Below are positions 1-64,000 of a stretch of 64,000 nucleotides of DNA, one piece after another. Below the pieces are notes generated by a model. That model saw only the letters and a list, made by a program, of their open reading frames with translations, was not told where the DNA came from and did no database searches. Within the stretch, counting starts at the first letter, position 1; each line of letters begins with the position of its first letter. Location: NCBI RefSeq assembly GCF_001468035.1, contig NZ_LNZA01000001.1:2148231-2212230 (forward strand), written 5' to 3'. The DNA comes from Legionella tucsonensis. Its GTDB lineage: Bacteria; Pseudomonadota; Gammaproteobacteria; Legionellales; Legionellaceae. Made by a program: the position numbers and the translations under genes.

Positions 1-559
1 GAATACTCATAGCCATTCCCCATAGCAGGACTACAAAAATAAATTGTGCTATGGGTTGAAATGGCTGGGTAATACAAATCAATAACAATATAGCTGAAAA
101 AATGCTTAATGTGATAATTAGAATACGGCGTACAATGCTATTTATTTGTTTAAAATGTTTTGAAGTTTGTTTTGTTACTTTATTGCCTTCAATCTTTTCC
201 GGGAGTTTTTCTATCCATGAGTAATAATAATTAAGACCTCTTTGCAAAAAACCGTAATTGGTTCTTCTTTTTTGTTCTATATAAAACAAAATAAGCCATA
301 GGCCTTGAATTAAGTATCGAAACATATCTCCCGGACGAGGATTTTTTCTTGAAATATGCGGAAACAAAGCGTGATGATTTTCGCGTACCCATTGCCAACG
401 GTGTGATTCTAATCGTAAAAATGTCCAAGCAATTATTTGGAATAAAATAATACAAGTCGTAGTAAAAATCGATGCTTGATGATGAAGGAAATGTCGATAA
501 ATCTTTTCAACTTTTTTATATGCCCTATCCGACAAGAGGCAGTACATGACATTACTCAT
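1..559 (-). CDS. bcsA: Cellulose synthase catalytic subunit BcsA, N-terminal part (runs off the window)
   Basis: The frame is open without a stop from the ATG at 559 to the window edge, giving about 186 residues. BcsA is the inner-membrane glycosyltransferase that polymerises UDP-glucose into beta-1,4-glucan. Only the N-terminal membrane region is visible; the catalytic D,D,D,QxxRW motifs and PilZ domain lie outside. The sequence resembles remembered enterobacterial BcsA: a membrane segment near residues 30-47, then a stretch with FPHISRKNPRPGDMFRYLIQ, then a hydrophobic segment ending in an ICITQPF..IAQFIF-like run. The start overlaps the bcsQ stop by ATGA, so the two are probably translationally coupled. 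bcsB and bcsZ would be expected further left and cannot be seen. Confidence 0.93.
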   Translation of the reverse strand, partial: MSNVMYCLLSDRAYKKVEKIYRHFLHHQASIFTTTCIILFQIIAWTFLRLESHRWQWVRENHHALFPHISRKNPRPGDMFRYLIQGLWLILFYIEQKRRTNYGFLQRGLNYYYSWIEKLPEKIEGNKVTKQTSKHFKQINSIVRRILIITLSIFSAILLLICITQPFQPIAQFIFVVLLWGMAMSI

Positions 560-1293
560 TTTTTATTTCCAAAATCATTATTCATGCACCAATCGGCTAA
601 GGCATTTATATCTTGAGCTATTAAACTATGCGCGTGATATTCGCCTATAGGTTTTTTATCTGCGAGCGCCTCTGCAAGTGCCTCATCACTATGAAGTACT
701 ATGGGTAATAAAAAATTTGCTAACAACTGCTGCCATAACTCATATAAATCTTTTTGCAATGACTTGGCTGCAGAATAATGATTCATTAAAAAATAACACG
801 CTGGAATTTTTTGCTGATGCAAACGAATGTGGCAGTTGATGTCCGGGGTTAACAATAAGAATACGACGTCTGCTCTATCTAATCCCTGTTGAGTCAATAA
901 GGTGGTATCAGATGCCAGATCAAGTAAAATCCAACGATAATTTTTTTTTGTGACTAAGTCATCTATATTTTTTTTCCAGAAATCAGGATTTTTCTGGAAT
1001 TCATTTTTCAAATTAATACACTCAGCTTGGGTTATTTTCCCGAAAGGTAAGTAACTCAAGCGCTTGTTGTAAGTGTGAATGCTTTCTCTCCAGTCACCCT
1101 TGTCATGATAGGAGCGCGCCCAACCCTCTGCTTTTTCAAACGGCATATTAAAATGCAAGCGCAATAAGTTATCCGCTGTAAAATCAATAACCAATACTGA
1201 TTCATTCAATTGCTGTAAAGCCCAACATAGACCCGCAGCAATAGAGGTTACACCTATCCCTCCACGGATTCCTTGTAACGCAATTACTGGCAT
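556..1293 (-). CDS. bcsQ: Cellulose biosynthesis protein BcsQ (MinD/ParA-like ATPase)
   Basis: A 245-residue protein of the SIMIBI/ParA ATPase class that in enterobacteria localises and assembles the Bcs secretion complex at the inner membrane with BcsR. The N-terminus carries a modified P-loop, LQGIRGGIGVTSIAAGL, lacking the usual GKT lysine; remembered E. coli BcsQ also has a deviant loop, so this is family-typical and not decay. Other shared features are VIDFTADNLLRLHFNMPF near residue 35 and LLPFG/YLPFGKI near residue 83. It lies 13 bp after bcsR and overlaps bcsA, forming a leftward bcsR-bcsQ-bcsA operon. Confidence 0.92.
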   Translation of the reverse strand: MPVIALQGIRGGIGVTSIAAGLCWALQQLNESVLVIDFTADNLLRLHFNMPFEKAEGWARSYHDKGDWRESIHTYNKRLSYLPFGKITQAECINLKNEFQKNPDFWKKNIDDLVTKKNYRWILLDLASDTTLLTQQGLDRADVVFLLLTPDINCHIRLHQQKIPACYFLMNHYSAAKSLQKDLYELWQQLLANFLLPIVLHSDEALAEALADKKPIGEYHAHSLIAQDINALADWCMNNDFGNKK

Positions 1294-1306
1294 TCTCTTG
1301 TCCTAT

Positions 1307-1495
1307 TTATCTTTTTGAGCCAATTTTACTCAGCTCTTTCAATATTTTCCAACGCTCAATTATCTCTTTAATAATTTCTTGTTTTGAAATATCTACATAC
1401 GTTAACTGAGTTAAATATATCCAGCTCAGCATGAGCAAATCATCCTGAAGCCCAAGAGATTTCAGTCCATGTGAATCTGATATCTGATTCTTCAT
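1307..1495 (-). CDS. bcsR: Cellulose biosynthesis protein BcsR
   Basis: A 62-residue protein, the same length as remembered E. coli BcsR (YhjR), and sharing its signature: an N-terminal LQDDLLMLS region, then YVDISKQE, then a helix with ERWKILKEL. BcsR binds BcsQ and stabilises the cytoplasmic vestibule of the cellulose synthase. It is the first gene of the leftward bcs operon. The start at 1495 has only a weak upstream AAGAG. Identification rests on size, motif order and position directly ahead of bcsQ. Confidence 0.85.
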   Translation of the reverse strand: MKNQISDSHGLKSLGLQDDLLMLSWIYLTQLTYVDISKQEIIKEIIERWKILKELSKIGSKR

Positions 1496-1628
1496 AGTAT
1501 ACTCTTACAAGCTGTGTATGGACTTACCCATTTAAACATAGCGTGCTTTGATAAAAAGATCAATTTTATCCAGTTAGTTATGCTTCAACTCATCCTATTT
1601 TAGAACTCGTTTCTAATTGAAAAAAATT

Positions 1629-4268
1629 CTAGGTATAGAATTTTTGAGTAGTAGGTGCAAGTGTTTCATGTCTTTTATCAATAAGTTCCTGTGCTTTAGC
1701 AATAATTGGATTTTCTTGTAAGTTTTCGTCTGGATGAGCTAACTTACAGAATTCTTTATATCGATCCAGCTCCTGTTCGCGCATATAGAGTTCAAATTCC
1801 TTGTAAAAATTCTTTCCATTCTCTGGTCCAAGAATCTCAATAAATTGTTCATACAAACCAGTTTTGGGATTACTGTAAAAACAAATATCCATGAATTTTT
1901 TCTGGTAAATGGAAGAAAACTGATAGGGCTCACCCACAACTTCAGGTATTTGGTTAAATAAGATACTCACTCCTTTTGCTTGATGTTCATTTTTAGCTTG
2001 ATATAAAAGCTGAATCACTTCCTGACGTTTTTCCTTTGGAACAATAATTGAGCGGATCGCTGCAAATTTCTTCTTTTCATCATTTAAAAAAGGAGCTCCA
2101 CCTACCCGAGCACCTCGCTCAGCAAGTGAGAGCTTCATATTTCCATCTGGCAAATCTTTTAACGTGGCAAGAACACCATGACCAGTAAACCCAGTTGCCT
2201 GAAAAGCCATCCCCTCTCTATCTAAGTGACTTAAGATATTCTCAACCGTGGAGTCAGATTGAAGTTTATCTAATGCTCTTGTTAAGTGTTCAAACTGTGT
2301 GGAATATTCCGGGTGTTTGTCTCGAATAAAAGACTTTAAATAAGAATTAAGAACCTCAATCCCTTCATCGAATAAACCCGAACCGTATTTAACATCTGCA
2401 TTAGGAAATTGAAGAACCTCGTTCAACTTTTCTCCACCAAAGATGAAGTAAAGCCTTCGTCGACAATAATATTCTTTATAATCAATATGATACGACTCAA
2501 AAAAATGTTTAAGTGCTTCCTGAGGAACCCTATTCAATGGCGCGATTGTAATGACCGATTGAGCTTTATCGTTTTTGGCTAAAACATCTGCTCCTGCGGC
2601 CAAAAGTATAGGCATTGCCTCACTATGTTGATACGCAACAGCTTCCAGTAAAGGTGTATTTCCCTGTTCATCTCGCGCTTCCATTAATTCAGCTTTTGTC
2701 TTTGGATCTGAAGCAACTAAAGCCAGTACTTTCTCTATTTCATCTGTTTGTTTATGCCTAATTACTGTATGTAAGGGAGATTCCCCTTTATTATTTTTTT
2801 TCAAGAGTAATGCAGGACTATGAGCATGAATATAGTTCATAGCATTTCCAAAATTTCCCTTGGCGAGCAACAAATGATAAGCAGTGTTTCCCTCATTATC
2901 TTGTTCTTCCAATGAACTGCCTTTTTGGTGGAAGAACTCAACAAGCCCACCAGAGTTAACTTCAGCAGCAGCTAATAAAGGGGTTCTTCCTTTATCACTT
3001 CTATCTTCTACTGAAAAATAGCCCCTATCAATTACGTGTTTCACAAGTAAAGGTTGTTGTGTTTTTATTGCAACAAACAATAAGTTATCCCCTTCACTAT
3101 CCTTATCATGAATAAGAGAAGGCTCATCAATACTCAGCAAGTAATCGATTAATTTTATATTACCTAAACTTGCAGCTAATAGTATTGGAGTCATTTGGGA
3201 CTCATTTGTTGCCGATAAAGAAGCGCCATGTTTGACTAACCATCGTAACCCATCCAAATCCCCTCTTTTTACCGCATCAAATAAAGCCTGATCCTTTTCT
3301 GTGGAAGTACTTTTAGTTACAAGCAGATTAGCAATCTCAAGTTGATTTGCTTCAAAAGCAAGTTGAAAAGCTGTTTTTCCCTGATTATTTTTCAGGTCTA
3401 CCGAAACACTGCGCCCCAACAAATAAGAAACACACACCAAGTGTCCATTTCGAGCAGCCGACATCAATGCATTTTCGTCCTTGTCATTAACAACCATCAG
3501 ATCAGCTCCCGCATTATCCAAAAACTCGAGTATTTCTAATTGTCCATTTCCAGCCGCAAGAGTAGCTGCATTTTCTCCAATATTATTTTTTCGATGCAGA
3601 TCACAACCTTTTTCAAGTAAATACTCAATAATTTTTAAATTTCCTCTCCCAGCCGCAACCATTAGCGGAGTATTACCTTGATTGTCTGTTACCTCTGCGG
3701 CGAACTCCTCAGGAAAGAATTTAAGTGCTTCCAATTGATTATTGTATGCGGCGAAATGTACACCAGACCATCCATTTTTAGCTTTATGGTGAAGCAAACT
3801 TTCTTTATCTCTTGCGATTTTTAAAAGAATTGTCAGCGCTTTGACATCACCTAAGGCACTAGCAAATAATGCAACCTTACCAATCCCTTCTCGGCGGAAG
3901 CTCATTGAAGATAAAGCTTCCAATTTGCTATGCTGTCCCAAGAGAACCTGATTACATATAGGACTCAATTTAGACTTAGATTGTAATAACGGCATTGTCT
4001 TTGATGACGAATATAAATAACAACATTCTAAAGGAGTATATCCATTGTCATTGGAGACTTGGAAAATAGGATTGCCAAGTTCCTCTCCTTTTTTGATAAG
4101 TACGTCTAAAATGTCAGGCTGATCATATATTACAGCTAGATGTGCCAGCGTATTACCTTCTTCATCTGATGCTAAAAAATCTTCCTCATCTAGGCTTGAA
4201 AGTAACTTTTCAAATTGAGCCAAATTCCTTTGCTTTATTGCTGTTTTTAATGATTCTATTCTGCTCAT
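1629..4268 (-). CDS. Large ankyrin-repeat protein, candidate Dot/Icm effector
   Basis: 879 residues, with no signal peptide or membrane segment. Residues about 35-590 are ankyrin repeats (roughly 14 units, for example GNTPLMVAAGRGNLKIIEYL and GRTPLLAAAEVNSGGLVEFF). The last ~280 residues are not ankyrin: a charged helical part, then a TGFTGHGVLATLKDLPDGN ... LAERGARVGG segment near 690-730, then a helical tail. I do not recognise this C-terminal domain. Ankyrin arrays of this length with a unique C-terminal domain are common among translocated Legionella effectors, so host-directed function is inferred, not shown. It sits alone between the bcs operon and truD. Confidence 0.85.
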   Translation of the reverse strand: MSRIESLKTAIKQRNLAQFEKLLSSLDEEDFLASDEEGNTLAHLAVIYDQPDILDVLIKKGEELGNPIFQVSNDNGYTPLECCYLYSSSKTMPLLQSKSKLSPICNQVLLGQHSKLEALSSMSFRREGIGKVALFASALGDVKALTILLKIARDKESLLHHKAKNGWSGVHFAAYNNQLEALKFFPEEFAAEVTDNQGNTPLMVAAGRGNLKIIEYLLEKGCDLHRKNNIGENAATLAAGNGQLEILEFLDNAGADLMVVNDKDENALMSAARNGHLVCVSYLLGRSVSVDLKNNQGKTAFQLAFEANQLEIANLLVTKSTSTEKDQALFDAVKRGDLDGLRWLVKHGASLSATNESQMTPILLAASLGNIKLIDYLLSIDEPSLIHDKDSEGDNLLFVAIKTQQPLLVKHVIDRGYFSVEDRSDKGRTPLLAAAEVNSGGLVEFFHQKGSSLEEQDNEGNTAYHLLLAKGNFGNAMNYIHAHSPALLLKKNNKGESPLHTVIRHKQTDEIEKVLALVASDPKTKAELMEARDEQGNTPLLEAVAYQHSEAMPILLAAGADVLAKNDKAQSVITIAPLNRVPQEALKHFFESYHIDYKEYYCRRRLYFIFGGEKLNEVLQFPNADVKYGSGLFDEGIEVLNSYLKSFIRDKHPEYSTQFEHLTRALDKLQSDSTVENILSHLDREGMAFQATGFTGHGVLATLKDLPDGNMKLSLAERGARVGGAPFLNDEKKKFAAIRSIIVPKEKRQEVIQLLYQAKNEHQAKGVSILFNQIPEVVGEPYQFSSIYQKKFMDICFYSNPKTGLYEQFIEILGPENGKNFYKEFELYMREQELDRYKEFCKLAHPDENLQENPIIAKAQELIDKRHETLAPTTQKFYT

Positions 4269-4368
4269 TGAAACATCTCATCTATCATTCTGTTAAAAGA
4301 AGTATAGTTGATATGTAGAAGACGGAATGATTAAAGTTAACTCCTATTGTGAAAAATTAATTCGTCGA

Positions 4369-5391
4369 TCATCCATTCTGATAAAGACTTAACTCACGTA
4401 ATATCGCAGTTGCATAAGCCCCTGCAGGCAGGCTAAAAGATAACTCAGCCAGATTATTCTTAATAACACAGTTAAATTGTTCTGCATGCAAGATATTAGC
4501 ACGCCAATCCTCCTCTAAACCATAATGCTCCAGACCTGCCAACCATGGCTGCCAATCGTGATAAATTTCATTAACCAATTGTAATGCTTCGTCTTTGATT
4601 TTGTGCTTGCTTTTTCCAGGTAAGGGACTTGCAGGAGAAATATCTTTATCTCTAATTCTTTGAAGTAATTCATGATCAATGTGATCAATAGAAAAAATAC
4701 TGTTTGATCCTTTAAGCTGCATCACATCGCCAGATAGAGGTGAATTCCAGCATTGCTCCATAACACGACGAGATAAAATTAGATTGTAAATCCATGAACG
4801 TGCCGCAGAACAATAAATACCCCGTAGGAATCTATCTTTTACTCTATGTCCTTGAACGAGCATTTTTTCGGCTTTCAGTAAATTACCTGCATTGCGACCA
4901 AATCGTTGCTCTCCAAAATAATTAGGAACACCATATTTTTTAATGCGTTCGATGCGCTCCAGCAAATCTTCTTTATGGGAGATTTCGCGCAAAGATACAA
5001 TAAATTGATTACCAGTTAAAAATCCTGGCCTTAATTTCTTATAATGACGCGACCATTCCAAAACGCGCCAACCGGGCGCCGTAAGTTGTGCAACCCCCGG
5101 AATCTGTTCACCAGGAGTATGAATGCTCAGCCATTGAGTAGCCCGTGCCTGTCTATCCTTTAATCCAGCATAACCAATTGATTTTATAGATTTATTCAGC
5201 AATTTTGCTAAAGACTTAACCACTTCTTCTGTAGTAACTCCAGTTTTTTCTATTCTAAGGACAATATGTTCTCCCTCTCCGGAAAATGGACTATCAAAAA
5301 ATTCATTCACCTGAAAATCTTCTGGGCTGCATTTAAAACGAGCAGTAGACTTTGGCAGCCCATTCACATATGACCAGTTTAAAGAATACAT
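4369..5391 (-). CDS. truD: tRNA pseudouridine(13) synthase TruD
   Basis: A 340-residue enzyme that converts uridine 13 of tRNA-Glu to pseudouridine. The catalytic region [14 protein letters not shown] contains the conserved Asp after GLK. Further family blocks are [30 protein letters not shown], the ALPG-like SPLPGKSK segment and a C-terminal [15 protein letters not shown]. The frame extends 32 codons upstream of the chosen start, but the ATG at 5391 has an AAGG five bases before it, and its [11 protein letters not shown] beginning matches the usual TruD N-terminus. The longer version would run into the galU promoter region. Monocistronic and divergent from galU. Confidence 0.95.
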
Positions 5392-5505
5392 AATAGCCTT
5401 ACTGAAACTTACCCTAACCTTTTCAAAAATTTGATAAAAACTATATAAATCAAAAATTTTTAAGTGCATACTTAAGAAACTGTACAATACATTAATTGTT
5501 ACTAA

Positions 5506-6393
5506 ATGGATAGATTAACAGTGAATGAACCATTCCCACCGATACGTAAAGCAGTGTTTCCTGTTGCCGGCCTTGGGACACGGTTTTTACCTGCAACAAA
5601 AGCAGCACCCAAAGAAATGTTAACTGTAGTAAATAAACCTTTAATTCAATACGCAGTTGAAGAAGCCTATGCTGCTGGCATACGCCAAATGATTTTTGTG
5701 ACTTGCCACAATAAACGTGCTATTGAAGATCATTTTGATCATGCCTACCAACTCGAGAGTGAACTTAGCATTCATGATAAAAATGAACTTTTAGCTGTAG
5801 TGCAATCGGTAACGCCTGCTGATATGGAGTGTTTTTATGTTCGTCAGGCCAAACCTCTTGGTCTAGGACATGCAGTTTTATGTGTGGAACAAATCATTTG
5901 CAATGAACCATTTGCTGTAATACTTGCTGATGACTTAATGACAAGTACAACACCAGTTATCCAACAATTAATCCAAATGTATGAGCAATACGGTCATAGC
6001 ATTGTAGCAGTAGAAAATATTCCTCAAGAACTCACTGAGTGTTATGGAATTATTCAAGGCGCGCCCTGGGATAAAAACCTTTTGAGCATACATCATTTGG
6101 TGGAGAAACCTAAACCTCATAATGCTGCTTCAAATATTGCAATTGTGGGACGTTATATCCTAACCCCAAGTATTTTTGCACAAATCAGGAAATTACCTCA
6201 TGAAAACCATAAAGAAATTCAATTAACTGATGCAATTAATGGGTTGGTAAAAGAAGAAACTATTTTAGCATTTCCCTATGAGGGGCAGCGCTATGATTGC
6301 GGAAGTGTTCTTGGTTTTCTTAAAGCGAATGTGGATTTAGGGAAGGAGCATCCAACTGAAGGGAAAAATTTTACCAAATGGCTTTTAGCTTAG
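5506..6393 (+). CDS. galU: UTP-glucose-1-phosphate uridylyltransferase GalU
   Basis: A 295-residue nucleotidyltransferase making UDP-glucose from UTP and glucose-1-phosphate. The signature [20 protein letters not shown] is present near residue 18, with further family motifs [17 protein letters not shown], and a C-terminal [14 protein letters not shown]. It leads an apparent rightward operon galU-pgi-bcsC, with pgi starting about 18 bp downstream. In this context GalU may feed UDP-glucose to the cellulose synthase encoded on the other side of truD, as well as to envelope glycans. No strong ribosome site precedes the ATG. Confidence 0.96.
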
Positions 6394-6411
6394 ATTATTT
6401 ATTAATTGAGA

Positions 6412-7869
6412 ATGTATATGGAACATCTAACGAAAATGAACTCGTGGAAAAAGCTCGAAAAATACGCAAAAACATACATTAACCAAAATTCGGAAACAAA
6501 AAATTATTGTGTATCCAGCGACAGCATTACTCTGGATTACAGTGAACAACATATTAATCCCCAAATTCTAGATTCACTTCTTGAGCTTGCTCATGAGAGT
6601 GGTCTGCTTGAACATATTAATGCCATGATGGTTGGAAAGCCTATTAACAATACAGAAAATCGGCCCGCCTTGCATACAGCACTTCGTGCTCCAGAAGATA
6701 AAGTCATATTGGTTAATGAACATAATATTATTCCTGAGATAGTTCGTGTGCGAAATATGATGAAGCTAATTTCCACAAAAATCAGAAATGGAGAGTGGCG
6801 TGGTTACTCTGGAAAACCTATTACTGATGTAGTGAATATAGGAATCGGAGGCTCTATGCTTGGTCCTTTTTTTTGTATTAATGCATTAAGTGATTTAGTA
6901 ACAGACAGATTAGGATTTCATTTTATTTCCGACATTGATCCAAACGCGTTCTCACGTAGTACTGCAAAACTAAACCCAGAAACTACCTTATTTATTATTT
7001 CCTCGAAGTCATTTACTACTCCAGAAACTTTATCTCATTATCAAAAAGCTTTATCTTGGCTAAATCAGGAGCAACATTTTAACCAGCATTTTATTGCCGT
7101 CACCGCAAATACTGAAAAAGCTCAAGAAATGGGTTTGGAAACCATTCTCCCTATCTGGGAATGGGTTGGAGGGCGTTACTCCTTCTGCTCAGCCATTAAT
7201 TTAATTTCTTGTATCGCCATTGGTTTCGAGCATTTTTCAGAAATCCTTGTTGGGGCATACAAGATGGATATGCATTTTTGCACAGAGCCTTTCGCAAAAA
7301 ACTTACCCGTCCTTATGGCATTATTAGGTATATGGAACATTAATTTTTTAAATATTAATAACTTGCTGGTCATGACTTACTCTCAAGACTTACAGTATTT
7401 TGTTCCCTATCTTCAGCAACTCGATATGGAAAGTAATGGTAAATCGATAACCAGACAAGGTCGTACAGTTGATTATGCGACAGGCCCCATTATCTGGGGT
7501 GGTCTGGGTAATCATGCACAACACAGTTATTATCAGCTTTTGTGTCAAGGAACACATAAAATAGCTGCTGATTTAATCAGTGTTAAAACGTTTGATGGTA
7601 AGGTAATTAATAAAATATGTCATGCCCACAAAGAAGTATTAACGAAAGGTGGAAATCACGGAGAAAATCCTCACAGTTACATTGACGGAGAAATGCCTAT
7701 CAATCTTCTCTCTTTGACTGAATGCTCGCCAAAAACTCTTGGTTCACTGATTTCTTTATACGAACATAAAATTTTTGTCCAAGGTGTAATTTGGAATATA
7801 AATTCATTTGATCAACCCGGAGTCGAAAGCTCCAAGGAGATAGTTCGACAGAATAATTGGATTAGTTAA
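6412..7869 (+). CDS. pgi: Glucose-6-phosphate isomerase
   Basis: About 485 residues. It interconverts glucose-6-phosphate and fructose-6-phosphate in the cytosol. Family motifs seen: VNIGIGGSMLGP, SSKSFTTPET, the signature region WEWVGGRYSFCSAI, MESNGKSITR, and TGPIIWGGLGNHAQHSYYQL with the catalytic Glu/His neighbourhood. Shorter than the ~549-aa E. coli enzyme but in the range of the compact bacterial form. Start uncertain: a TTG at 6406 and ATGs at 6412 and 6418 are all in frame with only a weak GAG upstream. The stop overlaps the bcsC start as TAATG, implying coupling. Confidence 0.95.
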   Translation: MYMEHLTKMNSWKKLEKYAKTYINQNSETKNYCVSSDSITLDYSEQHINPQILDSLLELAHESGLLEHINAMMVGKPINNTENRPALHTALRAPEDKVILVNEHNIIPEIVRVRNMMKLISTKIRNGEWRGYSGKPITDVVNIGIGGSMLGPFFCINALSDLVTDRLGFHFISDIDPNAFSRSTAKLNPETTLFIISSKSFTTPETLSHYQKALSWLNQEQHFNQHFIAVTANTEKAQEMGLETILPIWEWVGGRYSFCSAINLISCIAIGFEHFSEILVGAYKMDMHFCTEPFAKNLPVLMALLGIWNINFLNINNLLVMTYSQDLQYFVPYLQQLDMESNGKSITRQGRTVDYATGPIIWGGLGNHAQHSYYQLLCQGTHKIAADLISVKTFDGKVINKICHAHKEVLTKGGNHGENPHSYIDGEMPINLLSLTECSPKTLGSLISLYEHKIFVQGVIWNINSFDQPGVESSKEIVRQNNWIS

Positions 7870-10800
7870 TGTTCATAGTCAGATTATTATTGTTTAGCTT
7901 AATTACTCTAAAAGTTTATGCCATCGATATCAACCCCAAACAGATTTTATTGGATCAGGTAATTTGGGGTGAGACCTATTATAGAGATGATTTTGTAAAA
8001 AGCTCTCTTGAGCGTTTACAATTGATAGCCCCTAATGATCCTGAAGTTCTTGCAGCACGTATCAGACTTGCGATACGTCAAAAGAACCTGATTCTAGCAG
8101 AAGAACTACTTGAGGAACTAAAACAAAAAGCCCCTGATTCAATGGAATACAAACAAGCTAAAATGAGTGTACTCCTTACACAGCCTGAAGCAAAACTAAA
8201 ATTGCAACAAGCAAGAATAATGGCCATGTCAGGGCATCTCGATTTAGCTAAAGCTCAATATGATGCTCTTTTTCATGGAATTTTTCCTACTCCAGAATTA
8301 AGTACTGAATATTGGCGCATCGTCTCAAGAATACCCGCTCAGCGTCAAAACGCATTTAACCATTTGCAAGAGCTTTATAATTTTTTAAAAGCACATCACG
8401 TTTATTCTAATAATAAGAACCAGGATAATTGGTCTTATGCACTCAAAGATAGGCTTGCAGAATTATGGGTTGCCAGTGGCGAAACAGCATTTCAAGCAGG
8501 TAATATTGATTTGGCGCAAAAACGATATCAGCAAGCCCTCCTTTTAGATAATAGGAGTTATGATGCTTGGGTTGGGATAGGAGAAGTAGCATTTGCCCGC
8601 AAAAATTTTATCAATGCAGAACAAGCATTTAAACGAGCATTGATCATTAGTCCGGGAAAGGGTACCGCGGTCTTTGGGCTCATTGGCATCTACAAGCGTC
8701 AATCGTTACAAAAGGCACTGAATTACCTCAATAGTTTGCCTGAAGATCTAAAAAGCAAATTTAAAGATGCTCAACGTAGTTTGGAAAGCGCTTTATTACA
8801 AGAGCAAGCAGAACGTCTTGAAAAAGCAAACCAATGGAAACAAGCAATAGAAAAGTACAGGCAAGCACTAAAAATTGACCCGGATAATGTTTGGTTAACT
8901 TATCATTTCGCCTTAGCATTGAATCATGAAGGTGAGTTAAAAAAGGCACATGACTTATTTCAGCGGTTGATTGCAAAACAAAGAACAAATCCGACTCAAG
9001 TATATGCTTACGCACTTTATTTATCGAGTATGGATCAGTTACAACAAGCGCTGACCCATCTTCATACTTTACCGCAAAATCAATGGAATGAAGACATACG
9101 TCAATTGGCACAACGGTTGACCACGGAATTGATTTTACAGCATGCCCAACAATTACGCGACAGTGGTGATAAACAAGGCGCAGCAGCTTATTTAATGAGT
9201 CAAACACAAACCACACCTATCAAACTCACTTTAGCAGATTGGGCTTTGCTCGATGGCGAATTTGCAAAAGCATTGAATTATTATCAAGATGTGAAAACTC
9301 ATGAACCCCTCAATGCTGATGCAAATCTTGGAGTTATAGAATCACTTATCGCTTTGGGAAATAAGAAAGAAGCACATCAGTTGCTGGAACAGCAGCAAAA
9401 GATAAAATTGACTTTTAATCTTAACATGCAAAGAAGGTTGGCGAATGCCTGGAATGCTGTAGGAAGCCCCAAAAAAGCACTGACTATTTTCAACCATCTC
9501 AAAAAAGAAAGTATTAATGCAGCACCTAGTCAGGATAGTGCGCTTATATTTCGCGATGCTGCCCGTTTGGAAACACAACTTCGCATGCCTAAATTAGCTC
9601 AGGAAGATTACAAAAAGGCAATGGTTAAAAGTAATATTACTTCTGTATGGCCTGCCAGCAACGATTATTATACCTGGTTAACCCGTAATCATATAGAAGA
9701 TGATTGGCTAAAACGTAGTATTCGCTCTGAATCAGCCCTACTTTATCGGCAACAAGAAACGCGCATTACTGTACATGAAGATTATTGGCGTTTGCCGGGT
9801 TCAGCTGGAATTTCCGACTTACGTGCCGAGGATACCATAGCACAAGCAGATTGGGCATACTCGAATGGCCGTGCTTTTTTTAGAGCGGACAGGATCAATT
9901 TAGGTGCTGGAAGTTTTTCTCCAATAGATGGAGTTTATTTTGATGATTTTGGTACTTGTGCTATCAACGGATGTTCAACTGGTATCAAACAGACGACAAA
10001 GGGTATAGGATGGGATGGCGGCTGGCAAAACCCCCTCTGGGGGTTTGATATTGGACAAACACCTATAGGATTTCCTGTAAAAAATTGGATTGGCGGCATC
10101 AATTACAACGGTGAAATACGAAATGTGGGTTGGACAATTACCGCATCTCAACGTCCTATGACGAACTCCCTACTTTCTTTTTCAGGAACTGTCGATCCCA
10201 ATACGGGAATCGTATGGGGAGGAGTAGTTGCTACAGGTCTCACTTTGTCGCTGAGTTACGATCGCGGCGAAGCTCATGGCGTCTGGGCTAATATTATTGG
10301 CAGTAAGCTAACTGGGAAAAACGTGGTATCTAATACACGTATTCTTTTATTAGATGGTTATTATTACAAAATCATTAATGAAGAGAACCGTCGTCTTTCC
10401 ATTGGAGTCACAAATATGGTCTGGCACTATGAAAAGAATCTATTTGGATATAATCTTGGACAAGGCGGGTACTTTAGCCCTAATTTTTATATATCATTTT
10501 CACTTCCGATAAATTATCGCCGACGTACTGCAAACTGGTCTTATGAATTAGGTGGTTCGATAACCTATTCACGCGACACTACCAAAGACATGCTTGCTTA
10601 TCCCTTACCAAACCTGATTCCAAATTTTGATCCTTCGCAAAACTTCATCCAAACGGGTGGACCTGGCACAGGCTATGGTTATTCTGTACTTGCATTGATA
10701 GAACGTCGACTTGGTTCACATTTTGTTATCGGTGGATGGTTAGATATCCAACAGTCAACAGACTATACCCCAAGCCATGCTGCTCTTTTTCTTCGCTACT

Positions 10801-10871
10801 CATTTGAAGGCTGGCAAGGAGATATGAACATGCCAATCGTTCCATTAGTACCTTATTCTAATTTTAGATAA
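7869..10871 (+). CDS. bcsC: Cellulose synthase outer-membrane export subunit BcsC
   Basis: 1000 residues. An N-terminal signal peptide (LLLFSLITLKVYA) is followed by a periplasmic TPR superhelix spanning about residues 20-640, with clear units near 210-265 and 310-350. The last ~340 residues are beta-rich, with alternating aromatic strands as expected for the BcsC outer-membrane barrel; they begin around VHEDYWRLPGSAGISDLRAE. The TPR part binds peptidoglycan and periplasmic cellulose in the known system and the barrel exports the polymer. Its position directly after galU and pgi, rather than after bcsB/bcsZ, is unusual compared with the E. coli order. A strong hairpin terminator follows. Confidence 0.92.
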   Translation: MFIVRLLLFSLITLKVYAIDINPKQILLDQVIWGETYYRDDFVKSSLERLQLIAPNDPEVLAARIRLAIRQKNLILAEELLEELKQKAPDSMEYKQAKMSVLLTQPEAKLKLQQARIMAMSGHLDLAKAQYDALFHGIFPTPELSTEYWRIVSRIPAQRQNAFNHLQELYNFLKAHHVYSNNKNQDNWSYALKDRLAELWVASGETAFQAGNIDLAQKRYQQALLLDNRSYDAWVGIGEVAFARKNFINAEQAFKRALIISPGKGTAVFGLIGIYKRQSLQKALNYLNSLPEDLKSKFKDAQRSLESALLQEQAERLEKANQWKQAIEKYRQALKIDPDNVWLTYHFALALNHEGELKKAHDLFQRLIAKQRTNPTQVYAYALYLSSMDQLQQALTHLHTLPQNQWNEDIRQLAQRLTTELILQHAQQLRDSGDKQGAAAYLMSQTQTTPIKLTLADWALLDGEFAKALNYYQDVKTHEPLNADANLGVIESLIALGNKKEAHQLLEQQQKIKLTFNLNMQRRLANAWNAVGSPKKALTIFNHLKKESINAAPSQDSALIFRDAARLETQLRMPKLAQEDYKKAMVKSNITSVWPASNDYYTWLTRNHIEDDWLKRSIRSESALLYRQQETRITVHEDYWRLPGSAGISDLRAEDTIAQADWAYSNGRAFFRADRINLGAGSFSPIDGVYFDDFGTCAINGCSTGIKQTTKGIGWDGGWQNPLWGFDIGQTPIGFPVKNWIGGINYNGEIRNVGWTITASQRPMTNSLLSFSGTVDPNTGIVWGGVVATGLTLSLSYDRGEAHGVWANIIGSKLTGKNVVSNTRILLLDGYYYKIINEENRRLSIGVTNMVWHYEKNLFGYNLGQGGYFSPNFYISFSLPINYRRRTANWSYELGGSITYSRDTTKDMLAYPLPNLIPNFDPSQNFIQTGGPGTGYGYSVLALIERRLGSHFVIGGWLDIQQSTDYTPSHAALFLRYSFEGWQGDMNMPIVPLVPYSNFR

Positions 10872-10900
10872 AGTGTTTTGATCATCATAACCTCGGTGAA

Positions 10901-10943
10901 GCGTAGTAATTGTCTTGAATTTTTTTCAAGACAATTACTACGC
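10901..10943. terminator. Perfect 19-bp hairpin, probable bidirectional terminator between bcsC and bcsG
   Basis: Arms 10901-10919 and 10925-10943 are exact reverse complements (beginning GCGTAGTAATTGTC) around a five-base T loop. It lies between the convergent bcsC and bcsG stops. There is no long U-run outside the stem, so it may act as a transcript-end stabiliser as much as an intrinsic terminator. Confidence 0.7.
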
Positions 10944-10951
10944 TTAGAAAA

Positions 10952-12592
10952 TTACTGAGGATAAGGAACCCAAGCATTGTCACCTTTTAATAAAATATAA
11001 AATTTATCTTGATATTTCATCACAGTAACACCTTCATTGGATGAAACAAAGGGAGTTTTTGGTAAATTTTTGGTTAGCGTATCTAAATTCACATTTTCCT
11101 GACTAAATATTTTTCCATCTACTAAACGCGCAATTAATTCTGATATAGCCAAATAGCTGCTTGGCTCATTTATTTGTATTTGATCTGGTTTTGCCTTCAA
11201 ACCAATAAATTTGATTCCAACAGGTACAAGTGTAATGCTTGGACTAGGAATGTCACGTAACCCTGGCATTTGTAATTTATCACCAACAAGATTAGCTCCG
11301 TGTTCTGGGATAAAAATTACAACTGCTTTACGGCCTGAATTTTCCAATGTGGTAAAGAAATTCATTGTTTGATCTAAAAGTTTTCTTGCCCGTGCCTCAT
11401 AGGGTGCGGGCGCATTTTCACCAATAAATGTATTACCATCATGAAGCGAAATCTCATTAAAATAGGTAACATTACGCTTTTTTCCTGACTCCTTCTGTTG
11501 CTTAAGCCATTTATCCAGTAATTGACCATCATCTGAAAGAAGTTTTCCATCAAATGAAACAAGATCAGGACGTATGCCCGCTCGCGACATTAAAGGCACG
11601 TCATCTAAACCGCCATACTCTCTTATCTCTTTGAGAAAATTACCAAATTCACCTTCATGGTCAAGCATCATCTCGGGAGAAAAACCAAGTTTGGCTACGT
11701 TATCCAAAATATAACAATTTTGAGCTACAGGCTTATAAAGACTAGTATGGGGTGTTTCACCACAGCTTGCACGTAATAAGCGTATTGCAGCAGGTCCACT
11801 ATATGAAGCAGATGAATTGAACTGATTAAAGAGAATATCAAATTTACTCCATATAGGATGATCTCTTAAATGCACCGCATCTATATCTGCCCACGCAAGA
11901 GAGCACACCTGAATAAACATGATATCAAAAGGCAGTGCATCAGCAGAAAGAGAACTTGGAAAAATGGTATGCAACCCTTTTTGCTGTTCATAAAATTGAT
12001 TCAAGTATGTATTGAGATTTTCATTAGTGGGCGGCAAATTACTGCTAAACTCTGCTAACCCGCTTGTCTCTGTTCCAGATTGTACGTTAGTCATAGCGGT
12101 CTTACTTTCTACTGGCAAAAGATTAATAGTTGGTCCTGTTAGAGTAAGAAGATTTAACCAAATTAAAGCAATTACTGTAAGCGTAGTAATGCGAATCCAT
12201 TGAGAAAGAAACAGGTAAACGACTAAGAGGATGAAAGCCATACCTATCAATTGCCAATTAATGAAACGATTTAATAGCTCAAGAAGATAATTAGAACTGA
12301 AAGCAAAAAGATTGGTACCCTGACTCATAATTGTACTTAAACCCGGTAACCACGTATCGTGATAAAAGAGAGCGATACCTATAGGAATAGCTATCCAATT
12401 ACGGCAGCGATGAAGAAATATTGATGGTAAAGGAAATAATAAAAAAGCCAAAAAAACTAGATTGGCAAAAGAATGGAAATTTAAATATCCACCCCATAAA
12501 AGCGCGAACTTCAATAAGAAATAATAGTTCCAACCATTAATATCACGCCATTTTACACGGATTTTTTCTTGTGTCTGCACTGTTCCCATCAT
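10952..12592 (-). CDS. bcsG: Cellulose phosphoethanolamine transferase BcsG
   Basis: About 546 residues. BcsG transfers phosphoethanolamine from phosphatidylethanolamine to cellulose at the periplasmic face. The first ~160 residues hold membrane segments beginning GWNYYFLLKFALLWGGYLNF, very close to remembered E. coli BcsG. The periplasmic catalytic domain has ASYSGPAAIRLLRASCG with the nucleophilic Ser (about residue 265), QVCSLAWADI with the metal-site-adjacent Cys, LHDGN, FIPEHGANL, and a C-terminal WVPYPQ. A TTG at 12634 would add 14 residues; the paired ATGs at 12592/12589 are more credible. bcsE and bcsF are not next to it. It points to phosphoethanolamine-cellulose. Confidence 0.94.
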   Translation of the reverse strand: MMGTVQTQEKIRVKWRDINGWNYYFLLKFALLWGGYLNFHSFANLVFLAFLLFPLPSIFLHRCRNWIAIPIGIALFYHDTWLPGLSTIMSQGTNLFAFSSNYLLELLNRFINWQLIGMAFILLVVYLFLSQWIRITTLTVIALIWLNLLTLTGPTINLLPVESKTAMTNVQSGTETSGLAEFSSNLPPTNENLNTYLNQFYEQQKGLHTIFPSSLSADALPFDIMFIQVCSLAWADIDAVHLRDHPIWSKFDILFNQFNSSASYSGPAAIRLLRASCGETPHTSLYKPVAQNCYILDNVAKLGFSPEMMLDHEGEFGNFLKEIREYGGLDDVPLMSRAGIRPDLVSFDGKLLSDDGQLLDKWLKQQKESGKKRNVTYFNEISLHDGNTFIGENAPAPYEARARKLLDQTMNFFTTLENSGRKAVVIFIPEHGANLVGDKLQMPGLRDIPSPSITLVPVGIKFIGLKAKPDQIQINEPSSYLAISELIARLVDGKIFSQENVNLDTLTKNLPKTPFVSSNEGVTVMKYQDKFYILLKGDNAWVPYPQ

Positions 12593-12831
12593 TACTATTC
12601 TTTGTCCATAAATAATTGATAAATTGATGCCCAACTGACTTTATCAAAATCCTTTCGTACAAAGCAGGCATGACAGATATAGGATTAAATCCTTTTTTAA
12701 TTTTTTAGTGTAACAGGATATATAAGATATTCAATGTAAAATAGTTATTTTGCATATACTTACCTGGATCCGTTCTTGACATAAGCCCTTGCATCTTGAT
12801 ATTTTGAGGGAAATTTAAAATAAAGGACAAT

Positions 12832-13668
12832 ATGTTAAAAAATAAAACCATTTCAATTATCGGTGCAGGTCATTTAGGAAGTGCTGTTGCACGCGGCCTC
12901 ATTAAAAGTGGACATCCTGCAAGTTCAATAATATTGAACACTCGAGATCCCAGTAAATTACAACGTTTGGTTAAAGAACTAGGGGTGCAGGCAGCCAAAA
13001 GCAATACTCATGCGGTCATGAGCGCCGATATCCTTATTCTTGCAGTAAAACCTCAGTTTATGCAGAATGTATGCCAAGAAATTAGCTCAACCGTACAACT
13101 AAAACAACCTGTTTTTGTTTCTTTAGTGGGTGTAATTGATATTGATAACATAACTCGTTGGCTCGAAAAGAAAGACTTGGGAGTTATTCGTGTTATGACC
13201 AATACCCCAACTGAATTTTGCAAAGGAACATCTGCTTTATTTGCTAATTTTTCTGCAACATCAGAACAAAAATTACTAGTTGAGGCCCTTTTTAATGAAT
13301 TAGGCTGCACATTTTGGGTTGAGAAGGAATCCATGCTTGATACGCTTACAGCCCCTATCGGTAGTGCACCAGCGTATGTCTTTCTCTTTCTCGAGGCATT
13401 GGAAAAAGCAGCAGTCAGTAGAGGCATTCCACAAGAGCTCTCCGAAAAAATTGCCTTAGAATCTGTTTTTGGTGCTGCAGAATTAGCTAAAAAATCAGGG
13501 CGCTCTTTTGCCCAATTAAGAGCGGGTGTTAGTACCCCTCATGGAGTGACAGCTCATTCTTTGGAAAAACTTTCTTTTCCTGACTTTTTTGATCTTTTTA
13601 AGCAAGTCTATGCAGCCGCAGAAGAACGTATTGAGCAAATAACGCAGTCATTAAATACCGACACTTAA
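12832..13668 (+). CDS. proC: Pyrroline-5-carboxylate reductase
   Basis: A 278-residue NADPH-dependent reductase that performs the last step of proline synthesis. It has an N-terminal Rossmann motif IIGAGHLGSAVARGL and an ILAVKPQ strand; the C-terminal helical domain includes LTAPIGSAPAYVFLFLEAL and LRAGVSTPHGVTAHSLEKL, which matches the ProC signature with some divergence (TPHG for TSPGG). An AAAGGAC sits just before the ATG. Divergent from bcsG with a 240-bp gap, and followed by a small GC-rich palindrome. Confidence 0.88.
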   Translation: MLKNKTISIIGAGHLGSAVARGLIKSGHPASSIILNTRDPSKLQRLVKELGVQAAKSNTHAVMSADILILAVKPQFMQNVCQEISSTVQLKQPVFVSLVGVIDIDNITRWLEKKDLGVIRVMTNTPTEFCKGTSALFANFSATSEQKLLVEALFNELGCTFWVEKESMLDTLTAPIGSAPAYVFLFLEALEKAAVSRGIPQELSEKIALESVFGAAELAKKSGRSFAQLRAGVSTPHGVTAHSLEKLSFPDFFDLFKQVYAAAEERIEQITQSLNTDT

Positions 13669-13676
13669 CGCTAGTA

Positions 13677-13705
13677 GAACGTAGCCTGGGTGCAGCGCTA
13701 CGTTC
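13677..13705. repeat. Short REP-like palindrome after proC
   Basis: Arms GAACGTAG (13677-13684) and CTACGTTC (13698-13705) enclose CCTGGGTGCAGCG. The core GTAGCCTGGGTG.AGCG recurs elsewhere in the window (26407, 33024, 33905, 40318, 43657). Lies between convergent proC and damX and may also terminate transcription. Confidence 0.55.
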
Positions 13706-13736
13706 CTTATGATTGGCTAATCAAGCCTAGAGCAAC

Positions 13737-15200
13737 TTAGCTAAGATTCGATACGGGTCTAACCCAAGGATGTAACTTAGCTAAAGCTGCTGGTAACTGA
13801 GTTATATTATGCTGTGCTTCAGTCCTACTTTCAAACTCCCCAACAGTCAGTATGTACCAAACACCTTTTGCATTAGTGAAATGTCTTATTTTGGCATTTT
13901 GAGTAAATAATTTATTATTCTGCTGAAAACGTTCTATATCATTTTTATTATGGCTGGCAGCAACCTGTATGGTATAAAGAGGGGTGCTTGTATTTGAACT
14001 CGAAGACTGTTCTTTTTTATTTTGTTTAGCCGTTGGAATCTCAACTGTTTTTGATTCTCGCGTCAGATCAGATTCTGGACTTTCCCGTTTAAACTCAGAT
14101 TCAGGAATTCTAGGCTCTTGCCCCGCTAAATTTTTCATTTGTAATTTAGGAATCACAACGACCTTATCAATAATTGCAACAATATCACCCGACATCTCAT
14201 CATTGAGATCATCCAAAACTTGTTTTTTGGGCAAAGCAGCATAGACCAATTGTCGTGTTGAAGAATCCTCCCAAGAAGGGATTTGGCTCACTAATACTTC
14301 AGGCTGCACTTGCTGCTTCACTACCAAAGTTTCTGTGCTTTTATCTTGTACTGGATGAGTCGTTACTAAATGATGGAAAGATGAAAAATCATGATTTCTG
14401 GTAAAATAAAAACCAATAAGTCCTATAATCACTGCCACGCTGGCTGCAATACCTAATTTTTTTATCAGTTTTCGTGGTTCTTTTTTCTTTTGGGAAGCAC
14501 ACTTAAATATAAATGATTCCAAATTACTATTAATTTTTGCCACATCCCCTTTGGTAAGTTGATAAAACTGCTTAAACTGAGCATCAGTTAAAGGTTTACT
14601 GATTAAATGCGCAGCCATAGCACGTTGTAACGTATAAGTCCTCGTTTCGTTTTCATTCAATGATCCTAATTCTATGCTATGAACTAAATTATCAAAAAAC
14701 GAAGCGACTAAATTATTAAGTGTTGCGACAATTGAGTAATCCGATATGAGGCAAAGATGGAAGAAACTAAAACTTTCTTGATTTTTTATTGCTAACATTG
14801 CTTCTTTAATTAGAGACTCAGGCAAATGTTGTGCATCATCAATTAATAGCAACACATGTGCCTTACGCTCATTAATTTGTACAACTAAAGAGCTAATATC
14901 TGTATTTTCATCATAATTAAGATGCAGTTGACTTGCAATTTCCTGAATAATGTCTTCTCTATTGCAAGGAGGCTTCACTGTCATAGAAACAGATTTGATT
15001 TGTTGATCTAAATTACTTTGCAGCAAAGTACCAAAAGAAGTTTTACCTCCATTTTTCTCTGATAAAATCGTAATAAGCACATTGTTAAAAAGAATTAAAT
15101 GGTTAATGAAATCAATCTTAGCGAGCCAAGATCTGGGTTTAAACAATACTCTTGGTTGAGTTACAGCCGCTACCTCAGACTGAATTACTCCCTCTTTCAT
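13737..15200 (-). CDS. damX: DamX-like protein: AAA-type ATPase domain plus SPOR domain
   Basis: 487 residues. The N-terminal cytoplasmic part resembles an ATPase: a loose Walker A region ILSEKNGGKTSFG near residue 45 and Walker B VLLLIDDAQHL near 115. One membrane segment (GIAASVAVIIGLIGFYF) lies near 250, followed by a variable low-complexity periplasmic linker and a C-terminal SPOR domain (YTIQVAASHNKNDIERF ... WYILTVGEF) that binds denuded septal peptidoglycan. Position directly after aroK-aroB matches the E. coli aroK-aroB-damX order. The start overlaps the aroB end by 26 bp, with GAGGAG before the ATG. A role at the division septum is inferred from family and context. Confidence 0.85.
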   Translation of the reverse strand: MKEGVIQSEVAAVTQPRVLFKPRSWLAKIDFINHLILFNNVLITILSEKNGGKTSFGTLLQSNLDQQIKSVSMTVKPPCNREDIIQEIASQLHLNYDENTDISSLVVQINERKAHVLLLIDDAQHLPESLIKEAMLAIKNQESFSFFHLCLISDYSIVATLNNLVASFFDNLVHSIELGSLNENETRTYTLQRAMAAHLISKPLTDAQFKQFYQLTKGDVAKINSNLESFIFKCASQKKKEPRKLIKKLGIAASVAVIIGLIGFYFTRNHDFSSFHHLVTTHPVQDKSTETLVVKQQVQPEVLVSQIPSWEDSSTRQLVYAALPKKQVLDDLNDEMSGDIVAIIDKVVVIPKLQMKNLAGQEPRIPESEFKRESPESDLTRESKTVEIPTAKQNKKEQSSSSNTSTPLYTIQVAASHNKNDIERFQQNNKLFTQNAKIRHFTNAKGVWYILTVGEFESRTEAQHNITQLPAALAKLHPWVRPVSNLS

Positions 15201-16305
15201 TTTTATTCTCCTCTACAGCCGCATTTAGTGCGTTATATAAACAATCCTCTGTTACGCCAGCCTCAAGATAACAGTCACCGAGCTTTTTAATCAGAACAAA
15301 ACGTAAACAGTTATTTTTAATTTTTTTATCCGCTTGCATTAAATCTTTGAGTCTTTCTAAATTAATAGTTCTTGGAATTTTATGTGGTAAACCCGCATGC
15401 TGCAGAATTTGTTCTATTTGTTCCACCAATTGCTTATCAACTAAATGCATTTTATGCGACAAAACTGCGGCACAGTATAAACCAATCGCTACTGCCTCAC
15501 CATGTAACCATTGTTGATAATGTGTGTACGTTTCCAGTGCATGAGCAAAAGTATGCCCAAGATTCAGTAAGGCCCGCAGTCCAGCTTCTTTTTCATCGGC
15601 TTCAACAAACTGCGCTTTAATACGGCAACATTCAGCAATTAATTGGGGCAACTGCAAACTTTTGGGGGTTAATCCCAGTTGAACCGCATCACTTAGTAAT
15701 TTGAAAAACTTGCCTCCAGCAAGTAATGCATATTTTATCATTTCTGCCAAACCGGCACGAAACTCTCTTTCTGGAAGTGTGTTTAATGTATTCAAATCAA
15801 CAATCACGGCTTGAGGTTGATAAAAGCTGCCAATCATATTTTTACCTAAAGCATGATTAATTCCCGTTTTTCCACCTATAGAAGCATCAATTTGTGCTAA
15901 TAAAGTTGTAGGAATTTGAACCAATTTTACCCCACGTTGATAGGTTGATGCTGCAAATCCAGTCAGATCACCAATCACACCGCCACCTAAAGCTATAAGT
16001 GTCGTATCTCTATGGTGTTTGTTTTGGATTAATGCATCATAAATAGCAAATAAGCTTTGTTGGTTTTTATAGTACTCCCCATCTTCTAATATCAAAACAT
16101 CACATTGAGTTTTAGCGAAAGCAGCTTGCACATATTTTAAATAAAGAGGAGCTATTGTCTGGTTGGTAACAATTAGAATCTGTGAAGATGTTATAATATC
16201 TTGCAAAAAATCCGGGCTTTGCAAACCATTGCGACAAATAATAATGGGATATTGATGTTCAGTTAAAGAGACATCAACTTGCTCATACACCTCAAAGTTC
16301 GCCAT
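15175..16305 (-). CDS. aroB: 3-dehydroquinate synthase
   Basis: A 376-residue NAD- and metal-dependent cyclase for the second step of the shikimate pathway. Motifs: [53 protein letters not shown] with the zinc-ligand His, and [13 protein letters not shown] with a second metal His. The start overlaps the aroK stop by 14 bp and the end overlaps damX, so aroK-aroB-damX form one leftward operon. No clear ribosome site, consistent with translational coupling. Confidence 0.97.
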
Positions 16306-16819
16306 AAATATATTTTATTATATTATTTGCAACCGCCTTGACCGTTAATTTATCTGTTTCAAAACTAACATCAGCCAGCTCATTATAGAATGGCTCGCGC
16401 TCATCCCTTAATAATTCCAATCTTCCTTCAAGATCATTAGTCTGCAGCAAAGGACGTTTGGTATCTCGCTTCGTTCTCTCGAATTGTTGTTGTAATGAGG
16501 TTTTAAGATAGATTACAGTTCCACGCCCCGCTAATGCATTTCTATTTTCGGGAGTGATTACGACTCCACCACCAGTTGCCAAAACAATATTGGTCTTTTG
16601 AGTTAATTCTTCAATAACTTTTTGTTCACGGCGTCTGAAACCATCTTCACCCTCAATATCAAAAATCCAAGATATATCGGCACCAGCACGCTCTTCAATC
16701 ACTTCATCCGAATCAAAAAATTCTAATTTGAGCTCCTTTGCCAAAGCACGACCTATAGTGCTTTTACCTGCACCCATGGGTCCGATGAGAAAAATATTTC
16801 GTACTTTAACTATGCTCAT
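16292..16819 (-). CDS. aroK: Shikimate kinase
   Basis: A 175-residue kinase phosphorylating shikimate at O3. P-loop [15 protein letters not shown] near residue 12, substrate-binding [20 protein letters not shown], glycine-rich ATGGGVV near 80, and lid arginines in RDTKRPLLQ. Ordinary length for AroK. First gene of the aroK-aroB-damX operon. Confidence 0.97.
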
Positions 16820-17138
16820 TTTTTATTACATACCTCTTTAACTGAAATGTCATTAATTAAAGATCGAGTCCCAAATAACCTCCCATTTTAGCATTAAACT
16901 AAAATATGGTAATTTACCAAAGTGGGGATATTTGGGGCTCAATCCTAACTGTATTTTTCGCAGTTAGAAATTCCCGCCCATCATTCTACAACAAATGAGC
17001 ATATTTTATAACTATTTACTCTTAATCATTTTTATTATATCACTTCATTAAAAAATAAGTCTGTAGGATCATATCCCACGCCCCATAAACTCTATACCTA
17101 AACGCAATGTTTCAATTCATCTCAATTTCCGATAAATC
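16820..17138. other. Gap between pilQ and aroK with a large imperfect hairpin
   Basis: No coding region is seen. Arms 16866-16885 (GAGTCCCAAATAACCTCCCA) and 16921-16940 (AGTGGGGATATTTGGGGCTC) are near-complementary, with a second inverted pair TTTTAG/CTAAAA between them. A smaller stem CTAACTG/CAGTTAG (16945-16951, 16961-16967) lies beside it. This is upstream of aroK and downstream of pilQ on the minus strand, so it could end the pil operon or shape the aroK leader. The rest is AT-rich with no supported feature. Confidence 0.45.
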
Positions 17139-19244
17139 TTATTTTTCATCAAAACGAATTGGTTTTCTACCTTCAATTGTCGTAATCGATAATGAGTTTG
17201 TGATTATTTTTGGTGTTATAAAAATAAGCAACTCATCATTTCTAAGGGCAATTTGTGTATTTTTAAATAAGTTCCCAACTACCGGTAACTGACCCAAAAA
17301 AGGTACTCTGGTAATGGTTTTGCTCTTATCTTGCTGATAAATACCACCAAGTACTATAGTTTGTCCATTACTGACAAGTACATTCGTCTTAATTTCTTTA
17401 GTTGCAATTACTGGTACTCCATTAAATGTTAGGTTAGGTAATGCGTTATCCTGATTAATTTTCAGTTCCATAAGTATCTTACTATCAGGAGTAATTTGTG
17501 GCGTTACATTTAAACTTAATACTGCTTTTTTGAATGCTACTGCTGTCGCGCCACTTGAAGTAGCTTCCTGATAGGGGATTTCCTGTCCCGATTCAATTAC
17601 AGCAGCCTGTTGATTTGCTGTAATAAGCTTCGGACTCGATATCAATTCGGCAAGGCCCTCGCTTTCTAAAGCGGACAGTTCAAGATCAAGTAAAATATTA
17701 TCACCAAGCTGCGCTAATGCGATACCTACAGAAGCAGGGGGCACACCTGTCACCGGAGCAGCAACTAAATCCAAGTTTAATCTGTCTGTAAATGGTACGA
17801 CATTTGCCGGAGCAACTCCTTGTGCCAACTGATTAGCACCAGCCAATGTACCACTTAAATGAGTTGGCTTAGAAACACCCCAACGAATACCAATATCTTG
17901 AGCAAAGTCTTTGGTCACTTCGACAATACGTGCCTCTATAAGTACTTGTTTGACAGGCACATCCAACTGTTTAATCAACTCCCTGACTTCATTTATTCGA
18001 GTTCCACTGTCTTGAATCCAGAGAGTATTTGTTCGCGTATCAACACTTACGCGACCTTTCTCCGATAAAAGAGAATTTTGTTTATCTTTAATTAAAATCG
18101 CAAGATCTGTCGCTTTGGCATAATTGATTTGAATAAGCTCTGAACGTATGGGCTCAAGCTTTTGAATAGTGCTTTGGGTCTTAAGCTCTTCTGCCTCCAC
18201 TTTATCAAAAGAAGCTTTATAATCGATCAATATCACATTCCCTGTCTGACGCTTTGCTAAACCTTGTGTTGTCAAAATAATATCCAAAGCCTGATCCCAG
18301 GGAATATTATTTAATCTAAGGGTAATATTACCCTGAACTTTATCACTGACTACAATATTAATTCCAGTAAAATCAGCCAGTAACTGTAATACAGCACGTA
18401 TACTGATATTTTGGAAATTTAAAGAAATTTTTCTTCCAGAAAAAACCTTCTTTTTCAATTTTTCCTGTTGTGCCTCTTCTGGCGTCAAAGGAACTACATC
18501 AATCATGAATTGCTTATTAACTTGATAAACGTACTGACCAAAAGCGCCTGTACCCGCTAATCTCATATGTGCATTTTTACCTTTTTGCTGAAAAGTAACG
18601 ATTTGCACTGGGCTGCGAAAATCCGAAACATCAAAACGTTTCCTTAAGTTCTGAGGAACTTTCGTATTTAAAAATTTAACTATAATATATTTACCATGCT
18701 CTTCTACTTCAATCGGAACGCTGGTACTGGAAACATCCACTATTGCCCGACCGCCTTGCCTCTCAATTCCTCGAAAATCAAAATGATTGATTTCATAATT
18801 TGTTCTGACTGGACGATGAGTGATTAGAAGTTCTTTAGGGGTGTGGAATAACTCATTACTTTTGCCATTCAAAATAAGAGTATATACATTTCCAGAAATT
18901 GAGCCTAAATACGGCACTGGATAGTTTAGATCCAATATAGCCCGAACACGGGACCCCACTGCAACAACAGTATATTTATCAAGAGAACCTACTTTAATTT
19001 CTTTTGTTTTCTGTTTGGAAGGTAACTGCAGATTAGCGTCAATAAAATCAAGGACTATACGTGCCGGATTTTGGGTCACAAAGCTTGCAGGGTCTCGCTT
19101 TATAGGTTGCGCAAACTCAAAATCTATACGCAACTTCCCCTGTGGCAAAGGAATTACCTTGACTGATACCAAAGGATTATTCTGGGCAGAAGCCATCCCT
19201 AAACTCATACTAATTAAAATGAATAAAGCAACAATTCTCCGCAC
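17139..19244 (-). CDS. pilQ: Type IV pilus secretin PilQ
   Basis: 701 residues. Signal peptide (LFILISMSLGMASA) followed by two AMIN-type peptidoglycan-binding regions (residues ~25-240), then an N0/secretin-N domain (KISLNFQNISIRAVLQLLAD, then LKLEPIRSE/IQINYAKATD), and the secretin core from about 430 with VPVKQVLIEARIVEV, ITPDSKILMELKINQD and VPFLGQLPVVGNLFKN. PilQ forms the outer-membrane channel through which the pilus passes and, in Legionella, DNA uptake pili. Last gene of the leftward pilMNOPQ operon, 8 bp after pilP. Confidence 0.97.
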   Translation of the reverse strand: MRRIVALFILISMSLGMASAQNNPLVSVKVIPLPQGKLRIDFEFAQPIKRDPASFVTQNPARIVLDFIDANLQLPSKQKTKEIKVGSLDKYTVVAVGSRVRAILDLNYPVPYLGSISGNVYTLILNGKSNELFHTPKELLITHRPVRTNYEINHFDFRGIERQGGRAIVDVSSTSVPIEVEEHGKYIIVKFLNTKVPQNLRKRFDVSDFRSPVQIVTFQQKGKNAHMRLAGTGAFGQYVYQVNKQFMIDVVPLTPEEAQQEKLKKKVFSGRKISLNFQNISIRAVLQLLADFTGINIVVSDKVQGNITLRLNNIPWDQALDIILTTQGLAKRQTGNVILIDYKASFDKVEAEELKTQSTIQKLEPIRSELIQINYAKATDLAILIKDKQNSLLSEKGRVSVDTRTNTLWIQDSGTRINEVRELIKQLDVPVKQVLIEARIVEVTKDFAQDIGIRWGVSKPTHLSGTLAGANQLAQGVAPANVVPFTDRLNLDLVAAPVTGVPPASVGIALAQLGDNILLDLELSALESEGLAELISSPKLITANQQAAVIESGQEIPYQEATSSGATAVAFKKAVLSLNVTPQITPDSKILMELKINQDNALPNLTFNGVPVIATKEIKTNVLVSNGQTIVLGGIYQQDKSKTITRVPFLGQLPVVGNLFKNTQIALRNDELLIFITPKIITNSLSITTIEGRKPIRFDEK

Positions 19245-19252
19245 TTTTACTC

Positions 19253-19771
19253 CTAATTCCCAGTATATAATTCAAGCTTGATTTTATGTTTTTCCCACTT
19301 TCCTGATGTTTGTGTTGTTTCTATTAATTGAATTGAATTATTCTTAATTGATACAACACGGCCATAATTCTGGCCCATATAATTACCAGTTCCCACATGA
19401 GTAATGTCTCCGTTAGGTAATTTGATTAATGCCCATATTTCATTTCCTTTCCTTAAAGTGCCTACAAATTTTAAGGCATCTAAAGGATAAGCTTCCAAAG
19501 GCTCTTTCGGCCTATTTTTATCAGGAACATTAACATCAACCTCTTCTTTTTTTTGAGTTACAGGCTTAAATGGATTGCGTCTCCTGTTGCCATTATCAGG
19601 AAATTTAAAAGTAGGTAAAGGCGCAAAGGAAGGGATTGGTTCAATCTCTCGGGTCTTTCTGTGTTTTATCTCCTTGATGTATCGCACCAGATCATCATTA
19701 TTACCGGAACAAGCAACCAGTAATAAAGACAATGAACAGATACAACCAATTCTTTGTTTTCGGTTTATCAT
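19253..19771 (-). CDS. pilP: Type IV pilus assembly lipoprotein PilP
   Basis: 172 residues. A lipoprotein signal with lipobox LLVAC (Cys about residue 21) anchors it in the inner membrane. After a disordered proline-rich stretch (NRRRNPFKP region), the C-terminal beta domain contains LKFVGTLRKGNEIWALIKLP and YMGQNYGRVVSI, typical of PilP. It links the PilMNO inner-membrane platform to PilQ. Overlaps pilO by four bases. Confidence 0.95.
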   Translation of the reverse strand: MINRKQRIGCICSLSLLLVACSGNNDDLVRYIKEIKHRKTREIEPIPSFAPLPTFKFPDNGNRRRNPFKPVTQKKEEVDVNVPDKNRPKEPLEAYPLDALKFVGTLRKGNEIWALIKLPNGDITHVGTGNYMGQNYGRVVSIKNNSIQLIETTQTSGKWEKHKIKLELYTGN

Positions 19772-20367
19772 TGTGTACGATATCGATATATTTTAGCTGT
19801 GATGCTCATCACCAATTCATCCTCCGAAACCACTTTGTTATCTTTGGAGGACACCTCTTCAATACTAAAGTCATGTAAGGTTACAATGCGATCCATCTCA
19901 GCGACCCGACTTATAAACATTGCTAATTGAAAATAAGTTCCTACTACTGAGATTTTTATTGGTCGCTCAATATAAAAATCATGTACTACCTCAGGTTGCG
20001 GCGCAAACAACTCAAACTTCAAGCCCGATGCTACCCCTGTTTTGGAAATATCCTCTAATAAACCCGGCATCTGATTTTTTTCTGGAAGCTGTTTGAGCAT
20101 TAATGTAAAACGCTCCGTCATAACTTGCAGCTGCAGACGATAAGCCGGCAAATTAAATAATTGGCGTTGCTTGTTTTCAAAATCTACTTTTAAAGTAGCC
20201 TCCTGCTCTTTTAGTTTATTAAATTGACTAAAATTGTCTTGTATGATTAGCCAATAACCCAGAGCAATAATTAAAATGCTCACTCCCATAAGAACACAGA
20301 TTTTAACCAGTAATGGCCATTGCCCAACATTTTCCAGAGTTAATTCATTCAGGTTAATGTTATTCAT
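19768..20367 (-). CDS. pilO: Type IV pilus inner-membrane platform protein PilO
   Basis: 199 residues. A single N-terminal membrane segment (VLMGVSILIIALGYWLII, residues ~27-44), a coiled coil (~50-85), and a periplasmic ferredoxin-like domain with MPGLLEDISKTGVASGLKFE and PIKISVVGTYFQLAMFIS. PilO dimerises with PilN and binds PilP. Overlaps pilN and pilP by four bases each. Confidence 0.95.
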   Translation of the reverse strand: MNNINLNELTLENVGQWPLLVKICVLMGVSILIIALGYWLIIQDNFSQFNKLKEQEATLKVDFENKQRQLFNLPAYRLQLQVMTERFTLMLKQLPEKNQMPGLLEDISKTGVASGLKFELFAPQPEVVHDFYIERPIKISVVGTYFQLAMFISRVAEMDRIVTLHDFSIEEVSSKDNKVVSEDELVMSITAKIYRYRTQ

Positions 20368-20939
20368 AACATTATCCCGATCTGGAATTGAGGGGCAAGC
20401 ACAAAAGTTAATTTAAATTCATTCTCAGCAGATTGCTGTTTCTTTTTTTCATTTTCTTCTTTCTTGATTTCACTAAGAAGAGGATTATGGAGCCAGTCAT
20501 TATTTTCTATGTTTCTCATTAACATGGAAACAAAAGTATTTGATTCAGCATAACCAGAAACGGTAATAACATCGTTTTTCCCTTCTATCTTGGTTAAATA
20601 GATCCCGGCAGGGGTTACATTGATCAATTCATCAAATAAATGAACCATTAATGTACGCGTGGATTGTAAATGCTGAACTACAGACATTCTGGAAATGATC
20701 ATTTCTCTGGCTTTTTGCAAATTTTTTATTTCTTTTATTTGCACGTCCATGGTATTAATTTCTTTCTGAAGCATTTGATTCCGCGTGACTTGATTACTCA
20801 CCAAGCCTGAGGCGTACGAGTTAATTAAAAATACAATGAATGCAGCGGCCACAATACATACCAGCAGCATAGTTGTAAACAGCTTTTTTTCCTGATCCCG
20901 CTTTAATTCTCGCCAAGGAAGAAGGTTAATTTGTGTCAT
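20364..20939 (-). CDS. pilN: Type IV pilus inner-membrane platform protein PilN
   Basis: 191 residues. Begins with the conserved cytoplasmic INLLPWREL motif that docks into PilM, then one membrane segment (TTMLLVCIVAAAFIVFLI, ~23-40), a coiled coil, and a periplasmic domain with TPAGIYLTKIEGK. Six bases separate it from pilM. Confidence 0.96.
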   Translation of the reverse strand: MTQINLLPWRELKRDQEKKLFTTMLLVCIVAAAFIVFLINSYASGLVSNQVTRNQMLQKEINTMDVQIKEIKNLQKAREMIISRMSVVQHLQSTRTLMVHLFDELINVTPAGIYLTKIEGKNDVITVSGYAESNTFVSMLMRNIENNDWLHNPLLSEIKKEENEKKKQQSAENEFKLTFVLAPQFQIGIML

Positions 20940-20945
20940 AGAGTC

Positions 20946-22010
20946 TCACTTAACATCCCTTAATGCCAAACCACAGGCCACCATGAGTGCAGGAGCATCA
21001 TTATTTATAGAATCCAAATTCACCATTTTTCCTGGAGTCATATACGAAAAAGGATTGGCAATCGTGGTACTCATTCCTAATCGCTCCTGAACCAAAGCTA
21101 CCAATCCAGGAAGCTTAGCTAATCCTCCAGACAACAAAATATGATCTACCTCTCCGTCCTGGCTTGTAGAATAGAAAAACTGCAAGGTACGTTTGATTTG
21201 CAACAAAATATTTTCTTTAAAAGGCTCCAAAACTTTTTTTTCATAATCTGCAGGTAGTTCTCCATTTTCTTTAGCAAGGACAGCTTGCTCCAAAGACATT
21301 TCGTAATGCTCAGCAATCGAGTCTATTAATTGCTTCCCTCCAAATTTTTCTTCTCTAGAATAAACCAATTTCATACCTTGTAATACAAATAAATGTGTAT
21401 AGCAGGCACCAATATCAATAATAGCAATTGTTTTATCTTGTCCAGATGCAGGTAAATCCTTAGCAAGTTGTTGCGCCGCTCTCTCCACGGCATAAGACTC
21501 TACGTCAATCACCACAGCCTCTAAACCTGCGTGAATCGCAGTTTCAACACGTTGATTCACATTTTCTGCTCGTGATGCAACAATAAGTACATCTAGCATG
21601 CTTGGATTTTTTTCGGAATGCCCCAAAATTTCAAAATCAAGGTTAATTTCGTCTATTGGATAAGGAATGTATTTATCAGCTTCCGTAACAATTAGCTCCT
21701 CCATCTCCTCATCATTTAAACCCTCATTGATTTGTATCACTTTGCTGATTATTGAGGAATCAGGAACAGCTAAAGCAGCTTGCTTACATGGTGTATGCAG
21801 GCAGTCAATTACTTTCTTAATGCACTGAGAAACCGCTTCAACATCCTTAATTGTGTTCCCATCCATTGCATTCGCTGGTAATACCTCAAATCCATAATTT
21901 TCAACAACAAATGCATCTTCCTGACCTGAAATTTCCAAGACTTTAACTGCTGTTGATGTAATATCTATTCCGAGAATTGAACGATGCTTAGGCTGAAACA
22001 ATTTGAGCAT
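20946..22010 (-). CDS. pilM: Type IV pilus actin-like ATPase PilM
   Basis: About 354 residues. Cytoplasmic actin/FtsA-like protein that binds the PilN N-terminus. Starts MLKLFQPKHRSILGIDITS; nucleotide-binding strands include IAIIDIGACYTHLFVL near 200 and HILLSGGLAKLPGLV near 300. An ATG at 22040 would add ten residues, but the ATG at 22010 is preceded by AAGGAATAGGAAAC and matches the usual PilM beginning; the upstream ATG also has an AGGAG ten bases before it, so the choice is not certain. First gene of pilMNOPQ. Confidence 0.95.
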   Translation of the reverse strand: MLKLFQPKHRSILGIDITSTAVKVLEISGQEDAFVVENYGFEVLPANAMDGNTIKDVEAVSQCIKKVIDCLHTPCKQAALAVPDSSIISKVIQINEGLNDEEMEELIVTEADKYIPYPIDEINLDFEILGHSEKNPSMLDVLIVASRAENVNQRVETAIHAGLEAVVIDVESYAVERAAQQLAKDLPASGQDKTIAIIDIGACYTHLFVLQGMKLVYSREEKFGGKQLIDSIAEHYEMSLEQAVLAKENGELPADYEKKVLEPFKENILLQIKRTLQFFYSTSQDGEVDHILLSGGLAKLPGLVALVQERLGMSTTIANPFSYMTPGKMVNLDSINNDAPALMVACGLALRDVK

Positions 22011-22256
22011 GTTTCCTATTCCTTTGAATCTTCCATGCATTCAAAAAATACTCCTATAGGGCTATATGTTGATGTTAACGTAACCTCTTAAAAAATTACA
22101 ATGTTTTTTGCCTGATTAAACTTATCATAGTGATTGCCTGTTGTCATTTTCACCTTTTAGTTCCACCACAACTTGCGCTTCTCAAAAACATTGAATATAG
22201 TGAAAGACCAACTTGTAAGGGGATTTCGCATTTATGTATTGAAAAAGGAGATTTTC

Positions 22257-23351
22257 ATGACTAGGTTAGAAGAGTTAATTTATGCATTGGCAACCGTTAT
22301 AGTCCGTTATCATGACAGCCAAGTCGACACTAGAGATAAACTTGTTGCAACAGATGAACCAACAACGTTACTCAAGAAAAAATCTTATGACCGTGCAATA
22401 GAAATAATTCAAGATACAAAGACCAATTTTGTTCCGTACTTAGAAGGAAGGATCAATGCGTGCACAAAAGGTTATCATGGTCGTGAGGAATTCCTTTCTT
22501 TTCTCTTGCATGAAATCCGTTTTCTAAAAGAACAACTGGAGAGAAAAACTCCATTCGATCCCGCAGAATTACAGACTTTTCAAGAGCAATTAACTCAATT
22601 ATTAATTGATTTTCGACAATTGTTAAATATTAAAAAAGGATTTAAGTATCCAGTCACTTTAAATCCAGTCCCTTCGAAAGATCCTAAAACTCTGGAATTA
22701 TCTGGTTTATTGAACGATCGATATGTAGGTAACAAATACTGTAACTCAGGCCAACTACTCATCGAAGAAGTTCTTTTTGTACTTCATATGACTGCCGAAG
22801 ACACTAATGGTGAACTCAAAAAACTTGCTGCAAACATCTGCTTCGAACAGCAAATTTTTCTAAAGAATCAAAGCTCCGAATTAAAAGAAGAAAATGAAGA
22901 GTCAGAAAAAGAAGCCCTGAAATTAGAGAGTGAGACTCAAAAATTAAAATTAGAAGAACAACAATCAATAAATGGAGCTTTGACATTAGAGAACGCGGCT
23001 CAAAAATTAAAATTAGAAGAGTTGCAAGCAGAGTTAGAAAAATTAAAATCGTCAGATAAACAAAAGTCTGAGTCAGACCCCTCGCCACTGGAGTTAATTG
23101 AAGAAAATAAAAAATTAACTGCGGAATTGGAAAAAACCAAACAGGAATTATGCGAAGCTAAGTCAGAAGCCCGAGGAAGACGTTTCCCTGTTTACACCCC
23201 ATACTATGGAGGTCTTGCTGCATTAAATATGCTTCAACCAGGAGGAGCTAATCGATTTTTTCAACAGCAATCTACTCAATTTACTTCGTTACAAAGTTTA
23301 CCAAAGCCGGAAGATTCTGAGTCGAGCACATATAATCTGTCAATAGAGTAA
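22257..23351 (+). CDS. Coiled-coil protein of unknown function, possible Dot/Icm effector
   Basis: 364 residues, unrecognised. The start is fixed by AAGGAG six bases before the ATG; a longer TTG-started reading from 22173 is unlikely. Residues 1-170 are helical with no membrane segment. Residues ~220-330 form a highly charged coiled coil containing an internal duplication of a ~25-residue unit (LKLESETQKLKLEEQQ and LTLENAAQKLKLEELQ). The tail is Pro/Gln/Ser-rich and ends STYNLSIE. It stands alone between pilM (divergent) and the PBP1A gene. Effector status is a guess from genus and architecture only. Confidence 0.75.
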   Translation: MTRLEELIYALATVIVRYHDSQVDTRDKLVATDEPTTLLKKKSYDRAIEIIQDTKTNFVPYLEGRINACTKGYHGREEFLSFLLHEIRFLKEQLERKTPFDPAELQTFQEQLTQLLIDFRQLLNIKKGFKYPVTLNPVPSKDPKTLELSGLLNDRYVGNKYCNSGQLLIEEVLFVLHMTAEDTNGELKKLAANICFEQQIFLKNQSSELKEENEESEKEALKLESETQKLKLEEQQSINGALTLENAAQKLKLEELQAELEKLKSSDKQKSESDPSPLELIEENKKLTAELEKTKQELCEAKSEARGRRFPVYTPYYGGLAALNMLQPGGANRFFQQQSTQFTSLQSLPKPEDSESSTYNLSIE

Positions 23352-23470
23352 CGATACGGTTGATACGGTGTTTCATTGGATTTTCTCTTAAAAATTCAAT
23401 GAAACACCGAAATTAATATAAAGTTACCCTCTTTTTTGCACAAAACTCGCAATCGCACAGAAAATCACTG

Positions 23471-23476
23471 TATAAT
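23471..23476 (+). promoter_or_regulatory. Possible -10 box of the PBP1A gene
   Basis: A perfect TATAAT preceded by TG lies 34 bases upstream of the chosen start at 23511. No good -35 hexamer is seen at 17 bp spacing, so this may be an extended -10 type promoter. Confidence 0.4.
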
Positions 23477-23510
23477 ACCCGCCAAATTTCATTTAAAACA
23501 TTATGACTCT

Positions 23511-25880
23511 ATGAAAATGGCATACTTCTGGCGTAAAGGTCTATGGGCGCTGATGAGCCTGTTTTTTGTTTTAATCGTGGCGGGCTGTCTATTTTACCTC
23601 TATCTTGAAAGCCAACTCCCCAACGTAGACTCATTGAAAACAGTACAATTGCAAGTACCCTTACAAATTTTCAGCAAAGAAGGTTTGCTTATTCAGGAAT
23701 ATGGCGAAAAAAAGCGAATTCCTGTTACTTATGATGAAATACCACCCATGCTGATTCATGCTTTGATTGCTACTGAAGATCAACGCTTTTTTGAGCATCC
23801 TGGTGTGGATGTTTTAGGCCTGGGACGTGCTGCAGTTCGTATGGTTAAAACGGGAACAAAATCTCAAGGCGGAAGTACAATTACCATGCAGGTTGCGCGT
23901 AATTTTTTCTTAAGTCGTAAAAAAACCTTTTTACGCAAATTTAATGAAATTATGCTTGCTATTAAAATAGATAGGGAATTGAGTAAGGAAAAAATTCTCG
24001 AACTCTACCTTAATAGAATCTATTTAGGTAATCGTGCTTATGGTGTTGGTGCTGCAGCAATGGTTTACTATGGCAAACCGCTTAAAGAATTAAATCTGGC
24101 AGAGCTTGCAATGATTGCGGGCCTTCCTCAAGCACCTTCAACTCAAAACCCCATCGCAAATCCCTTAGCTGCCAAAAAACGGCGCGACCATGTATTAGAG
24201 CGCTTGCTGGAAGAGCATTACATCGATGAAGAGCAATATCAAAATGCAATAAACCAACCAATTACAGCGAAGTATCATGGCACTCCTATTGAAGTAAAAG
24301 CACCTTATGTTGCTGAAATGATTCGCCAATCTTTATACGATAATTTTGGCCCCGATGCGTATACTAAAGGCTATAAAGTGTACACAACTATTGATGGAAA
24401 ATTGCAAAATACAGCCAATGATGTAGTCGAAAAAAATTTAATCTCTTATGACCACCGACATGGTTATCGAGGTCCTGTTGCCACAATTGGTGAAAAAGAC
24501 AGCAAATCCTTGCACTCAATTCAAAAAAATCTGGAAAAATATCCGGAGCTTAACCATCTTCTCCCGGCAGTTGTTACTGAAGTCCGTGACAAAGAGGCAA
24601 CAGCTACATTACAAAGCGGCCGAACCATTCTTATCCCTTGGGCCGGTTTATCTTGGGCAAGACCAGCGCTTAAAAATGGTTGGGTAGGAAAATCTCCATC
24701 CAAAGCCATGCAAATTGTTGCTGTTGGAGATATTATTTATGTTCACTCAATAAAAGATCATTGGGAATTGGCACAAATTCCTGAAGCTGAATCAGCAATG
24801 GTAGCACTTAATCCTAAAAATGGTGCCATAGAGGTGCTCGTTGGTGGATTCAACTTTCAAAAAAGCAAATTTAACCGGGCAACTCAATCCAGCAGGCAAC
24901 CAGGGTCCAGCTTTAAACCTTTTGTCTATGCTGCAGCTTTAAATAACGGTTATACCTTGGCAACATTGATTAATGATGCGCCTATTGTCGTTGATGATCC
25001 AAGTCAGCCAAATTTATGGCGCCCTCATAATGTGAATTTGAAATTCAATGGACCGACACGGTTAAAACAAGCCTTGGTTCAATCTAAAAACCTAGTGTCT
25101 ATACGTATCCTTGATGACATTGGTATCAATTACACCATCGATTTCCTAGCTCGTTTCGGATTTAATAAGAAAACACTTCCTAGAGGCCTATCCCTGGCTT
25201 TAGGCAGTTTATCAATTAGCCCTATGGACTTGACTGCTGCTTATGCTGTTTTCGCAAATGGTGGTTATAAGGTCGAACCTTATCTCATTGATCATATTAC
25301 TGACGCAGATGGCAAAATATTATTGCAAGCCAAACCAACCGTTGTTTGTAATAACTGCGACAACAGTGTGGACCATTCAACACTGGCTCCACGAGTTATT
25401 CCCGAGGATCTTAACTTTTTAATATATACTGCTTTAAAAGATGTTATTCAGCATGGTACTGCCCGCGCAGCTCGTGTACTTAATCGCCAAGACATAGCAG
25501 GTAAGACCGGTACAACTAATGATCTAGTAGATGCCTGGTTTGCTGGGTTTAATTCTGACCTTGTTGTAACAACATGGGTAGGTTTTGATAACCCCAAATC
25601 CTTACATGAATATGCTGCGGGACTCGCTTTGCCTTTATGGATCGACTTTATGAAAGTGGCTTTGAAAGGAAAACCTGAAAATGAAATGAGACAACCTGAG
25701 GATGTAATTGCAGTTCGCATTGATCCAAACAGTGGTTTATTGGCGCGTCCTAATCAGGAAAATGGCATCATCGAGTATTTTCGTAATAAAGAAGTTCCAG
25801 CGGAAGAAGATCCAACTCCTGTCTTTAATGCGAGTAATGATCAGCAACAAATTCCAATGAGCGAAGATAGTTTGTTTTAA
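23511..25880 (+). CDS. mrcA: Penicillin-binding protein 1A (bifunctional peptidoglycan synthase)
   Basis: 789 residues. One N-terminal membrane anchor (LMSLFFVLIVAGCLFYLYL). The GT51 glycosyltransferase domain (~50-230) has ATEDQRFFEHPGVD with the catalytic Glu, GGSTITMQVARNFFL and KILELYLNRIYLG. The transpeptidase domain has the SxxK site in SRQPGSSFKPF, the SxN in VQSKNLVS, and KTGTTND. An OB-like insertion lies between. Builds and cross-links the cell wall at the outer face of the inner membrane. The frame is open upstream of 23511, but the ATG there precedes the basic-hydrophobic start expected of PBP1A. Position near pilM-Q matches many gammaproteobacteria. Confidence 0.96.
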   Translation: MKMAYFWRKGLWALMSLFFVLIVAGCLFYLYLESQLPNVDSLKTVQLQVPLQIFSKEGLLIQEYGEKKRIPVTYDEIPPMLIHALIATEDQRFFEHPGVDVLGLGRAAVRMVKTGTKSQGGSTITMQVARNFFLSRKKTFLRKFNEIMLAIKIDRELSKEKILELYLNRIYLGNRAYGVGAAAMVYYGKPLKELNLAELAMIAGLPQAPSTQNPIANPLAAKKRRDHVLERLLEEHYIDEEQYQNAINQPITAKYHGTPIEVKAPYVAEMIRQSLYDNFGPDAYTKGYKVYTTIDGKLQNTANDVVEKNLISYDHRHGYRGPVATIGEKDSKSLHSIQKNLEKYPELNHLLPAVVTEVRDKEATATLQSGRTILIPWAGLSWARPALKNGWVGKSPSKAMQIVAVGDIIYVHSIKDHWELAQIPEAESAMVALNPKNGAIEVLVGGFNFQKSKFNRATQSSRQPGSSFKPFVYAAALNNGYTLATLINDAPIVVDDPSQPNLWRPHNVNLKFNGPTRLKQALVQSKNLVSIRILDDIGINYTIDFLARFGFNKKTLPRGLSLALGSLSISPMDLTAAYAVFANGGYKVEPYLIDHITDADGKILLQAKPTVVCNNCDNSVDHSTLAPRVIPEDLNFLIYTALKDVIQHGTARAARVLNRQDIAGKTGTTNDLVDAWFAGFNSDLVVTTWVGFDNPKSLHEYAAGLALPLWIDFMKVALKGKPENEMRQPEDVIAVRIDPNSGLLARPNQENGIIEYFRNKEVPAEEDPTPVFNASNDQQQIPMSEDSLF

Positions 25881-25890
25881 ATTAATATAA

Positions 25891-25919
25891 CCTGGAGTAA
25901 AGGTGAAGCCTTATCCAGG
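25891..25919. terminator. Small hairpin after the PBP1A gene
   Basis: CCTGGA and TCCAGG arms flank GTAAAGGTGAAGCCTTA, 11 bases after the stop. It shares the GGTGAAGC word with the GC-rich repeat family in this window, so it may be a worn copy acting as a terminator. No U-run. Confidence 0.35.
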
Positions 25920-25953
25920 CCACAAGCTTAAAATACGATTGCAATGTTTCCAA

Positions 25954-26169
25954 CTAATAATCTTTAAGAGTAATTGAATTTGCAGCTTTGTTTATACACT
26001 GAGTCAAGCAATTAATAATAAATTTGATTAAATAACCTGGTGCAATTCTCATAAGCTGTTCGAGTAACCAAGAAAGTAAATTACAATTCTCTTTGAGCGC
26101 TGCATCAAAATAAAAATCAGGTGAATCAGACATCATTTTCAGAAATTTGGGATCTCTCAGCCAATCCAC
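25954..26169 (-). CDS. Short uncertain reading frame, possible gene remnant
   Basis: 71 residues from a GTG start, with a charged N-terminus and a hydrophobic second half (LLEQLMRIAPGYLIKFIINC). No convincing ribosome site and no family recognised. It lies in a 640-bp stretch between two complete genes otherwise filled by repeats, and could be a remnant or chance frame. Confidence 0.22.
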   Translation of the reverse strand: MDWLRDPKFLKMMSDSPDFYFDAALKENCNLLSWLLEQLMRIAPGYLIKFIINCLTQCINKAANSITLKDY

Positions 26170-26244
26170 TCATAAACAGTTCTAAGCATTTGGTGCTGCT
26201 TTCCACATTACGAAGTTCGACTTTCTCTGGAGAAAAAATCCAAA

Positions 26245-26260
26245 GCATGCTTTAGCATGC
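26245..26260 (-). terminator. Hairpin downstream of ald, possible terminator on the minus strand
   Basis: GCATGC-TTTA-GCATGC is a perfect stem-loop. Read on the minus strand it is followed by TTTGGATTTTTT, so it could end the leftward etfBA-ald transcript after it passes the repeat at 26407-26486. Confidence 0.45.
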
Positions 26261-26406
26261 GGTTCTCCTGAAGCGCTCCAAACTGACGCAACTCTACCTA
26301 ACTTCGAGTATTGCATTTCTAATCGATCCAAATTCAAATAATTGCGAATAGTAAATAATGTGAGTTTTTATAAATAAATCCTAGGCAACGTCCCTAAAGT
26401 TTATTA

Positions 26407-26486
26407 TAGCGTGGGGGACACACAGCGAAACCCCAGGTTACTGGATTTCTCAATCCCGGGTTACGGCTTTGCCTTCACCCAGGCTA
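26407..26486. repeat. Degenerate REP/BIME-like inverted repeat after ald
   Basis: Starts TAGCGTGGGGGACACACAGC and ends CCTTCACCCAGGCTA, with an inner AACCCCAGGTTA and CCCGGGTTACGGC. The outer and inner words match the copies at 33024, 33905, 40318 and 43657. The left arm is more decayed than the right. Confidence 0.6.
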
Positions 26487-26521
26487 CAATTGATAGAGTA
26501 AATCAGACAAACAATGAAGTT

Positions 26522-27643
26522 TTATCGACCAGCCAATGCGATTGTTGCCGGTGTATGCTCATAGCCTAAATCACGGGCAACTGCATCAAAGGTAATTTTA
26601 CCCTGATGAACATTTAAGCCATTAAGTAAATGCTTATCATTCAATAAAGCCAGCTTAACACCTTTAGTTACGATACTTAAAATGAAAGGTAAGGTTGCAT
26701 TATTCAAAGCAAAGGTTGATGTTCTTGGCACAGCGCCCGGCATATTTGCAACACAATAGTGCACCACATTATCGACAACATATGTAGGCTCTTGATGTGT
26801 TGTAGGTCGGCTTGTTTCGAAACATCCACCTTGGTCAATAGCTACATCCACCAGTACCGAACCAGGGCGCATTGATTTAAGCATGGCGCGAGTCATTAAT
26901 TTGGGAGCTGCTGCGCCAGGAACTAATACCGCACCAATCACTAAATCAGCACTGGCTGTATATTTTTCTATGGCATCCGCAGTAGAATAAACCGTATTGA
27001 TCTTAGAACCAAATTGGAAGTCCAACTCGTTTAAACGTTGTAAGGAGCGATCAAGTACTGTCACTCGAGCTTCCATACCCATTGCCATACGTACTGCATT
27101 AGTACCAACTACTCCTCCTCCAATGACCACGACATTTGCCGCAGCTACCCCAGGAACACCACCGAGTAAAACACCACTACCACCTTGAGCCATCTCTAAG
27201 CAATGCGCTCCTGCCTGAATGGACATACGCCCAGCAACTTGTGACATAGGAGCCAATAAAGGCAAACCACCAGTATCTTCCGTTACCGTTTCATAAGCTA
27301 TAGCAGTAACTCCAGACTCTTTAAGCATTCGTGCTTGGTGAGGATCTGGGGCCAAATGCAAATAGGTAAATAAAGTTTGACCTTCGCGAAGACGTTTGCA
27401 CTCTATGGGTTGCGGTTCTTTTACTTTAATAATGAGTTCGGCTCTAGAAAATACTTCATCCGCACTATCAACAACCTCTGCTCCGGCATGTCGATAATCA
27501 TCATCAGAAATCCCAATTCCCAATCCAGCACCCTTCTCTACTATAGCAGCGCTACCTACTCGTATAATTTCCCTAATACTAGAAGGAACAAGACCTACAC
27601 GATTTTCTTGAGGTTTAATTTCTTTTGGAACACCTACTAACAT
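26522..27643 (-). CDS. ald: Alanine dehydrogenase
   Basis: 373 residues. NAD-dependent oxidative deamination of L-alanine to pyruvate and ammonia. Starts [20 protein letters not shown] with the substrate-binding Arg and a Lys nearby; other motifs are the IVKVKEPQ region, AYETV, the dinucleotide site [19 protein letters not shown] near 170, and [16 protein letters not shown]. Full length. Eleven bases separate it from etfA, so it may be the last gene of an etfB-etfA-ald unit. Amino acids are the main carbon source of Legionella, which fits this role. Confidence 0.97.
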
Positions 27644-27654
27644 ACTTTCTCCCT

Positions 27655-28593
27655 CTAACGGTTTTTTAATTGTGCTATTAACTGTGGCACGAGTTCAAAT
27701 AAATCACCAACCAAACCATAGTCAGCAATTTGAAAAATAGGGGCATCTTCATCCTTATTAATTGCAACAATAATCTTGGAGTCTTTCATCCCTGCCAAAT
27801 GCTGTACCGCTCCAGAAATTCCCACAGCAATATAAAGCATTGGTGCAACTATCCTTCCGGTTTGCCCCACCTGATAATCATTAGGAACAAACCCGGCATC
27901 TACGGCAGCACGGGATGCTCCTACAGCAGCACCAAGTACATCAGCTAATTCTTCGATCAACTTAAACTTCTCGGCACTTTGAAGTCCTCTTCCCCCAGAA
28001 ACAACAATTTTAGCGCTTCCCAGATCAGGGCGTTCAGACTTACTTAGCTCATGTTTAACAAATTGTCCGCTTTTTGCAATAAATTCTTTATCGATTTGTT
28101 CAATGCAACAACTAGCCTGGCTTGCAGTTACTGGATTAAAAGCCGTTACTCTAATCGTCAAAACCTTTATTGGGTCAAGGACTCGTACAGTCTCTATAGC
28201 ATTACCAGCATATATTGGATGTTCAAAGGTCTCTTGATCGATAATCTTGCTCACATCAGAAACTTGAGACACATCTAATTGTGCTGCAACACGTGGTGCG
28301 ATATTTTTACCAAAAGTACTTGCAGGTACTAATATGGCTTTAAATGAATGCGCAAATGAGAAAACTAAATCACTTATTTGCTCTGCCAATGGATGTTCAT
28401 AACATGGTTTATCAATACACCAAACAGCATGCGCTCCTGCAAGAGTTGCGGCTTGTTCCGCTACCGCTTTGCATTGATTTCCTATAACGAGTAAAGTCGG
28501 TTCGCCGCCCAGCTCCAATGCCGCAGCTAAAACATTACGAGTAGATGGATGTAATGTTTGGTTATCATGTTCAACGAGTACTAAAGTGCTCAT
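27655..28593 (-). CDS. etfA: Electron transfer flavoprotein alpha subunit
   Basis: 312 residues. With EtfB it carries electrons from acyl-CoA dehydrogenases to ETF-ubiquinone oxidoreductase. The C-terminal FAD domain shows [37 protein letters not shown], and [19 protein letters not shown]. The ATG at 28593 ([11 protein letters not shown]) has AAGGGG upstream; the frame is open six codons further but the shorter start is usual for EtfA. 14 bp after etfB. Confidence 0.97.
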
Positions 28594-28607
28594 CACGTGT
28601 CCCCTTA

Positions 28608-29357
28608 TCAAAGCACTTTGGCTTCATGCTGTAGTTTATTCAATAACTCAGCCACTGATTCAACTTTCACCCCAGCACTGCGAGCATCAGGTTCAGTGAC
28701 TTTTAATATCTCAACGTGTTTTTTAAGTGACAGTCCAAGACTATTCAGTTCCAAGTTTTCCAAAGGTTTCTTTTTTGCTTTCATGATATTGGGAAGGCTG
28801 GCGTATCGTGGTTCATTTAAACGCAAGTCCGTGCTGACTACTGCAGGCAAGTGCACGTTAATTGTTTCAAGCCCCCCATCAATTTCTCGGGTTACCTGAA
28901 GACAGTCGCTGCTTGCTTCGATTTTGGAAGCATACGTTGCCTGAGGCCAATTTAATAAAGAGGCCAACATCTGGGGTGTCTGATTATTATCACCATCAAT
29001 GGCTTGCTTACCCATTAATACTAAATCGGGTTTTTCATCATCGATAATCTTTTTTAAGATTTTTGCTATATTAAGGCTTTCTAATGAATCTTGGGTGCGA
29101 ATCAAAATTGCTCTATCAGCTCCTAAGGCCAAAGCATGTCGCAAGGTTTCCTGATAACTTTCATCACCAATGCTTACTGCTACCACTTCTGTAGCCCAAT
29201 TTTTTTCGCGTAAACGTAACGCTTCTTCTACAGCAATTTCATCAAATGGATTCATTGCCATTTTAATATTTTGTGTTTCAACTCCTGAATGATCCGATTT
29301 GACCCGAATTTTGACATAAGGGTCGATTACACGCTTCACTGCCACGAGAACTTTCAT
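28608..29357 (-). CDS. etfB: Electron transfer flavoprotein beta subunit
   Basis: 249 residues. Starts [20 protein letters not shown]; the [18 protein letters not shown] motif, the adenine-nucleotide-binding [18 protein letters not shown] and the signature [20 protein letters not shown] are all present. First gene of the etfB-etfA(-ald) leftward group. An imperfect hairpin (29409-29445) lies in its leader. Confidence 0.97.
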
Positions 29358-29408
29358 AATTCCTCACTGGATAATCAAAACTAACGCATCTTGCCAGAGA
29401 TACCCTGC

Positions 29409-29445
29409 CAAATTCAAGGGGTATTTCTATTTTACCCTGAATTTG
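29409..29445. other. Imperfect hairpin upstream of etfB
   Basis: CAAATTCAAGGGGTA and TACCCTGAATTTG arms flank a T-rich loop, with one or two mismatched bases. It could be an operator (for example for a fatty-acid or amino-acid regulator) or a leader structure of etfB; no known operator is recognised. Confidence 0.3.
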
Positions 29446-29519
29446 ATAATGGTAAAGACCATGAATATAACGTCTAAAATTTAGACATTGAACATGAATA
29501 CCTGGCTTTAAAAGCTACT

Positions 29520-30776
29520 TTATGTAGGAAATCCTAATGTGGTAAGCGACATCCCGGAGTCATCTTTAAGTAGACTAATCACACGTTTAGCCCTGTCAAC
29601 TGCCAAAGCAGTTTTTCCTCCTGGAGTGTAAACGCCAGGATCTTTTTTAACTAATTCTAATGCCTCGGAAGCTTTTGCAACTTTTTCTTCGACTTTCAAT
29701 TCATCATCTTTATCGATTACACGCATTCTAAGCAAAAATGCATCTAATGAGCGATGTTTTCCGCCTCCCGCTCTCCAGTTTCTAAAAAATTGTTGCTCTA
29801 ATATTCCCAGACAGGATTCAATTGGCGCTGCAATCATTTTTAATTCAGGTGTTTTAAAATTATCGCTGGTACTTTGACTCTGACTTGCAAGAATCAATTC
29901 ACGGCATAAATTTTCATCTGCTGCAGAATCCCCAGATGTCATCTCGGAAGGGGAGCAAATTAATGGTGTTAAAAGTGTAGAACCTATTTGCAAGCTCAGT
30001 TCATAGCACTGACGAGATGCCCAAAAAGTCATTTCGATTAAGTGAACTAATAATGTAGTTGTGGTTGTGGCAGAAACTATTGTGATTTTTTGCAAGGTAT
30101 TACCAAGCTTTTGTAACTCTGTTGAATTACTGCCCGCCATAAATTGACCACCTTTTAATAAAGCAAAATAAAGCGCATAAACAGCAAATAATTCTTCAAC
30201 AAAAACAAAGGTACTGAAACTAATAAAAATCATTGGAAGAAATGAAATTAAAGCACGGATTCCCTTTGGTTTTATTTTTCCTACTTCATCTAAATACCCG
30301 GTAGATTGATCAAATAAACCCAGAAGGCTCGCATAAAAATGACGTTCAGTAAATGTTCTGGAAGTATTTTTTAAGTTTTCCAACCATTTTTTAAGATCTT
30401 CTCGCGTAGTAATTTCATCAAATTTGATTGGTTTAAAATCCTGAGGTGAAGTTAACTTCCCATAGCATAGCGATAATGTTTTAAAACAAGCCCCATCATT
30501 GCGATTTTCAGACAGATTGCTCTCAATCCATTTTGCTTCCGGACTGAATTTTCCTATAAGGTCCGGATGAAAATTTAAAGATAAAATCTTATAATTCTTT
30601 TTTATTTTTGTTTTATCCGGACCATCTTTAAGCAACAATTTATTAATTAATTTAATAAAATCAGCGTCCAGTCGTAAAAGAGCTTCATTGTTCAAATCAC
30701 TTGTATAACAATTTTTTTCTTTATCATAACTGGCATAGATGCTAACCAGAGTTTTTAATTCAGTCTCTATAGTCAT
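29520..30776 (-). CDS. J-domain-like protein with central membrane segments, possible effector
   Basis: 418 residues. Residues ~37-110 look like a DnaJ domain: helix II KIKKNYKILSLNFHPD carries the HPD tripeptide (70-72) needed to stimulate Hsp70, and a helix III-like FKTLSLCYGKL follows. Unlike DnaJ it lacks G/F and zinc-finger regions. Two long hydrophobic stretches at about 168-206 and 232-262 could be membrane hairpins. The C-terminal 130 residues are charged and unrecognised. A GGGAGAGG precedes the ATG. Standalone gene. Action on host or bacterial Hsp70 is inference. Confidence 0.75.
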   Translation of the reverse strand: MTIETELKTLVSIYASYDKEKNCYTSDLNNEALLRLDADFIKLINKLLLKDGPDKTKIKKNYKILSLNFHPDLIGKFSPEAKWIESNLSENRNDGACFKTLSLCYGKLTSPQDFKPIKFDEITTREDLKKWLENLKNTSRTFTERHFYASLLGLFDQSTGYLDEVGKIKPKGIRALISFLPMIFISFSTFVFVEELFAVYALYFALLKGGQFMAGSNSTELQKLGNTLQKITIVSATTTTTLLVHLIEMTFWASRQCYELSLQIGSTLLTPLICSPSEMTSGDSAADENLCRELILASQSQSTSDNFKTPELKMIAAPIESCLGILEQQFFRNWRAGGGKHRSLDAFLLRMRVIDKDDELKVEEKVAKASEALELVKKDPGVYTPGGKTALAVDRAKRVISLLKDDSGMSLTTLGFPT

Positions 30777-30842
30777 AACCTCTCCCTAGGTTGGCTATTT
30801 AGGATCGATACTGCTAAAACTCGTTAACTTCTGAAATCCTAG

Positions 30843-31493
30843 TTATCGCATAGTACAATCCATTTTATTGAACCAATTCTTCCGTTTAGTGTATTCCGTA
30901 TAAAAGCCAATAACCAACAGACTAATATAAAATGCACTCATCACATCACTCAAATAGTGAAAGCATAACAAAATTCTTGAGGCAGCAACCAAAAGCGCAA
31001 CAACAAGTAACACATAAAAATATCGAGGAAAAAGTATCCCTAATCCTGCTGCTAAACTAATCACTGTCGTCGTATGTCCTGAAGGCAACGACCAATAATT
31101 TGAACTCAACTTAAACCAATAAAATCCAAATTCATTACTGGAAAATAACAATTCAGGTCGAGCACGACTCAACGCAACTTTTAAAATCAAACAAACCAAA
31201 TTGGCTAAAAATACACAACCTAGTAAATACCAAGATCGAGTTTCATAAACAGTATTAACTTGAATGTATCGAAAATACAATCCAGCAATAAAAAACAAAA
31301 TGATATAAGCGACCCATTTTCCCAAAGCAGTCAATATTATCAAAAAAGGAATATTGACACTAAGATCCAACTGGTAAAAATAAGTTGCCAAAGGCTTGTC
31401 TACAAAATAATAGGCTAAAATAACCAAAAATGCATAGGGAAAAATAACCCAAGGTTTTTTCATAAAATTAAATAACTTTTCAAATTGCGACAT
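30843..31493 (-). CDS. PAP2-family membrane phosphatase
   Basis: 216 residues with about six membrane helices. All three PAP2 motifs are seen: KVALSRARP (KX6RP), SLPSGHTTT (PSGH) and SRILLCFHYLSDV (SRX5HX3D). Enzymes of this family dephosphorylate lipid phosphates such as undecaprenyl pyrophosphate, phosphatidylglycerophosphate or lipid A; the substrate cannot be read from sequence. A GAGGA precedes the ATG. The preceding 73-codon frame overlaps its start. Confidence 0.9.
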   Translation of the reverse strand: MSQFEKLFNFMKKPWVIFPYAFLVILAYYFVDKPLATYFYQLDLSVNIPFLIILTALGKWVAYIILFFIAGLYFRYIQVNTVYETRSWYLLGCVFLANLVCLILKVALSRARPELLFSSNEFGFYWFKLSSNYWSLPSGHTTTVISLAAGLGILFPRYFYVLLVVALLVAASRILLCFHYLSDVMSAFYISLLVIGFYTEYTKRKNWFNKMDCTMR

Positions 31494-31701
31494 CGATCAA
31501 ATCCTCATTTTTCACGTAAATACCGTGGAATGGTAATAACAACAGTAAAGCGCGTAATCCTGTGGCATGAATATTGTATAATAAGTGCTCATACCATTTA
31601 AGTTCCACTAACTCATGTATAATAAAAGCAATTAAATTATCTTTCCTCTCTTTTCTTACTTTATCCACAAAATTGAATACCTCAAAGAAGGAAGTTTCCA
31701 A
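31480..31701 (-). CDS. Small uncertain frame upstream of the PAP2 gene
   Basis: 73 residues starting from TTG with no ribosome site. It is charged at the N-terminus with a short leucine run (ALLLLLPFHG). Overlaps the PAP2 start by 14 bp. Could be the remnant of a larger gene; not recognised. Confidence 0.2.
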   Translation of the reverse strand: METSFFEVFNFVDKVRKERKDNLIAFIIHELVELKWYEHLLYNIHATGLRALLLLLPFHGIYVKNEDLIDVAI

Positions 31702-31907
31702 AAATTTTATCTATTTAATGACATTTCCCTATAATCTTTGAAATTTTTAGCCTACTGTAACCATTCAACAAATCTTAATAAAGACATGTTTATCATAAGA
31801 AATCCAGTGTAATCAGCCATCTAAGTATCAATTTCAAATCGTTTACAATGTTGACAATAAGGCCAAGAAGAATAACAATTCAACATCATTCTTAGCTACA
31901 GGAACAA

Positions 31908-33002
31908 ATGAACATGGATTTAACAAAATTTTCCGTTAAGTCAACGCTAGCACTTGTTTTCGCGGCAATGATAATTAAGGGATCTTATGCCCAAGACGTT
32001 TCAGTTGTTGGTAGTCTGAAACAGACATTAAAGCAAGTATCTGCACATTTGTCGCACGATAATCTTGTGAAAGATGAAAAGAGCATTCAATTACTGCGAG
32101 TACATCTTTCTGACGAAGCAAAAAACCTTCTGACCAACCGCGCCCAACATGCTTTAGCGCATACTCACCAATTTGCTAATGCTTCATCAAAAGCAGCAGC
32201 CTTATCTGTACCCAATAATGTTAAATTAGGTATGGGTAATGTACCCGTCTTGGATCAAGGAATACATGGAACCTGCGTCACTTTTGCAGTAACTGCAGCA
32301 CTTGATGCCACCATGACTAAAGGTGATTATATTAGTCAATTGTGTAATTTGCAGTTGGGTAGCTATTTGGAAAAACACGGTTATGGCTTAAGCGGCTGGG
32401 ATGGAAGTTATGCAAGTTATGTAATTGGCCAGATGGAACAGTATGGAATTGTTAATAAAGTAAAGCAACTGAAATTCGGTTGTGGCGGCATGAAATACTA
32501 CCCAACATATACAGAGCATGATCCTGAATCTTTTATGGATCCTGAAAAATTTAGTGCGCTAAGTGAATTCGTCTTTGGCAAAGACGTTAATTGGTCTGAT
32601 GTATTTCAAAAAACCGACCCAGGAAAAAACTTAAATGATGTGAAGCAAGCTCTATCTACAGGTGACCGATTAGTTTTTGCTGTGCTTCTTCCTCGTACTG
32701 ATTTAGGTACTGTAGGAGCAGTAGGAAAATATAAAACATGGATATATAAAGATACCTGGGTCTTAACACCAGAGATAATTGCAGATATTGAGTATGTTGA
32801 AGCAGCTCATGAAATGATCATTACTGGGTATGATGATAATGCAGTTGCAGTAGATAATCACGGAGTGAAACATAAAGGACTATTGTTCTTAAGAAACTCT
32901 TGGGGCACCTCTGTTGGGGATGACGGTGAATTCTATATGTCCTATGATTATTTTAAATTATTATCCTTTGATATAACTCGATTTTCTCGAGCTTCGATAT
33001 AA
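31908..33002 (+). CDS. Secreted papain-family (C1) cysteine peptidase
   Basis: 364 residues. Signal peptide at the N-terminus (ALVFAAMIIKGSYA), a ~75-residue propeptide-like region, then a C1 fold: oxyanion Gln and nucleophile in VLDQGIHGTCVTFAV (Q117, C123), catalytic His in EAAHEMIITGYDD (H301), and catalytic Asn in LLFLRNSWGTSVGDDGEF (N330). AGGAA sits four bases before the ATG. Export through Sec and possibly the type II system fits Legionella, but the destination is not shown by sequence. Followed by a REP-like element with a T-run that probably terminates it. Confidence 0.92.
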   Translation: MNMDLTKFSVKSTLALVFAAMIIKGSYAQDVSVVGSLKQTLKQVSAHLSHDNLVKDEKSIQLLRVHLSDEAKNLLTNRAQHALAHTHQFANASSKAAALSVPNNVKLGMGNVPVLDQGIHGTCVTFAVTAALDATMTKGDYISQLCNLQLGSYLEKHGYGLSGWDGSYASYVIGQMEQYGIVNKVKQLKFGCGGMKYYPTYTEHDPESFMDPEKFSALSEFVFGKDVNWSDVFQKTDPGKNLNDVKQALSTGDRLVFAVLLPRTDLGTVGAVGKYKTWIYKDTWVLTPEIIADIEYVEAAHEMIITGYDDNAVAVDNHGVKHKGLLFLRNSWGTSVGDDGEFYMSYDYFKLLSFDITRFSRASI

Positions 33003-33023
33003 CGGCCAAGAGCTCCAGAAAGT

Positions 33024-33110
33024 AGCCTGAGTGAAGGCGCAGCCGTAACCGGGAAGTTTTATATCTATGTCTCCGGGTTACGGCTGCGGGCCTTCACTCA
33101 GGCTTTTTTA
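33024..33110. repeat. REP/BIME-like long inverted repeat, also a likely terminator
   Basis: Left arm starts AGCCTGAGTGAAGGCGCAGC and continues into CGTAACCGGG; the right arm CCGGGTTACGGCTGCGGGCC continues TTCACTCAGGCT and runs into TTTTTT. Nearly 30 bp of pairing around an AT-rich loop. It lies between the C1 peptidase (+) and the amidohydrolase (-), both ending here. Confidence 0.75.
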
Positions 33111-33114
33111 AAAC

Positions 33115-33867
33115 TTAAATTTGTAAACGATAAAAATCAACGGCATTTGTCAATAAAATTTTATTGGCTATACGGTCATCAAAGACATCCCAAATAAGGC
33201 TAATATCGTTTTTCTTAAAAGGTTGGGGGGCGCGCGTTGAGGGAAGATCCGTACCAAACATCAATGCATCGGGATTAATCGATGCAATCGTTTTTAGAGT
33301 GCTTGTGACATCAAAATTAACTCTGCCAAACCCGGATGCTTTGACCTTGATCCCTTGTTCAACGAGCTTAAATAAAACTGGAAGTCCGCTTTTTGATAGT
33401 CCCAGATGGTCAATGCTGACTGCAGGTAAACTGAGTATCAAATCGGTTAATTCCAAAAGATCAGAAGAATCAACATACAATTCTACATGCCATTTGGCAA
33501 TCTCATAAACTCGATGCGCCATGTCACTTAAATGTTCAATTTTTTCTGAACCACCACGTCTCAGATTAAATCGAATACCACGAATTCCTTGCTGATTTAA
33601 TTTAATAATTTGCTCGTTACTTGCTGTAGCAGGTAATTGAGTCACCCCAACAAAATTTGGGCCCAAGACATGTAACACATGTACCAAATAGGTTTGATCA
33701 AATGCTTGAAAAGATCCCGATACCACTGCTCCACCAAGAATGTGCAGTGGTTTTGTAATTTTTAAATAATCAACAACCGTAAATTCATCAGGTAAATATG
33801 ATTGATTTGCAACCAAGGGGAAGCGGTAATCAATAATATGTAAATGCGCGTCAAACAGATTAATCAT
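33115..33867 (-). CDS. Amidohydrolase-family (TIM-barrel) metal-dependent hydrolase
   Basis: 250 residues. Starts INLFDAHLHIIDYRFPLV with the DxHxH metal motif on strand 1; also IRGIRFNLRRGG, VSIDHLGLSK with a metal His, and LMFGTDLPSTRA with the terminal Asp. This matches the amidohydrolase-2 family (lactonase and decarboxylase types, such as 2-pyrone-4,6-dicarboxylate hydrolase relatives). The substrate cannot be told. Bounded on both sides by REP-like repeats. Confidence 0.85.
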   Translation of the reverse strand: MINLFDAHLHIIDYRFPLVANQSYLPDEFTVVDYLKITKPLHILGGAVVSGSFQAFDQTYLVHVLHVLGPNFVGVTQLPATASNEQIIKLNQQGIRGIRFNLRRGGSEKIEHLSDMAHRVYEIAKWHVELYVDSSDLLELTDLILSLPAVSIDHLGLSKSGLPVLFKLVEQGIKVKASGFGRVNFDVTSTLKTIASINPDALMFGTDLPSTRAPQPFKKNDISLIWDVFDDRIANKILLTNAVDFYRLQI

Positions 33868-33904
33868 GATGCCCCCTACTTCTATATATTTCCCTGTTCT
33901 ACCT

Positions 33905-33986
33905 TGTAGCCAGGGTACAGCGCAACAGAATCCGGGTTACTTATCATCGGTTTCCCCGGGTTCCGCTGCGCTGCACCCTGGCTACA
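33905..33986. repeat. REP/BIME-like inverted repeat between two minus-strand genes
   Basis: Left arm TGTAGCCAGGGTACAGCGCA and right arm TGCGCTGCACCCTGGCTACA pair almost fully; the inner part CCGGGTTAC ... CCCCGGGTTCCG is shared with other copies. Sits between the 939-aa gene and the amidohydrolase gene. Confidence 0.7.
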
Positions 33987-36801
33987 CAAAACGGTTAACA
34001 AACCTCACTTCCTCAACAGGTGCGTGAGATTGCTGCTTTGTGTTTTCGGTAAAGAATCGACACCTTACAGTATCTTCCTTGACTGATTCAATCAAAGTTG
34101 GGGTATCCCTATACCCACCGAGACAATACCTTTGCCATTGACCATCCAATTCCATTTCAATAAAACAATGATCCGGATTAATATCAATAGATACAGGAAC
34201 TTCAGGGTATAAACGACTCATTTCTTCCTTAAAGGCAATCGCTCTTAAACGGCAACTTGCAACACCTAACTTTCTCGCCTCATCAAGATACTCCTTGCCA
34301 TTATGGACGGTTACCTCAATGGAGTTGCGTAATCCGCCACGATCTCTGCCAAACTTAAGGTATTTCATTAATAAACAATGTATTTCTTGATGCTCATCTT
34401 GTGCCGTTAATGTGCTAAAAACAGGATGTGCTCTATAGTGTTCGGGCATGCGCAACAATAAATTGATAAAGACATCTCGAGGCTCTGTTGTGGGCTTTGT
34501 TAAGCGAATATAATGCAAATGATTTTTTTTAGAGTACTTTATTTCAAAATCATCCTTTTTTAATCCATTACTTGCGATGTCCAACATAGTTTCACTAGGG
34601 TGCACAGAGGGTAAAGCCTGCCAATTTTCTGTCAAACTTAATCTTTTTTTTCCTTTTAAGAGAATAAGATCTGATTCCTCTTTCCTTTTTTCAATCAGCT
34701 CATCTGTTATTCCCTCAGCATGAAACTTATAGTCACACTCAACCAGGTTTTCCGTAGCATTCATGCCCACTAACTCAAAATATTGGAATGGAGAGGATGG
34801 GTTTTCATGAATTACCAGGTCAGAATAAACTTCATCACGATAATATTTAGTAGACGGAGTAAAAGTCAGTGGACCAACTGGTTTGAATATGGGTTTTCTA
34901 TAATGTGGTTGAGCGACAAAAGCTTTTGTATCAATACCACTTTGATACGTTTTTTGTTTTGTTTCTTTTTGGTTAATAATACTCTTTTTTAGATTTTGCA
35001 ACGCGAATTGTTCTCTTTCATTATGCGTAGCATTTGCTATTTCAACATCAATAATAGCTTGTTTCGTTTGATTCAAATGATACTCATCCAGTTTGGACGA
35101 GAATATCGGTGCTACCTCATTAAGTTGTGTTTCAATGGGTTGATGATCATCTACTAACTCTTGGCAGACTTTATAATCAAGGAAATGAATCTGTGTTGTA
35201 TCTAATCGTTGCTTTTGTGCTTGGGAAAGAACGGTAGTACGCGTTGCTGGTTTTAATTTAGAAGCCAACAAGTCCTCAAAATCTTCCCCATTTAGAGCAT
35301 TTTTTATGGACTTTTTGCTCATTTGAACCAATTGTCCATTTTCCCAGGTATATAACGCATGCCCTGCGGTAAGCAATTCAATCATATGCGCTAACATCAA
35401 CTCACGCTTACTTGTTGACCAACTGGAAAATGACCAATCAGAAAAAATATAAATTTGATCAGTAGGCACCGGCTCAAGATCTTCAACTACTTCTTCATGA
35501 GACTCGTTTTGAATAACAGGCTTACTTTTTAGCTTCTCTATTGCTTCGCGGATATCTCCATCAAAAATACCCTGTGTACGAGCAAATGCTCTCACATTGG
35601 CATAAGCAGTTGATGGAAACCATTCGCCCAAGACCCCTGTTTTTCTTTGCAATGCGAGAAGTAATGTAGCGATAAGCTCTAAAGCGACATCAACCTGAAA
35701 TTCAATGGGATAGTTTTGATATTTGGGATCGCGAAAAGGCAAAAGGAGTTGTTTCAAATCAGATGCTTTTTTCCTATCTTTTTGGTTGAACCACCATTTA
35801 AACTCAATGCGCTGAATCTCTTTATCTACCACTGCTAATAATGTGCTCATCAATTCTTTGCCTGATGAGGGTAAAATTTGTAATTTAAACGGAGGTAGTT
35901 TTTGAGCTGCAACCATTGCTTCAAAATCATCGAGTTGCTCCTGATTCGCTGTATCTTCAACTTGACTTATATTTTTTGTCGCCTCACGAAGTCCTGCCTC
36001 CAAAGATTTGGGTAGAACATGTCTTCCTCTATTTACAAGATTAGGATTAACTTGATTTAAAACTTGCATCACATTATGTGAACAAAAAGTTTCCTCAGAA
36101 GGGGTACGTTTTTCTCTATCTTTTTTATCCTGTTTATTTGACCATTGAAAAAAAGATTTAAGTACAGCCCATAAACTGGTGCGGCTTTTTCTTTGCGCAT
36201 GCAACCTTCCAGTCACTCGAACTTGTTCCTGGTATGCTTCAAGGAATTGTCGTCTTTGTTTGCTGTCAGTATGTTTAAAAACCAACAAACTTGAATTAAC
36301 TGCAGGAAGAGTTTCTGCTTGTCCTGAAGCACGCCAAAGCATAACCAATAATTGAATTAATCTCCTTTTATTTTCTTTCGATGCAACAAGGAATTGTTTG
36401 ATGAGATCTTCTGTCTCCTCATCCCCTGTTATTTTGGAAGCCAAAAGTTTTATCCATTTAACACCACTTTCACATGCTTTCTTTATTTGAACTGATGTCA
36501 ACTCTTTGCTGCAGTAATTGAGAAGCAGGACTGTTAAATCCTCTACAGTCTTTTCTTGAAGATTTTTAATAAATACATCTATTGACGAAGAAAGCTGTCG
36601 CTCATAATTGTGGCAGATAATGCCGTGTTTATTCTTGCCAGTGCAAACAAAGACTGTAACTACTTCCATATGCCCGTGCTTATTACCAGCAGTTGTGAAT
36701 GATTGAGCGGCCTGCTTTAATCGTACTAAAGGTTTGCGACTACTTGATACAACAAACACTATATCGCCTGGATCAATAGCACAATCCTTTAACAACAACA
36801 T
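33982..36801 (-). CDS. Large orphan protein with possible permuted papain-like and transglutaminase-like domains, candidate effector
   Basis: 939 residues from the ATG at 36801 (GGAG seven bases upstream; a GTG two codons earlier is also open). N-terminus: PGDIVFVVSSS (12-20), KHGHMEVVTVFV (H42/H44) and later EETFCSHNVMQVLNQ (C240). This order, GDxxF then His then Cys, is that of circularly permuted NlpC/P60 (YiiX-like) enzymes. C-terminus: LGVASCRLRAIAFKEEM (C850), INPDHCFIEMELDGQWQRY (H878) and LGGY resemble a bacterial transglutaminase-like Cys-His core. The middle 550 residues are charged and helical, unrecognised. Domain calls are by eye. Fourteen bases after a small gene ending in a His-rich tail. 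Confidence 0.8.
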   Translation of the reverse strand: MLLLKDCAIDPGDIVFVVSSSRKPLVRLKQAAQSFTTAGNKHGHMEVVTVFVCTGKNKHGIICHNYERQLSSSIDVFIKNLQEKTVEDLTVLLLNYCSKELTSVQIKKACESGVKWIKLLASKITGDEETEDLIKQFLVASKENKRRLIQLLVMLWRASGQAETLPAVNSSLLVFKHTDSKQRRQFLEAYQEQVRVTGRLHAQRKSRTSLWAVLKSFFQWSNKQDKKDREKRTPSEETFCSHNVMQVLNQVNPNLVNRGRHVLPKSLEAGLREATKNISQVEDTANQEQLDDFEAMVAAQKLPPFKLQILPSSGKELMSTLLAVVDKEIQRIEFKWWFNQKDRKKASDLKQLLLPFRDPKYQNYPIEFQVDVALELIATLLLALQRKTGVLGEWFPSTAYANVRAFARTQGIFDGDIREAIEKLKSKPVIQNESHEEVVEDLEPVPTDQIYIFSDWSFSSWSTSKRELMLAHMIELLTAGHALYTWENGQLVQMSKKSIKNALNGEDFEDLLASKLKPATRTTVLSQAQKQRLDTTQIHFLDYKVCQELVDDHQPIETQLNEVAPIFSSKLDEYHLNQTKQAIIDVEIANATHNEREQFALQNLKKSIINQKETKQKTYQSGIDTKAFVAQPHYRKPIFKPVGPLTFTPSTKYYRDEVYSDLVIHENPSSPFQYFELVGMNATENLVECDYKFHAEGITDELIEKRKEESDLILLKGKKRLSLTENWQALPSVHPSETMLDIASNGLKKDDFEIKYSKKNHLHYIRLTKPTTEPRDVFINLLLRMPEHYRAHPVFSTLTAQDEHQEIHCLLMKYLKFGRDRGGLRNSIEVTVHNGKEYLDEARKLGVASCRLRAIAFKEEMSRLYPEVPVSIDINPDHCFIEMELDGQWQRYCLGGYRDTPTLIESVKEDTVRCRFFTENTKQQSHAPVEEVRFVNRFV

Positions 36802-36821
36802 GGCCACTCTCCAATATTTAA

Positions 36822-37292
36822 CTACCAGTGACCGTGAGGATGACCATGGTGATGGCTATCGGAGCATGTTAACAAGGTTTCACTGGTTACTACTGATGAT
36901 ACAATAATAGAAAGTAAATCATCATCATTTCCTGGTTGTTCTAATCCCTTAGTTATTTCTTCAATTTTACTGGGTTCAAAATCCAATGCTTTGAGTCGAG
37001 ATGCGAGATCGCCCGGCTTAGAAAAAGCGAGTATACAGACTTCAGCCGCATGCGCTCTCAATAAAGGTAAAAAAGATTCTTTTTTATCTTGTAACGTTGA
37101 TGAGCCAGGTGATGTCTTTTTAATCACATTATATCTTTTAATAACGTCATCAACATATTGGGTTGCATCTTGATTATCTCTAAGAGACTCACTTTGGCTT
37201 TTTACATATAACGCGTCATATCGAGATACTAAATCGTTTATTTTCCCTAAGGCATCTTTAAGCTCGGGCTTTAATTTGTTTAATGTTGGCAT
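36822..37292 (-). CDS. Small helical protein with His-rich C-terminus, partner of the 939-aa gene
   Basis: 156 residues; the ATG at 37292 has AGGAG six bases upstream. Mostly helical and charged with no signal peptide; the last residues are CSDSHHHGHPHGHW, which may bind metal. No family recognised. The 20-bp spacing to the 939-aa gene implies one transcript, so it could be a chaperone, regulator or substrate of that protein; this is inference from context. Confidence 0.75.
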   Translation of the reverse strand: MPTLNKLKPELKDALGKINDLVSRYDALYVKSQSESLRDNQDATQYVDDVIKRYNVIKKTSPGSSTLQDKKESFLPLLRAHAAEVCILAFSKPGDLASRLKALDFEPSKIEEITKGLEQPGNDDDLLSIIVSSVVTSETLLTCSDSHHHGHPHGHW

Positions 37293-37511
37293 TTTGTCTC
37301 CTAGACTCGTTAAATTTCGGTCAGAATATATCATGCACAGACCAACCAATCAACTTTCTGATTTCAATTTAATCAACAGATTAACATGTTCATTTAAAAT
37401 TAAAAATTAAGTAAATTGATAATAGGAGAGAAGACTTTCGTAACCTTTTACTTGTTATTGGAAACAACTATTCGATAGAATCAGACTACCTTTATTATCG
37501 GTCAGTTTTTA

Positions 37512-38171
37512 ATGATAGAATTTACCTTGATCCAAAAAATATGTATTTGGGCTATCCCTATTTTATTTGCCATTACCTTACACGAAGCAGCCCATGCTTA
37601 TGTTGCATATCGTTGTGGCGATACTACGGCAAAAATGTTGGGTCGATTAAGTTTGAATCCTCTTCGTCATGTGGATCCAATGGGTACTGTATTTGTACCT
37701 TTGTTGGTTGGTATATTAACACAATTTAATTTTGTTATTGGTTATGCAAAACCTGTCCCAATTAGCCCGAACCGATTTCGTCATCCTCGGCGAGATATAA
37801 TCATGGTAACTCTTGCAGGGCCATTTGCGAATCTTTTCATGGCATTTTTATGGGCTGCTTGTAACAAAATCGCGCTCATACTTAATCCGCGCACATCGAT
37901 GGCTGTACTTTTTCTTTATGCCATGTCCCAGGCAGGAGTATTTATCAATTTAATTTTGGCTGCATTAAATTTACTTCCTATTCCACCTTTGGATGGTAGT
38001 CGTGTAGTCAGTAGCCTTTTACCTCCCAAACAAGCCATGGCTTATGCTAAAATTGAACCTTATGGATTTTTTATTCTCATTCTTTTATTATTTACCGGAG
38101 TTTTAGGCATGATATTAACCCCGATAATTAATCTGGGGCTCATTACACTCAGTGCCATTTTTAGAATATGA
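37512..38171 (+). CDS. M50-family (site-2-protease type) membrane metallopeptidase
   Basis: 219 residues, about five membrane segments. Zinc motif HEAAH in ITLHEAAHAYVAYRCGD and the third-ligand motif NLLPIPPLDGSRV are present. No PDZ domain, as in the short YwhC/slr1821-like group. Cleaves membrane-embedded substrates in the family; the substrate is unknown. Starts ATGATAGAATTTACC without strong ribosome site. 33 bp before pdxB, possibly cotranscribed. Confidence 0.9.
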   Translation: MIEFTLIQKICIWAIPILFAITLHEAAHAYVAYRCGDTTAKMLGRLSLNPLRHVDPMGTVFVPLLVGILTQFNFVIGYAKPVPISPNRFRHPRRDIIMVTLAGPFANLFMAFLWAACNKIALILNPRTSMAVLFLYAMSQAGVFINLILAALNLLPIPPLDGSRVVSSLLPPKQAMAYAKIEPYGFFILILLLFTGVLGMILTPIINLGLITLSAIFRI

Positions 38172-38204
38172 ACGCCAGCAATTTAATCTCTCAATACAAA
38201 TACT

Positions 38205-39272
38205 ATGAATATTCTTGCTGATGCCTCTCTGCCAGGATTAGAGCAGGCTTTCCCTATGCCCTTTCACCTAACCGTATATCATCATCCCAATGAAATCTCA
38301 GGATTACTTTCTGGGCAAGATGTTCTTCTTTGTCGCGCCAATTTAAAAGTAAATCAATTTTTATTAAAAAATCATTGTTTGCACTACGTTGCTACTGCAA
38401 GCAGCGGCACTGATCATCTTGATCGCCTCTGGTTAAATTCCCAAAATATTCAAATAATTGATGCAAAAGGCTCCAATGCACGAGCTGTTGCTGATTATGT
38501 TGTTGCCTGTCTTGCCTTTCTGGAACAACAACAACTTGTACGTGGGAATAAAGCAGGCATTATTGGACTGGGAAAAGTAGGAGCTCAAGTTGCTGTACGT
38601 TTGCAAGCAGCTGGTTTTGAAATCTTAACTTACGATCCACTCAAAGCAGAACGTGATCCCGCTTTTCAAAGTTGCACTATCGAGGAGTTGTATTCGGTTG
38701 ATCTGCTGTGTATTCATGCTGAATTACATAATAATCAGCCTTATCCTAGTGCTGATTTGATTAATCAGAGTTTTCTTGATCGATTAAAATCAGGCTGTAT
38801 CATGATTAATGCCGCTCGTGGTGGAATTGTCAATGAAGAAGCACTTCTCCATTCCTCAAAACCATTAATCTATTGCACCGATGTATATCTTAATGAACCG
38901 AATATCGACGCACGTATTATTGATCAATCCACAATATGTACTCCCCATATCGCAGGCCATAGTTTTGAGGCAAAATACGCTGCGGTTGCCATGGTTAGTA
39001 CCGCCTTGCACCAAATTGCTGATTTAGCTCTCCCTCAATTTGCAAAAGTCTCGTTGCCCCAAACCTTGAGCTTGGAAAAAGACAAACTATGGTATGAACT
39101 TATATTAAAAATTTATAACCCTCGTGAAGAAACATTATCTTTAAAGCATGCTTCAGATAAAAAAGTCTCTTTCTTAAGTTTGCGTAAAAATCATCAAATA
39201 CGCCATGATTTTTCTCAGTATTCAAAAGATTCAATTTTAAGCTATAAAACTAAATTATTATTGGGCATATAA
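38205..39272 (+). CDS. pdxB: 4-phosphoerythronate dehydrogenase PdxB
   Basis: 355 residues. A D-2-hydroxyacid dehydrogenase for pyridoxal-5-phosphate synthesis. Begins [16 protein letters not shown], typical of Pdx[14 protein letters not shown] site [18 protein letters not shown] near 118, [18 protein letters not shown] with the catalytic Arg, and [12 protein letters not shown] with the catalytic His. The ~80-residue C-terminal PdxB dimerisation region is present but less conserved. Confidence 0.94.
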
Positions 39273-39405
39273 GAAATAAGACAACCCAATAGTCTCGAAT
39301 TATTTACATAATAAATACTATTAAATCTAAAATTGTCCATTGTAAATTAGTAAATCAAATGATACTCTTTTGCCGATTTTTACAAAAAAACAAAGGAGTA
39401 TGTAA

Positions 39406-39816
39406 ATGTCTTTAGGAGTAAAATTATCTACTTTTACAGCAGCGTTGATTCTTTCTGGTTCTGCCCTAGCAAATAATGCGTGTCCCGATTTGAGTGATCT
39501 TCAAGCAGAAGGAATCTCAGAGGTTCAACAGCTTGGTAATAACTATTTCATTGGTTTCTCCATCAGTCAATTCAATTCAGCTACCTGGGGCTTTGCTATC
39601 GGACCAGTAAAAGCAGATGCAGAAGATGATGCGTTAGATGCTTCAAATGAAATTTTAAATAATATGACAACTCCTGGATTTCCTTTGGAACTGGATCATG
39701 ACACATTGATTTGTTTGTATGACACCGGTAATCCTTACGTTTATTCTATTGCTGTCAGAGATTATGCAATTAGCCCAATGAAATTAAAACAATACTTGCT
39801 AAAAGCTCATAAGTAA
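39406..39816 (+). CDS. Small exported protein, first of a tandem paralogous pair
   Basis: 136 residues. Signal peptide ending ALA-NN, then CPDLSDLQAEGI, YFIGFSISQFN, TWGFAIGPVKADAEDDALD, and a Cys near 105 (LICLYDTGNP). AAAGGAG precedes the ATG. It shares most motifs with the next gene. It resembles the small Legionella family annotated as DUF4949 or hemin-binding protein Hbp (about 140 aa), recalled and not searched. Two conserved cysteines may form a disulfide in the periplasm or outside. Confidence 0.85.
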   Translation: MSLGVKLSTFTAALILSGSALANNACPDLSDLQAEGISEVQQLGNNYFIGFSISQFNSATWGFAIGPVKADAEDDALDASNEILNNMTTPGFPLELDHDTLICLYDTGNPYVYSIAVRDYAISPMKLKQYLLKAHK

Positions 39817-39898
39817 AAATTGATATTTACCCGGTTTAGATAAAAAAATTTATCCCGGAATCAAGTTGGAATAATTAGATTAAACAAGGAGTTATACT

Positions 39899-40312
39899 AT
39901 GTCTTTAAAAACCAAATTAATTTCTTTTGCAGCTGCGATGGCTCTTACAGGATCTGCTTTTGCAGATGAATCAGTCTGCCCTAAACTAAGTGACATTCAA
40001 GCTGTAGGAATCACAATGGCTTCTCAACTGGCTTACAATTATTATATTGGCTATGCAGTCAATAATTACAATACCTCTTCCAGCTGGGGGTTTGCTATTG
40101 GACCGGTAGAAGCAGAGTCTGAAGAAGATACAATCGATATAACCAATGATATTTTAGCTGACTTAACATCCCCTGGGATTCCTGAGTCAGGTAAAGACGA
40201 TGATGATTTAGTTTGTATCTACGAGACTGGCGATCCGAATTTATTTGCAGTAGCAATCAAAGGCTATGAAGAAATGTCACCGATGAAGTTCAAACGATAC
40301 ATACATAAATAG
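39899..40312 (+). CDS. Small exported protein, second of a tandem paralogous pair
   Basis: 137 residues. Signal peptide SFAAAMALTGSAFA, then CPKLSDIQAVGI, YYIGYAVNNYN, SWGFAIGPVEAESEEDTID, LVCIYETGDPN and a tail MSPMKFKRYIHK matching the upstream paralogue's SPMKLKQYLLK. Strongly acidic middle. AAGGAG precedes the ATG. Probable local duplication of the 39406 gene; 82 bp apart. Same tentative DUF4949/Hbp-like assignment. Confidence 0.85.
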   Translation: MSLKTKLISFAAAMALTGSAFADESVCPKLSDIQAVGITMASQLAYNYYIGYAVNNYNTSSSWGFAIGPVEAESEEDTIDITNDILADLTSPGIPESGKDDDDLVCIYETGDPNLFAVAIKGYEEMSPMKFKRYIHK

Positions 40313-40317
40313 AACGT

Positions 40318-40350
40318 GTAGCCCGGGTGAAGCATCGCGAAACCCGGGGA
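40318..40350. repeat. REP-like palindrome after the tandem small genes
   Basis: GTAGCCCGGGTGAAGCATCG continues into CGAAACCCGGGG; the CCCGGG arms pair. A partial right half (GATCCGCTACGC) follows near 40371. Same family as 33024, 33905 and 43657. Confidence 0.6.
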
Positions 40351-40424
40351 AATTTGAAACACGAATTCGAGATCCGCTACGCTTTACCTAATAATACAAT
40401 GCACCCAGTCTTGGTTCATTTTAT

Positions 40425-41876
40425 TTACTTCTGGATTAATCTTTTTACTACATCCTGATCTGAAAAAACATGTTTTATTGTGCCAATCTGTTGATAGGCC
40501 TCATGCCCTTTTCCTGCAATTAAAATAACATCATGTTCATCTGCTTCATTTAAAGCATAAGCAATTGCTTCTTCACGATTAACTAATTGAATGACATTGG
40601 ATGAATTTGCAATACCATGTGTTATCTCATCAACGATCATTTGTGGATCCTCTGTGCGCGGATTATCACTGGTAATGACGATTTGATCAGCAAGTTTACT
40701 GGCAACTTTTCCCATCACAGGTCTCTTAGTCTTATCCCTATCTCCGCCACAACCAAATACCACCCATAGTCGTCCTTTTTTTAATTGATTCAAGGTAATT
40801 AAAGCATTCTCTAGAGCATCAGGAGTATGGGCATAATCCACGAGTACATGGGGAGCATTGGCAACAATTTCCATTCGCCCAGGAGCTGCTTTTAATTGGG
40901 TCATTACTTCGACAACCTGTGCGGGTGCATAATCAGAAGCCAATAAACTACTAAATATGGCCAAGCTATTATAAATATTAAATTGGCCAAGGGATTTTGT
41001 CTTGAATTGATGCTGCCCCCAAGGAGAATGCACTTCAATTTCTGTACCTTTTATATCCATAATCCACTTTACAGCTTTTACATCACAATCTTGATGTATT
41101 CCATAAGTTAACTTTTTAACATGGGGCTTAACGGCAGTAGCCATTATTTTTTGATACGCATCATCTTGATTAATAATTGCCCATTGCAATGATTCTCTGG
41201 CAAATAATAATGCTTTGGCAATCGCATAATTTTCCATGTTGAGATGGTAATCCAGATGATCAAGAGTTAGATTTGTAAATATAGCTTGTTTAAACGCAAC
41301 TTCATCTACTCGATGTTGTGCCAATGCATGAGATGAAACCTCCATGCATACTTGTTTCAGACATTGATTCTTATAATGATGTAATAGCTTTTGTAAACAA
41401 AGTGAGTCAGGGGTTGTATTATCCAATAATTGGAGTTTATCTACATTGCCTTGGCCAATAGTACCTATATATGCTGCTCCCTGCCCTAATAAATGATGAG
41501 CCTGAGCTAATTGATAAGCGATCGTTGTTTTACCGTTAGTTCCAGTCACTCCAGTTACAGTTAAAAAACGACCCGGATCATCATAAAACCGCTTTGCAAT
41601 TGGTGCAAGTTGTGTCGCTAAGTCAGGGACAGGAACACAAGGAACTGATTCCGGTAATACGCAATTCCTGGGAAAAAGGTTAGGATCATAGGCAACAGCA
41701 ACCGCACCTGCAGAGACTGCTTTATTTATAAATAAGCGACCATCAGCTGCTGCACCAGCATAAGCTATAAACAAATCTCCTGGTTGAATACAACGACTGT
41801 CATTTTCTAAATCGGTAATAGTACAATCCGAATGAATGTACTGAATCCATGGTTTTAATAATTGCGAGAGTTTCAT
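40425..41876 (-). CDS. murE: UDP-MurNAc-L-Ala-D-Glu: meso-diaminopimelate ligase MurE
   Basis: 483 residues. ATP-dependent addition of meso-DAP in cell-wall precursor synthesis. P-loop TVTGVTGTNGKTTIAYQLAQ near 100, LDHLDYH, and the DNPR motif in VITSDNPRTEDP that selects meso-DAP over lysine. Starts MKLSQLLKPW. Last visible gene of the leftward division and cell-wall cluster; MurF and later genes are not next to it here, where two unrelated genes follow in the opposite direction. Confidence 0.97.
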   Translation of the reverse strand: MKLSQLLKPWIQYIHSDCTITDLENDSRCIQPGDLFIAYAGAAADGRLFINKAVSAGAVAVAYDPNLFPRNCVLPESVPCVPVPDLATQLAPIAKRFYDDPGRFLTVTGVTGTNGKTTIAYQLAQAHHLLGQGAAYIGTIGQGNVDKLQLLDNTTPDSLCLQKLLHHYKNQCLKQVCMEVSSHALAQHRVDEVAFKQAIFTNLTLDHLDYHLNMENYAIAKALLFARESLQWAIINQDDAYQKIMATAVKPHVKKLTYGIHQDCDVKAVKWIMDIKGTEIEVHSPWGQHQFKTKSLGQFNIYNSLAIFSSLLASDYAPAQVVEVMTQLKAAPGRMEIVANAPHVLVDYAHTPDALENALITLNQLKKGRLWVVFGCGGDRDKTKRPVMGKVASKLADQIVITSDNPRTEDPQMIVDEITHGIANSSNVIQLVNREEAIAYALNEADEHDVILIAGKGHEAYQQIGTIKHVFSDQDVVKRLIQK

Positions 41877-41969
41877 TACTGTGGTTCCTAATAGGTTTTA
41901 TGTAGTCTGGGTTTTATCCAAAACTACAATTTAACTAAACTACAAAACCTTTAAAGCTTAAAGTCAAAT

Positions 41970-43640
41970 TTATCCTACCAATTCATCCGTTGGTATATTA
42001 AACAATCGTAAAGCACCTGACATTACTTTAGCAAACAATGGCGCTGCAACTGCTGCAGCATAATAACTTTTACGAGAAGGTTCATGAATGATAACGACTA
42101 TAACAAATTTCGGTTTTGAAACGGGAGCAATTCCTATAAAGCTTGCAGTATATTTTCTGTCTTTGTAACCATTTTTTCCTGCTATACGTGCTGTTCCTGT
42201 TTTTCCTGCTACACGATAGCCAGGAACTCTTGCTGATTTTCCAGTACCATTTTTACCTAAAACAGCCTCCATCATGGATAAAACCTGTTGTGCTGTTTCA
42301 GGTTTTATTACCTGCACGCCCGGAGTTGGCGGGTCATTATGCAGTAACGTTACTGGAATCAATTTACCCTGATTCGCAAAAACCATATTCGCTTTAGCCA
42401 ATTGTAATGCGGTTACCGATAAGCCATAACCAAAACTCACGGTAGCCAATACAAAAGGTTTTGCATCTTTAACATTAACGATGCTCCCTTCACTTTCTCC
42501 GGGACAAGTACTTTCAGTTCGTTGTCCAATGCCACAACGTCGCAGCAATCCAATTAATTGCTCTGGGGGGCTGGCTAAAACCATTTTTGTTACCCCGACA
42601 TTACTTGAGTGTTCTAATACACCCGTTACATCAAGGACACCATAATTATGAATATCTCGAACTATACGACCTTGAATACTCATCCAACTTGGATTCGTAT
42701 CAATAATCGTCGACGGTGTAAATAGGCCTGTTTCCAAGGCACTGGCGATACTCAATGTCTTAATGACTGAACCAGGTTCAAACGTATCTGTAACAGCTCT
42801 ATTTCTATAAGTATCTTTATCGTAACGTCCCCGCGAATTGGGATTATAGGAAGGAACATTAGCCATAGCTAAAATCTCACCATTTTCTGTATCAACAACG
42901 ACAACAGAACCCGATTTTGCAGCAAATTCTTCAACCGTTTTAGCGAGTTCGCTGTAGGCCAAATATTGTAAACGTCGATCAATACTTAAAGTCATATCAC
43001 GCCCAGGGCGAGGTTGTTTTATGACACCTAATTCCTCAATAATTCTTCCTAAACGATCTTTAATTACTCTTTTCTTACCAACAACACCCTTCAACCAATC
43101 TTGATAAGCAAGCTCCATTCCTTCCAATCCTTGATCATCTACATTAGTAAATCCAATCAACTGGGAAATACTATCTGAATCAGGATAATAACGTTTGAAT
43201 TCTTTTTGAAAGTTAACGCCTGGGATTTTTAATGCCTTTATTTTCTTAGCTAAGGGGGGCGGTAATTGTCTTTGTAAATAGAGAAATTCTAATTCTTTAT
43301 TTTCTGCATCTACTATTTTTCTGCTTAGCTGTTTGGGAGTTAAATTCAGATACTCTGCCAAGGACATAAATTGTTCTTTATCGGGTGAGAACTCTTTAGG
43401 ATTTACCCAGACTGATTCCACAGGAGTACTAATTGCCAAAGGTGTGCCATTTCTATCCATGATCATTCCTCTGTGCGCAGGGATATCTACAACACGTAAA
43501 CTGCGAGCATTACCTTGGCCTTGCAGAAATTGGCGATGAAGTACCGTGAGATCAACCATACGCCAAACTAAAATGAATAATAGCAATGAAAAAAAGGTAG
43601 ATACTACAATCAGTCTGTTTAAATGAGTCGAGTTTTTCAT
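41970..43640 (-). CDS. ftsI: Septal peptidoglycan transpeptidase FtsI (PBP3)
   Basis: 556 residues. One N-terminal membrane segment (RLIVVSTFFSLLLFILVWRM). Pedestal domain with IPAHRGMIMDRNGTPLA; transpeptidase motifs FEPGSVIKTLS (SxxK), HSSNVG (SxN) and AGKTGTAR (KTG). Cross-links septal peptidoglycan during division. Separated from ftsL by an unusual ~147-bp gap that contains a REP-like repeat. Confidence 0.97.
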   Translation of the reverse strand: MKNSTHLNRLIVVSTFFSLLLFILVWRMVDLTVLHRQFLQGQGNARSLRVVDIPAHRGMIMDRNGTPLAISTPVESVWVNPKEFSPDKEQFMSLAEYLNLTPKQLSRKIVDAENKELEFLYLQRQLPPPLAKKIKALKIPGVNFQKEFKRYYPDSDSISQLIGFTNVDDQGLEGMELAYQDWLKGVVGKKRVIKDRLGRIIEELGVIKQPRPGRDMTLSIDRRLQYLAYSELAKTVEEFAAKSGSVVVVDTENGEILAMANVPSYNPNSRGRYDKDTYRNRAVTDTFEPGSVIKTLSIASALETGLFTPSTIIDTNPSWMSIQGRIVRDIHNYGVLDVTGVLEHSSNVGVTKMVLASPPEQLIGLLRRCGIGQRTESTCPGESEGSIVNVKDAKPFVLATVSFGYGLSVTALQLAKANMVFANQGKLIPVTLLHNDPPTPGVQVIKPETAQQVLSMMEAVLGKNGTGKSARVPGYRVAGKTGTARIAGKNGYKDRKYTASFIGIAPVSKPKFVIVVIIHEPSRKSYYAAAVAAPLFAKVMSGALRLFNIPTDELVG

Positions 43641-43656
43641 GGATATTTATCCATCT

Positions 43657-43741
43657 GTAGCCTAGGTGGAGGCAAATGCCATAACCCGGGTTATATTGCA
43701 CAAAAACTCCCAGGTTATGGCCTTGCCTCCACCCAGGCTAC
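43657..43741. repeat. REP/BIME-like inverted repeat inside the dcw cluster (ftsL-ftsI gap)
   Basis: Left arm GTAGCCTAGGTGGAGGCAAA, right arm TTGCCTCCACCCAGGCTAC; inner ATAACCCGGGTTAT and CCCAGGTTATGGC also pair with the arms. It occupies most of the gap between ftsL and ftsI, so it may reduce read-through or stabilise the upstream mRNA. Confidence 0.72.
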
Positions 43742-43787
43742 GCTACTAAAACTAAATGGCAATGGTACTCGTTTAAAACAAAAACTT

Positions 43788-44129
43788 CTACTGCTGTGCT
43801 TGTAACCAATAAGTATTTTTAGATGTTGGCAAAAGCATTTGTAATTTTTCAGTGGCGAGCTCCTCTACGCGTCCCGGTGTGGCCAGACTTGCTTGCTCTA
43901 ACAGTAACTGTCCCCATTGCGTCTGTAAATAATGAGTTAACTGTTCTTGTTGTTCTACCTTGTTTAAAGTCAACCGATATGAGTTGGTACTGTATACCAC
44001 AGCCAAAGCACTCACTAATACAGCAACTAATAATATAATCAGTATGTATAATGATTTTGACATATGCATATCTGCCAGTTGACCATTAAATAAGGTACCT
44101 TGATTGATTACTCTCGCTGCAGCGTTCAT
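43788..44129 (-). CDS. ftsL: Cell division protein FtsL
   Basis: 113 residues. Short cytoplasmic N-terminus, one membrane helix ([20 protein letters not shown]), then a periplasmic leucine-zipper-like coil with [20 protein letters not shown]. Size and position between rsmH and ftsI identify it; FtsL sequence itself is poorly conserved. Overlaps the rsmH stop by four bases. Confidence 0.9.
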
Positions 44130-45052
44130 GCTAATTTCTCCCCTATTCTAAGTACAGCACTTCGAGATCTGACGTTCTCTTTTACTTCAACTTCTTGTGG
44201 CATAATCGCCTTACCTATTCTTTTAAAATTTGTCTTTAGCGCCTCATAACGAATGGGAACCTCCGGGGGGGGTATGACTCCCTGTTCTTTATCGCGCATA
44301 AATTGTTTAACGATGCGATCCTCAAGAGAATGAAAACTAATCACTGCCAATCTGCCTTTGGGAGCTAGAACTTTAAGGCATTGTTCCAAACAACTTTTTA
44401 AATCGTTTAATTCTTGGTTTATATGAATGCGTATGGCTTGAAACACACGTGTTGCTGGATGTTTGTGTTTTTCCCATTTTGGATTTGCTTCCTTCACAAT
44501 TTCCGCCAATTGCAACGTTGTAGAAATAGGTGCAATGCTTCTGGCAGTAACTATTGCTTTCGCAATACGTCCTGCAAAACGCTCTTCTCCATACAACTTG
44601 AAAACAGAAGCCATTTCTTCTGCTTCGGCTTCATTAACAAACCGCGCAGCACTCATATGTTGAGATAAATCCATACGCATATCCAAAGGTCCTTGCTGCA
44701 TAAAACTAAAACCTCTTTCCGGATTATCCAGTTGTGGTGAAGACACGCCTAAATCCAACAAAATACCATTCACTTTTCCCAATACACCTGCTTCAGTAGC
44801 AAACTCCTGAATTCGTGCAAATGAACCTTGAAATATATGAAAACGCTTATCTTGACTAAAATGATCTGTGGCATATGCGATCGCTTCCACATCTTTATCT
44901 ATGGCATATAAACGACCTTGATCATTTAAATGTCGTAAAATTTCTCTACTGTGACCTCCACGTCCAAAAGTACCATCAAAATAGATACCTCCACTTTTAA
45001 TGGCGAGAGCTTCTATTGATTCATGAAGTAATACTGATTGATGCATTGCCAT
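44126..45052 (-). CDS. rsmH: 16S rRNA (cytosine(1402)-N4)-methyltransferase RsmH
   Basis: 308 residues. SAM-dependent methyltransferase acting on 16S rRNA C1402. Motifs [16 protein letters not shown] near the N-terminus, [29 protein letters not shown], and [21 protein letters not shown] at 45064 is in frame, but the ATG at 45052 is better placed after TTGGAA. Directly follows mraZ. Confidence 0.97.
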
Positions 45053-45064
45053 TTTTGTTTCCAA

Positions 45065-45523
45065 TTACAAAGAAAACGTTTTCATTTCATCAGGTAACCC
45101 ACCAGTTCCGGAACTTTCCTCAGCCAACCATTGTTCACGTCGGGTTTCCCAAAGATCCTTACTCCATACTTCAAATTTATTTCCTTGACCTATCATCACT
45201 ACATCTTTTTCCAATTGCGCATAATTTCTTAAAACTGTAGGTAATAACACCCGACCATTTGCATCCACTTCAACATCGGTCGCATGGCCAATCAATAAAC
45301 GCTGTATTCTTCGTGCAGCAGCATTAAAACTGGGTAATTTTTGCAAATTGTCCTCAATGATTTGCCATTGAGCTGCAGTATAGAGCAACAAACATGTTTC
45401 TTCAGTATCAATAGTCACCACCAAAGGAGTTTTTTCTTCCGCACCCAGCGCGGCTCGATAACGCGTAGGGATAGCTAAGCGTCCTTTAGTATCAATGGTG
45501 ATGGCATTTATTCCGCGAAACAT
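45065..45523 (-). CDS. mraZ: Transcriptional regulator MraZ
   Basis: 152 residues with two SpoVT-AbrB-type halves: MFRGINAITIDTKGRLAIP and a second DVEVDANGRVLLPTVL. MraZ binds its own promoter and represses the dcw cluster in E. coli. First gene of the mraZ-rsmH-ftsL-ftsI-murE operon. TGG-rich direct repeats lie just upstream. Confidence 0.97.
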   Translation of the reverse strand: MFRGINAITIDTKGRLAIPTRYRAALGAEEKTPLVVTIDTEETCLLLYTAAQWQIIEDNLQKLPSFNAAARRIQRLLIGHATDVEVDANGRVLLPTVLRNYAQLEKDVVMIGQGNKFEVWSKDLWETRREQWLAEESSGTGGLPDEMKTFSL

Positions 45524-45945
45524 TGTTTTCTTTTATGTGAAAGTTTTTATCTTCCACAATTCTCCACTTTTTTATTATTTTACCCCACTTTTATACACTA
45601 TAGAAACACATTTCTCCATGCGTCAAGATAAAAACCCACTTTCTAGATAATTTATTTGTAGTTTAGAGAATTAATGCTCAAAAATAGATCTATTCATGAA
45701 GATTATGAACGAATTTTAAATTTTAAAAATATTGCCTTACTACATTCTCTGAGGAAATTTATTGAAGAAAAGTATCTAAAGATTCAAACGACCTCCAAAT
45801 CCAAATGGAATTTTTAATGTAGAAAAACACAATTTCTTAGCGATGAAAGGGATGCGCATGATGCGGGATTAAAAACCGTTTTCAAAAAGTGATAGGTCTA
45901 AAGAAATTGCATTATTAAATACCATCTCAATGCATAAAGGATGTA
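45524..45945. other. AT-rich gap with a short possible frame
   Basis: Apart from the mraZ control region, the only thing noted is a 47-codon plus-strand frame at 45674-45817 (starts MLKNRSIHEDY, ends KSKWNF) without ribosome site. It may be a remnant linked to the small gene that follows, but nothing supports a product. Confidence 0.3.
45552..45596 (-). promoter_or_regulatory. Possible MraZ operator and mraZ promoter
   Basis: On the minus strand TGGGG, TGGAG and TGGAA occur in one orientation (plus-strand 45583-45587, 45562-45566, 45552-45556), the last two exactly 10 bp apart and the first 21 bp before. MraZ boxes elsewhere are TGGGN repeats every 10 bp. A GTATAA lies just upstream at 45591-45596 and could be the -10 element. 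Confidence 0.42.
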
Positions 45946-46239
45946 GTGAAATTTCGAACTCAAGCAGAGGTCTTAGTTCATGATAAAATTCAATCAGAAA
46001 CGTTCGACTCAGGGAGTCAGCTTGGTAAGATTTTGGGAAATTTATTACAAGGAACAGTCAATGATGCAAAAGATGCTAAGGGCGATTTAAAGGATTTTAT
46101 TAATCAAAATGAGGACTTACAACAACAGGCTATTCCAGACGGACTCAAAAAATATTTCCAAAAGCATGAAGATGACTATACAGTGAGCAATTTTTTTCAA
46201 CGTAAAGTAAATTTAAGCACCTACAATTACTCTTTTTAA
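45946..46239 (+). CDS. Small hypothetical protein, possibly a gene fragment
   Basis: 97 residues from a GTG with AAGGA seven bases upstream. Charged and helical; contains SGSQLGKILGNLLQGTVNDA and ends NLSTYNYSF. No family recognised. It is followed at once by a strong terminator, which argues for a transcribed gene. The short length and preceding decayed-looking DNA leave open that it is the tail of a larger lost gene. Confidence 0.5.
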   Translation: MKFRTQAEVLVHDKIQSETFDSGSQLGKILGNLLQGTVNDAKDAKGDLKDFINQNEDLQQQAIPDGLKKYFQKHEDDYTVSNFFQRKVNLSTYNYSF

Positions 46240-46260
46240 TAGTAATTGTAGGTGCTTTTT
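46215..46260. terminator. Strong bidirectional terminator between the 97-aa gene and coaX
   Basis: Perfect 17-bp stem: AAGCACCTACAATTACT (46215-46231) and its complement at 46241-46257, a T-rich loop, then TTTTTT on the plus side and A-run on the other. Serves the convergent small gene (+) and coaX (-); its left arm overlaps the end of the small gene. Confidence 0.85.
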
Positions 46261-46264
46261 TAAA

Positions 46265-47032
46265 TCAATTATTCATCAAAGCAGCCAATCTTATCCCTTG
46301 CAAAACCAAATCAGGAACAAGATGATCATACAATTTCTGTTTTTCAAATAAGGAAGCAAAGCCACCTGTTGCTAAAACCAAAGTGTTTTCCGCGTCAAAA
46401 GCCTCCTGATTCAGGCGTTGAATCAATTCACGGCAAGCACCAATAGCGCCGTAATAAACACCCGACTGAATACTTTCTATTGTTGAGCGTCCGACTGAAT
46501 TTTCAATTTTTATGATTTCTACAGCAGGTAATTTCGCTGTATTTTTTGATAAAGCATCTACTGAGAGCCTAACCCCAGGCAAAATAGCACCTCCCATATA
46601 TACTTTCTGCGCACTAATGACACAAAAAGTAGTGGCAGTACCAAAATCAATAATAATCACGTTTTGGTTTGGGTAGATATGTGTTGCTGCAATTGCATTT
46701 GCAATTCGGTCAGCACCTACTTCTATGGGGTTACGATATTTGATATTCAGACCCGTTTTAACCCCCACCTGTAACAAAAAAGGCTCTAAAGAAAAATATT
46801 TAACACAGGCTGCACGCAATGAATAATCAATTTGAGGGACAACAGAACAAATACCAATTTGTTTAATTGCTTCAGGAGAACAATTATTTTCTCGCAAAAC
46901 ACTTTTCAAAAAGATACCCAGTTCATCGGAGGTACTTATTTTAGATGTATGACGAAAACGAAGTTTAATCTCTTCTCCGGAAAAAACTCCACCATAGATA
47001 TGAGAATTTCCAACATCAATACAAAGAATCAT
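46265..47032 (-). CDS. coaX: Type III pantothenate kinase
   Basis: 255 residues. First step of coenzyme A synthesis, the CoaX type that uses monovalent cations and resists feedback by CoA. MILCIDVGNSHIYGG phosphate-1 motif, GADRIANAIAATH, VIIIDFGTATTFCVI, and MGGAILPGVRLSVDAL. An ATG four codons upstream (47044) is also open; the MILCIDVG start is usual for the family. Confidence 0.96.
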   Translation of the reverse strand: MILCIDVGNSHIYGGVFSGEEIKLRFRHTSKISTSDELGIFLKSVLRENNCSPEAIKQIGICSVVPQIDYSLRAACVKYFSLEPFLLQVGVKTGLNIKYRNPIEVGADRIANAIAATHIYPNQNVIIIDFGTATTFCVISAQKVYMGGAILPGVRLSVDALSKNTAKLPAVEIIKIENSVGRSTIESIQSGVYYGAIGACRELIQRLNQEAFDAENTLVLATGGFASLFEKQKLYDHLVPDLVLQGIRLAALMNN

Positions 47033-47313
47033 AATGTCATGCATCCGGTTTAAAAAAAAACATGATAGTAAATTGCGATATTCATATTAGCAAGTTGTTC
47101 GCTAGAAAAAATGAAATACTCAAATTAATAGTTTGGTGAAAAAAAGTATTTGTTTGGACTTAGACGTTTAGGCTAAGCGTCTTATAGTATGCACCTGTCT
47201 TGCTCTGCTGCAAGCAAGCTCTCAATGTATTTTTTTGCCATCAATAAAGGCCATTGCATCAGCATTGTATTTACTCATGACGTAATTTATTTTCTTGCTT
47301 AATTTCGAGATAT

Positions 47314-47637
47314 TTAAATTCGTGAATTCACCATGGTTTGAGTCAAAAAAAGAATAGAAAAAGCAAGCTTATTGCGAATCTCAAGGGCATCAGACAATTT
47401 CATCAAACATTTCCAGCTTTGATAAATTGCCTTTGCCTCTATCAAAATAGCCTTAATTATAACCGGTGAAGTGCTAAAGGGTTTTAAATCGATCTTAGAC
47501 AAACTTAAGAACAAATTAATTTTGTCAATTGTAGGATTGGCATGAAGATTTGGAAAAATCGAGAAAATATCATTTAGTTCTTCAAGTTGTTTTCTAAAAA
47601 CATAATCGTACCCATTAAATTTAAAACAGAACAACAT
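47314..47637 (-). CDS. Small hypothetical protein
   Basis: 107 residues, mostly helical (KQLEELNDIFSIF, IIKAILIEAKAIYQSWKCL), no signal peptide or membrane span. Not recognised. The ribosome site is poor (AAGG 13 bases before the ATG). It may be a fragment: just beyond its end on the minus strand there is another very short frame (NADAMAFIDGKKIH near 47225-47280) that could be debris. Confidence 0.4.
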   Translation of the reverse strand: MLFCFKFNGYDYVFRKQLEELNDIFSIFPNLHANPTIDKINLFLSLSKIDLKPFSTSPVIIKAILIEAKAIYQSWKCLMKLSDALEIRNKLAFSILFLTQTMVNSRI

Positions 47638-47844
47638 TAAATACGATTTACCTTAAATTAAACTTAACAATACTTGAATTTTAATGGGGCGTCTTAAAAA
47701 GAATATTGACCTGCTTTTCCTTCATTAGGAAGGGCTACTCAACTCATCCCTTTGATGACTGATTCAATAGCATATATAATCCTTGTTATAAACTCAAAAC
47801 AATGGTTGGGCAAAGACTCAATTATAGCTAGGCTAAGGATACCA

Positions 47845-49221
47845 ATGTTTCAATCCGCTTTAATAATTGCACTAATGACTTTCAGCATCATCACTCAAGC
47901 AGCCCTCCCCGCTGATCCAATCCAGCGATGTTTAGATGTTAGAAGGCTCGCAGATTTTACCACAAGACAGAAAATGGCCGCCAAAGAGCCTGGCGTGTTG
48001 CGCTTTAAATTTCATAAAATATCAGCATCAGAGCTCCCGTTAGATAACCCGGTGGGCAATATGGATGAAGTGATTAAAGCATTAAATAACCAGATTGAAA
48101 ACTGCAATAAAAACCATGGCGAATTTCAGACAGTGACTCTTGCTGGTCGTAAATTCAAGCGTCAAGAATGGTGCCTAAATACCAACAAAAAAATGCTTGC
48201 TCTTGCAAAAGCTGCCCATGGAAATTTTCAAAAATATTTATCGAGCATCAAAACCGAATTTGATTGGTATAAAAGCGAGGGCTGGCCTGAAAATCATGCA
48301 GGATTTAAACAGGGTGAGTTTCAATTTACTGCCTATTACGCCCCCGCTGCTGTTGAGGCTCGCACCCAACGTGGTGGAGCATTTTTATATCCTATCTACA
48401 GTAACCCCGGTGTTGTAAGTGTCGCTTCGGAATCCAAAAAATTTAATTTGAAAACTCCTCTTTGTGGAATTGACCCGCTTACTAAAATGGTGCGAGGATT
48501 TTGTCTGAAAAATGCCAATGGCACGTACTCTGTAGTGCCAGATCGACACGAAATAGAACATGGAGCGTTACATCCAAAATATATAATTGGCTATGTTAAA
48601 GACCCAAATGACCCTGCTTTTTTAATGGTTCAAGGATCGGGTTCATTAATTCTTGATGGTAAATTATTTCGTATCAATTACGAGGCTGCTAATGGCAGAC
48701 CTCGTACCATGCTTGGTCGCATAGTCCAATGCGCACAAGACCCAACTTGTGGTGGCAACCTTGATGCAATGGAACGTTGTGCTAAAGATCCTAAGTGTCA
48801 TGATGAAGCAAAGTTACGCTGTAATGTGTCTAAAAAAATTAGACAAAGCGGCGCATCAGAAAAACAAATTCGCCAATATCTAGATAATCCACTTAACCGC
48901 GATAAAGCCGACGACTTGCGTAATCGCGATCAAAGCTATGTATTTTTTGCTAAAGAAGATGGTGGCCCTTATGGTTCAGAAAATATTACTCTAACTCCAC
49001 ATGCATCATGTGCAACAGATCACAAGGTAATTCCTATTGGAATGAATTTTATCTATCATTGCAAAAAATCTACTTCCTGGTGTGTGGCCCAAGACAGCGG
49101 TGGTGCCATTGTGGGAGCTCACGTTGATGTCTATAAGGGAGAAGGTAACCAAGCTGGAGTAGAAGCAAATGCACTCAATCACGCAGGCTCATTATTTGTG
49201 GCTCTGCCGAAACGCGAATAA
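47845..49221 (+). CDS. mltA: Membrane-bound lytic murein transglycosylase A (MltA)
   Basis: 458 residues from the ATG at 47845, fixed by AAGGA five bases upstream; a longer in-frame reading from 47752 lacks support. Hydrophobic signal SALIIALMTFSIITQAAL without a lipobox cysteine. MltA domain: FQFTAYYAPAAVEA and LMVQGSGSLILDGKLFRINY ... NGRPRTMLGR. The 3D domain at the end holds the catalytic Asp in CVAQDSGGAIVGAHVDVY. Between them is a Cys-rich insertion (296-326) with two CAxDPxC units, unusual for MltA. Cleaves glycan strands to 1,6-anhydromuropeptides. Confidence 0.93.
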   Translation: MFQSALIIALMTFSIITQAALPADPIQRCLDVRRLADFTTRQKMAAKEPGVLRFKFHKISASELPLDNPVGNMDEVIKALNNQIENCNKNHGEFQTVTLAGRKFKRQEWCLNTNKKMLALAKAAHGNFQKYLSSIKTEFDWYKSEGWPENHAGFKQGEFQFTAYYAPAAVEARTQRGGAFLYPIYSNPGVVSVASESKKFNLKTPLCGIDPLTKMVRGFCLKNANGTYSVVPDRHEIEHGALHPKYIIGYVKDPNDPAFLMVQGSGSLILDGKLFRINYEAANGRPRTMLGRIVQCAQDPTCGGNLDAMERCAKDPKCHDEAKLRCNVSKKIRQSGASEKQIRQYLDNPLNRDKADDLRNRDQSYVFFAKEDGGPYGSENITLTPHASCATDHKVIPIGMNFIYHCKKSTSWCVAQDSGGAIVGAHVDVYKGEGNQAGVEANALNHAGSLFVALPKRE

Positions 49222-49312
49222 ACAGCCGCACATTATAGTTTAGGCTGCCATTTATAAAAAAGTCATTTATCGGGGGAGTTCAACCTCCTCCAAGCGCCCG
49301 CGCCTATTTTTC

Positions 49313-50824
49313 TTATTTGAGGGCACAAGGTCCTTGCCCGTTAGCAGACCATGCTGCTGACATAGTCTTAAGTTGATTGCAAGATGCGTCTTGACACAAT
49401 AAATTTGCAGGTTGAACTAAACATGCTCCTAAAGTGTCGTTAAAATTAAACCCAATGGATTTTAAAGTTTTGGGGTTTGGTATTTTTCCTTTGTAATTTT
49501 GCTTACCTGGATTAGGGATTGTTACTGCATTGTGCCAGCCAGAACTATCCTCATAATTAATAGCAATATTTGTAAGTGGTAATTTCAGATTTCCAACATC
49601 AAATGATAATTCATGTGTCCCTTGTGAACCTCCTCCAGCTTTTGGAAGTTGCTCAGGGTCAAGTTGAAACGAATCCATACCAGGAAATTTTGAGGAATCA
49701 CAAGTAATTTTCCGTAGGTTGACCCCTTCACCAAGCATAAGAGGTGTTTTTTCATTGTATTCTGTAATTAAATTGTTTAATCCACCATTAGCCGTTGGAG
49801 TTTGTAAATTTTTATCTTCATAAAGACCAAATTGATCTTCTCCTTTTCTTTGAATGAGGCGAAAGACCATACCACCACTGATGATATTAGCGCCTTCTTG
49901 AAACATCCAATCAACTTGTGAGAATAATCTGGGTGTATCTGGACGTCCAAACTCAGTTAGAATTACAGGAACATTAATGCCGTTAAAACCATTCATCATT
50001 TTATCACCATCCCCATCTCCACCATCGGGTATGGAAAGCACTGGTCGATATTTCGCATAGGGGTTGAGTAATCGAGGATAATTGCCTGGATCTGTACCCT
50101 GTCCCCATCGATAGACGTTATAACCAATGTAATCAGCTGACGTGTCTTCTTCTTCATTTTGTAAATGGCAAGCATAATAGTAAGCTAATGGAATTGTTAC
50201 ATCGGGAACATCGCGTAAAGCAACGCCTACTGGTTTATTATAATTTTTTTTCTTAATGTAGGCCTTCATATCGCGAATCAACGCCTTCATTGTGGCTGAA
50301 GGCCTTAAATAGTTATCATCTATTTTGTGGGGCATCATCCATACTTCATTACCGACAGAAAATCCAAATACATTACTGTACTTACTGAATGCATCAATTT
50401 TTTTAGTAAAACAATCATAAAGTGTTTGCGGATAATTGTCTGTACTTCGATCAACCGTACATTGAGTACCATTTTTATAATCCGCGAGTTCGACAAGAAC
50501 TTGAATATTATTTTCTTGTAATGCTTTCATGACTTGATCATGAGAAGCACAATTACCGCCAGGACATACCTGATAAACACGAATGATATTAGTTCCTATG
50601 GTTTTTAAAGCCGGAATAAGATTTTGGGTGATGGTGTCTATTTTATCATCACTCAGTGGATCAACATTTTCTTCGGGTTGATAACAAACTCCTTTAGGCA
50701 TAAACCGTTCACTGCCTTGATCGCAAGAGTTTAATCCAATCTGATTTCCACATATTTTCACTTGAGAAAAAGTAGGATTACAAAAAAGAATAGCAGCTAA
50801 AAAAAAACTATATGATAATTTCAT
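49313..50824 (-). CDS. GH72-like beta-1,3-glucanosyltransferase (fungal Gas/Gel type)
   Basis: 503 residues; start fixed by GGAG six bases before the ATG. Signal peptide SYSFFLAAILFCNPTFS. The 310-residue core tracks yeast Gas1: FMPKGVCYQPEENVDPLSDD, LKTIGTNIIRVY, SHDQVMKALQENNIQVLVEL, YSNVFGFSVGNEVW with acid/base Glu (E160), ALIRDMKAYIKKKNY, ADYIGYNVYRWG, VPVILTEFGRPDTPRLF with nucleophile Glu (E291), and SGGMVFRLI. Fungal enzymes elongate cell-wall beta-1,3-glucan. The remaining ~150 residues, with several cysteines, are unrecognised. Likely exported. A eukaryotic origin by transfer is inference. Confidence 0.88.
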   Translation of the reverse strand: MKLSYSFFLAAILFCNPTFSQVKICGNQIGLNSCDQGSERFMPKGVCYQPEENVDPLSDDKIDTITQNLIPALKTIGTNIIRVYQVCPGGNCASHDQVMKALQENNIQVLVELADYKNGTQCTVDRSTDNYPQTLYDCFTKKIDAFSKYSNVFGFSVGNEVWMMPHKIDDNYLRPSATMKALIRDMKAYIKKKNYNKPVGVALRDVPDVTIPLAYYYACHLQNEEEDTSADYIGYNVYRWGQGTDPGNYPRLLNPYAKYRPVLSIPDGGDGDGDKMMNGFNGINVPVILTEFGRPDTPRLFSQVDWMFQEGANIISGGMVFRLIQRKGEDQFGLYEDKNLQTPTANGGLNNLITEYNEKTPLMLGEGVNLRKITCDSSKFPGMDSFQLDPEQLPKAGGGSQGTHELSFDVGNLKLPLTNIAINYEDSSGWHNAVTIPNPGKQNYKGKIPNPKTLKSIGFNFNDTLGACLVQPANLLCQDASCNQLKTMSAAWSANGQGPCALK

Positions 50825-51024
50825 GATAACTCCAATATGAAGACTTAGCATAAAACCAGAAATTATTCACTAGAACATTAATTTAAGTATAGGAAAATTT
50901 TTGAACATAAGTGTAGTTTGATAGATTTTCCATGTGATTTTTATAGAAAAAACACATTGGAGAATGATGGATCACTTGATTAACCTCTAAGTTTCACAAG
51001 GAGTTAAACAGAATATAAACAGAC

Positions 51025-51047
51025 TTATCCACAGAAAATGTGAATAA
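51025..51047. promoter_or_regulatory. Inverted pair of DnaA-box-like 9-mers
   Basis: TTATCCACA matches the strong DnaA consensus exactly and the facing TTATTCACA (reverse complement of 51039-51047) is a one-base variant. Only two boxes are seen, with no adjacent dnaA gene or evident duplex-unwinding array. Confidence 0.35.
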
Positions 51048-51367
51048 CTCCAATGAAACAATCAAGGCTTAAAAATGAAATAAATCAGGCACAGCAAGGG
51101 CTTATATAAGCTGCTGATTGTTGATTCACGATTGGGCTGAAATTAATATCCACAAAACCTGGATACTTAAAAAGAATTAAGACCTAACCATCTTAAACAA
51201 ATAAAAAGTAAAAAAACAGTCTTGACTCGAACTATTTTTCTTCATTACCTGATTAGCATATTATGCGGCTAATTAAACCATGGTATATCCAGAGATCTGT
51301 GGTTATACCAATTAAATCAAATTTCATTTTACGGTAAAAAAGAGCTTCTTTAGGTACTGTCCATGAT

Positions 51368-51646
51368 TTATATAGGAGCGTATTGCTGATTTTTTTCGAA
51401 TTCTGCCCGGTTAATTTGTGTCATATAAGATGATAGTTGATAAATCCAATTTAAGACTTTGACGAAAGTTTCAATCCATTTCCTATTAAAAAAATCTTGA
51501 GGAACTCCTTTTAATTGCAAGATTACTTGACGTGTTCAGTATGCCTGGAGGCCCTTCCCTGTAGGTAATTCCGATTCGGATAGCATATCTTCTTCTACTG
51601 TCTGGTGAGCGGCTTTTATTTTACCGCCTAGGCGGACCCTGCGTTT
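51368..51646 (-). pseudogene. Gene remnant with an in-frame stop
   Basis: One minus-strand frame reads VRLGGKIKAAHQTVEEDM ... GLQAY, then a TGA at 51538-51536, then RQVILQLKGVPQDFFNRKW ... WIYQLSSYMTQINRAEF and a final stop at 51368. The amino-acid composition is protein-like on both sides of the stop, suggesting a coding sequence broken by a nonsense change. No start codon is present at the left. The family is not recognised. Confidence 0.4.
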
Positions 51647-51838
51647 TTATAAGAGAATTCACTATTGCTTGGTTGCTCCCAAGCTTGGATTTCTTATCTT
51701 AATTAAAGGTGAGAAGTGTGGAGTTAACTTTTCCCTAAGATTTAGGTATAAATAATCAGAACCATACTTTTTAAAAAACAACATCTTATTTACAATATGT
51801 ATTCTATTTAAACATAGAAATTTTCGTCACAAGGATTC

Positions 51839-53272
51839 ATGATGATTAAACGTGAACAAGAAATGCTGGAACAGTTAGCAAAAACCTTAACAGACCAATT
51901 ATCTAAAGAAGCCCGTATCGATTTAGTGTTTTCTGCTCTTTTTGAACTGGATAAAATTCAAAAAGGTCAAACAATCCAACTTTCTAAAGTTCAGCTTGTA
52001 GAAGTAAATAGCGAAGTTACGACGCCAATAGTACTTAATCAAATTGCAGCTGCAGTAGAAACAGATAATGCGGATATAAAAGTGGTTAGAAGCATAATCA
52101 CTCAAATAATGAGAGCGCCTGAAGCTTTTGGCTTAAGCAGAAAAATGCGTTCTTTTTTTCTTCCCTATGCTGAAACCTTCATTGCTTCTAAAGGTGAAAT
52201 GATAGATCATGAAACCGATCTCGTACTGTTGTACCAACGAGATTGGATGACAAGAAAAGTACTTTCCATCGAAGATTTAGGTGCAAACGCAGAAGACGCG
52301 CAAATATTTGTTGATGCGTTAAGAACAGGAAATTATGCGATTACCTCAAAATTTGCCCGCTGGGTAGCCAAAAAATACAGCGATGTGAAATTAAACCCCG
52401 AACATAATTTTATAGGTGCAGAAGATATTTTTCCACTTGTTGCCTATGAGTTGGTGCAAACTGATATTCGTGCAGCAGATATGGCTTCTATTATGTACAT
52501 GTATGATCATACTACAGAAGATAATCAATATACTGCCTCCCTTATGTTTTCGGGAGTACAGACTTCGCTTAATCGACAATCAGCACTTCAAAGAGCGCAT
52601 GCAAAAGACAGTCCATCACAAATTTTGACGAGAATGCGCACAGAACATAAAGATTTCTTAAAAAAGGAAAATCCTGTCCGAAGTTTGATTAAAGAAGGGA
52701 TATCCTATGATCCTGAAATAGATTCGGTTGATCTAAAAGAACATTATAAAGAGAATCAAATCACAGCTTTTGCAAAAAGGAACAGAGATTCTATTACGAC
52801 TAATTTAATCATATTGAATATCAAAGGTGCTAGCCCCGAAGATATTAACACCTTATTAGCCATCAAAAAATATATCATTCAATACATTAACTACACAGAA
52901 GCCAATCCCCCTGAGAAGCCACAACAAACCTACATAAACCGCTTAAAAGCAGCGGAGGAGATGCTCGAGATACTTCAAAAAGGCGGAACAATAAAAGATG
53001 ACATCATTCCAGGAATAAAAACTCAAGCAAGTATCATTGCAAATAGTAAGCCAGGCTTAAGAGAATTGGGTTTTTTAGGTTGGTTACATAGCTTGACAGA
53101 TAACCATAAGCCCCAAACGTGCATAGAAACCTACGAAACCCTAAAAGCCATTGATTCAATTGTAGCGTCCAAAGTGAGCGAAATATCCAAAGAAAACCCA
53201 ATCAAGCAAATGAATCAAAATTCTCCTCCTGGTGATAAGCTTAGTAATACACATGCAATACAATATCCCTAA
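51839..53272 (+). CDS. VPS9-domain-like protein (Rab5-family GEF fold), candidate effector
   Basis: 477 residues, soluble. Residues ~125-245 match the VPS9 pattern: FIGAEDIFPLVAYELVQTDI, then MASIMYMYDHTTEDNQYTAS. Compared with remembered Rabex-5 (GADDFLPVL ... GEAGYYFT), the catalytic Asp is D196, the Pro P199, the Tyr Y231, and the Thr position is S234. In eukaryotes VPS9 domains load GTP on Rab5-group GTPases. A helical domain precedes it and a 230-residue unrecognised C-terminal part follows. AAGG is close to the ATG. Translocation to the host is inferred from the eukaryote-like domain; no close bacterial role is known to me. Confidence 0.8.
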   Translation: MMIKREQEMLEQLAKTLTDQLSKEARIDLVFSALFELDKIQKGQTIQLSKVQLVEVNSEVTTPIVLNQIAAAVETDNADIKVVRSIITQIMRAPEAFGLSRKMRSFFLPYAETFIASKGEMIDHETDLVLLYQRDWMTRKVLSIEDLGANAEDAQIFVDALRTGNYAITSKFARWVAKKYSDVKLNPEHNFIGAEDIFPLVAYELVQTDIRAADMASIMYMYDHTTEDNQYTASLMFSGVQTSLNRQSALQRAHAKDSPSQILTRMRTEHKDFLKKENPVRSLIKEGISYDPEIDSVDLKEHYKENQITAFAKRNRDSITTNLIILNIKGASPEDINTLLAIKKYIIQYINYTEANPPEKPQQTYINRLKAAEEMLEILQKGGTIKDDIIPGIKTQASIIANSKPGLRELGFLGWLHSLTDNHKPQTCIETYETLKAIDSIVASKVSEISKENPIKQMNQNSPPGDKLSNTHAIQYP

Positions 53273-53367
53273 TATCAGTATTATAAAACTCTGTTGAAAC
53301 TGTATTTTTTCTTCAGTATCCAAATTTCGAGGCGGTAAATTGAGAAAATACAAGTTTCTATGCGTAC

Positions 53368-53396
53368 TTGTACTTCTTATATCGTTCAACTATTAT
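53368..53396 (+). promoter_or_regulatory. Probable sigma-70 promoter of the RiPP operon
   Basis: TTGTAC (53368-53373) and TATTAT (53391-53396) are separated by exactly 17 bp, 59 bases before the precursor start codon. No metal-regulator box is recognised around it. Confidence 0.45.
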
Positions 53397-53454
53397 TAGG
53401 ATGCTGTTTCCTTGGCTGTTTAATTAGCTGTTTTTAAATATATGGAGATTGAAA

Positions 53455-53775
53455 ATGAATAAACGAAGCTTAATTATTGCCGCTACAGCTGCTGCGTTGT
53501 TTACTTCAGGCGCTTATTCCTCTTCTGCCCTTGACAGTAATAAGGCGAACACTAACTCCCCTACCAATCTAGCAAAGAACAATTGCAGTGGCAAAAACGG
53601 CTGCAAGGGTAAAAACGGCTGCAAAGGCAAAAACGGTTGCAAGGGCAAAAACGGTTGCAAGGGCAAAAATGGCTGCAAAGGTAAAAACTGCTGTAAAGGC
53701 AAGAACCATTGCAAAGGTAAAAACGGCTGCAAAGGTTCGAATAAATGCAAAGGAAAAAATAGCTGCAAGTCATAA
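53455..53775 (+). CDS. RiPP precursor: Cys-rich hexapeptide-repeat peptide (HvfA/bufferin-like)
   Basis: 106 residues. The ATG at 53455 has GGAG seven bases upstream. Residues 1-~23 are a Sec signal (SLIIAATAAALFTSGAYS), followed by a ~17-residue Ser/Asn linker, then about ten tandem hexapeptides of the form KGKNGC, with variants SGKNGC, KGKNCC, KGKNHC, KGSNKC and KGKNSC, giving 12 cysteines. Known HvfA/BufA precursors carry EGKCG motifs whose Cys are converted by an MNIO enzyme into copper-binding groups; here the spacing of Lys, Gly and Cys differs. The MNIO gene follows directly. A metal-binding role is inferred. Confidence 0.85.
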   Translation: MNKRSLIIAATAAALFTSGAYSSSALDSNKANTNSPTNLAKNNCSGKNGCKGKNGCKGKNGCKGKNGCKGKNGCKGKNCCKGKNHCKGKNGCKGSNKCKGKNSCKS

Positions 53776-53783
53776 TGTGTAAC

Positions 53784-53813
53784 GAATTGATGTCTTGCTT
53801 GAGACATCAATTC
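53784..53813 (+). promoter_or_regulatory. Hairpin between precursor and MNIO genes, likely attenuator or mRNA stabiliser
   Basis: A perfect 12-bp stem, GAATTGATGTCT (53784-53795) with AGACATCAATTC (53802-53813), starts nine bases after the precursor stop. No U-run follows, so it probably shields the precursor mRNA or causes partial termination, giving more precursor than enzyme. Confidence 0.6.
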
Positions 53814-53852
53814 ACCTCTAACAATAGATTCTCCCGTCTAGGAAAAAGACAG

Positions 53853-54734
53853 ATGGAAAAAAACACACAATACCAGCCTAAAAAATATTTGTCTCTTGGC
53901 ATGGGATTAGGTTTACGAGCGGAGCATTACAGTCATATTTTAGAACATACTCCGAAAGTAGAGTGGTTTGAAATCCTCACCGAAAATTATTTGGTGGATG
54001 GGGGAAATCCTCTTTATTATTTAGATAAAGTGCGTGAAAATTATCCTATTGTGATGCATGGTGTATCATTATCAATTGGGAGCACAGATCTTCTGAATCT
54101 TGAATATCTTAAGAGAGTAAAACAATTGGCAGACAGGATTCAACCCAAATGGATTTCTGATCACTTATGCTGGACGGGCGTTCATCAACGCAACATGCAC
54201 GATTTATTACCACTATCTTATACAGAAAAAACCATTACTCATGTTGTTGAACGAGTTAAATACGTACAGGATTTTTACCAGCAACAAATATTACTCGAAA
54301 ATGTATCCAGTTATATCACATACAAAGAATCTGAAATGACTGAATGGGAGTTTCTCTCTGAAATAGCCAATCGTGCAGATTGTTTCATTTTATTAGATTT
54401 AAATAATATTTATGTAAGCTCATATAATCATGGCTTTGATCCTGAAACCTATTTACAAAATATCCCGGTTGATCGCGTTCAACAATTTCATTTAGCAGGA
54501 CATCAAAATTGTGGTGATTACATTATTGATACACATGATCATCCAGTCATAACAGAAGTCTGGGGCCTGTACGCCCAAGCGATTAAACGCTTTGGTAACA
54601 TATCAACGATGATTGAGCGTGATGATCGTATTCCACCGTTTGAAGAGTTATGGCAAGAATTAGAATATGCAAAAGCAATAAAGCATAGTTGTTTATTGGA
54701 TGAAAAAACGGATTTAGCATATGAAACTTACTGA
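53853..54734 (+). CDS. MNIO (DUF692) RiPP-modifying oxygenase, HvfB/BufB/MbnB-like
   Basis: 293 residues from the ATG at 53853 (AGGAAA upstream). A frame open back to an ATG overlapping the precursor stop at 53775 would cross the hairpin and is less likely. TIM-barrel multinuclear iron enzyme; expected metal-ligand motifs are seen in order: MGLGLRAEHYSHIL, FEILTENYL, VMHGVSLSIGS, WISDHLCW, LLENVSSYI, FILLDLNNIYV, QFHLAGHQN, DTHDHPV and MIERDDRIPPF. The family oxidises Cys residues of partner peptides to oxazolone/thioamide or thiooxazole groups. Overlaps the next gene by 14 bp. Confidence 0.92.
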   Translation: MEKNTQYQPKKYLSLGMGLGLRAEHYSHILEHTPKVEWFEILTENYLVDGGNPLYYLDKVRENYPIVMHGVSLSIGSTDLLNLEYLKRVKQLADRIQPKWISDHLCWTGVHQRNMHDLLPLSYTEKTITHVVERVKYVQDFYQQQILLENVSSYITYKESEMTEWEFLSEIANRADCFILLDLNNIYVSSYNHGFDPETYLQNIPVDRVQQFHLAGHQNCGDYIIDTHDHPVITEVWGLYAQAIKRFGNISTMIERDDRIPPFEELWQELEYAKAIKHSCLLDEKTDLAYETY

Positions 54735-55491
54735 ATTACATACTTTACTACAAGACTCTATTCTTACCTCTAAACCACTCATTAATCCTTATCTTGATTT
54801 TCCACCTAAAGGATCTATTGCGGACAGAGTGGCTATCTATGCCAATGGCTTTTATGCGCGACTAGAAGAAGCATTAATGAGCGACTATAGTACATTAGCC
54901 GAGGTAATGGGTGAAAATAAATTTAGCCAAATGAGTCAAAGTTATACTCATGCGTACCCATCATATAACTACTCACTTAATAATTTTGGGGAAAACCTCA
55001 GTCAATTTTTAACTGAAACTTTACCCTATAAGAAAAAAAACCATTTAGCTGAAATTGCTGTATTTGAATGGGCTGAATATCAAGCCCTTGTAGCTCGTGA
55101 TGCAAATTTATTATCTGTTGCTGATTTGCAATCTTTGCCATTAAGTCAATGGCCAGAAATGAAATTCCATCTGCATCCGTCATGTAAAATACTTACGATG
55201 CACTGGAATAGTCTTTCTCTTATTAAAGCATCACGTAGTAATAAATCCATTCCTGCCCCAAAAAAACTTAAAAACCCACAATTCATAATGATCTGGCGTC
55301 ATCAACTTGAAGTACGATACCGTAAGCTAGAATATTCAGAACTAACCATGCTAAATGCAATAATACAGGAAGCATCATTTATCAATATTTGTGAGATGCT
55401 AAGCCATCAGATGCCTGAAGATGAAGTTGCAAGTTATCTTGTAAGAGAATTACATGCATGGATTCAAGAAAATTGTCTTATTAAGCGATAG
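54721..55491 (+). CDS. DUF2063 partner protein of the MNIO enzyme (HvfC/BufC-like)
   Basis: 256 residues. The N-terminal domain has the family pattern: LLQDSILT, then RVAIYANGFYARLEEALMSDYSTLAEVMG, then YSLNNFGENLSQFL. In MNIO systems this protein pairs with the enzyme and delivers the precursor. The C-terminal half is the usual less conserved region. Overlapping start with the MNIO gene implies a fixed stoichiometry. No DoxX-type membrane gene follows, unlike some related operons. Confidence 0.9.
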   Translation: MKLTELHTLLQDSILTSKPLINPYLDFPPKGSIADRVAIYANGFYARLEEALMSDYSTLAEVMGENKFSQMSQSYTHAYPSYNYSLNNFGENLSQFLTETLPYKKKNHLAEIAVFEWAEYQALVARDANLLSVADLQSLPLSQWPEMKFHLHPSCKILTMHWNSLSLIKASRSNKSIPAPKKLKNPQFIMIWRHQLEVRYRKLEYSELTMLNAIIQEASFINICEMLSHQMPEDEVASYLVRELHAWIQENCLIKR

Positions 55492-55714
55492 TTAACAAAA
55501 CCAGTGGAACTCTTGATTAAAGCCCTACCCAGAGCTGTTCATTTTCATTCCAAATGAACTCTAGGATAAGCCTATGGGATGACATATTTGGTCTATAATG
55601 TACTATTAGAATCCTCTTTAAGGGGTTTGATTGTACTAATGGAAAAATAAATTTCGTACGAAACATATTTGATATTTCTGTATTATTTATTCGTATTTCA
55701 TAAGGAAGGAAATA

Positions 55715-56455
55715 ATGAAAAAATCAAAAATGGTAAATGAATTTGCTATGCCAGCACCTCGATGGATAAGAACCTACCCTTGTGGACCATATCGATTTAT
55801 CAATCGAGAATTTCTCATAATCACTTACGAAACCTCCGCCGAGTTGCTTGAAGATATATTGCCGCCTGGGCTGGAACTACTTGAACCTCATGTGAAATTT
55901 GAATTCATTAGGATGCCAGACTCAACAGGCTTTGGTGATTATACGGAATCTGGGCAAGTAATTCCGGTTCGACATAAAGGAGAAGAAGGAGGATTCACTA
56001 TCTCGATGTTTCTTGATTGTCATGCACCTATTGCGGGTGGTCGAGAGATTTGGGGATTTCCAAAAAAACTGGCCAAACCAAAATTATTTGTTGAGGAAGA
56101 TGTATTAATCGGTTTGCTTGATTATGGCAGCTTACGAATTGCCACTGCAACTATGGGATATAAACACCATGAACTGGATGCTGAAACAATATTAAATTCT
56201 ATGAAAAAGCCTACCTTTCTTTTAAAAAATATACCCGGAGTTGATGGTAATCCTCAGATTAATCAGCTCACTAAAACCTATCTAGAGGATGTAACCGTTA
56301 AAGGAGCTTGGACTGGGCCTGGTAGTTTGGAACTACACCCCCATGCATTGGCTCCAATCGCTGAGTTTCCCGTTAAAAAAATTGTATCGGTGGTGCATTT
56401 TATTACTGATTTAACCTTACCTTACGGCACTGTGGCCGAGGATTATTTGAGTTAG
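55715..56455 (+). CDS. adc: Acetoacetate decarboxylase
   Basis: 246 residues. Schiff-base enzyme converting acetoacetate to acetone and CO2. The active-site segment GGREIWGFPKKLAKPKL supplies the Schiff-base Lys (K117) and its neighbour K118; the PPGLELLEPHVKFEFI and GGFTISMFLDCHAPI regions also match. AAGGAAGG precedes the ATG. The broken patatin gene follows 50 bp later. In Legionella, adc, patatin (patD) and 3-hydroxybutyrate dehydrogenase (bdhA) genes relate to storage-polymer metabolism; no bdhA is seen here. Confidence 0.93.
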   Translation: MKKSKMVNEFAMPAPRWIRTYPCGPYRFINREFLIITYETSAELLEDILPPGLELLEPHVKFEFIRMPDSTGFGDYTESGQVIPVRHKGEEGGFTISMFLDCHAPIAGGREIWGFPKKLAKPKLFVEEDVLIGLLDYGSLRIATATMGYKHHELDAETILNSMKKPTFLLKNIPGVDGNPQINQLTKTYLEDVTVKGAWTGPGSLELHPHALAPIAEFPVKKIVSVVHFITDLTLPYGTVAEDYLS

Positions 56456-56504
56456 GTTATGTACGCATCAGTAAACACTTTGCTATGTCGATAGGGAGAT
56501 TGCA

Positions 56505-56948
56505 ATGTCGAAAAGAAAAAAATAAATCCAGCCCTGCAGGGTGGGACGCTCATGGAGCGTTTACCTGGGGTTTATTAGATAAACTTCTTGAATCAAAGTT
56601 ATTTACTATCGAAGGTATTTCCGCAACCAGTACCAGAAGTATGAATGCAGCTGAAATTGATGGAGAGTTTTATTGGGATGGAGGATATTTGGGGAGTCTT
56701 GCTATTTTCCCTTTAATTTATCAAACAAGTTGTAGAGATATCTTGACGAAAATTTGCGTGACTTCCCGCTTTCAACCGTCTATTCTCCTGATTGGGAGTT
56801 TTTAATAACCCTGCGTGATTTGAGGAGACAGGAAGCAAGCTATAGGATTGAAAAGAATTACGACAATATTGGAAAAAAATCCACTATTGATTTTACTGAA
56901 TGGTTATCAGGAAAAATATTTACTACGAAGTACCTTTCCGAGGGATAA
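56505..56948 (+). pseudogene. Broken patatin-like phospholipase gene (PatD-type)
   Basis: Starts at an ATG with GGGAG upstream: MSKRKK then a stop caused by slippage in an A-run. Shifted frames then give pieces of a patatin: LQGG before the break, AHGAFTWGLLDKLLESKLF, IEGISATSTRSMNAAEID (the GxSxG nucleophile elbow is altered), then DGEFYWDGGYLGSLAIFPLI with the DGG motif, and in a third frame SPDWEFLITLRDLRRQEA and a C-terminal tail. Much of the middle is missing. At least three frame changes plus a deletion make it non-functional. Cotranscription with adc is likely. Confidence 0.85.
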
Positions 56949-56951
56949 AAA

Positions 56952-57947
56952 ATGGATCCGGTTACACATGCAGTCTTAGGGGCTGCTTGTTCTCAGGCAG
57001 TTTTATACAAACAAGATAAGCAGAATGCGTGGCTTGTGGGTGGCTTAGCAGCACTAGCACCGGATTTGGACATCTTCATTCGGGCGTCAGGCAATCCGAT
57101 GCTCTTTTTTCTTTATCACCGCCACTTCACCCACTCTCTAATTTTTATTCCAATAGGCGCTTTAATCGTTACTTTAGCCTTACTCATTTTTAAACGTTTT
57201 CGAATAAATTGGAAATACACGTTCTTCGCAGCTTTGATAGGCTATGCAACCCATGGGCTACTCGATGCCTGTACTACTTATGGAACAGTTTTGTTTTGGC
57301 CGTTTTCAGATACCAGGGTAAGTTGGGATATTGTTTCTATTATTGATCCCTTTGTCACTGTACCTTTATGTTTAGGAGTAGTCTCCACTCTTGTCTTTAA
57401 TAAAAGAAAGCCTGTGATTATTGCTTTAATACTCGTAAGTTCATTTATGCTATTTAATATAGTTCAACATTATCGGGCAATAACAGTCGTTCATGATGAG
57501 CTTGCCAAACTCCAGTTAAATGTGAAAAAAGTTGGCGTGTTTCCTAAATTCTTAAGTTCAACACTGTGGAGGGGAATTGCATTAGCGGATAATCGCTTGT
57601 ATGTTATTGATGCTTCAGCTCCGCTTTTCAAAAAATCAAGTACTCAGTTTATGAGAAGTTTTCCTCATTTTTCCTCCCAAGAATTACCCGATTATGTCAA
57701 AGACTCTCCTTCGTTATTGCGAGATTTTATTATCTTTAACTGGTTTACCGATAACTACCTCATTTTCGTTAATAATAAACCACTACTGCTCGCTGATGGA
57801 CGGTTTTTAATAGATGCCAATGCTACTATAGCACTTTGGGGCATCCAATTTTTACCTAACCAACTGCATGTGAATGAACTGAATTCTATACATATAGAGA
57901 ACTACAAATTCAGTAAAAACCATGAGCTGCCCGCATCAAATTATTAG
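56952..57947 (+). CDS. YdjM-like membrane-bound metal-dependent hydrolase
   Basis: 331 residues. Begins MDPVTHAVLGAACSQAV, with ALAPDLDIF, YHRHFTHSLIF and GYATHGLLDACTTYGTVLFW, the His/Asp motifs of the YdjM (LexA-binding inner-membrane hydrolase) family. About four membrane helices in the N-terminal ~180 residues; a soluble C-terminal domain follows. Physiological substrate unknown. Starts three bases after the patatin remnant ends. Confidence 0.88.
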   Translation: MDPVTHAVLGAACSQAVLYKQDKQNAWLVGGLAALAPDLDIFIRASGNPMLFFLYHRHFTHSLIFIPIGALIVTLALLIFKRFRINWKYTFFAALIGYATHGLLDACTTYGTVLFWPFSDTRVSWDIVSIIDPFVTVPLCLGVVSTLVFNKRKPVIIALILVSSFMLFNIVQHYRAITVVHDELAKLQLNVKKVGVFPKFLSSTLWRGIALADNRLYVIDASAPLFKKSSTQFMRSFPHFSSQELPDYVKDSPSLLRDFIIFNWFTDNYLIFVNNKPLLLADGRFLIDANATIALWGIQFLPNQLHVNELNSIHIENYKFSKNHELPASNY

Positions 57948-58160
57948 CTATTTTTTATCTACATAAATTCGTCCATTGCAATTTACTGCATCCATTAAGA
58001 TTTATTTTATTAAGAATTGACGTCGAATCAAGGTAAATGACCTCCTTGGATTAATTGCTTATTTTATATTATTTATGATTTATTTTTAATTTATTTAATA
58101 ATTTCTTAATCAAATAGTTATATAATTTCGAGCAAACCATTAAATATTTAAACATTATCC

Positions 58161-59198
58161 ATGAGTAAAATTATTTTATTTATTCCTTTCACTGTTAGTG
58201 AGAATAATTTCTCTCTTTATATGAGAGCATTATCTTGGAGATACAATTCGAGATCGGACAGGGATAAAGTTCCAAGCATAGTAATGTATCGTCATCCTGA
58301 CGAAAATACAGAAGATTATGATGATTATCCGGAGGCTCAGTTTAATTTTACTCTGGAAAATTTAGACCACGATACAGTAATTTATATTCTTGCTGATGGA
58401 ACTGGAGATCCTCGTCATGTTGTAAATGTGAATCAAATCTATTATGAACACTTCTCACAAGAGCCTTATCAACTACCAATTGATGCAGTAGCCTGGCGGA
58501 TGAAACAATGTGGTCTGACACCTCAATTGGCTCAGAATCTGAAGGCAATTAATTTATTTATATGCGATGAGAATAATACAAACGATCAATTGGCTGCTTT
58601 TTTCGCGAGAGGTTTAGGTAAAAAATACAAAGAGGTCACGATCAATTATTATTCATCAACAGTTTATATACCTCAGTTAATATCACGCGATGGAATTGAT
58701 GATATAAAAAAACTAGCATGCTTACATATTCCTTCTCATGATGGGACAATAAAACTAGTTAAGGCGGGTTATGCCCATGACCATAAACATAAGTTAGAAA
58801 CTAGTGACGCATTCACACAGCAGGAAACCGCAACCCGTTCTGACTTGAAAAAATCTAAAGCACAATCATTACCTACCTTTAAAGAACTCGCCTCTATTGC
58901 AAATTCCATAAGTATTGAGGAAGCTTTTGATACAGAAAATACGCAGGTCAGTTCGGAACGAAAATCTCAATCACCAATTATAACATTCCCAGAGGATGAG
59001 CTAGATACAGGAAATGAAATTGACATTACAAAACAAGAAGAGCCTAAAAGAGAGTGTCAACACGCAACGCCAAGTACTGCTATTATTGTACGAGAAGATA
59101 GAAGTATTTTTTTCTTTTTTAAATGCGTTGATACAGACAAAAAAAATAAGGCAGACTTACATCCGAATGTTCCAACCATTGAACTACGTTTCGATTAA
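58161..59198 (+). CDS. Orphan protein, possible effector
   Basis: 345 residues, not recognised. Residues 1-175 look alpha/beta: strands IILFIPFT, DTVIYILADGTGD and INLFICDENN. The order of a strand ending near a Gly turn and a later strand ending in Cys recalls clan-CD (caspase-like) folds, but the His-Gly motif is absent. Residues ~195-310 are charged and disordered; the tail has FFFFKCVDTD and ends ELRFD. A 213-bp AT-rich gap precedes it. Standalone gene. Confidence 0.7.
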   Translation: MSKIILFIPFTVSENNFSLYMRALSWRYNSRSDRDKVPSIVMYRHPDENTEDYDDYPEAQFNFTLENLDHDTVIYILADGTGDPRHVVNVNQIYYEHFSQEPYQLPIDAVAWRMKQCGLTPQLAQNLKAINLFICDENNTNDQLAAFFARGLGKKYKEVTINYYSSTVYIPQLISRDGIDDIKKLACLHIPSHDGTIKLVKAGYAHDHKHKLETSDAFTQQETATRSDLKKSKAQSLPTFKELASIANSISIEEAFDTENTQVSSERKSQSPIITFPEDELDTGNEIDITKQEEPKRECQHATPSTAIIVREDRSIFFFFKCVDTDKKNKADLHPNVPTIELRFD

Positions 59199-59346
59199 TT
59201 AGGGGTAAAACCATTTTTTAATTCAAATATATAAACAAATATACTCATGATGCTTTGTTTAAAACCGATAATTAGAGATATAATTAAAGAGCGTTCTTAA
59301 TTATTTCAAGAATGAGTAAAATTATAACCATTATTATTGTGTGTTT

Positions 59347-59793
59347 ATGTTTCATATTGTTCTTTACCAGCCTGAAATTCCTCCAAATACGGGAAATATC
59401 ATTCGATTATGTGCCAATACCGGAGCAAAATTGCATCTAATCCACCCTCTTGGTTTTTCATTACAAGAAAAAGCATTAAGGCGCGCTGGTCTGGATTATC
59501 ACGAAGGGACTTCCATTGCTCAATATCAAAATTGGGAAACATTCATTCAGCAACATCATCAAAAAAGAATTTATACATTCAGTGCTAGAGCCGAAAAGTG
59601 TTACTCAACAGTTCAATATGCTGCAGAAGATATTTTTTTGTTTGGGCCAGAGTCCAACGGATTACCTAAAGAAATGTTACAAAAGTACACGTCGCTCTAT
59701 ATCCCAATGCGTGAGAATAATAGAAGCTTAAATCTTTCGAATGCCGTTGCTGTTATTTTATTTGAAGCATGGAGGCAATTGGATTTTGATTGA
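59347..59793 (+). CDS. trmL: tRNA (cytidine(34)-2'-O)-methyltransferase TrmL
   Basis: 148 residues. SPOUT-class methyltransferase for the wobble base of leucine tRNAs. Starts MFHIVLYQPEIPPNTGNIIR; other motifs are LHLIHPLGF, FLFGPESNGLPKEM and a C-terminal RSLNLSNAVAVILFEAWRQL knot segment. A GTG two codons earlier is also in frame. Near-complete match to remembered TrmL over its full length. Confidence 0.95.
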   Translation: MFHIVLYQPEIPPNTGNIIRLCANTGAKLHLIHPLGFSLQEKALRRAGLDYHEGTSIAQYQNWETFIQQHHQKRIYTFSARAEKCYSTVQYAAEDIFLFGPESNGLPKEMLQKYTSLYIPMRENNRSLNLSNAVAVILFEAWRQLDFD

Positions 59794-59827
59794 GTATTAA
59801 TAAAAATCCATCCTACTTATATTACTT

Positions 59828-60022
59828 TCATGGTTTAAAAAACAGATTATTTCTCTTCGTTACTATAACTGCATTCACTGCGGAATATAAGAAATCTTTA
59901 AGTGCTTTATTATCCGCGTCTTCACTTGCCTGTAGAATTATTTTTTGTTTTTTAAGCATCGAAGCTTGGCTGTTTCGCATTAAGCATTCCACATTTTTAT
60001 TGACAAGACGCCCAAAGATCAT
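59828..60022 (-). CDS. Uncertain small frame opposite trmL
   Basis: 64 residues with a charged, protein-like composition (MLKKQKIILQASEDADNKAL). A plus-strand frame (59790-60026) covers the same DNA but is rich in Leu/Phe/Ser and looks like a shadow. Neither has a good ribosome site and no family is recognised. Confidence 0.3.
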   Translation of the reverse strand: MIFGRLVNKNVECLMRNSQASMLKKQKIILQASEDADNKALKDFLYSAVNAVIVTKRNNLFFKP

Positions 60023-60062
60023 TTAAATTCACTTAATGGATAATTTGTGGATATAAATTCTG

Positions 60063-60797
60063 ATGCCGCATTTTTTAAAACTCTTAATAATGATATCACC
60101 TATCTTTATATCTTCATGCAATAAAAAATATGATGAGGGTCTCCTGTATTTCGCCACCGCAGCAGAATATCCACCTTTTGAATACAGCGAGCATGGAAAG
60201 ATAAAGGGTTTTGATATTGATCTGGCAAAACTAATTGCTAAGGAACTTGGAAAGAAAGCAGTTATTGACAATATGCAATTCAGTACTGTTCTTCCTGCGA
60301 TAAGCTCCGGACAAGATGACATTGCTATCGCGACAATCTCGGTTACTGATGCGAGAAGAGTCAATTTTGATTTCTCTGAACCCTATTATTTTGAAGGTAT
60401 GGCCTCTGTGTATCACCCCAATCATCCCGTCACAAAACCCAGCCAACTTGAAGGAAAAAAAGTGGCAGTCCAACTTGGAAGTATTATGGAAATTTGGTTG
60501 AAAGAACATTATCCTCAGATCGAAATTACTGCACTGGATAATAACAATCAGGCTGTTGAAGCATTAATTGCAGGCCATGTTGATGTCGTTTTAATGGATG
60601 GAGCCCAAGGTAAAATCTTCAGCAAAAAAAACGCAAAGCTCTCTTATTCTGTAATTGCTAAAGCAGATCATGGATATGCATTAGCTGTTAAAAAAGGCTC
60701 TCCGTTGACAATAAAGATTAATAAGGCGTTACAAAAACTTAAGGCAAATGGAGAAATTCAAAAACTAGAAAATATCTGGTTAAAGGATTCATTATGA
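60063..60797 (+). CDS. Amino-acid ABC transporter substrate-binding lipoprotein (ArtJ/HisJ type)
   Basis: 244 residues. Lipobox-like LIMISPIFISSC gives a lipidated Cys near residue 19. Type-3 solute-binding fold: YFATAAEYPPFEYSEHGKIK, GFDIDLAKLIAKELG, ISVTDARRVNFDFSEPY with ligand-contacting Arg, and DVVLMDGAQGKIF. Binds a polar amino acid such as arginine. No permease or ATPase gene is next to it. Its stop overlaps the following carbamoyltransferase as ATGA. Confidence 0.9.
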   Translation: MPHFLKLLIMISPIFISSCNKKYDEGLLYFATAAEYPPFEYSEHGKIKGFDIDLAKLIAKELGKKAVIDNMQFSTVLPAISSGQDDIAIATISVTDARRVNFDFSEPYYFEGMASVYHPNHPVTKPSQLEGKKVAVQLGSIMEIWLKEHYPQIEITALDNNNQAVEALIAGHVDVVLMDGAQGKIFSKKNAKLSYSVIAKADHGYALAVKKGSPLTIKINKALQKLKANGEIQKLENIWLKDSL

Positions 60798-61789
60798 ATA
60801 AATTAATTCAAAAACTTCTTCCTATTTGCAAAAAAACAGTTCTACCTGAAGCACTAGCCACCCAATCATCAGAAATAATCAATACATCATCTACGAAAAA
60901 AATAAAGCACTTCCTTACAGGAACTGAATTAACTACTGAAGAATTGAAGCATATTTTGGAAAAAGCGAAAGTGCTCAAACAAACGCCTTCCTTTTGCAGT
61001 CAATCTCTACTTAATAAAAGTCTTGCCATGATTTTTGAAAAGCCATCTTTTCGAACTCGTTTAAGTTTTACTATGGCCATCCAAAGTATGGGTGGAATAG
61101 CCATCGAAAGCGTGGGCAATACGCGAAAAAAGGAAACTCCGGCGGATATGGCTCGAGTTTTAAATGGTTATGCTGATTTTATTATGCTAAGAACCCATGC
61201 TGATGAGACTTTACTGGAAATGGCTGCTTATGCAAAAGTTCCCTTAATTAATGGTCTTTCAGCGTTGCATCATCCATGCCAAATTCTTGCCGATTTACTC
61301 AGTTTATGGGAACAATTCGGCTCACTTAAAGGGCTTACTGTTGCTTATATTGGTGATGGAAATAATATTCTTCATAGTTTGATGCTGCTTGCACCTCAAT
61401 TAGGAATAACGATTAATTACTGCTGCCCAAAATCCCTTCAGCCTAATAACTCGATTATCAAACAAGCACAAGGCATGAAAAAGGATATGATTTATAATTT
61501 TTCTAAACCTGAAGAAGCAGTTAAAAATGCAGATGCAGTCTATACCGACGTTTGGACAAGTATGGGCTTTGAAGATCAGAAAAATGATCAAGTCTTTCAA
61601 GGATTTCAGGTGAATGAAACCTTGATGTCTTATGCGAAGCCTGAAGCAGTATTTATGCATTGCATGCCCATGGAACGAGGAAAAGAAGTATCTGAGACTT
61701 TACCAGACAGCTCTGCCTCCATTATCTTTACGCAAAGTGAAAATAGAATGCATGTACAAAAAGCATTACTGTTATTTTTAAATTTATAA
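60794..61789 (+). CDS. argF: Ornithine carbamoyltransferase with variant active-site motifs
   Basis: 331 residues. Converts ornithine and carbamoyl phosphate to citrulline. The phosphate-binding motif reads MIFEKPSFRTRLSF (usual STRTR has Thr where Phe stands here), followed by MLRTHADETL, HHPCQILADL, YTDVWTSMG (ornithine motif) and FMHCMPMERGKEVS (usual HCLPAHRG). A ~35-residue N-terminal extension precedes the conserved fold; its ATG is fixed by overlap with the preceding gene. Coupling to an amino-acid-binding protein suggests arginine or citrulline use. N-acetyl- or N-succinyl-ornithine specificity is not excluded. Confidence 0.85.
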   Translation: MNKLIQKLLPICKKTVLPEALATQSSEIINTSSTKKIKHFLTGTELTTEELKHILEKAKVLKQTPSFCSQSLLNKSLAMIFEKPSFRTRLSFTMAIQSMGGIAIESVGNTRKKETPADMARVLNGYADFIMLRTHADETLLEMAAYAKVPLINGLSALHHPCQILADLLSLWEQFGSLKGLTVAYIGDGNNILHSLMLLAPQLGITINYCCPKSLQPNNSIIKQAQGMKKDMIYNFSKPEEAVKNADAVYTDVWTSMGFEDQKNDQVFQGFQVNETLMSYAKPEAVFMHCMPMERGKEVSETLPDSSASIIFTQSENRMHVQKALLLFLNL

Positions 61790-62198
61790 TCTATTTTTTC
61801 GTTGACTTTATCCGACTCTACCCAAATAAAAGGGGTAAAGCCCTTTATCCAATATAAATATGGCCGGAGTAAGAACTACACATATTTAAAAATATCCCTC
61901 TGATAAAGTAAATCCTATTTTCCAAAGCTTGAAAATAACAGAGAAACACCAATATTATGTAACATCGTCTGAACGTAATAGAACACATAGTTCAGAGGCT
62001 ACAACTAAAAATTTACATGAAAGCTTCAAGCTTAGATATCAAAATCAAAAGGGAGATTTTAAAAAGCGCTATTCTCAATAGTTTTTTATGAGAATCTTAA
62101 AGGAGCAAAGACTGAAGAAGAGGTAGGAATTAAAGAGGAACGCATTCAAGATATCAAATCATCTTCAATGGGAATAAAATTCTAGGGTATGTTGGCAG
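61790..62198. other. Gap holding a frame-shifted remnant
   Basis: No intact gene. The right two-thirds hold a decayed plus-strand coding remnant, listed separately. The first ~100 bases after the carbamoyltransferase stop are AT-rich with AAGGGGTAAAGCCCTTTA, a small palindrome-like run near 61831-61848 that may help end transcription. Confidence 0.4.
61892..62189 (+). pseudogene. Remnant of an unrecognised, effector-like gene
   Basis: One frame from ~61892 reads DKVNPIFQSLKITEKHQYY ... LRYQNQKGDFKKRYSQ, then stops. Shifting frame near 62078 continues with FYENLKGAKTEEEVGIKEER and IQDIKSSSMGIKF before a stop at ~62189. The two halves have similar charged composition, so this is probably the C-terminal end of a frameshifted gene whose front is lost. 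The EEEV-type tail is seen in Legionella proteins, from memory. Confidence 0.4.
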
Positions 62199-63083
62199 CT
62201 ATTTTTGCAATGCTTCAATTCTTTTTTCAAGCGGAGGATGGCTTGAAAAAAGAGCGAGCCAACTCCCATGGCCAGATATTTTCATGGTATTGAATGCAGG
62301 TGCGCGATCATCTGCTGGTGTTTTATCCATGAGTTGCTGCAAGCGTTGTAAGGCTTTTATCATTTTTTCTTTACCAACGTATTGCGCTGAACCTCTATCT
62401 GCCCGAAATTCGCGATAGCGCGAAAACCACATCACGATCATGGAGGCAAGAATTCCAAACAGTAATTCAAATAGAAGAGCGACACCATAATAAACGAAAC
62501 CGCCTTGTACCCCTTCATTATCTCTTCTGAAAAACTGCATCACAAAAAACGCAGCAACACGGGCAAAAAAGATTACAAAGGTATTTACCACACCTTGAAT
62601 TAAGGAGAGTGTTACCATATCGCCATTAGCGACATGAGAAATTTCATGTCCCAAAACACCTTGTATTTCTTCTTCATTCATTGCATTGAGCAATCCTGTT
62701 GAAACGGCCACAAGAGCCTTGTTTTTATTCCATCCTGTAGCAAAAGCATTGGGCTCTGGACTATCGTAGATTCCAACATCAGGCATTCCAATATTTCTTT
62801 TTTGTGCTAAAGATTTAACTTCATTCATTAACCACAATTCTGATTCAGTTGTTGGTTTCTCAATAAGTTGAACATTAAAAGCATGGATAGCCATCCATTT
62901 AGAAATAAAAAGCGAAATAAATGATCCTGTGAAACCAATAATTGCGGCAAAAATTAATAAAGCTTGATAATTTAAACCATATTGCGTCAAGTATGGGGCA
63001 ACGTTGAATAAACTTAGTATAAAAGAAATGACTAAAATTATGGCTAAGTTAGTCGCAAGAAATAAAACAATTCTTTTAAGCAT
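62199..63083 (-). CDS. htpX: Membrane zinc protease HtpX
   Basis: 294 residues. Heat-shock-linked M48 protease of membrane-protein quality control. Two N-terminal membrane segments, the zinc motif VLGHEISHVANGDMVTL, two more hydrophobic segments, and the third-ligand region SRYREFRADRGSAQYVG. Usual length. The C-terminus holds FSSHPPLEKRIEAL as in the family. Confidence 0.97.
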   Translation of the reverse strand: MLKRIVLFLATNLAIILVISFILSLFNVAPYLTQYGLNYQALLIFAAIIGFTGSFISLFISKWMAIHAFNVQLIEKPTTESELWLMNEVKSLAQKRNIGMPDVGIYDSPEPNAFATGWNKNKALVAVSTGLLNAMNEEEIQGVLGHEISHVANGDMVTLSLIQGVVNTFVIFFARVAAFFVMQFFRRDNEGVQGGFVYYGVALLFELLFGILASMIVMWFSRYREFRADRGSAQYVGKEKMIKALQRLQQLMDKTPADDRAPAFNTMKISGHGSWLALFSSHPPLEKRIEALQK

Positions 63084-63266
63084 AGCGTTATCCTCTTTTC
63101 TTAAACCTCTATTGTTTTCCTCTTCCTTATCTTAATTATAGATTGTTCTATGATTTTGGTAGTTTTTTTGTACACATTCTTTAGCATCATAATTTAATTT
63201 GGAATAATGGAACTAAATGTGCCATATTATAATCTGTTGTATTTCATGAATTAAAAGGAGTTCTTT

Positions 63267-63620
63267 ATGAGTTATGTGGATGGGTTTATTGCTGCAGTAC
63301 CAAAGGCAAATAAAGCACAATATATTGAACATGCAACAAAAGCTGCTGCGGTATTTAAAGAACATGGTGCCTTACAATTGGTTGAATGTTGGGGGGATGA
63401 TGTTCCAGAAGGAAAAATTACTTCTTTTCCAATGGCTGTACAGTGCAAAGAAGATGAAATAGTTGTTTTTTCATGGATTCTTTGGCCGTCCAAACAGGTT
63501 CGTGATGTGGGAATGAAAAAAGTCATGGAAGATCCTCGATTAAAACCAGATATTAATCCCATGCCTTTTGATGGTAAGCGTTTGATTTATGGAGGATTTA
63601 ATATAGTTGTTAATGTCTAA
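63267..63620 (+). CDS. DUF1428 family protein (YbaA-like)
   Basis: 117 residues. Starts MSYVDGFIAAVPKANKAQY, then EHGALQLVECWGDDVPEG, VFSWILWPSKQVRDVGMKKV and PMPFDGKRLIYGGF, the full set of DUF1428 motifs (dimeric alpha-beta barrel fold). AAAGGAG lies before the ATG. Function unknown in the family. Confidence 0.93.
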   Translation: MSYVDGFIAAVPKANKAQYIEHATKAAAVFKEHGALQLVECWGDDVPEGKITSFPMAVQCKEDEIVVFSWILWPSKQVRDVGMKKVMEDPRLKPDINPMPFDGKRLIYGGFNIVVNV

Positions 63621-63649
63621 CAGGATGCAACATCATCCGGAGAATTTAA

Positions 63650-64000
63650 ATGCCTGGTCCTTATAATACACATGTAATAGTGAATGTATTCCGCTCCATT
63701 GTTCAATTAGTATCTCAAAATCCAGAATTATTAAATACTCCTGGGGTTTTTCGAGTCGCAGCAGCAAAAGAAGAGACACAGAGATTACTTGATCAATTTA
63801 TCAATGAACAATTTGATATGGAGCTTCTAAGCCATTATGTGATGGAACAAAATAAAGTAGATAGTGAGCGATTTCATAATATCTTAGGAATGATACCTGC
63901 TGTTTTTAAAGACAGCCCCATACTAAATTCTACAGACAGCCAGCTGAGCATCTTCTCCCAAAGATTAAAATCTTTATTTAAGCCTCAAAAAGAAGAAAAA
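63650..64000 (+). CDS. RhoGAP-domain-like protein, N-terminal part (runs off the window), candidate effector
   Basis: 117 codons are visible; GGAG precedes the ATG by seven bases. The sequence NPELLNTPGVFRVAAAKEET resembles the RhoGAP box with GIFRxSG and its arginine finger (here R35), followed by a helix and LLSHYVMEQNKV. Legionella RhoGAP-like effectors would act on host Rho GTPases, but the rest of the domain is outside the window. It starts 29 bp after the DUF1428 gene. Confidence 0.6.
   Translation, partial: MPGPYNTHVIVNVFRSIVQLVSQNPELLNTPGVFRVAAAKEETQRLLDQFINEQFDMELLSHYVMEQNKVDSERFHNILGMIPAVFKDSPILNSTDSQLSIFSQRLKSLFKPQKEEK

What the first reader, a model, noticed from the sequence alone, without database searches (positions are those of the whole stretch)
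53368..55491. RiPP metallophore-like operon with a KGKNGC-repeat precursor
A Sec-exported peptide with about ten tandem Lys-Gly-Lys-Asn-Gly-Cys hexapeptides and 12 cysteines is followed directly by an MNIO (DUF692) enzyme and its DUF2063 partner. MNIO systems with this layout (HvfABC, bufferins) modify Cys in EGKCG motifs. Here the motif differs: Glu is absent, Asn lies between Lys and Cys, and Lys follows Cys. This may be a new precursor class with a different modification or metal preference. A TTGTAC-N17-TATTAT promoter sits in front.
Basis: partly seen in the sequence, partly recalled or inferred. Interest (0 to 1): 0.85.

Follow-up and report, generated by a model that had tools for sequence, protein, structure and literature searches.

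The report
Repeat-expanded bufferin operon in Legionella
A Legionella operon makes a small exported protein built from repeated cysteine-lysine units next to the two proteins that would modify it; it looks like a stretched-out relative of known copper-binding bufferins, in which the number of metal-binding units has been free to grow and shrink between species.

Summary
The "new class" reading needs correcting. Against EGKCG (HvfA) the motif looks alien, but read as C-K-G-x-N-x it is the repeat core of Buf2/BufA2 bufferins ("Cys-Lys" captophorins). The MNIO passes NCBIfam's bufferin-maturase cut-off and carries the Asp reported for Cys-Lys enzymes. The architecture is what is unusual. Canonical Buf2 precursors have Cys spacing 6-6-7-6-13; this clade has open-ended hexad arrays without the C-terminal tail and fails the BufA2 cut-off (36.6 against 60 bits). 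Among 143 Legionellaceae genomes 20 have the array-type MNIO, one clade; all 19 with a readable upstream region have the array gene before it (18 with 10-24 Cys, one shrunk to 4). The signal peptide is about as constrained as the enzyme, and a covarying hairpin separates precursor and MNIO genes in 16 of 19. Most likely it is a multi-site thiooxazole copper buffer of the Buf2 lineage, capacity tuned by repeat number. Modification and metal are untested.

The parts
53368..53396 (+). promoter-like TTGTAC-N17-TATTAT with conserved TCA-N-C before the -10
   Evidence: TTG-N15-TCA-N-CTA-N3-TT in 18 of 19 array operons; only place without mismatch in the own genome
53444..53448 (+). ribosome-binding site GGAGA of the precursor
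   Evidence: sequence; a GGA block is aligned at this place in all 19 orthologs
53455..53775 (+). precursor gene, 106 aa, 12 Cys, hexad array (array-type Buf2-like)
   Evidence: BufA2 model NF050166 36.6 bits, cut-off 60
53455..53520 (+). Sec signal peptide region (residues 1-22, cleavage site inferred by eye)
   Evidence: sequence; core pN/pS 0.12 against 0.44 for the linker, 10 orthologs
53584..53772 (+). hexad array C-K-G-x-N-x (Cys44 to the C-terminus)
53784..53813 (+). intercistronic RNA hairpin, 13 bp in this sequence
   Evidence: z -3.82; 11-bp core stem paired in 96.6% of cells, 6 of 11 pairs with change on both sides, 16 sequences
53853..54734 (+). MNIO (MbnB_TglH_ChrH, bufferin maturase type, Cys-Lys signature ERD-Asp258)
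   Evidence: PF05114 374.2 bits; NF050167 383.7 bits, cut-off 310; alignment to 3bww
54721..55491 (+). partner protein, DUF2063 + RRE fold (PME-type 1)
   Evidence: PF09836 54.2 bits; model pLDDT 89.8; Foldseek best hit 3dee E 1.3e-6

Best explanation
A captophorin (bufferin) operon of the Buf2 / Cys-Lys lineage with an expanded substrate. The precursor is made in the cytoplasm, and its signal peptide probably doubles as the recognition element for the MNIO-partner complex. The MNIO converts the array cysteines, probably to 5-thiooxazoles with loss of 4 Da each. The protein then goes through Sec to the periplasm and binds copper as a multi-site buffer. Repeat number sets capacity and drifts by gain and loss of 18-bp units. 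The hairpin after the precursor gene probably keeps precursor output above enzyme output. Shown here: gene order, family placement, array architecture, one-clade association, constraint on the signal peptide, conserved promoter, covarying hairpin. Inferred from characterised relatives: thiooxazole chemistry, periplasmic location, copper buffering, signal peptide as leader. Inferred from position alone: the hairpin's role.
For: MNIO_BufB 383.7 bits, cut-off 310. Asp at the site that in 3bww is Phe (ERD-D258 against ERD-F) and a single Arg where 3bww has two, as the logos of Cys-Lys MNIOs are described in PMC13097082 (passages); FonB itself was not aligned. Hexad consensus shared with canonical Buf2. 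A 7-residue spacing like the canonical 6-6-7-6 survives in 4 of 11 array orthologs, e.g. CKSDHNSCKG against CKTADNACKG. Arrays stand before the array-type MNIO in 19 of 19 readable cases, one clade, SH-aLRT 99. Signal-peptide core pN/pS 0.12, linker 0.44 (10 orthologs), MNIO 0.12 (10 orthologs). Partner fold matches 3dee and chain A of the TglHI complex. Hairpin. [quoted passage not shown]
Against: The precursor fails the BufA2 model cut-off and lacks the 13-spaced last Cys and tail. Of 24 genomes with an array gene, 4 lack an intact array-type MNIO (G011 broken, G129 a 39-residue remnant, G134 and G135 only an MNIO of the lower-scoring group). G021's array has shrunk to 4 Cys, only one followed by Lys. 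The Asp signature is not universal: some canonical loci read EWDF, ERDA or ERDG there. A later sentence of PMC13097082 says the second Arg is conserved only in Cys-Lys MNIOs, which contradicts its own description of the logos; I take it as a slip. No metal regulator was among the seven neighbouring window proteins scanned. No measurement of modification or metal exists. The signal peptide of canonical Legionella BufA2 is less constrained (0.26, 13 sequences), and no unrelated signal peptide was measured as a control.
Confidence: 0.72

Rival explanations
1. The array is an unmodified, metallothionein-like Cys/Lys-rich exported protein, and the MNIO beside it acts on another precursor such as the canonical BufA2 elsewhere in the genome.
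For: Array genes exist without an intact array-type MNIO in 4 of 24 genomes. The precursor is predicted unstructured (pLDDT 38.9).
Against: The array-type MNIO has an array before it in 19 of 19 readable cases, while the canonical BufA2 in the own genome has its own MNIO and partner (L001). The signal peptide is about as constrained as the enzyme.
Confidence: 0.13
2. The array-type MNIO installs a modification other than thiooxazole, or uses the conserved Lys or Asn, with another metal preference.
For: Lys +1 (93%) and Asn +4 (85%) are more conserved in arrays than in canonical Buf2 (64%, 66%). MNIOs of other clusters act on Asp, Asn or Phe (PMC12452194, section 21).
Against: The enzyme is 57-63% identical to the canonical-type MNIOs of the genus, shares their active-site signature, and scores as an ordinary bufferin maturase. 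Only precursor, MNIO and partner are kept in all 9 named neighbourhoods compared.
Confidence: 0.1
3. A decaying paralog: repeat slippage in an operon under relaxed selection, with no present function.
For: G011 broken copy, G129 MNIO remnant, G021 array down to 4 Cys; at E 1e-8 no array is found in 119 of 143 genomes.
Against: MNIO pN/pS 0.12; conserved promoter (three genus groups) and compensatory hairpin changes (two genus groups); the window's copy is intact.
Confidence: 0.05

Closest known systems
Buf2 / BufA2 bufferins (BUF_6/12Cys; Cys-Lys captophorins), e.g. C. vibrioides BufA2B2C2; L. pneumophila subsp. fraseri has two (PMC12452194)
   Same: Gene order A-B-C, Sec signal peptide, CKGxNx hexads, MNIO with Asp at the specificity site, DUF2063-RRE partner
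   Different: Spacing 6-6-7-6-13 with a C-terminal Cys tail replaced by an open hexad array without tail; 10-24 Cys (4 in one shrunken case) instead of 6 or 12; below the BufA2 model cut-off
HvfA / oxazolin, fontiphorin, gonophorin (Lys-Cys, EGKCG repeats)
   Same: Tandem Cys repeats, MNIO plus PME-type 1, exported
   Different: Lys precedes Cys and Glu is part of the repeat there; 0 EGKCG-type motifs in 18 arrays; MNIO has Asp where theirs is reported to have Phe; HvfB model 269 bits, cut-off 360
Buf1 / DUF2282 bufferins (gig operons; L. pneumophila lpg2105-2108, induced by Cu and Au, PMC5413113)
   Same: MNIO + DUF2063, exported Cys precursor; a DUF2282 operon is present in the own genome (L004)
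   Different: No DUF2282 match in the array precursor; the MNIO of the own DUF2282 operon is 41% identical; no DoxX among the neighbours scanned
12-Cys Buf2 (duplicated 6-Cys domains, e.g. Marinicella L083, Parashewanella L093)
   Same: Twice the Cys of ordinary Buf2
   Different: Whole-domain duplication 6-6-7-6-13 twice, not a hexad array

Membership tests
MNIO bufferin maturase (BufB) | NF050167 score above 310 | tested here: met
   383.7 bits
MNIO superfamily | PF05114 above cut-off 25 | tested here: met
   374.2 bits
PME-type 1 partner | DUF2063 domain plus RRE-type fold | tested here: met
   PF09836 54.2 against 27.2; model hits 3dee E 1.3e-6 and TglHI; NGO1945_C 17.6, below cut-off 27
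Buf2 / BufA2 precursor | NF050166 score above 60 | tested here: not met
   36.6 bits, match ends at model position 61 of 79; 5 other arrays score 25.0-52.8, own canonical BufA2 84.4
Buf2 / BufA2 precursor | 6 (or 12) conserved Cys, canonical spacing 6-6-7-6-13 | tested here: not met
   hexads only, no 13-spaced last Cys
Cys-Lys captophorins | multiple Cys-Lys motifs in the precursor | tested here: met
   10 of 12 Cys
Cys-Lys captophorins | Asp at the FonB-Phe250 site, loss of the second Arg in the MNIO | tested here: met
   ERD-D258 and LRA against ERDF and YRRD in 3bww; FonB itself not aligned
captophorins | 5-thiooxazole on Cys | not testable with these tools
   needs mass spectrometry and NMR
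HvfA / oxazolin | EGKCG repeats | tested here: not met
   0 in 18 arrays
Buf1 | DUF2282 domain | tested here: not met
   no DUF2282 match among Pfam hits of P0001 at E up to 1
bufferins | Sec signal peptide | tested here: inconclusive
   n-, h- and c-regions clear by eye; no signal-peptide predictor at hand
adjamnio-3 (PMC12452194) | MNIO of their network cluster 3, unstructured exported precursor | not tested
   their alignments are in supplements that could not be opened (section 17 read)

The most novel reading that the evidence does not exclude
The array operon is a modular substrate system. The enzyme pair recognises only the signal peptide and then works along any number of C-K-x-x-N-x units without a C-terminal tail. 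The product is a periodic metal-binding polymer whose capacity evolves by unit gain and loss, possibly with a modification or metal different from copper-thiooxazole.
Probability: 0.2. Interest if true: 0.7.

Novelty: new variant of a known kind. Interest (0 to 1): 0.48.

Why it matters
How MNIO complexes recognise exported substrates and how they process many sites are open questions (raised in the Discussion of PMC12452194). This clade offers a natural length series of 4 to 24 Cys on a closely similar signal peptide and enzyme. The tail that canonical Buf2 precursors keep has been lost. That makes leader recognition, processivity and capacity-against-length directly testable. It also shows that a curated precursor model misses a variant found in 24 of 143 sampled Legionellaceae genomes (six of these precursors were scored against the model).

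Tried and rejected
HvfA/EGKCG membership: rejected. A new class unrelated to bufferins: rejected (7-spacing relic). Collagen-like or adhesin hits of P0001 (PF01391 above its cut-off; Lcl): taken as composition matches of a Gly/Lys repeat. An operon of four with the acetoacetate decarboxylase gene: rejected as core, since that gene follows in 4 of 9 named neighbourhoods only. A regulon sharing the promoter: no second perfect copy in the own genome; 15 hits with up to 2 mismatches against 22 for the reversed control. Fold of the precursor: pLDDT 38.9, uninformative. Rfam: no hit in the window. Independent origin of the array in G214 (L175): the best tree puts its MNIO elsewhere, but the AU test does not reject one clade (p 0.315), so it is not claimed. 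A regex for a signal-peptide motif did not separate groups (12 of 18 arrays, 29 of 89 canonical). While checking this report I found that I had miscounted G021 as 5 Cys; it has 4, and the figures were mended.

Full report
What is there. The window carries, on the + strand, a 106-aa precursor (53455-53775), an MNIO (53853-54734) and a DUF2063 protein (54721-55491, overlapping the MNIO by 14 bases). The precursor starts with a signal-peptide-like stretch and a 20-odd residue linker, and from Cys44 on consists of hexads: 12 Cys, 10 of them followed by Lys, ten Cys-to-Cys hexads, five exact KGKNGC. At DNA level this is an 18-bp tandem repeat, 8.1 copies at 82%.

Family placement. The MNIO passes NCBIfam's bufferin-maturase cut-off (383.7 against 310) and fails the HvfB one (269 against 360); the precursor's best NCBIfam hit is BufA2, but below cut-off (36.6 against 60). 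Against 3bww, the Histophilus MNIO, the enzyme reads ERD-D where 3bww has ERD-F, and LRA where it has YRR; ERDD and LR are invariant in 12 orthologs. PMC13097082 (passages read) describes for Cys-Lys MNIOs an Asp in place of the Phe and loss of conservation of the second Arg. A later sentence there says the reverse about the Arg, and FonB itself was not aligned here. The partner's model (pLDDT 89.8) hits NGO1945 (3dee) and two TglHI entries as its only PDB matches with E up to 0.001.

Precursor architecture. In 89 of 122 loci examined a gene within 1.3 kb before the MNIO is a canonical Buf2 precursor with Cys spacing 6-6-7-6-(11 to 16); 19 have an array and 14 were not assigned (sequences). 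Canonical hexads read C-K(64%)-G(91%)-x-N(66%)-x; those of 18 arrays read C-K(93%)-[S 51%/G 44%]-x-N(85%)-x, and no EGKCG-type motif occurs. So Lys after Cys and Asn before the next Cys are Buf2 traits, not novelties. The arrays differ by open-ended length and by lacking the tail with the last Cys. Eleven genus orthologs have 10-15 Cys, with spacing 6 in 98 of 120 steps; the other steps are 5 (9), 1 (9) and 7 (4). A twelfth, G021, has shrunk to 4 Cys. Beyond the genus sample they reach 14 in L. nautarum, 18 in a Tatlockia MAG, 24 in L. maceachernii and 15-21 in four further genomes. The only 7-spacings, one in each of four orthologs, resemble the canonical heptad, which points to derivation from a Buf2 core.

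Association and history. In 45 genomes of the genus, 12 have an MNIO at least 79% identical to P0002, and each has the hexad precursor upstream; a thirteenth genome (G011) has a broken copy. In 143 Legionellaceae genomes MNIO scores split into 20 at 539 bits or more and the rest at 460 or less. All 19 of the 20 whose upstream region can be read have an array gene; G132 is cut by a contig end. Arrays are found in 24 of 143 genomes (26 hits at E 1e-8, less G030 and G059, whose loci show no array); 4 of the 24 lack an intact array-type MNIO. In a tree of 80 MNIOs, the 19 array rows plus the unreadable one form one clade (SH-aLRT 99; one change of label). In a sample of 369 genomes of the class, 8 besides the window's match the array profile at E 1e-8. 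Only one (L175) is a full array next to an MNIO. Two have spacing 6-6-6-6-13 (L176, L182) and one an internal duplication 6-6-7-6-7-6-7-6-13 (L180), possible intermediate forms; two are canonical (L178, L181) and in two no such gene was seen (L177, L179).

Regulation and expression. TTG-N15-TCA-N-CTA-N3-TT precedes 18 of 19 array genes; the canonical operons of the family have TTGAC instead in 21 of 22 aligned upstream regions. Between precursor and MNIO lies a hairpin (z -3.82). In 16 array operons its 11-bp core is paired in 96.6% of cells, with changes on both sides at 6 of 11 pairs (0 of 500 shuffles reach either figure; the count of further pair types is reached by 54 of 500), and slid controls pair 30-42%. 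Sixteen canonical operons have a different 9-bp hairpin in the same gap (97.9% paired, 2 pairs with double changes, reached by 2 of 500 shuffles). In three array operons (L151-L153) the stretch examined was only 13-42 bases and shows no such hairpin. In the window it has no run of U behind it, so I read it as a processing or stability element that favours precursor over enzyme; that is inference.

Constraint. Over 10 orthologs the 16-codon signal-peptide core has pN/pS 0.12 and the linker 0.44; over 10 the MNIO has 0.12. PMC12452194 (Discussion) reports preliminary evidence that the Buf1 signal peptide is part of what BufB-BufC recognises. The array precursors keep the signal peptide and lose the tail, which fits. 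Canonical Legionella BufA2 signal peptides are less constrained (0.26), and no unrelated signal peptide was tested.

Mechanism and novelty. Most likely: recognition through the signal peptide, thiooxazole formation on the array cysteines, Sec export, copper buffering with capacity set by repeat number. The chemistry and the metal are inferred from characterised relatives. Four papers were opened, none read whole: PMC12452194 (abstract, sections 13, 14, 17, 18 and 21, passages), PMC12668002 and its journal version PMC13097082 (passages), PMC5413113 (abstract, passages). PMC12452194 gives Buf2 precursors 6 or 12 Cys, and the passages found there with the word repeat concern EGKCG proteins or long precursors in general. 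Of the papers held, one contains the strings KGKNGC and CKGKNG, by its title on antibacterial peptides (listing only). I saw no description of Buf2 hexad arrays in these or in the listings. Supplementary data sets could not be opened, so arrays may be listed there. Verdict: a new variant of a known kind.

Noticed in passing
L048-L051, L054, L055, L058 (64-70 aa; e.g. L049:1480-1689): Another exported Cys-rich family in Legionella, with triplet GCKGCKGCNGC repeats. No MNIO is among the ORFs of at least 110 aa listed for these 3-kb loci. Several neighbours look by eye like short-chain dehydrogenases, and the one neighbour tested is DUF6969 (L049, 258.9 bits). BufA2 scores of two of them are 16-21 bits.
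   Followed up: partly
L001, L003, L004 (own genome): Three further MNIO loci in the same genome: a canonical 6-Cys BufA2 operon (L001), an MNIO followed by a partner-sized ORF without an adjacent precursor (L003), and a DUF2282 operon with DoxX (L004).
   Followed up: yes
window 51839-53272: Gene directly upstream encodes a protein with an Lpg0393 VPS9-like domain (45.4 bits), i.e. resembling a Legionella effector domain. Described only.
   Followed up: no
window 56485-56805: 106-aa ORF matching part of a 340-aa patatin-like protein of relatives (74%), so probably a truncated gene. Described only.
   Followed up: no
L202 and L211 (G134), L201 (G135), L205 (G132): Array-like precursors without an MNIO in the locus, two ending in CKxCKWRWTCKNI and one with alternating 5/6 Cys spacing.
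   Followed up: partly
L081:5462-5758: In a gammaproteobacterial MAG whose MNIO groups weakly with the array clade (SH-aLRT 80), a gene before the MNIO encodes a lipoprotein-like peptide with only 2 Cys and a KKHHHHH stretch.
   Followed up: no
L012 upstream of the precursor (G021): The 5' region carries four tandem copies of a CTTGGCTGTTTC-like unit; most close relatives have one or two GCTGTTT units there.
   Followed up: no
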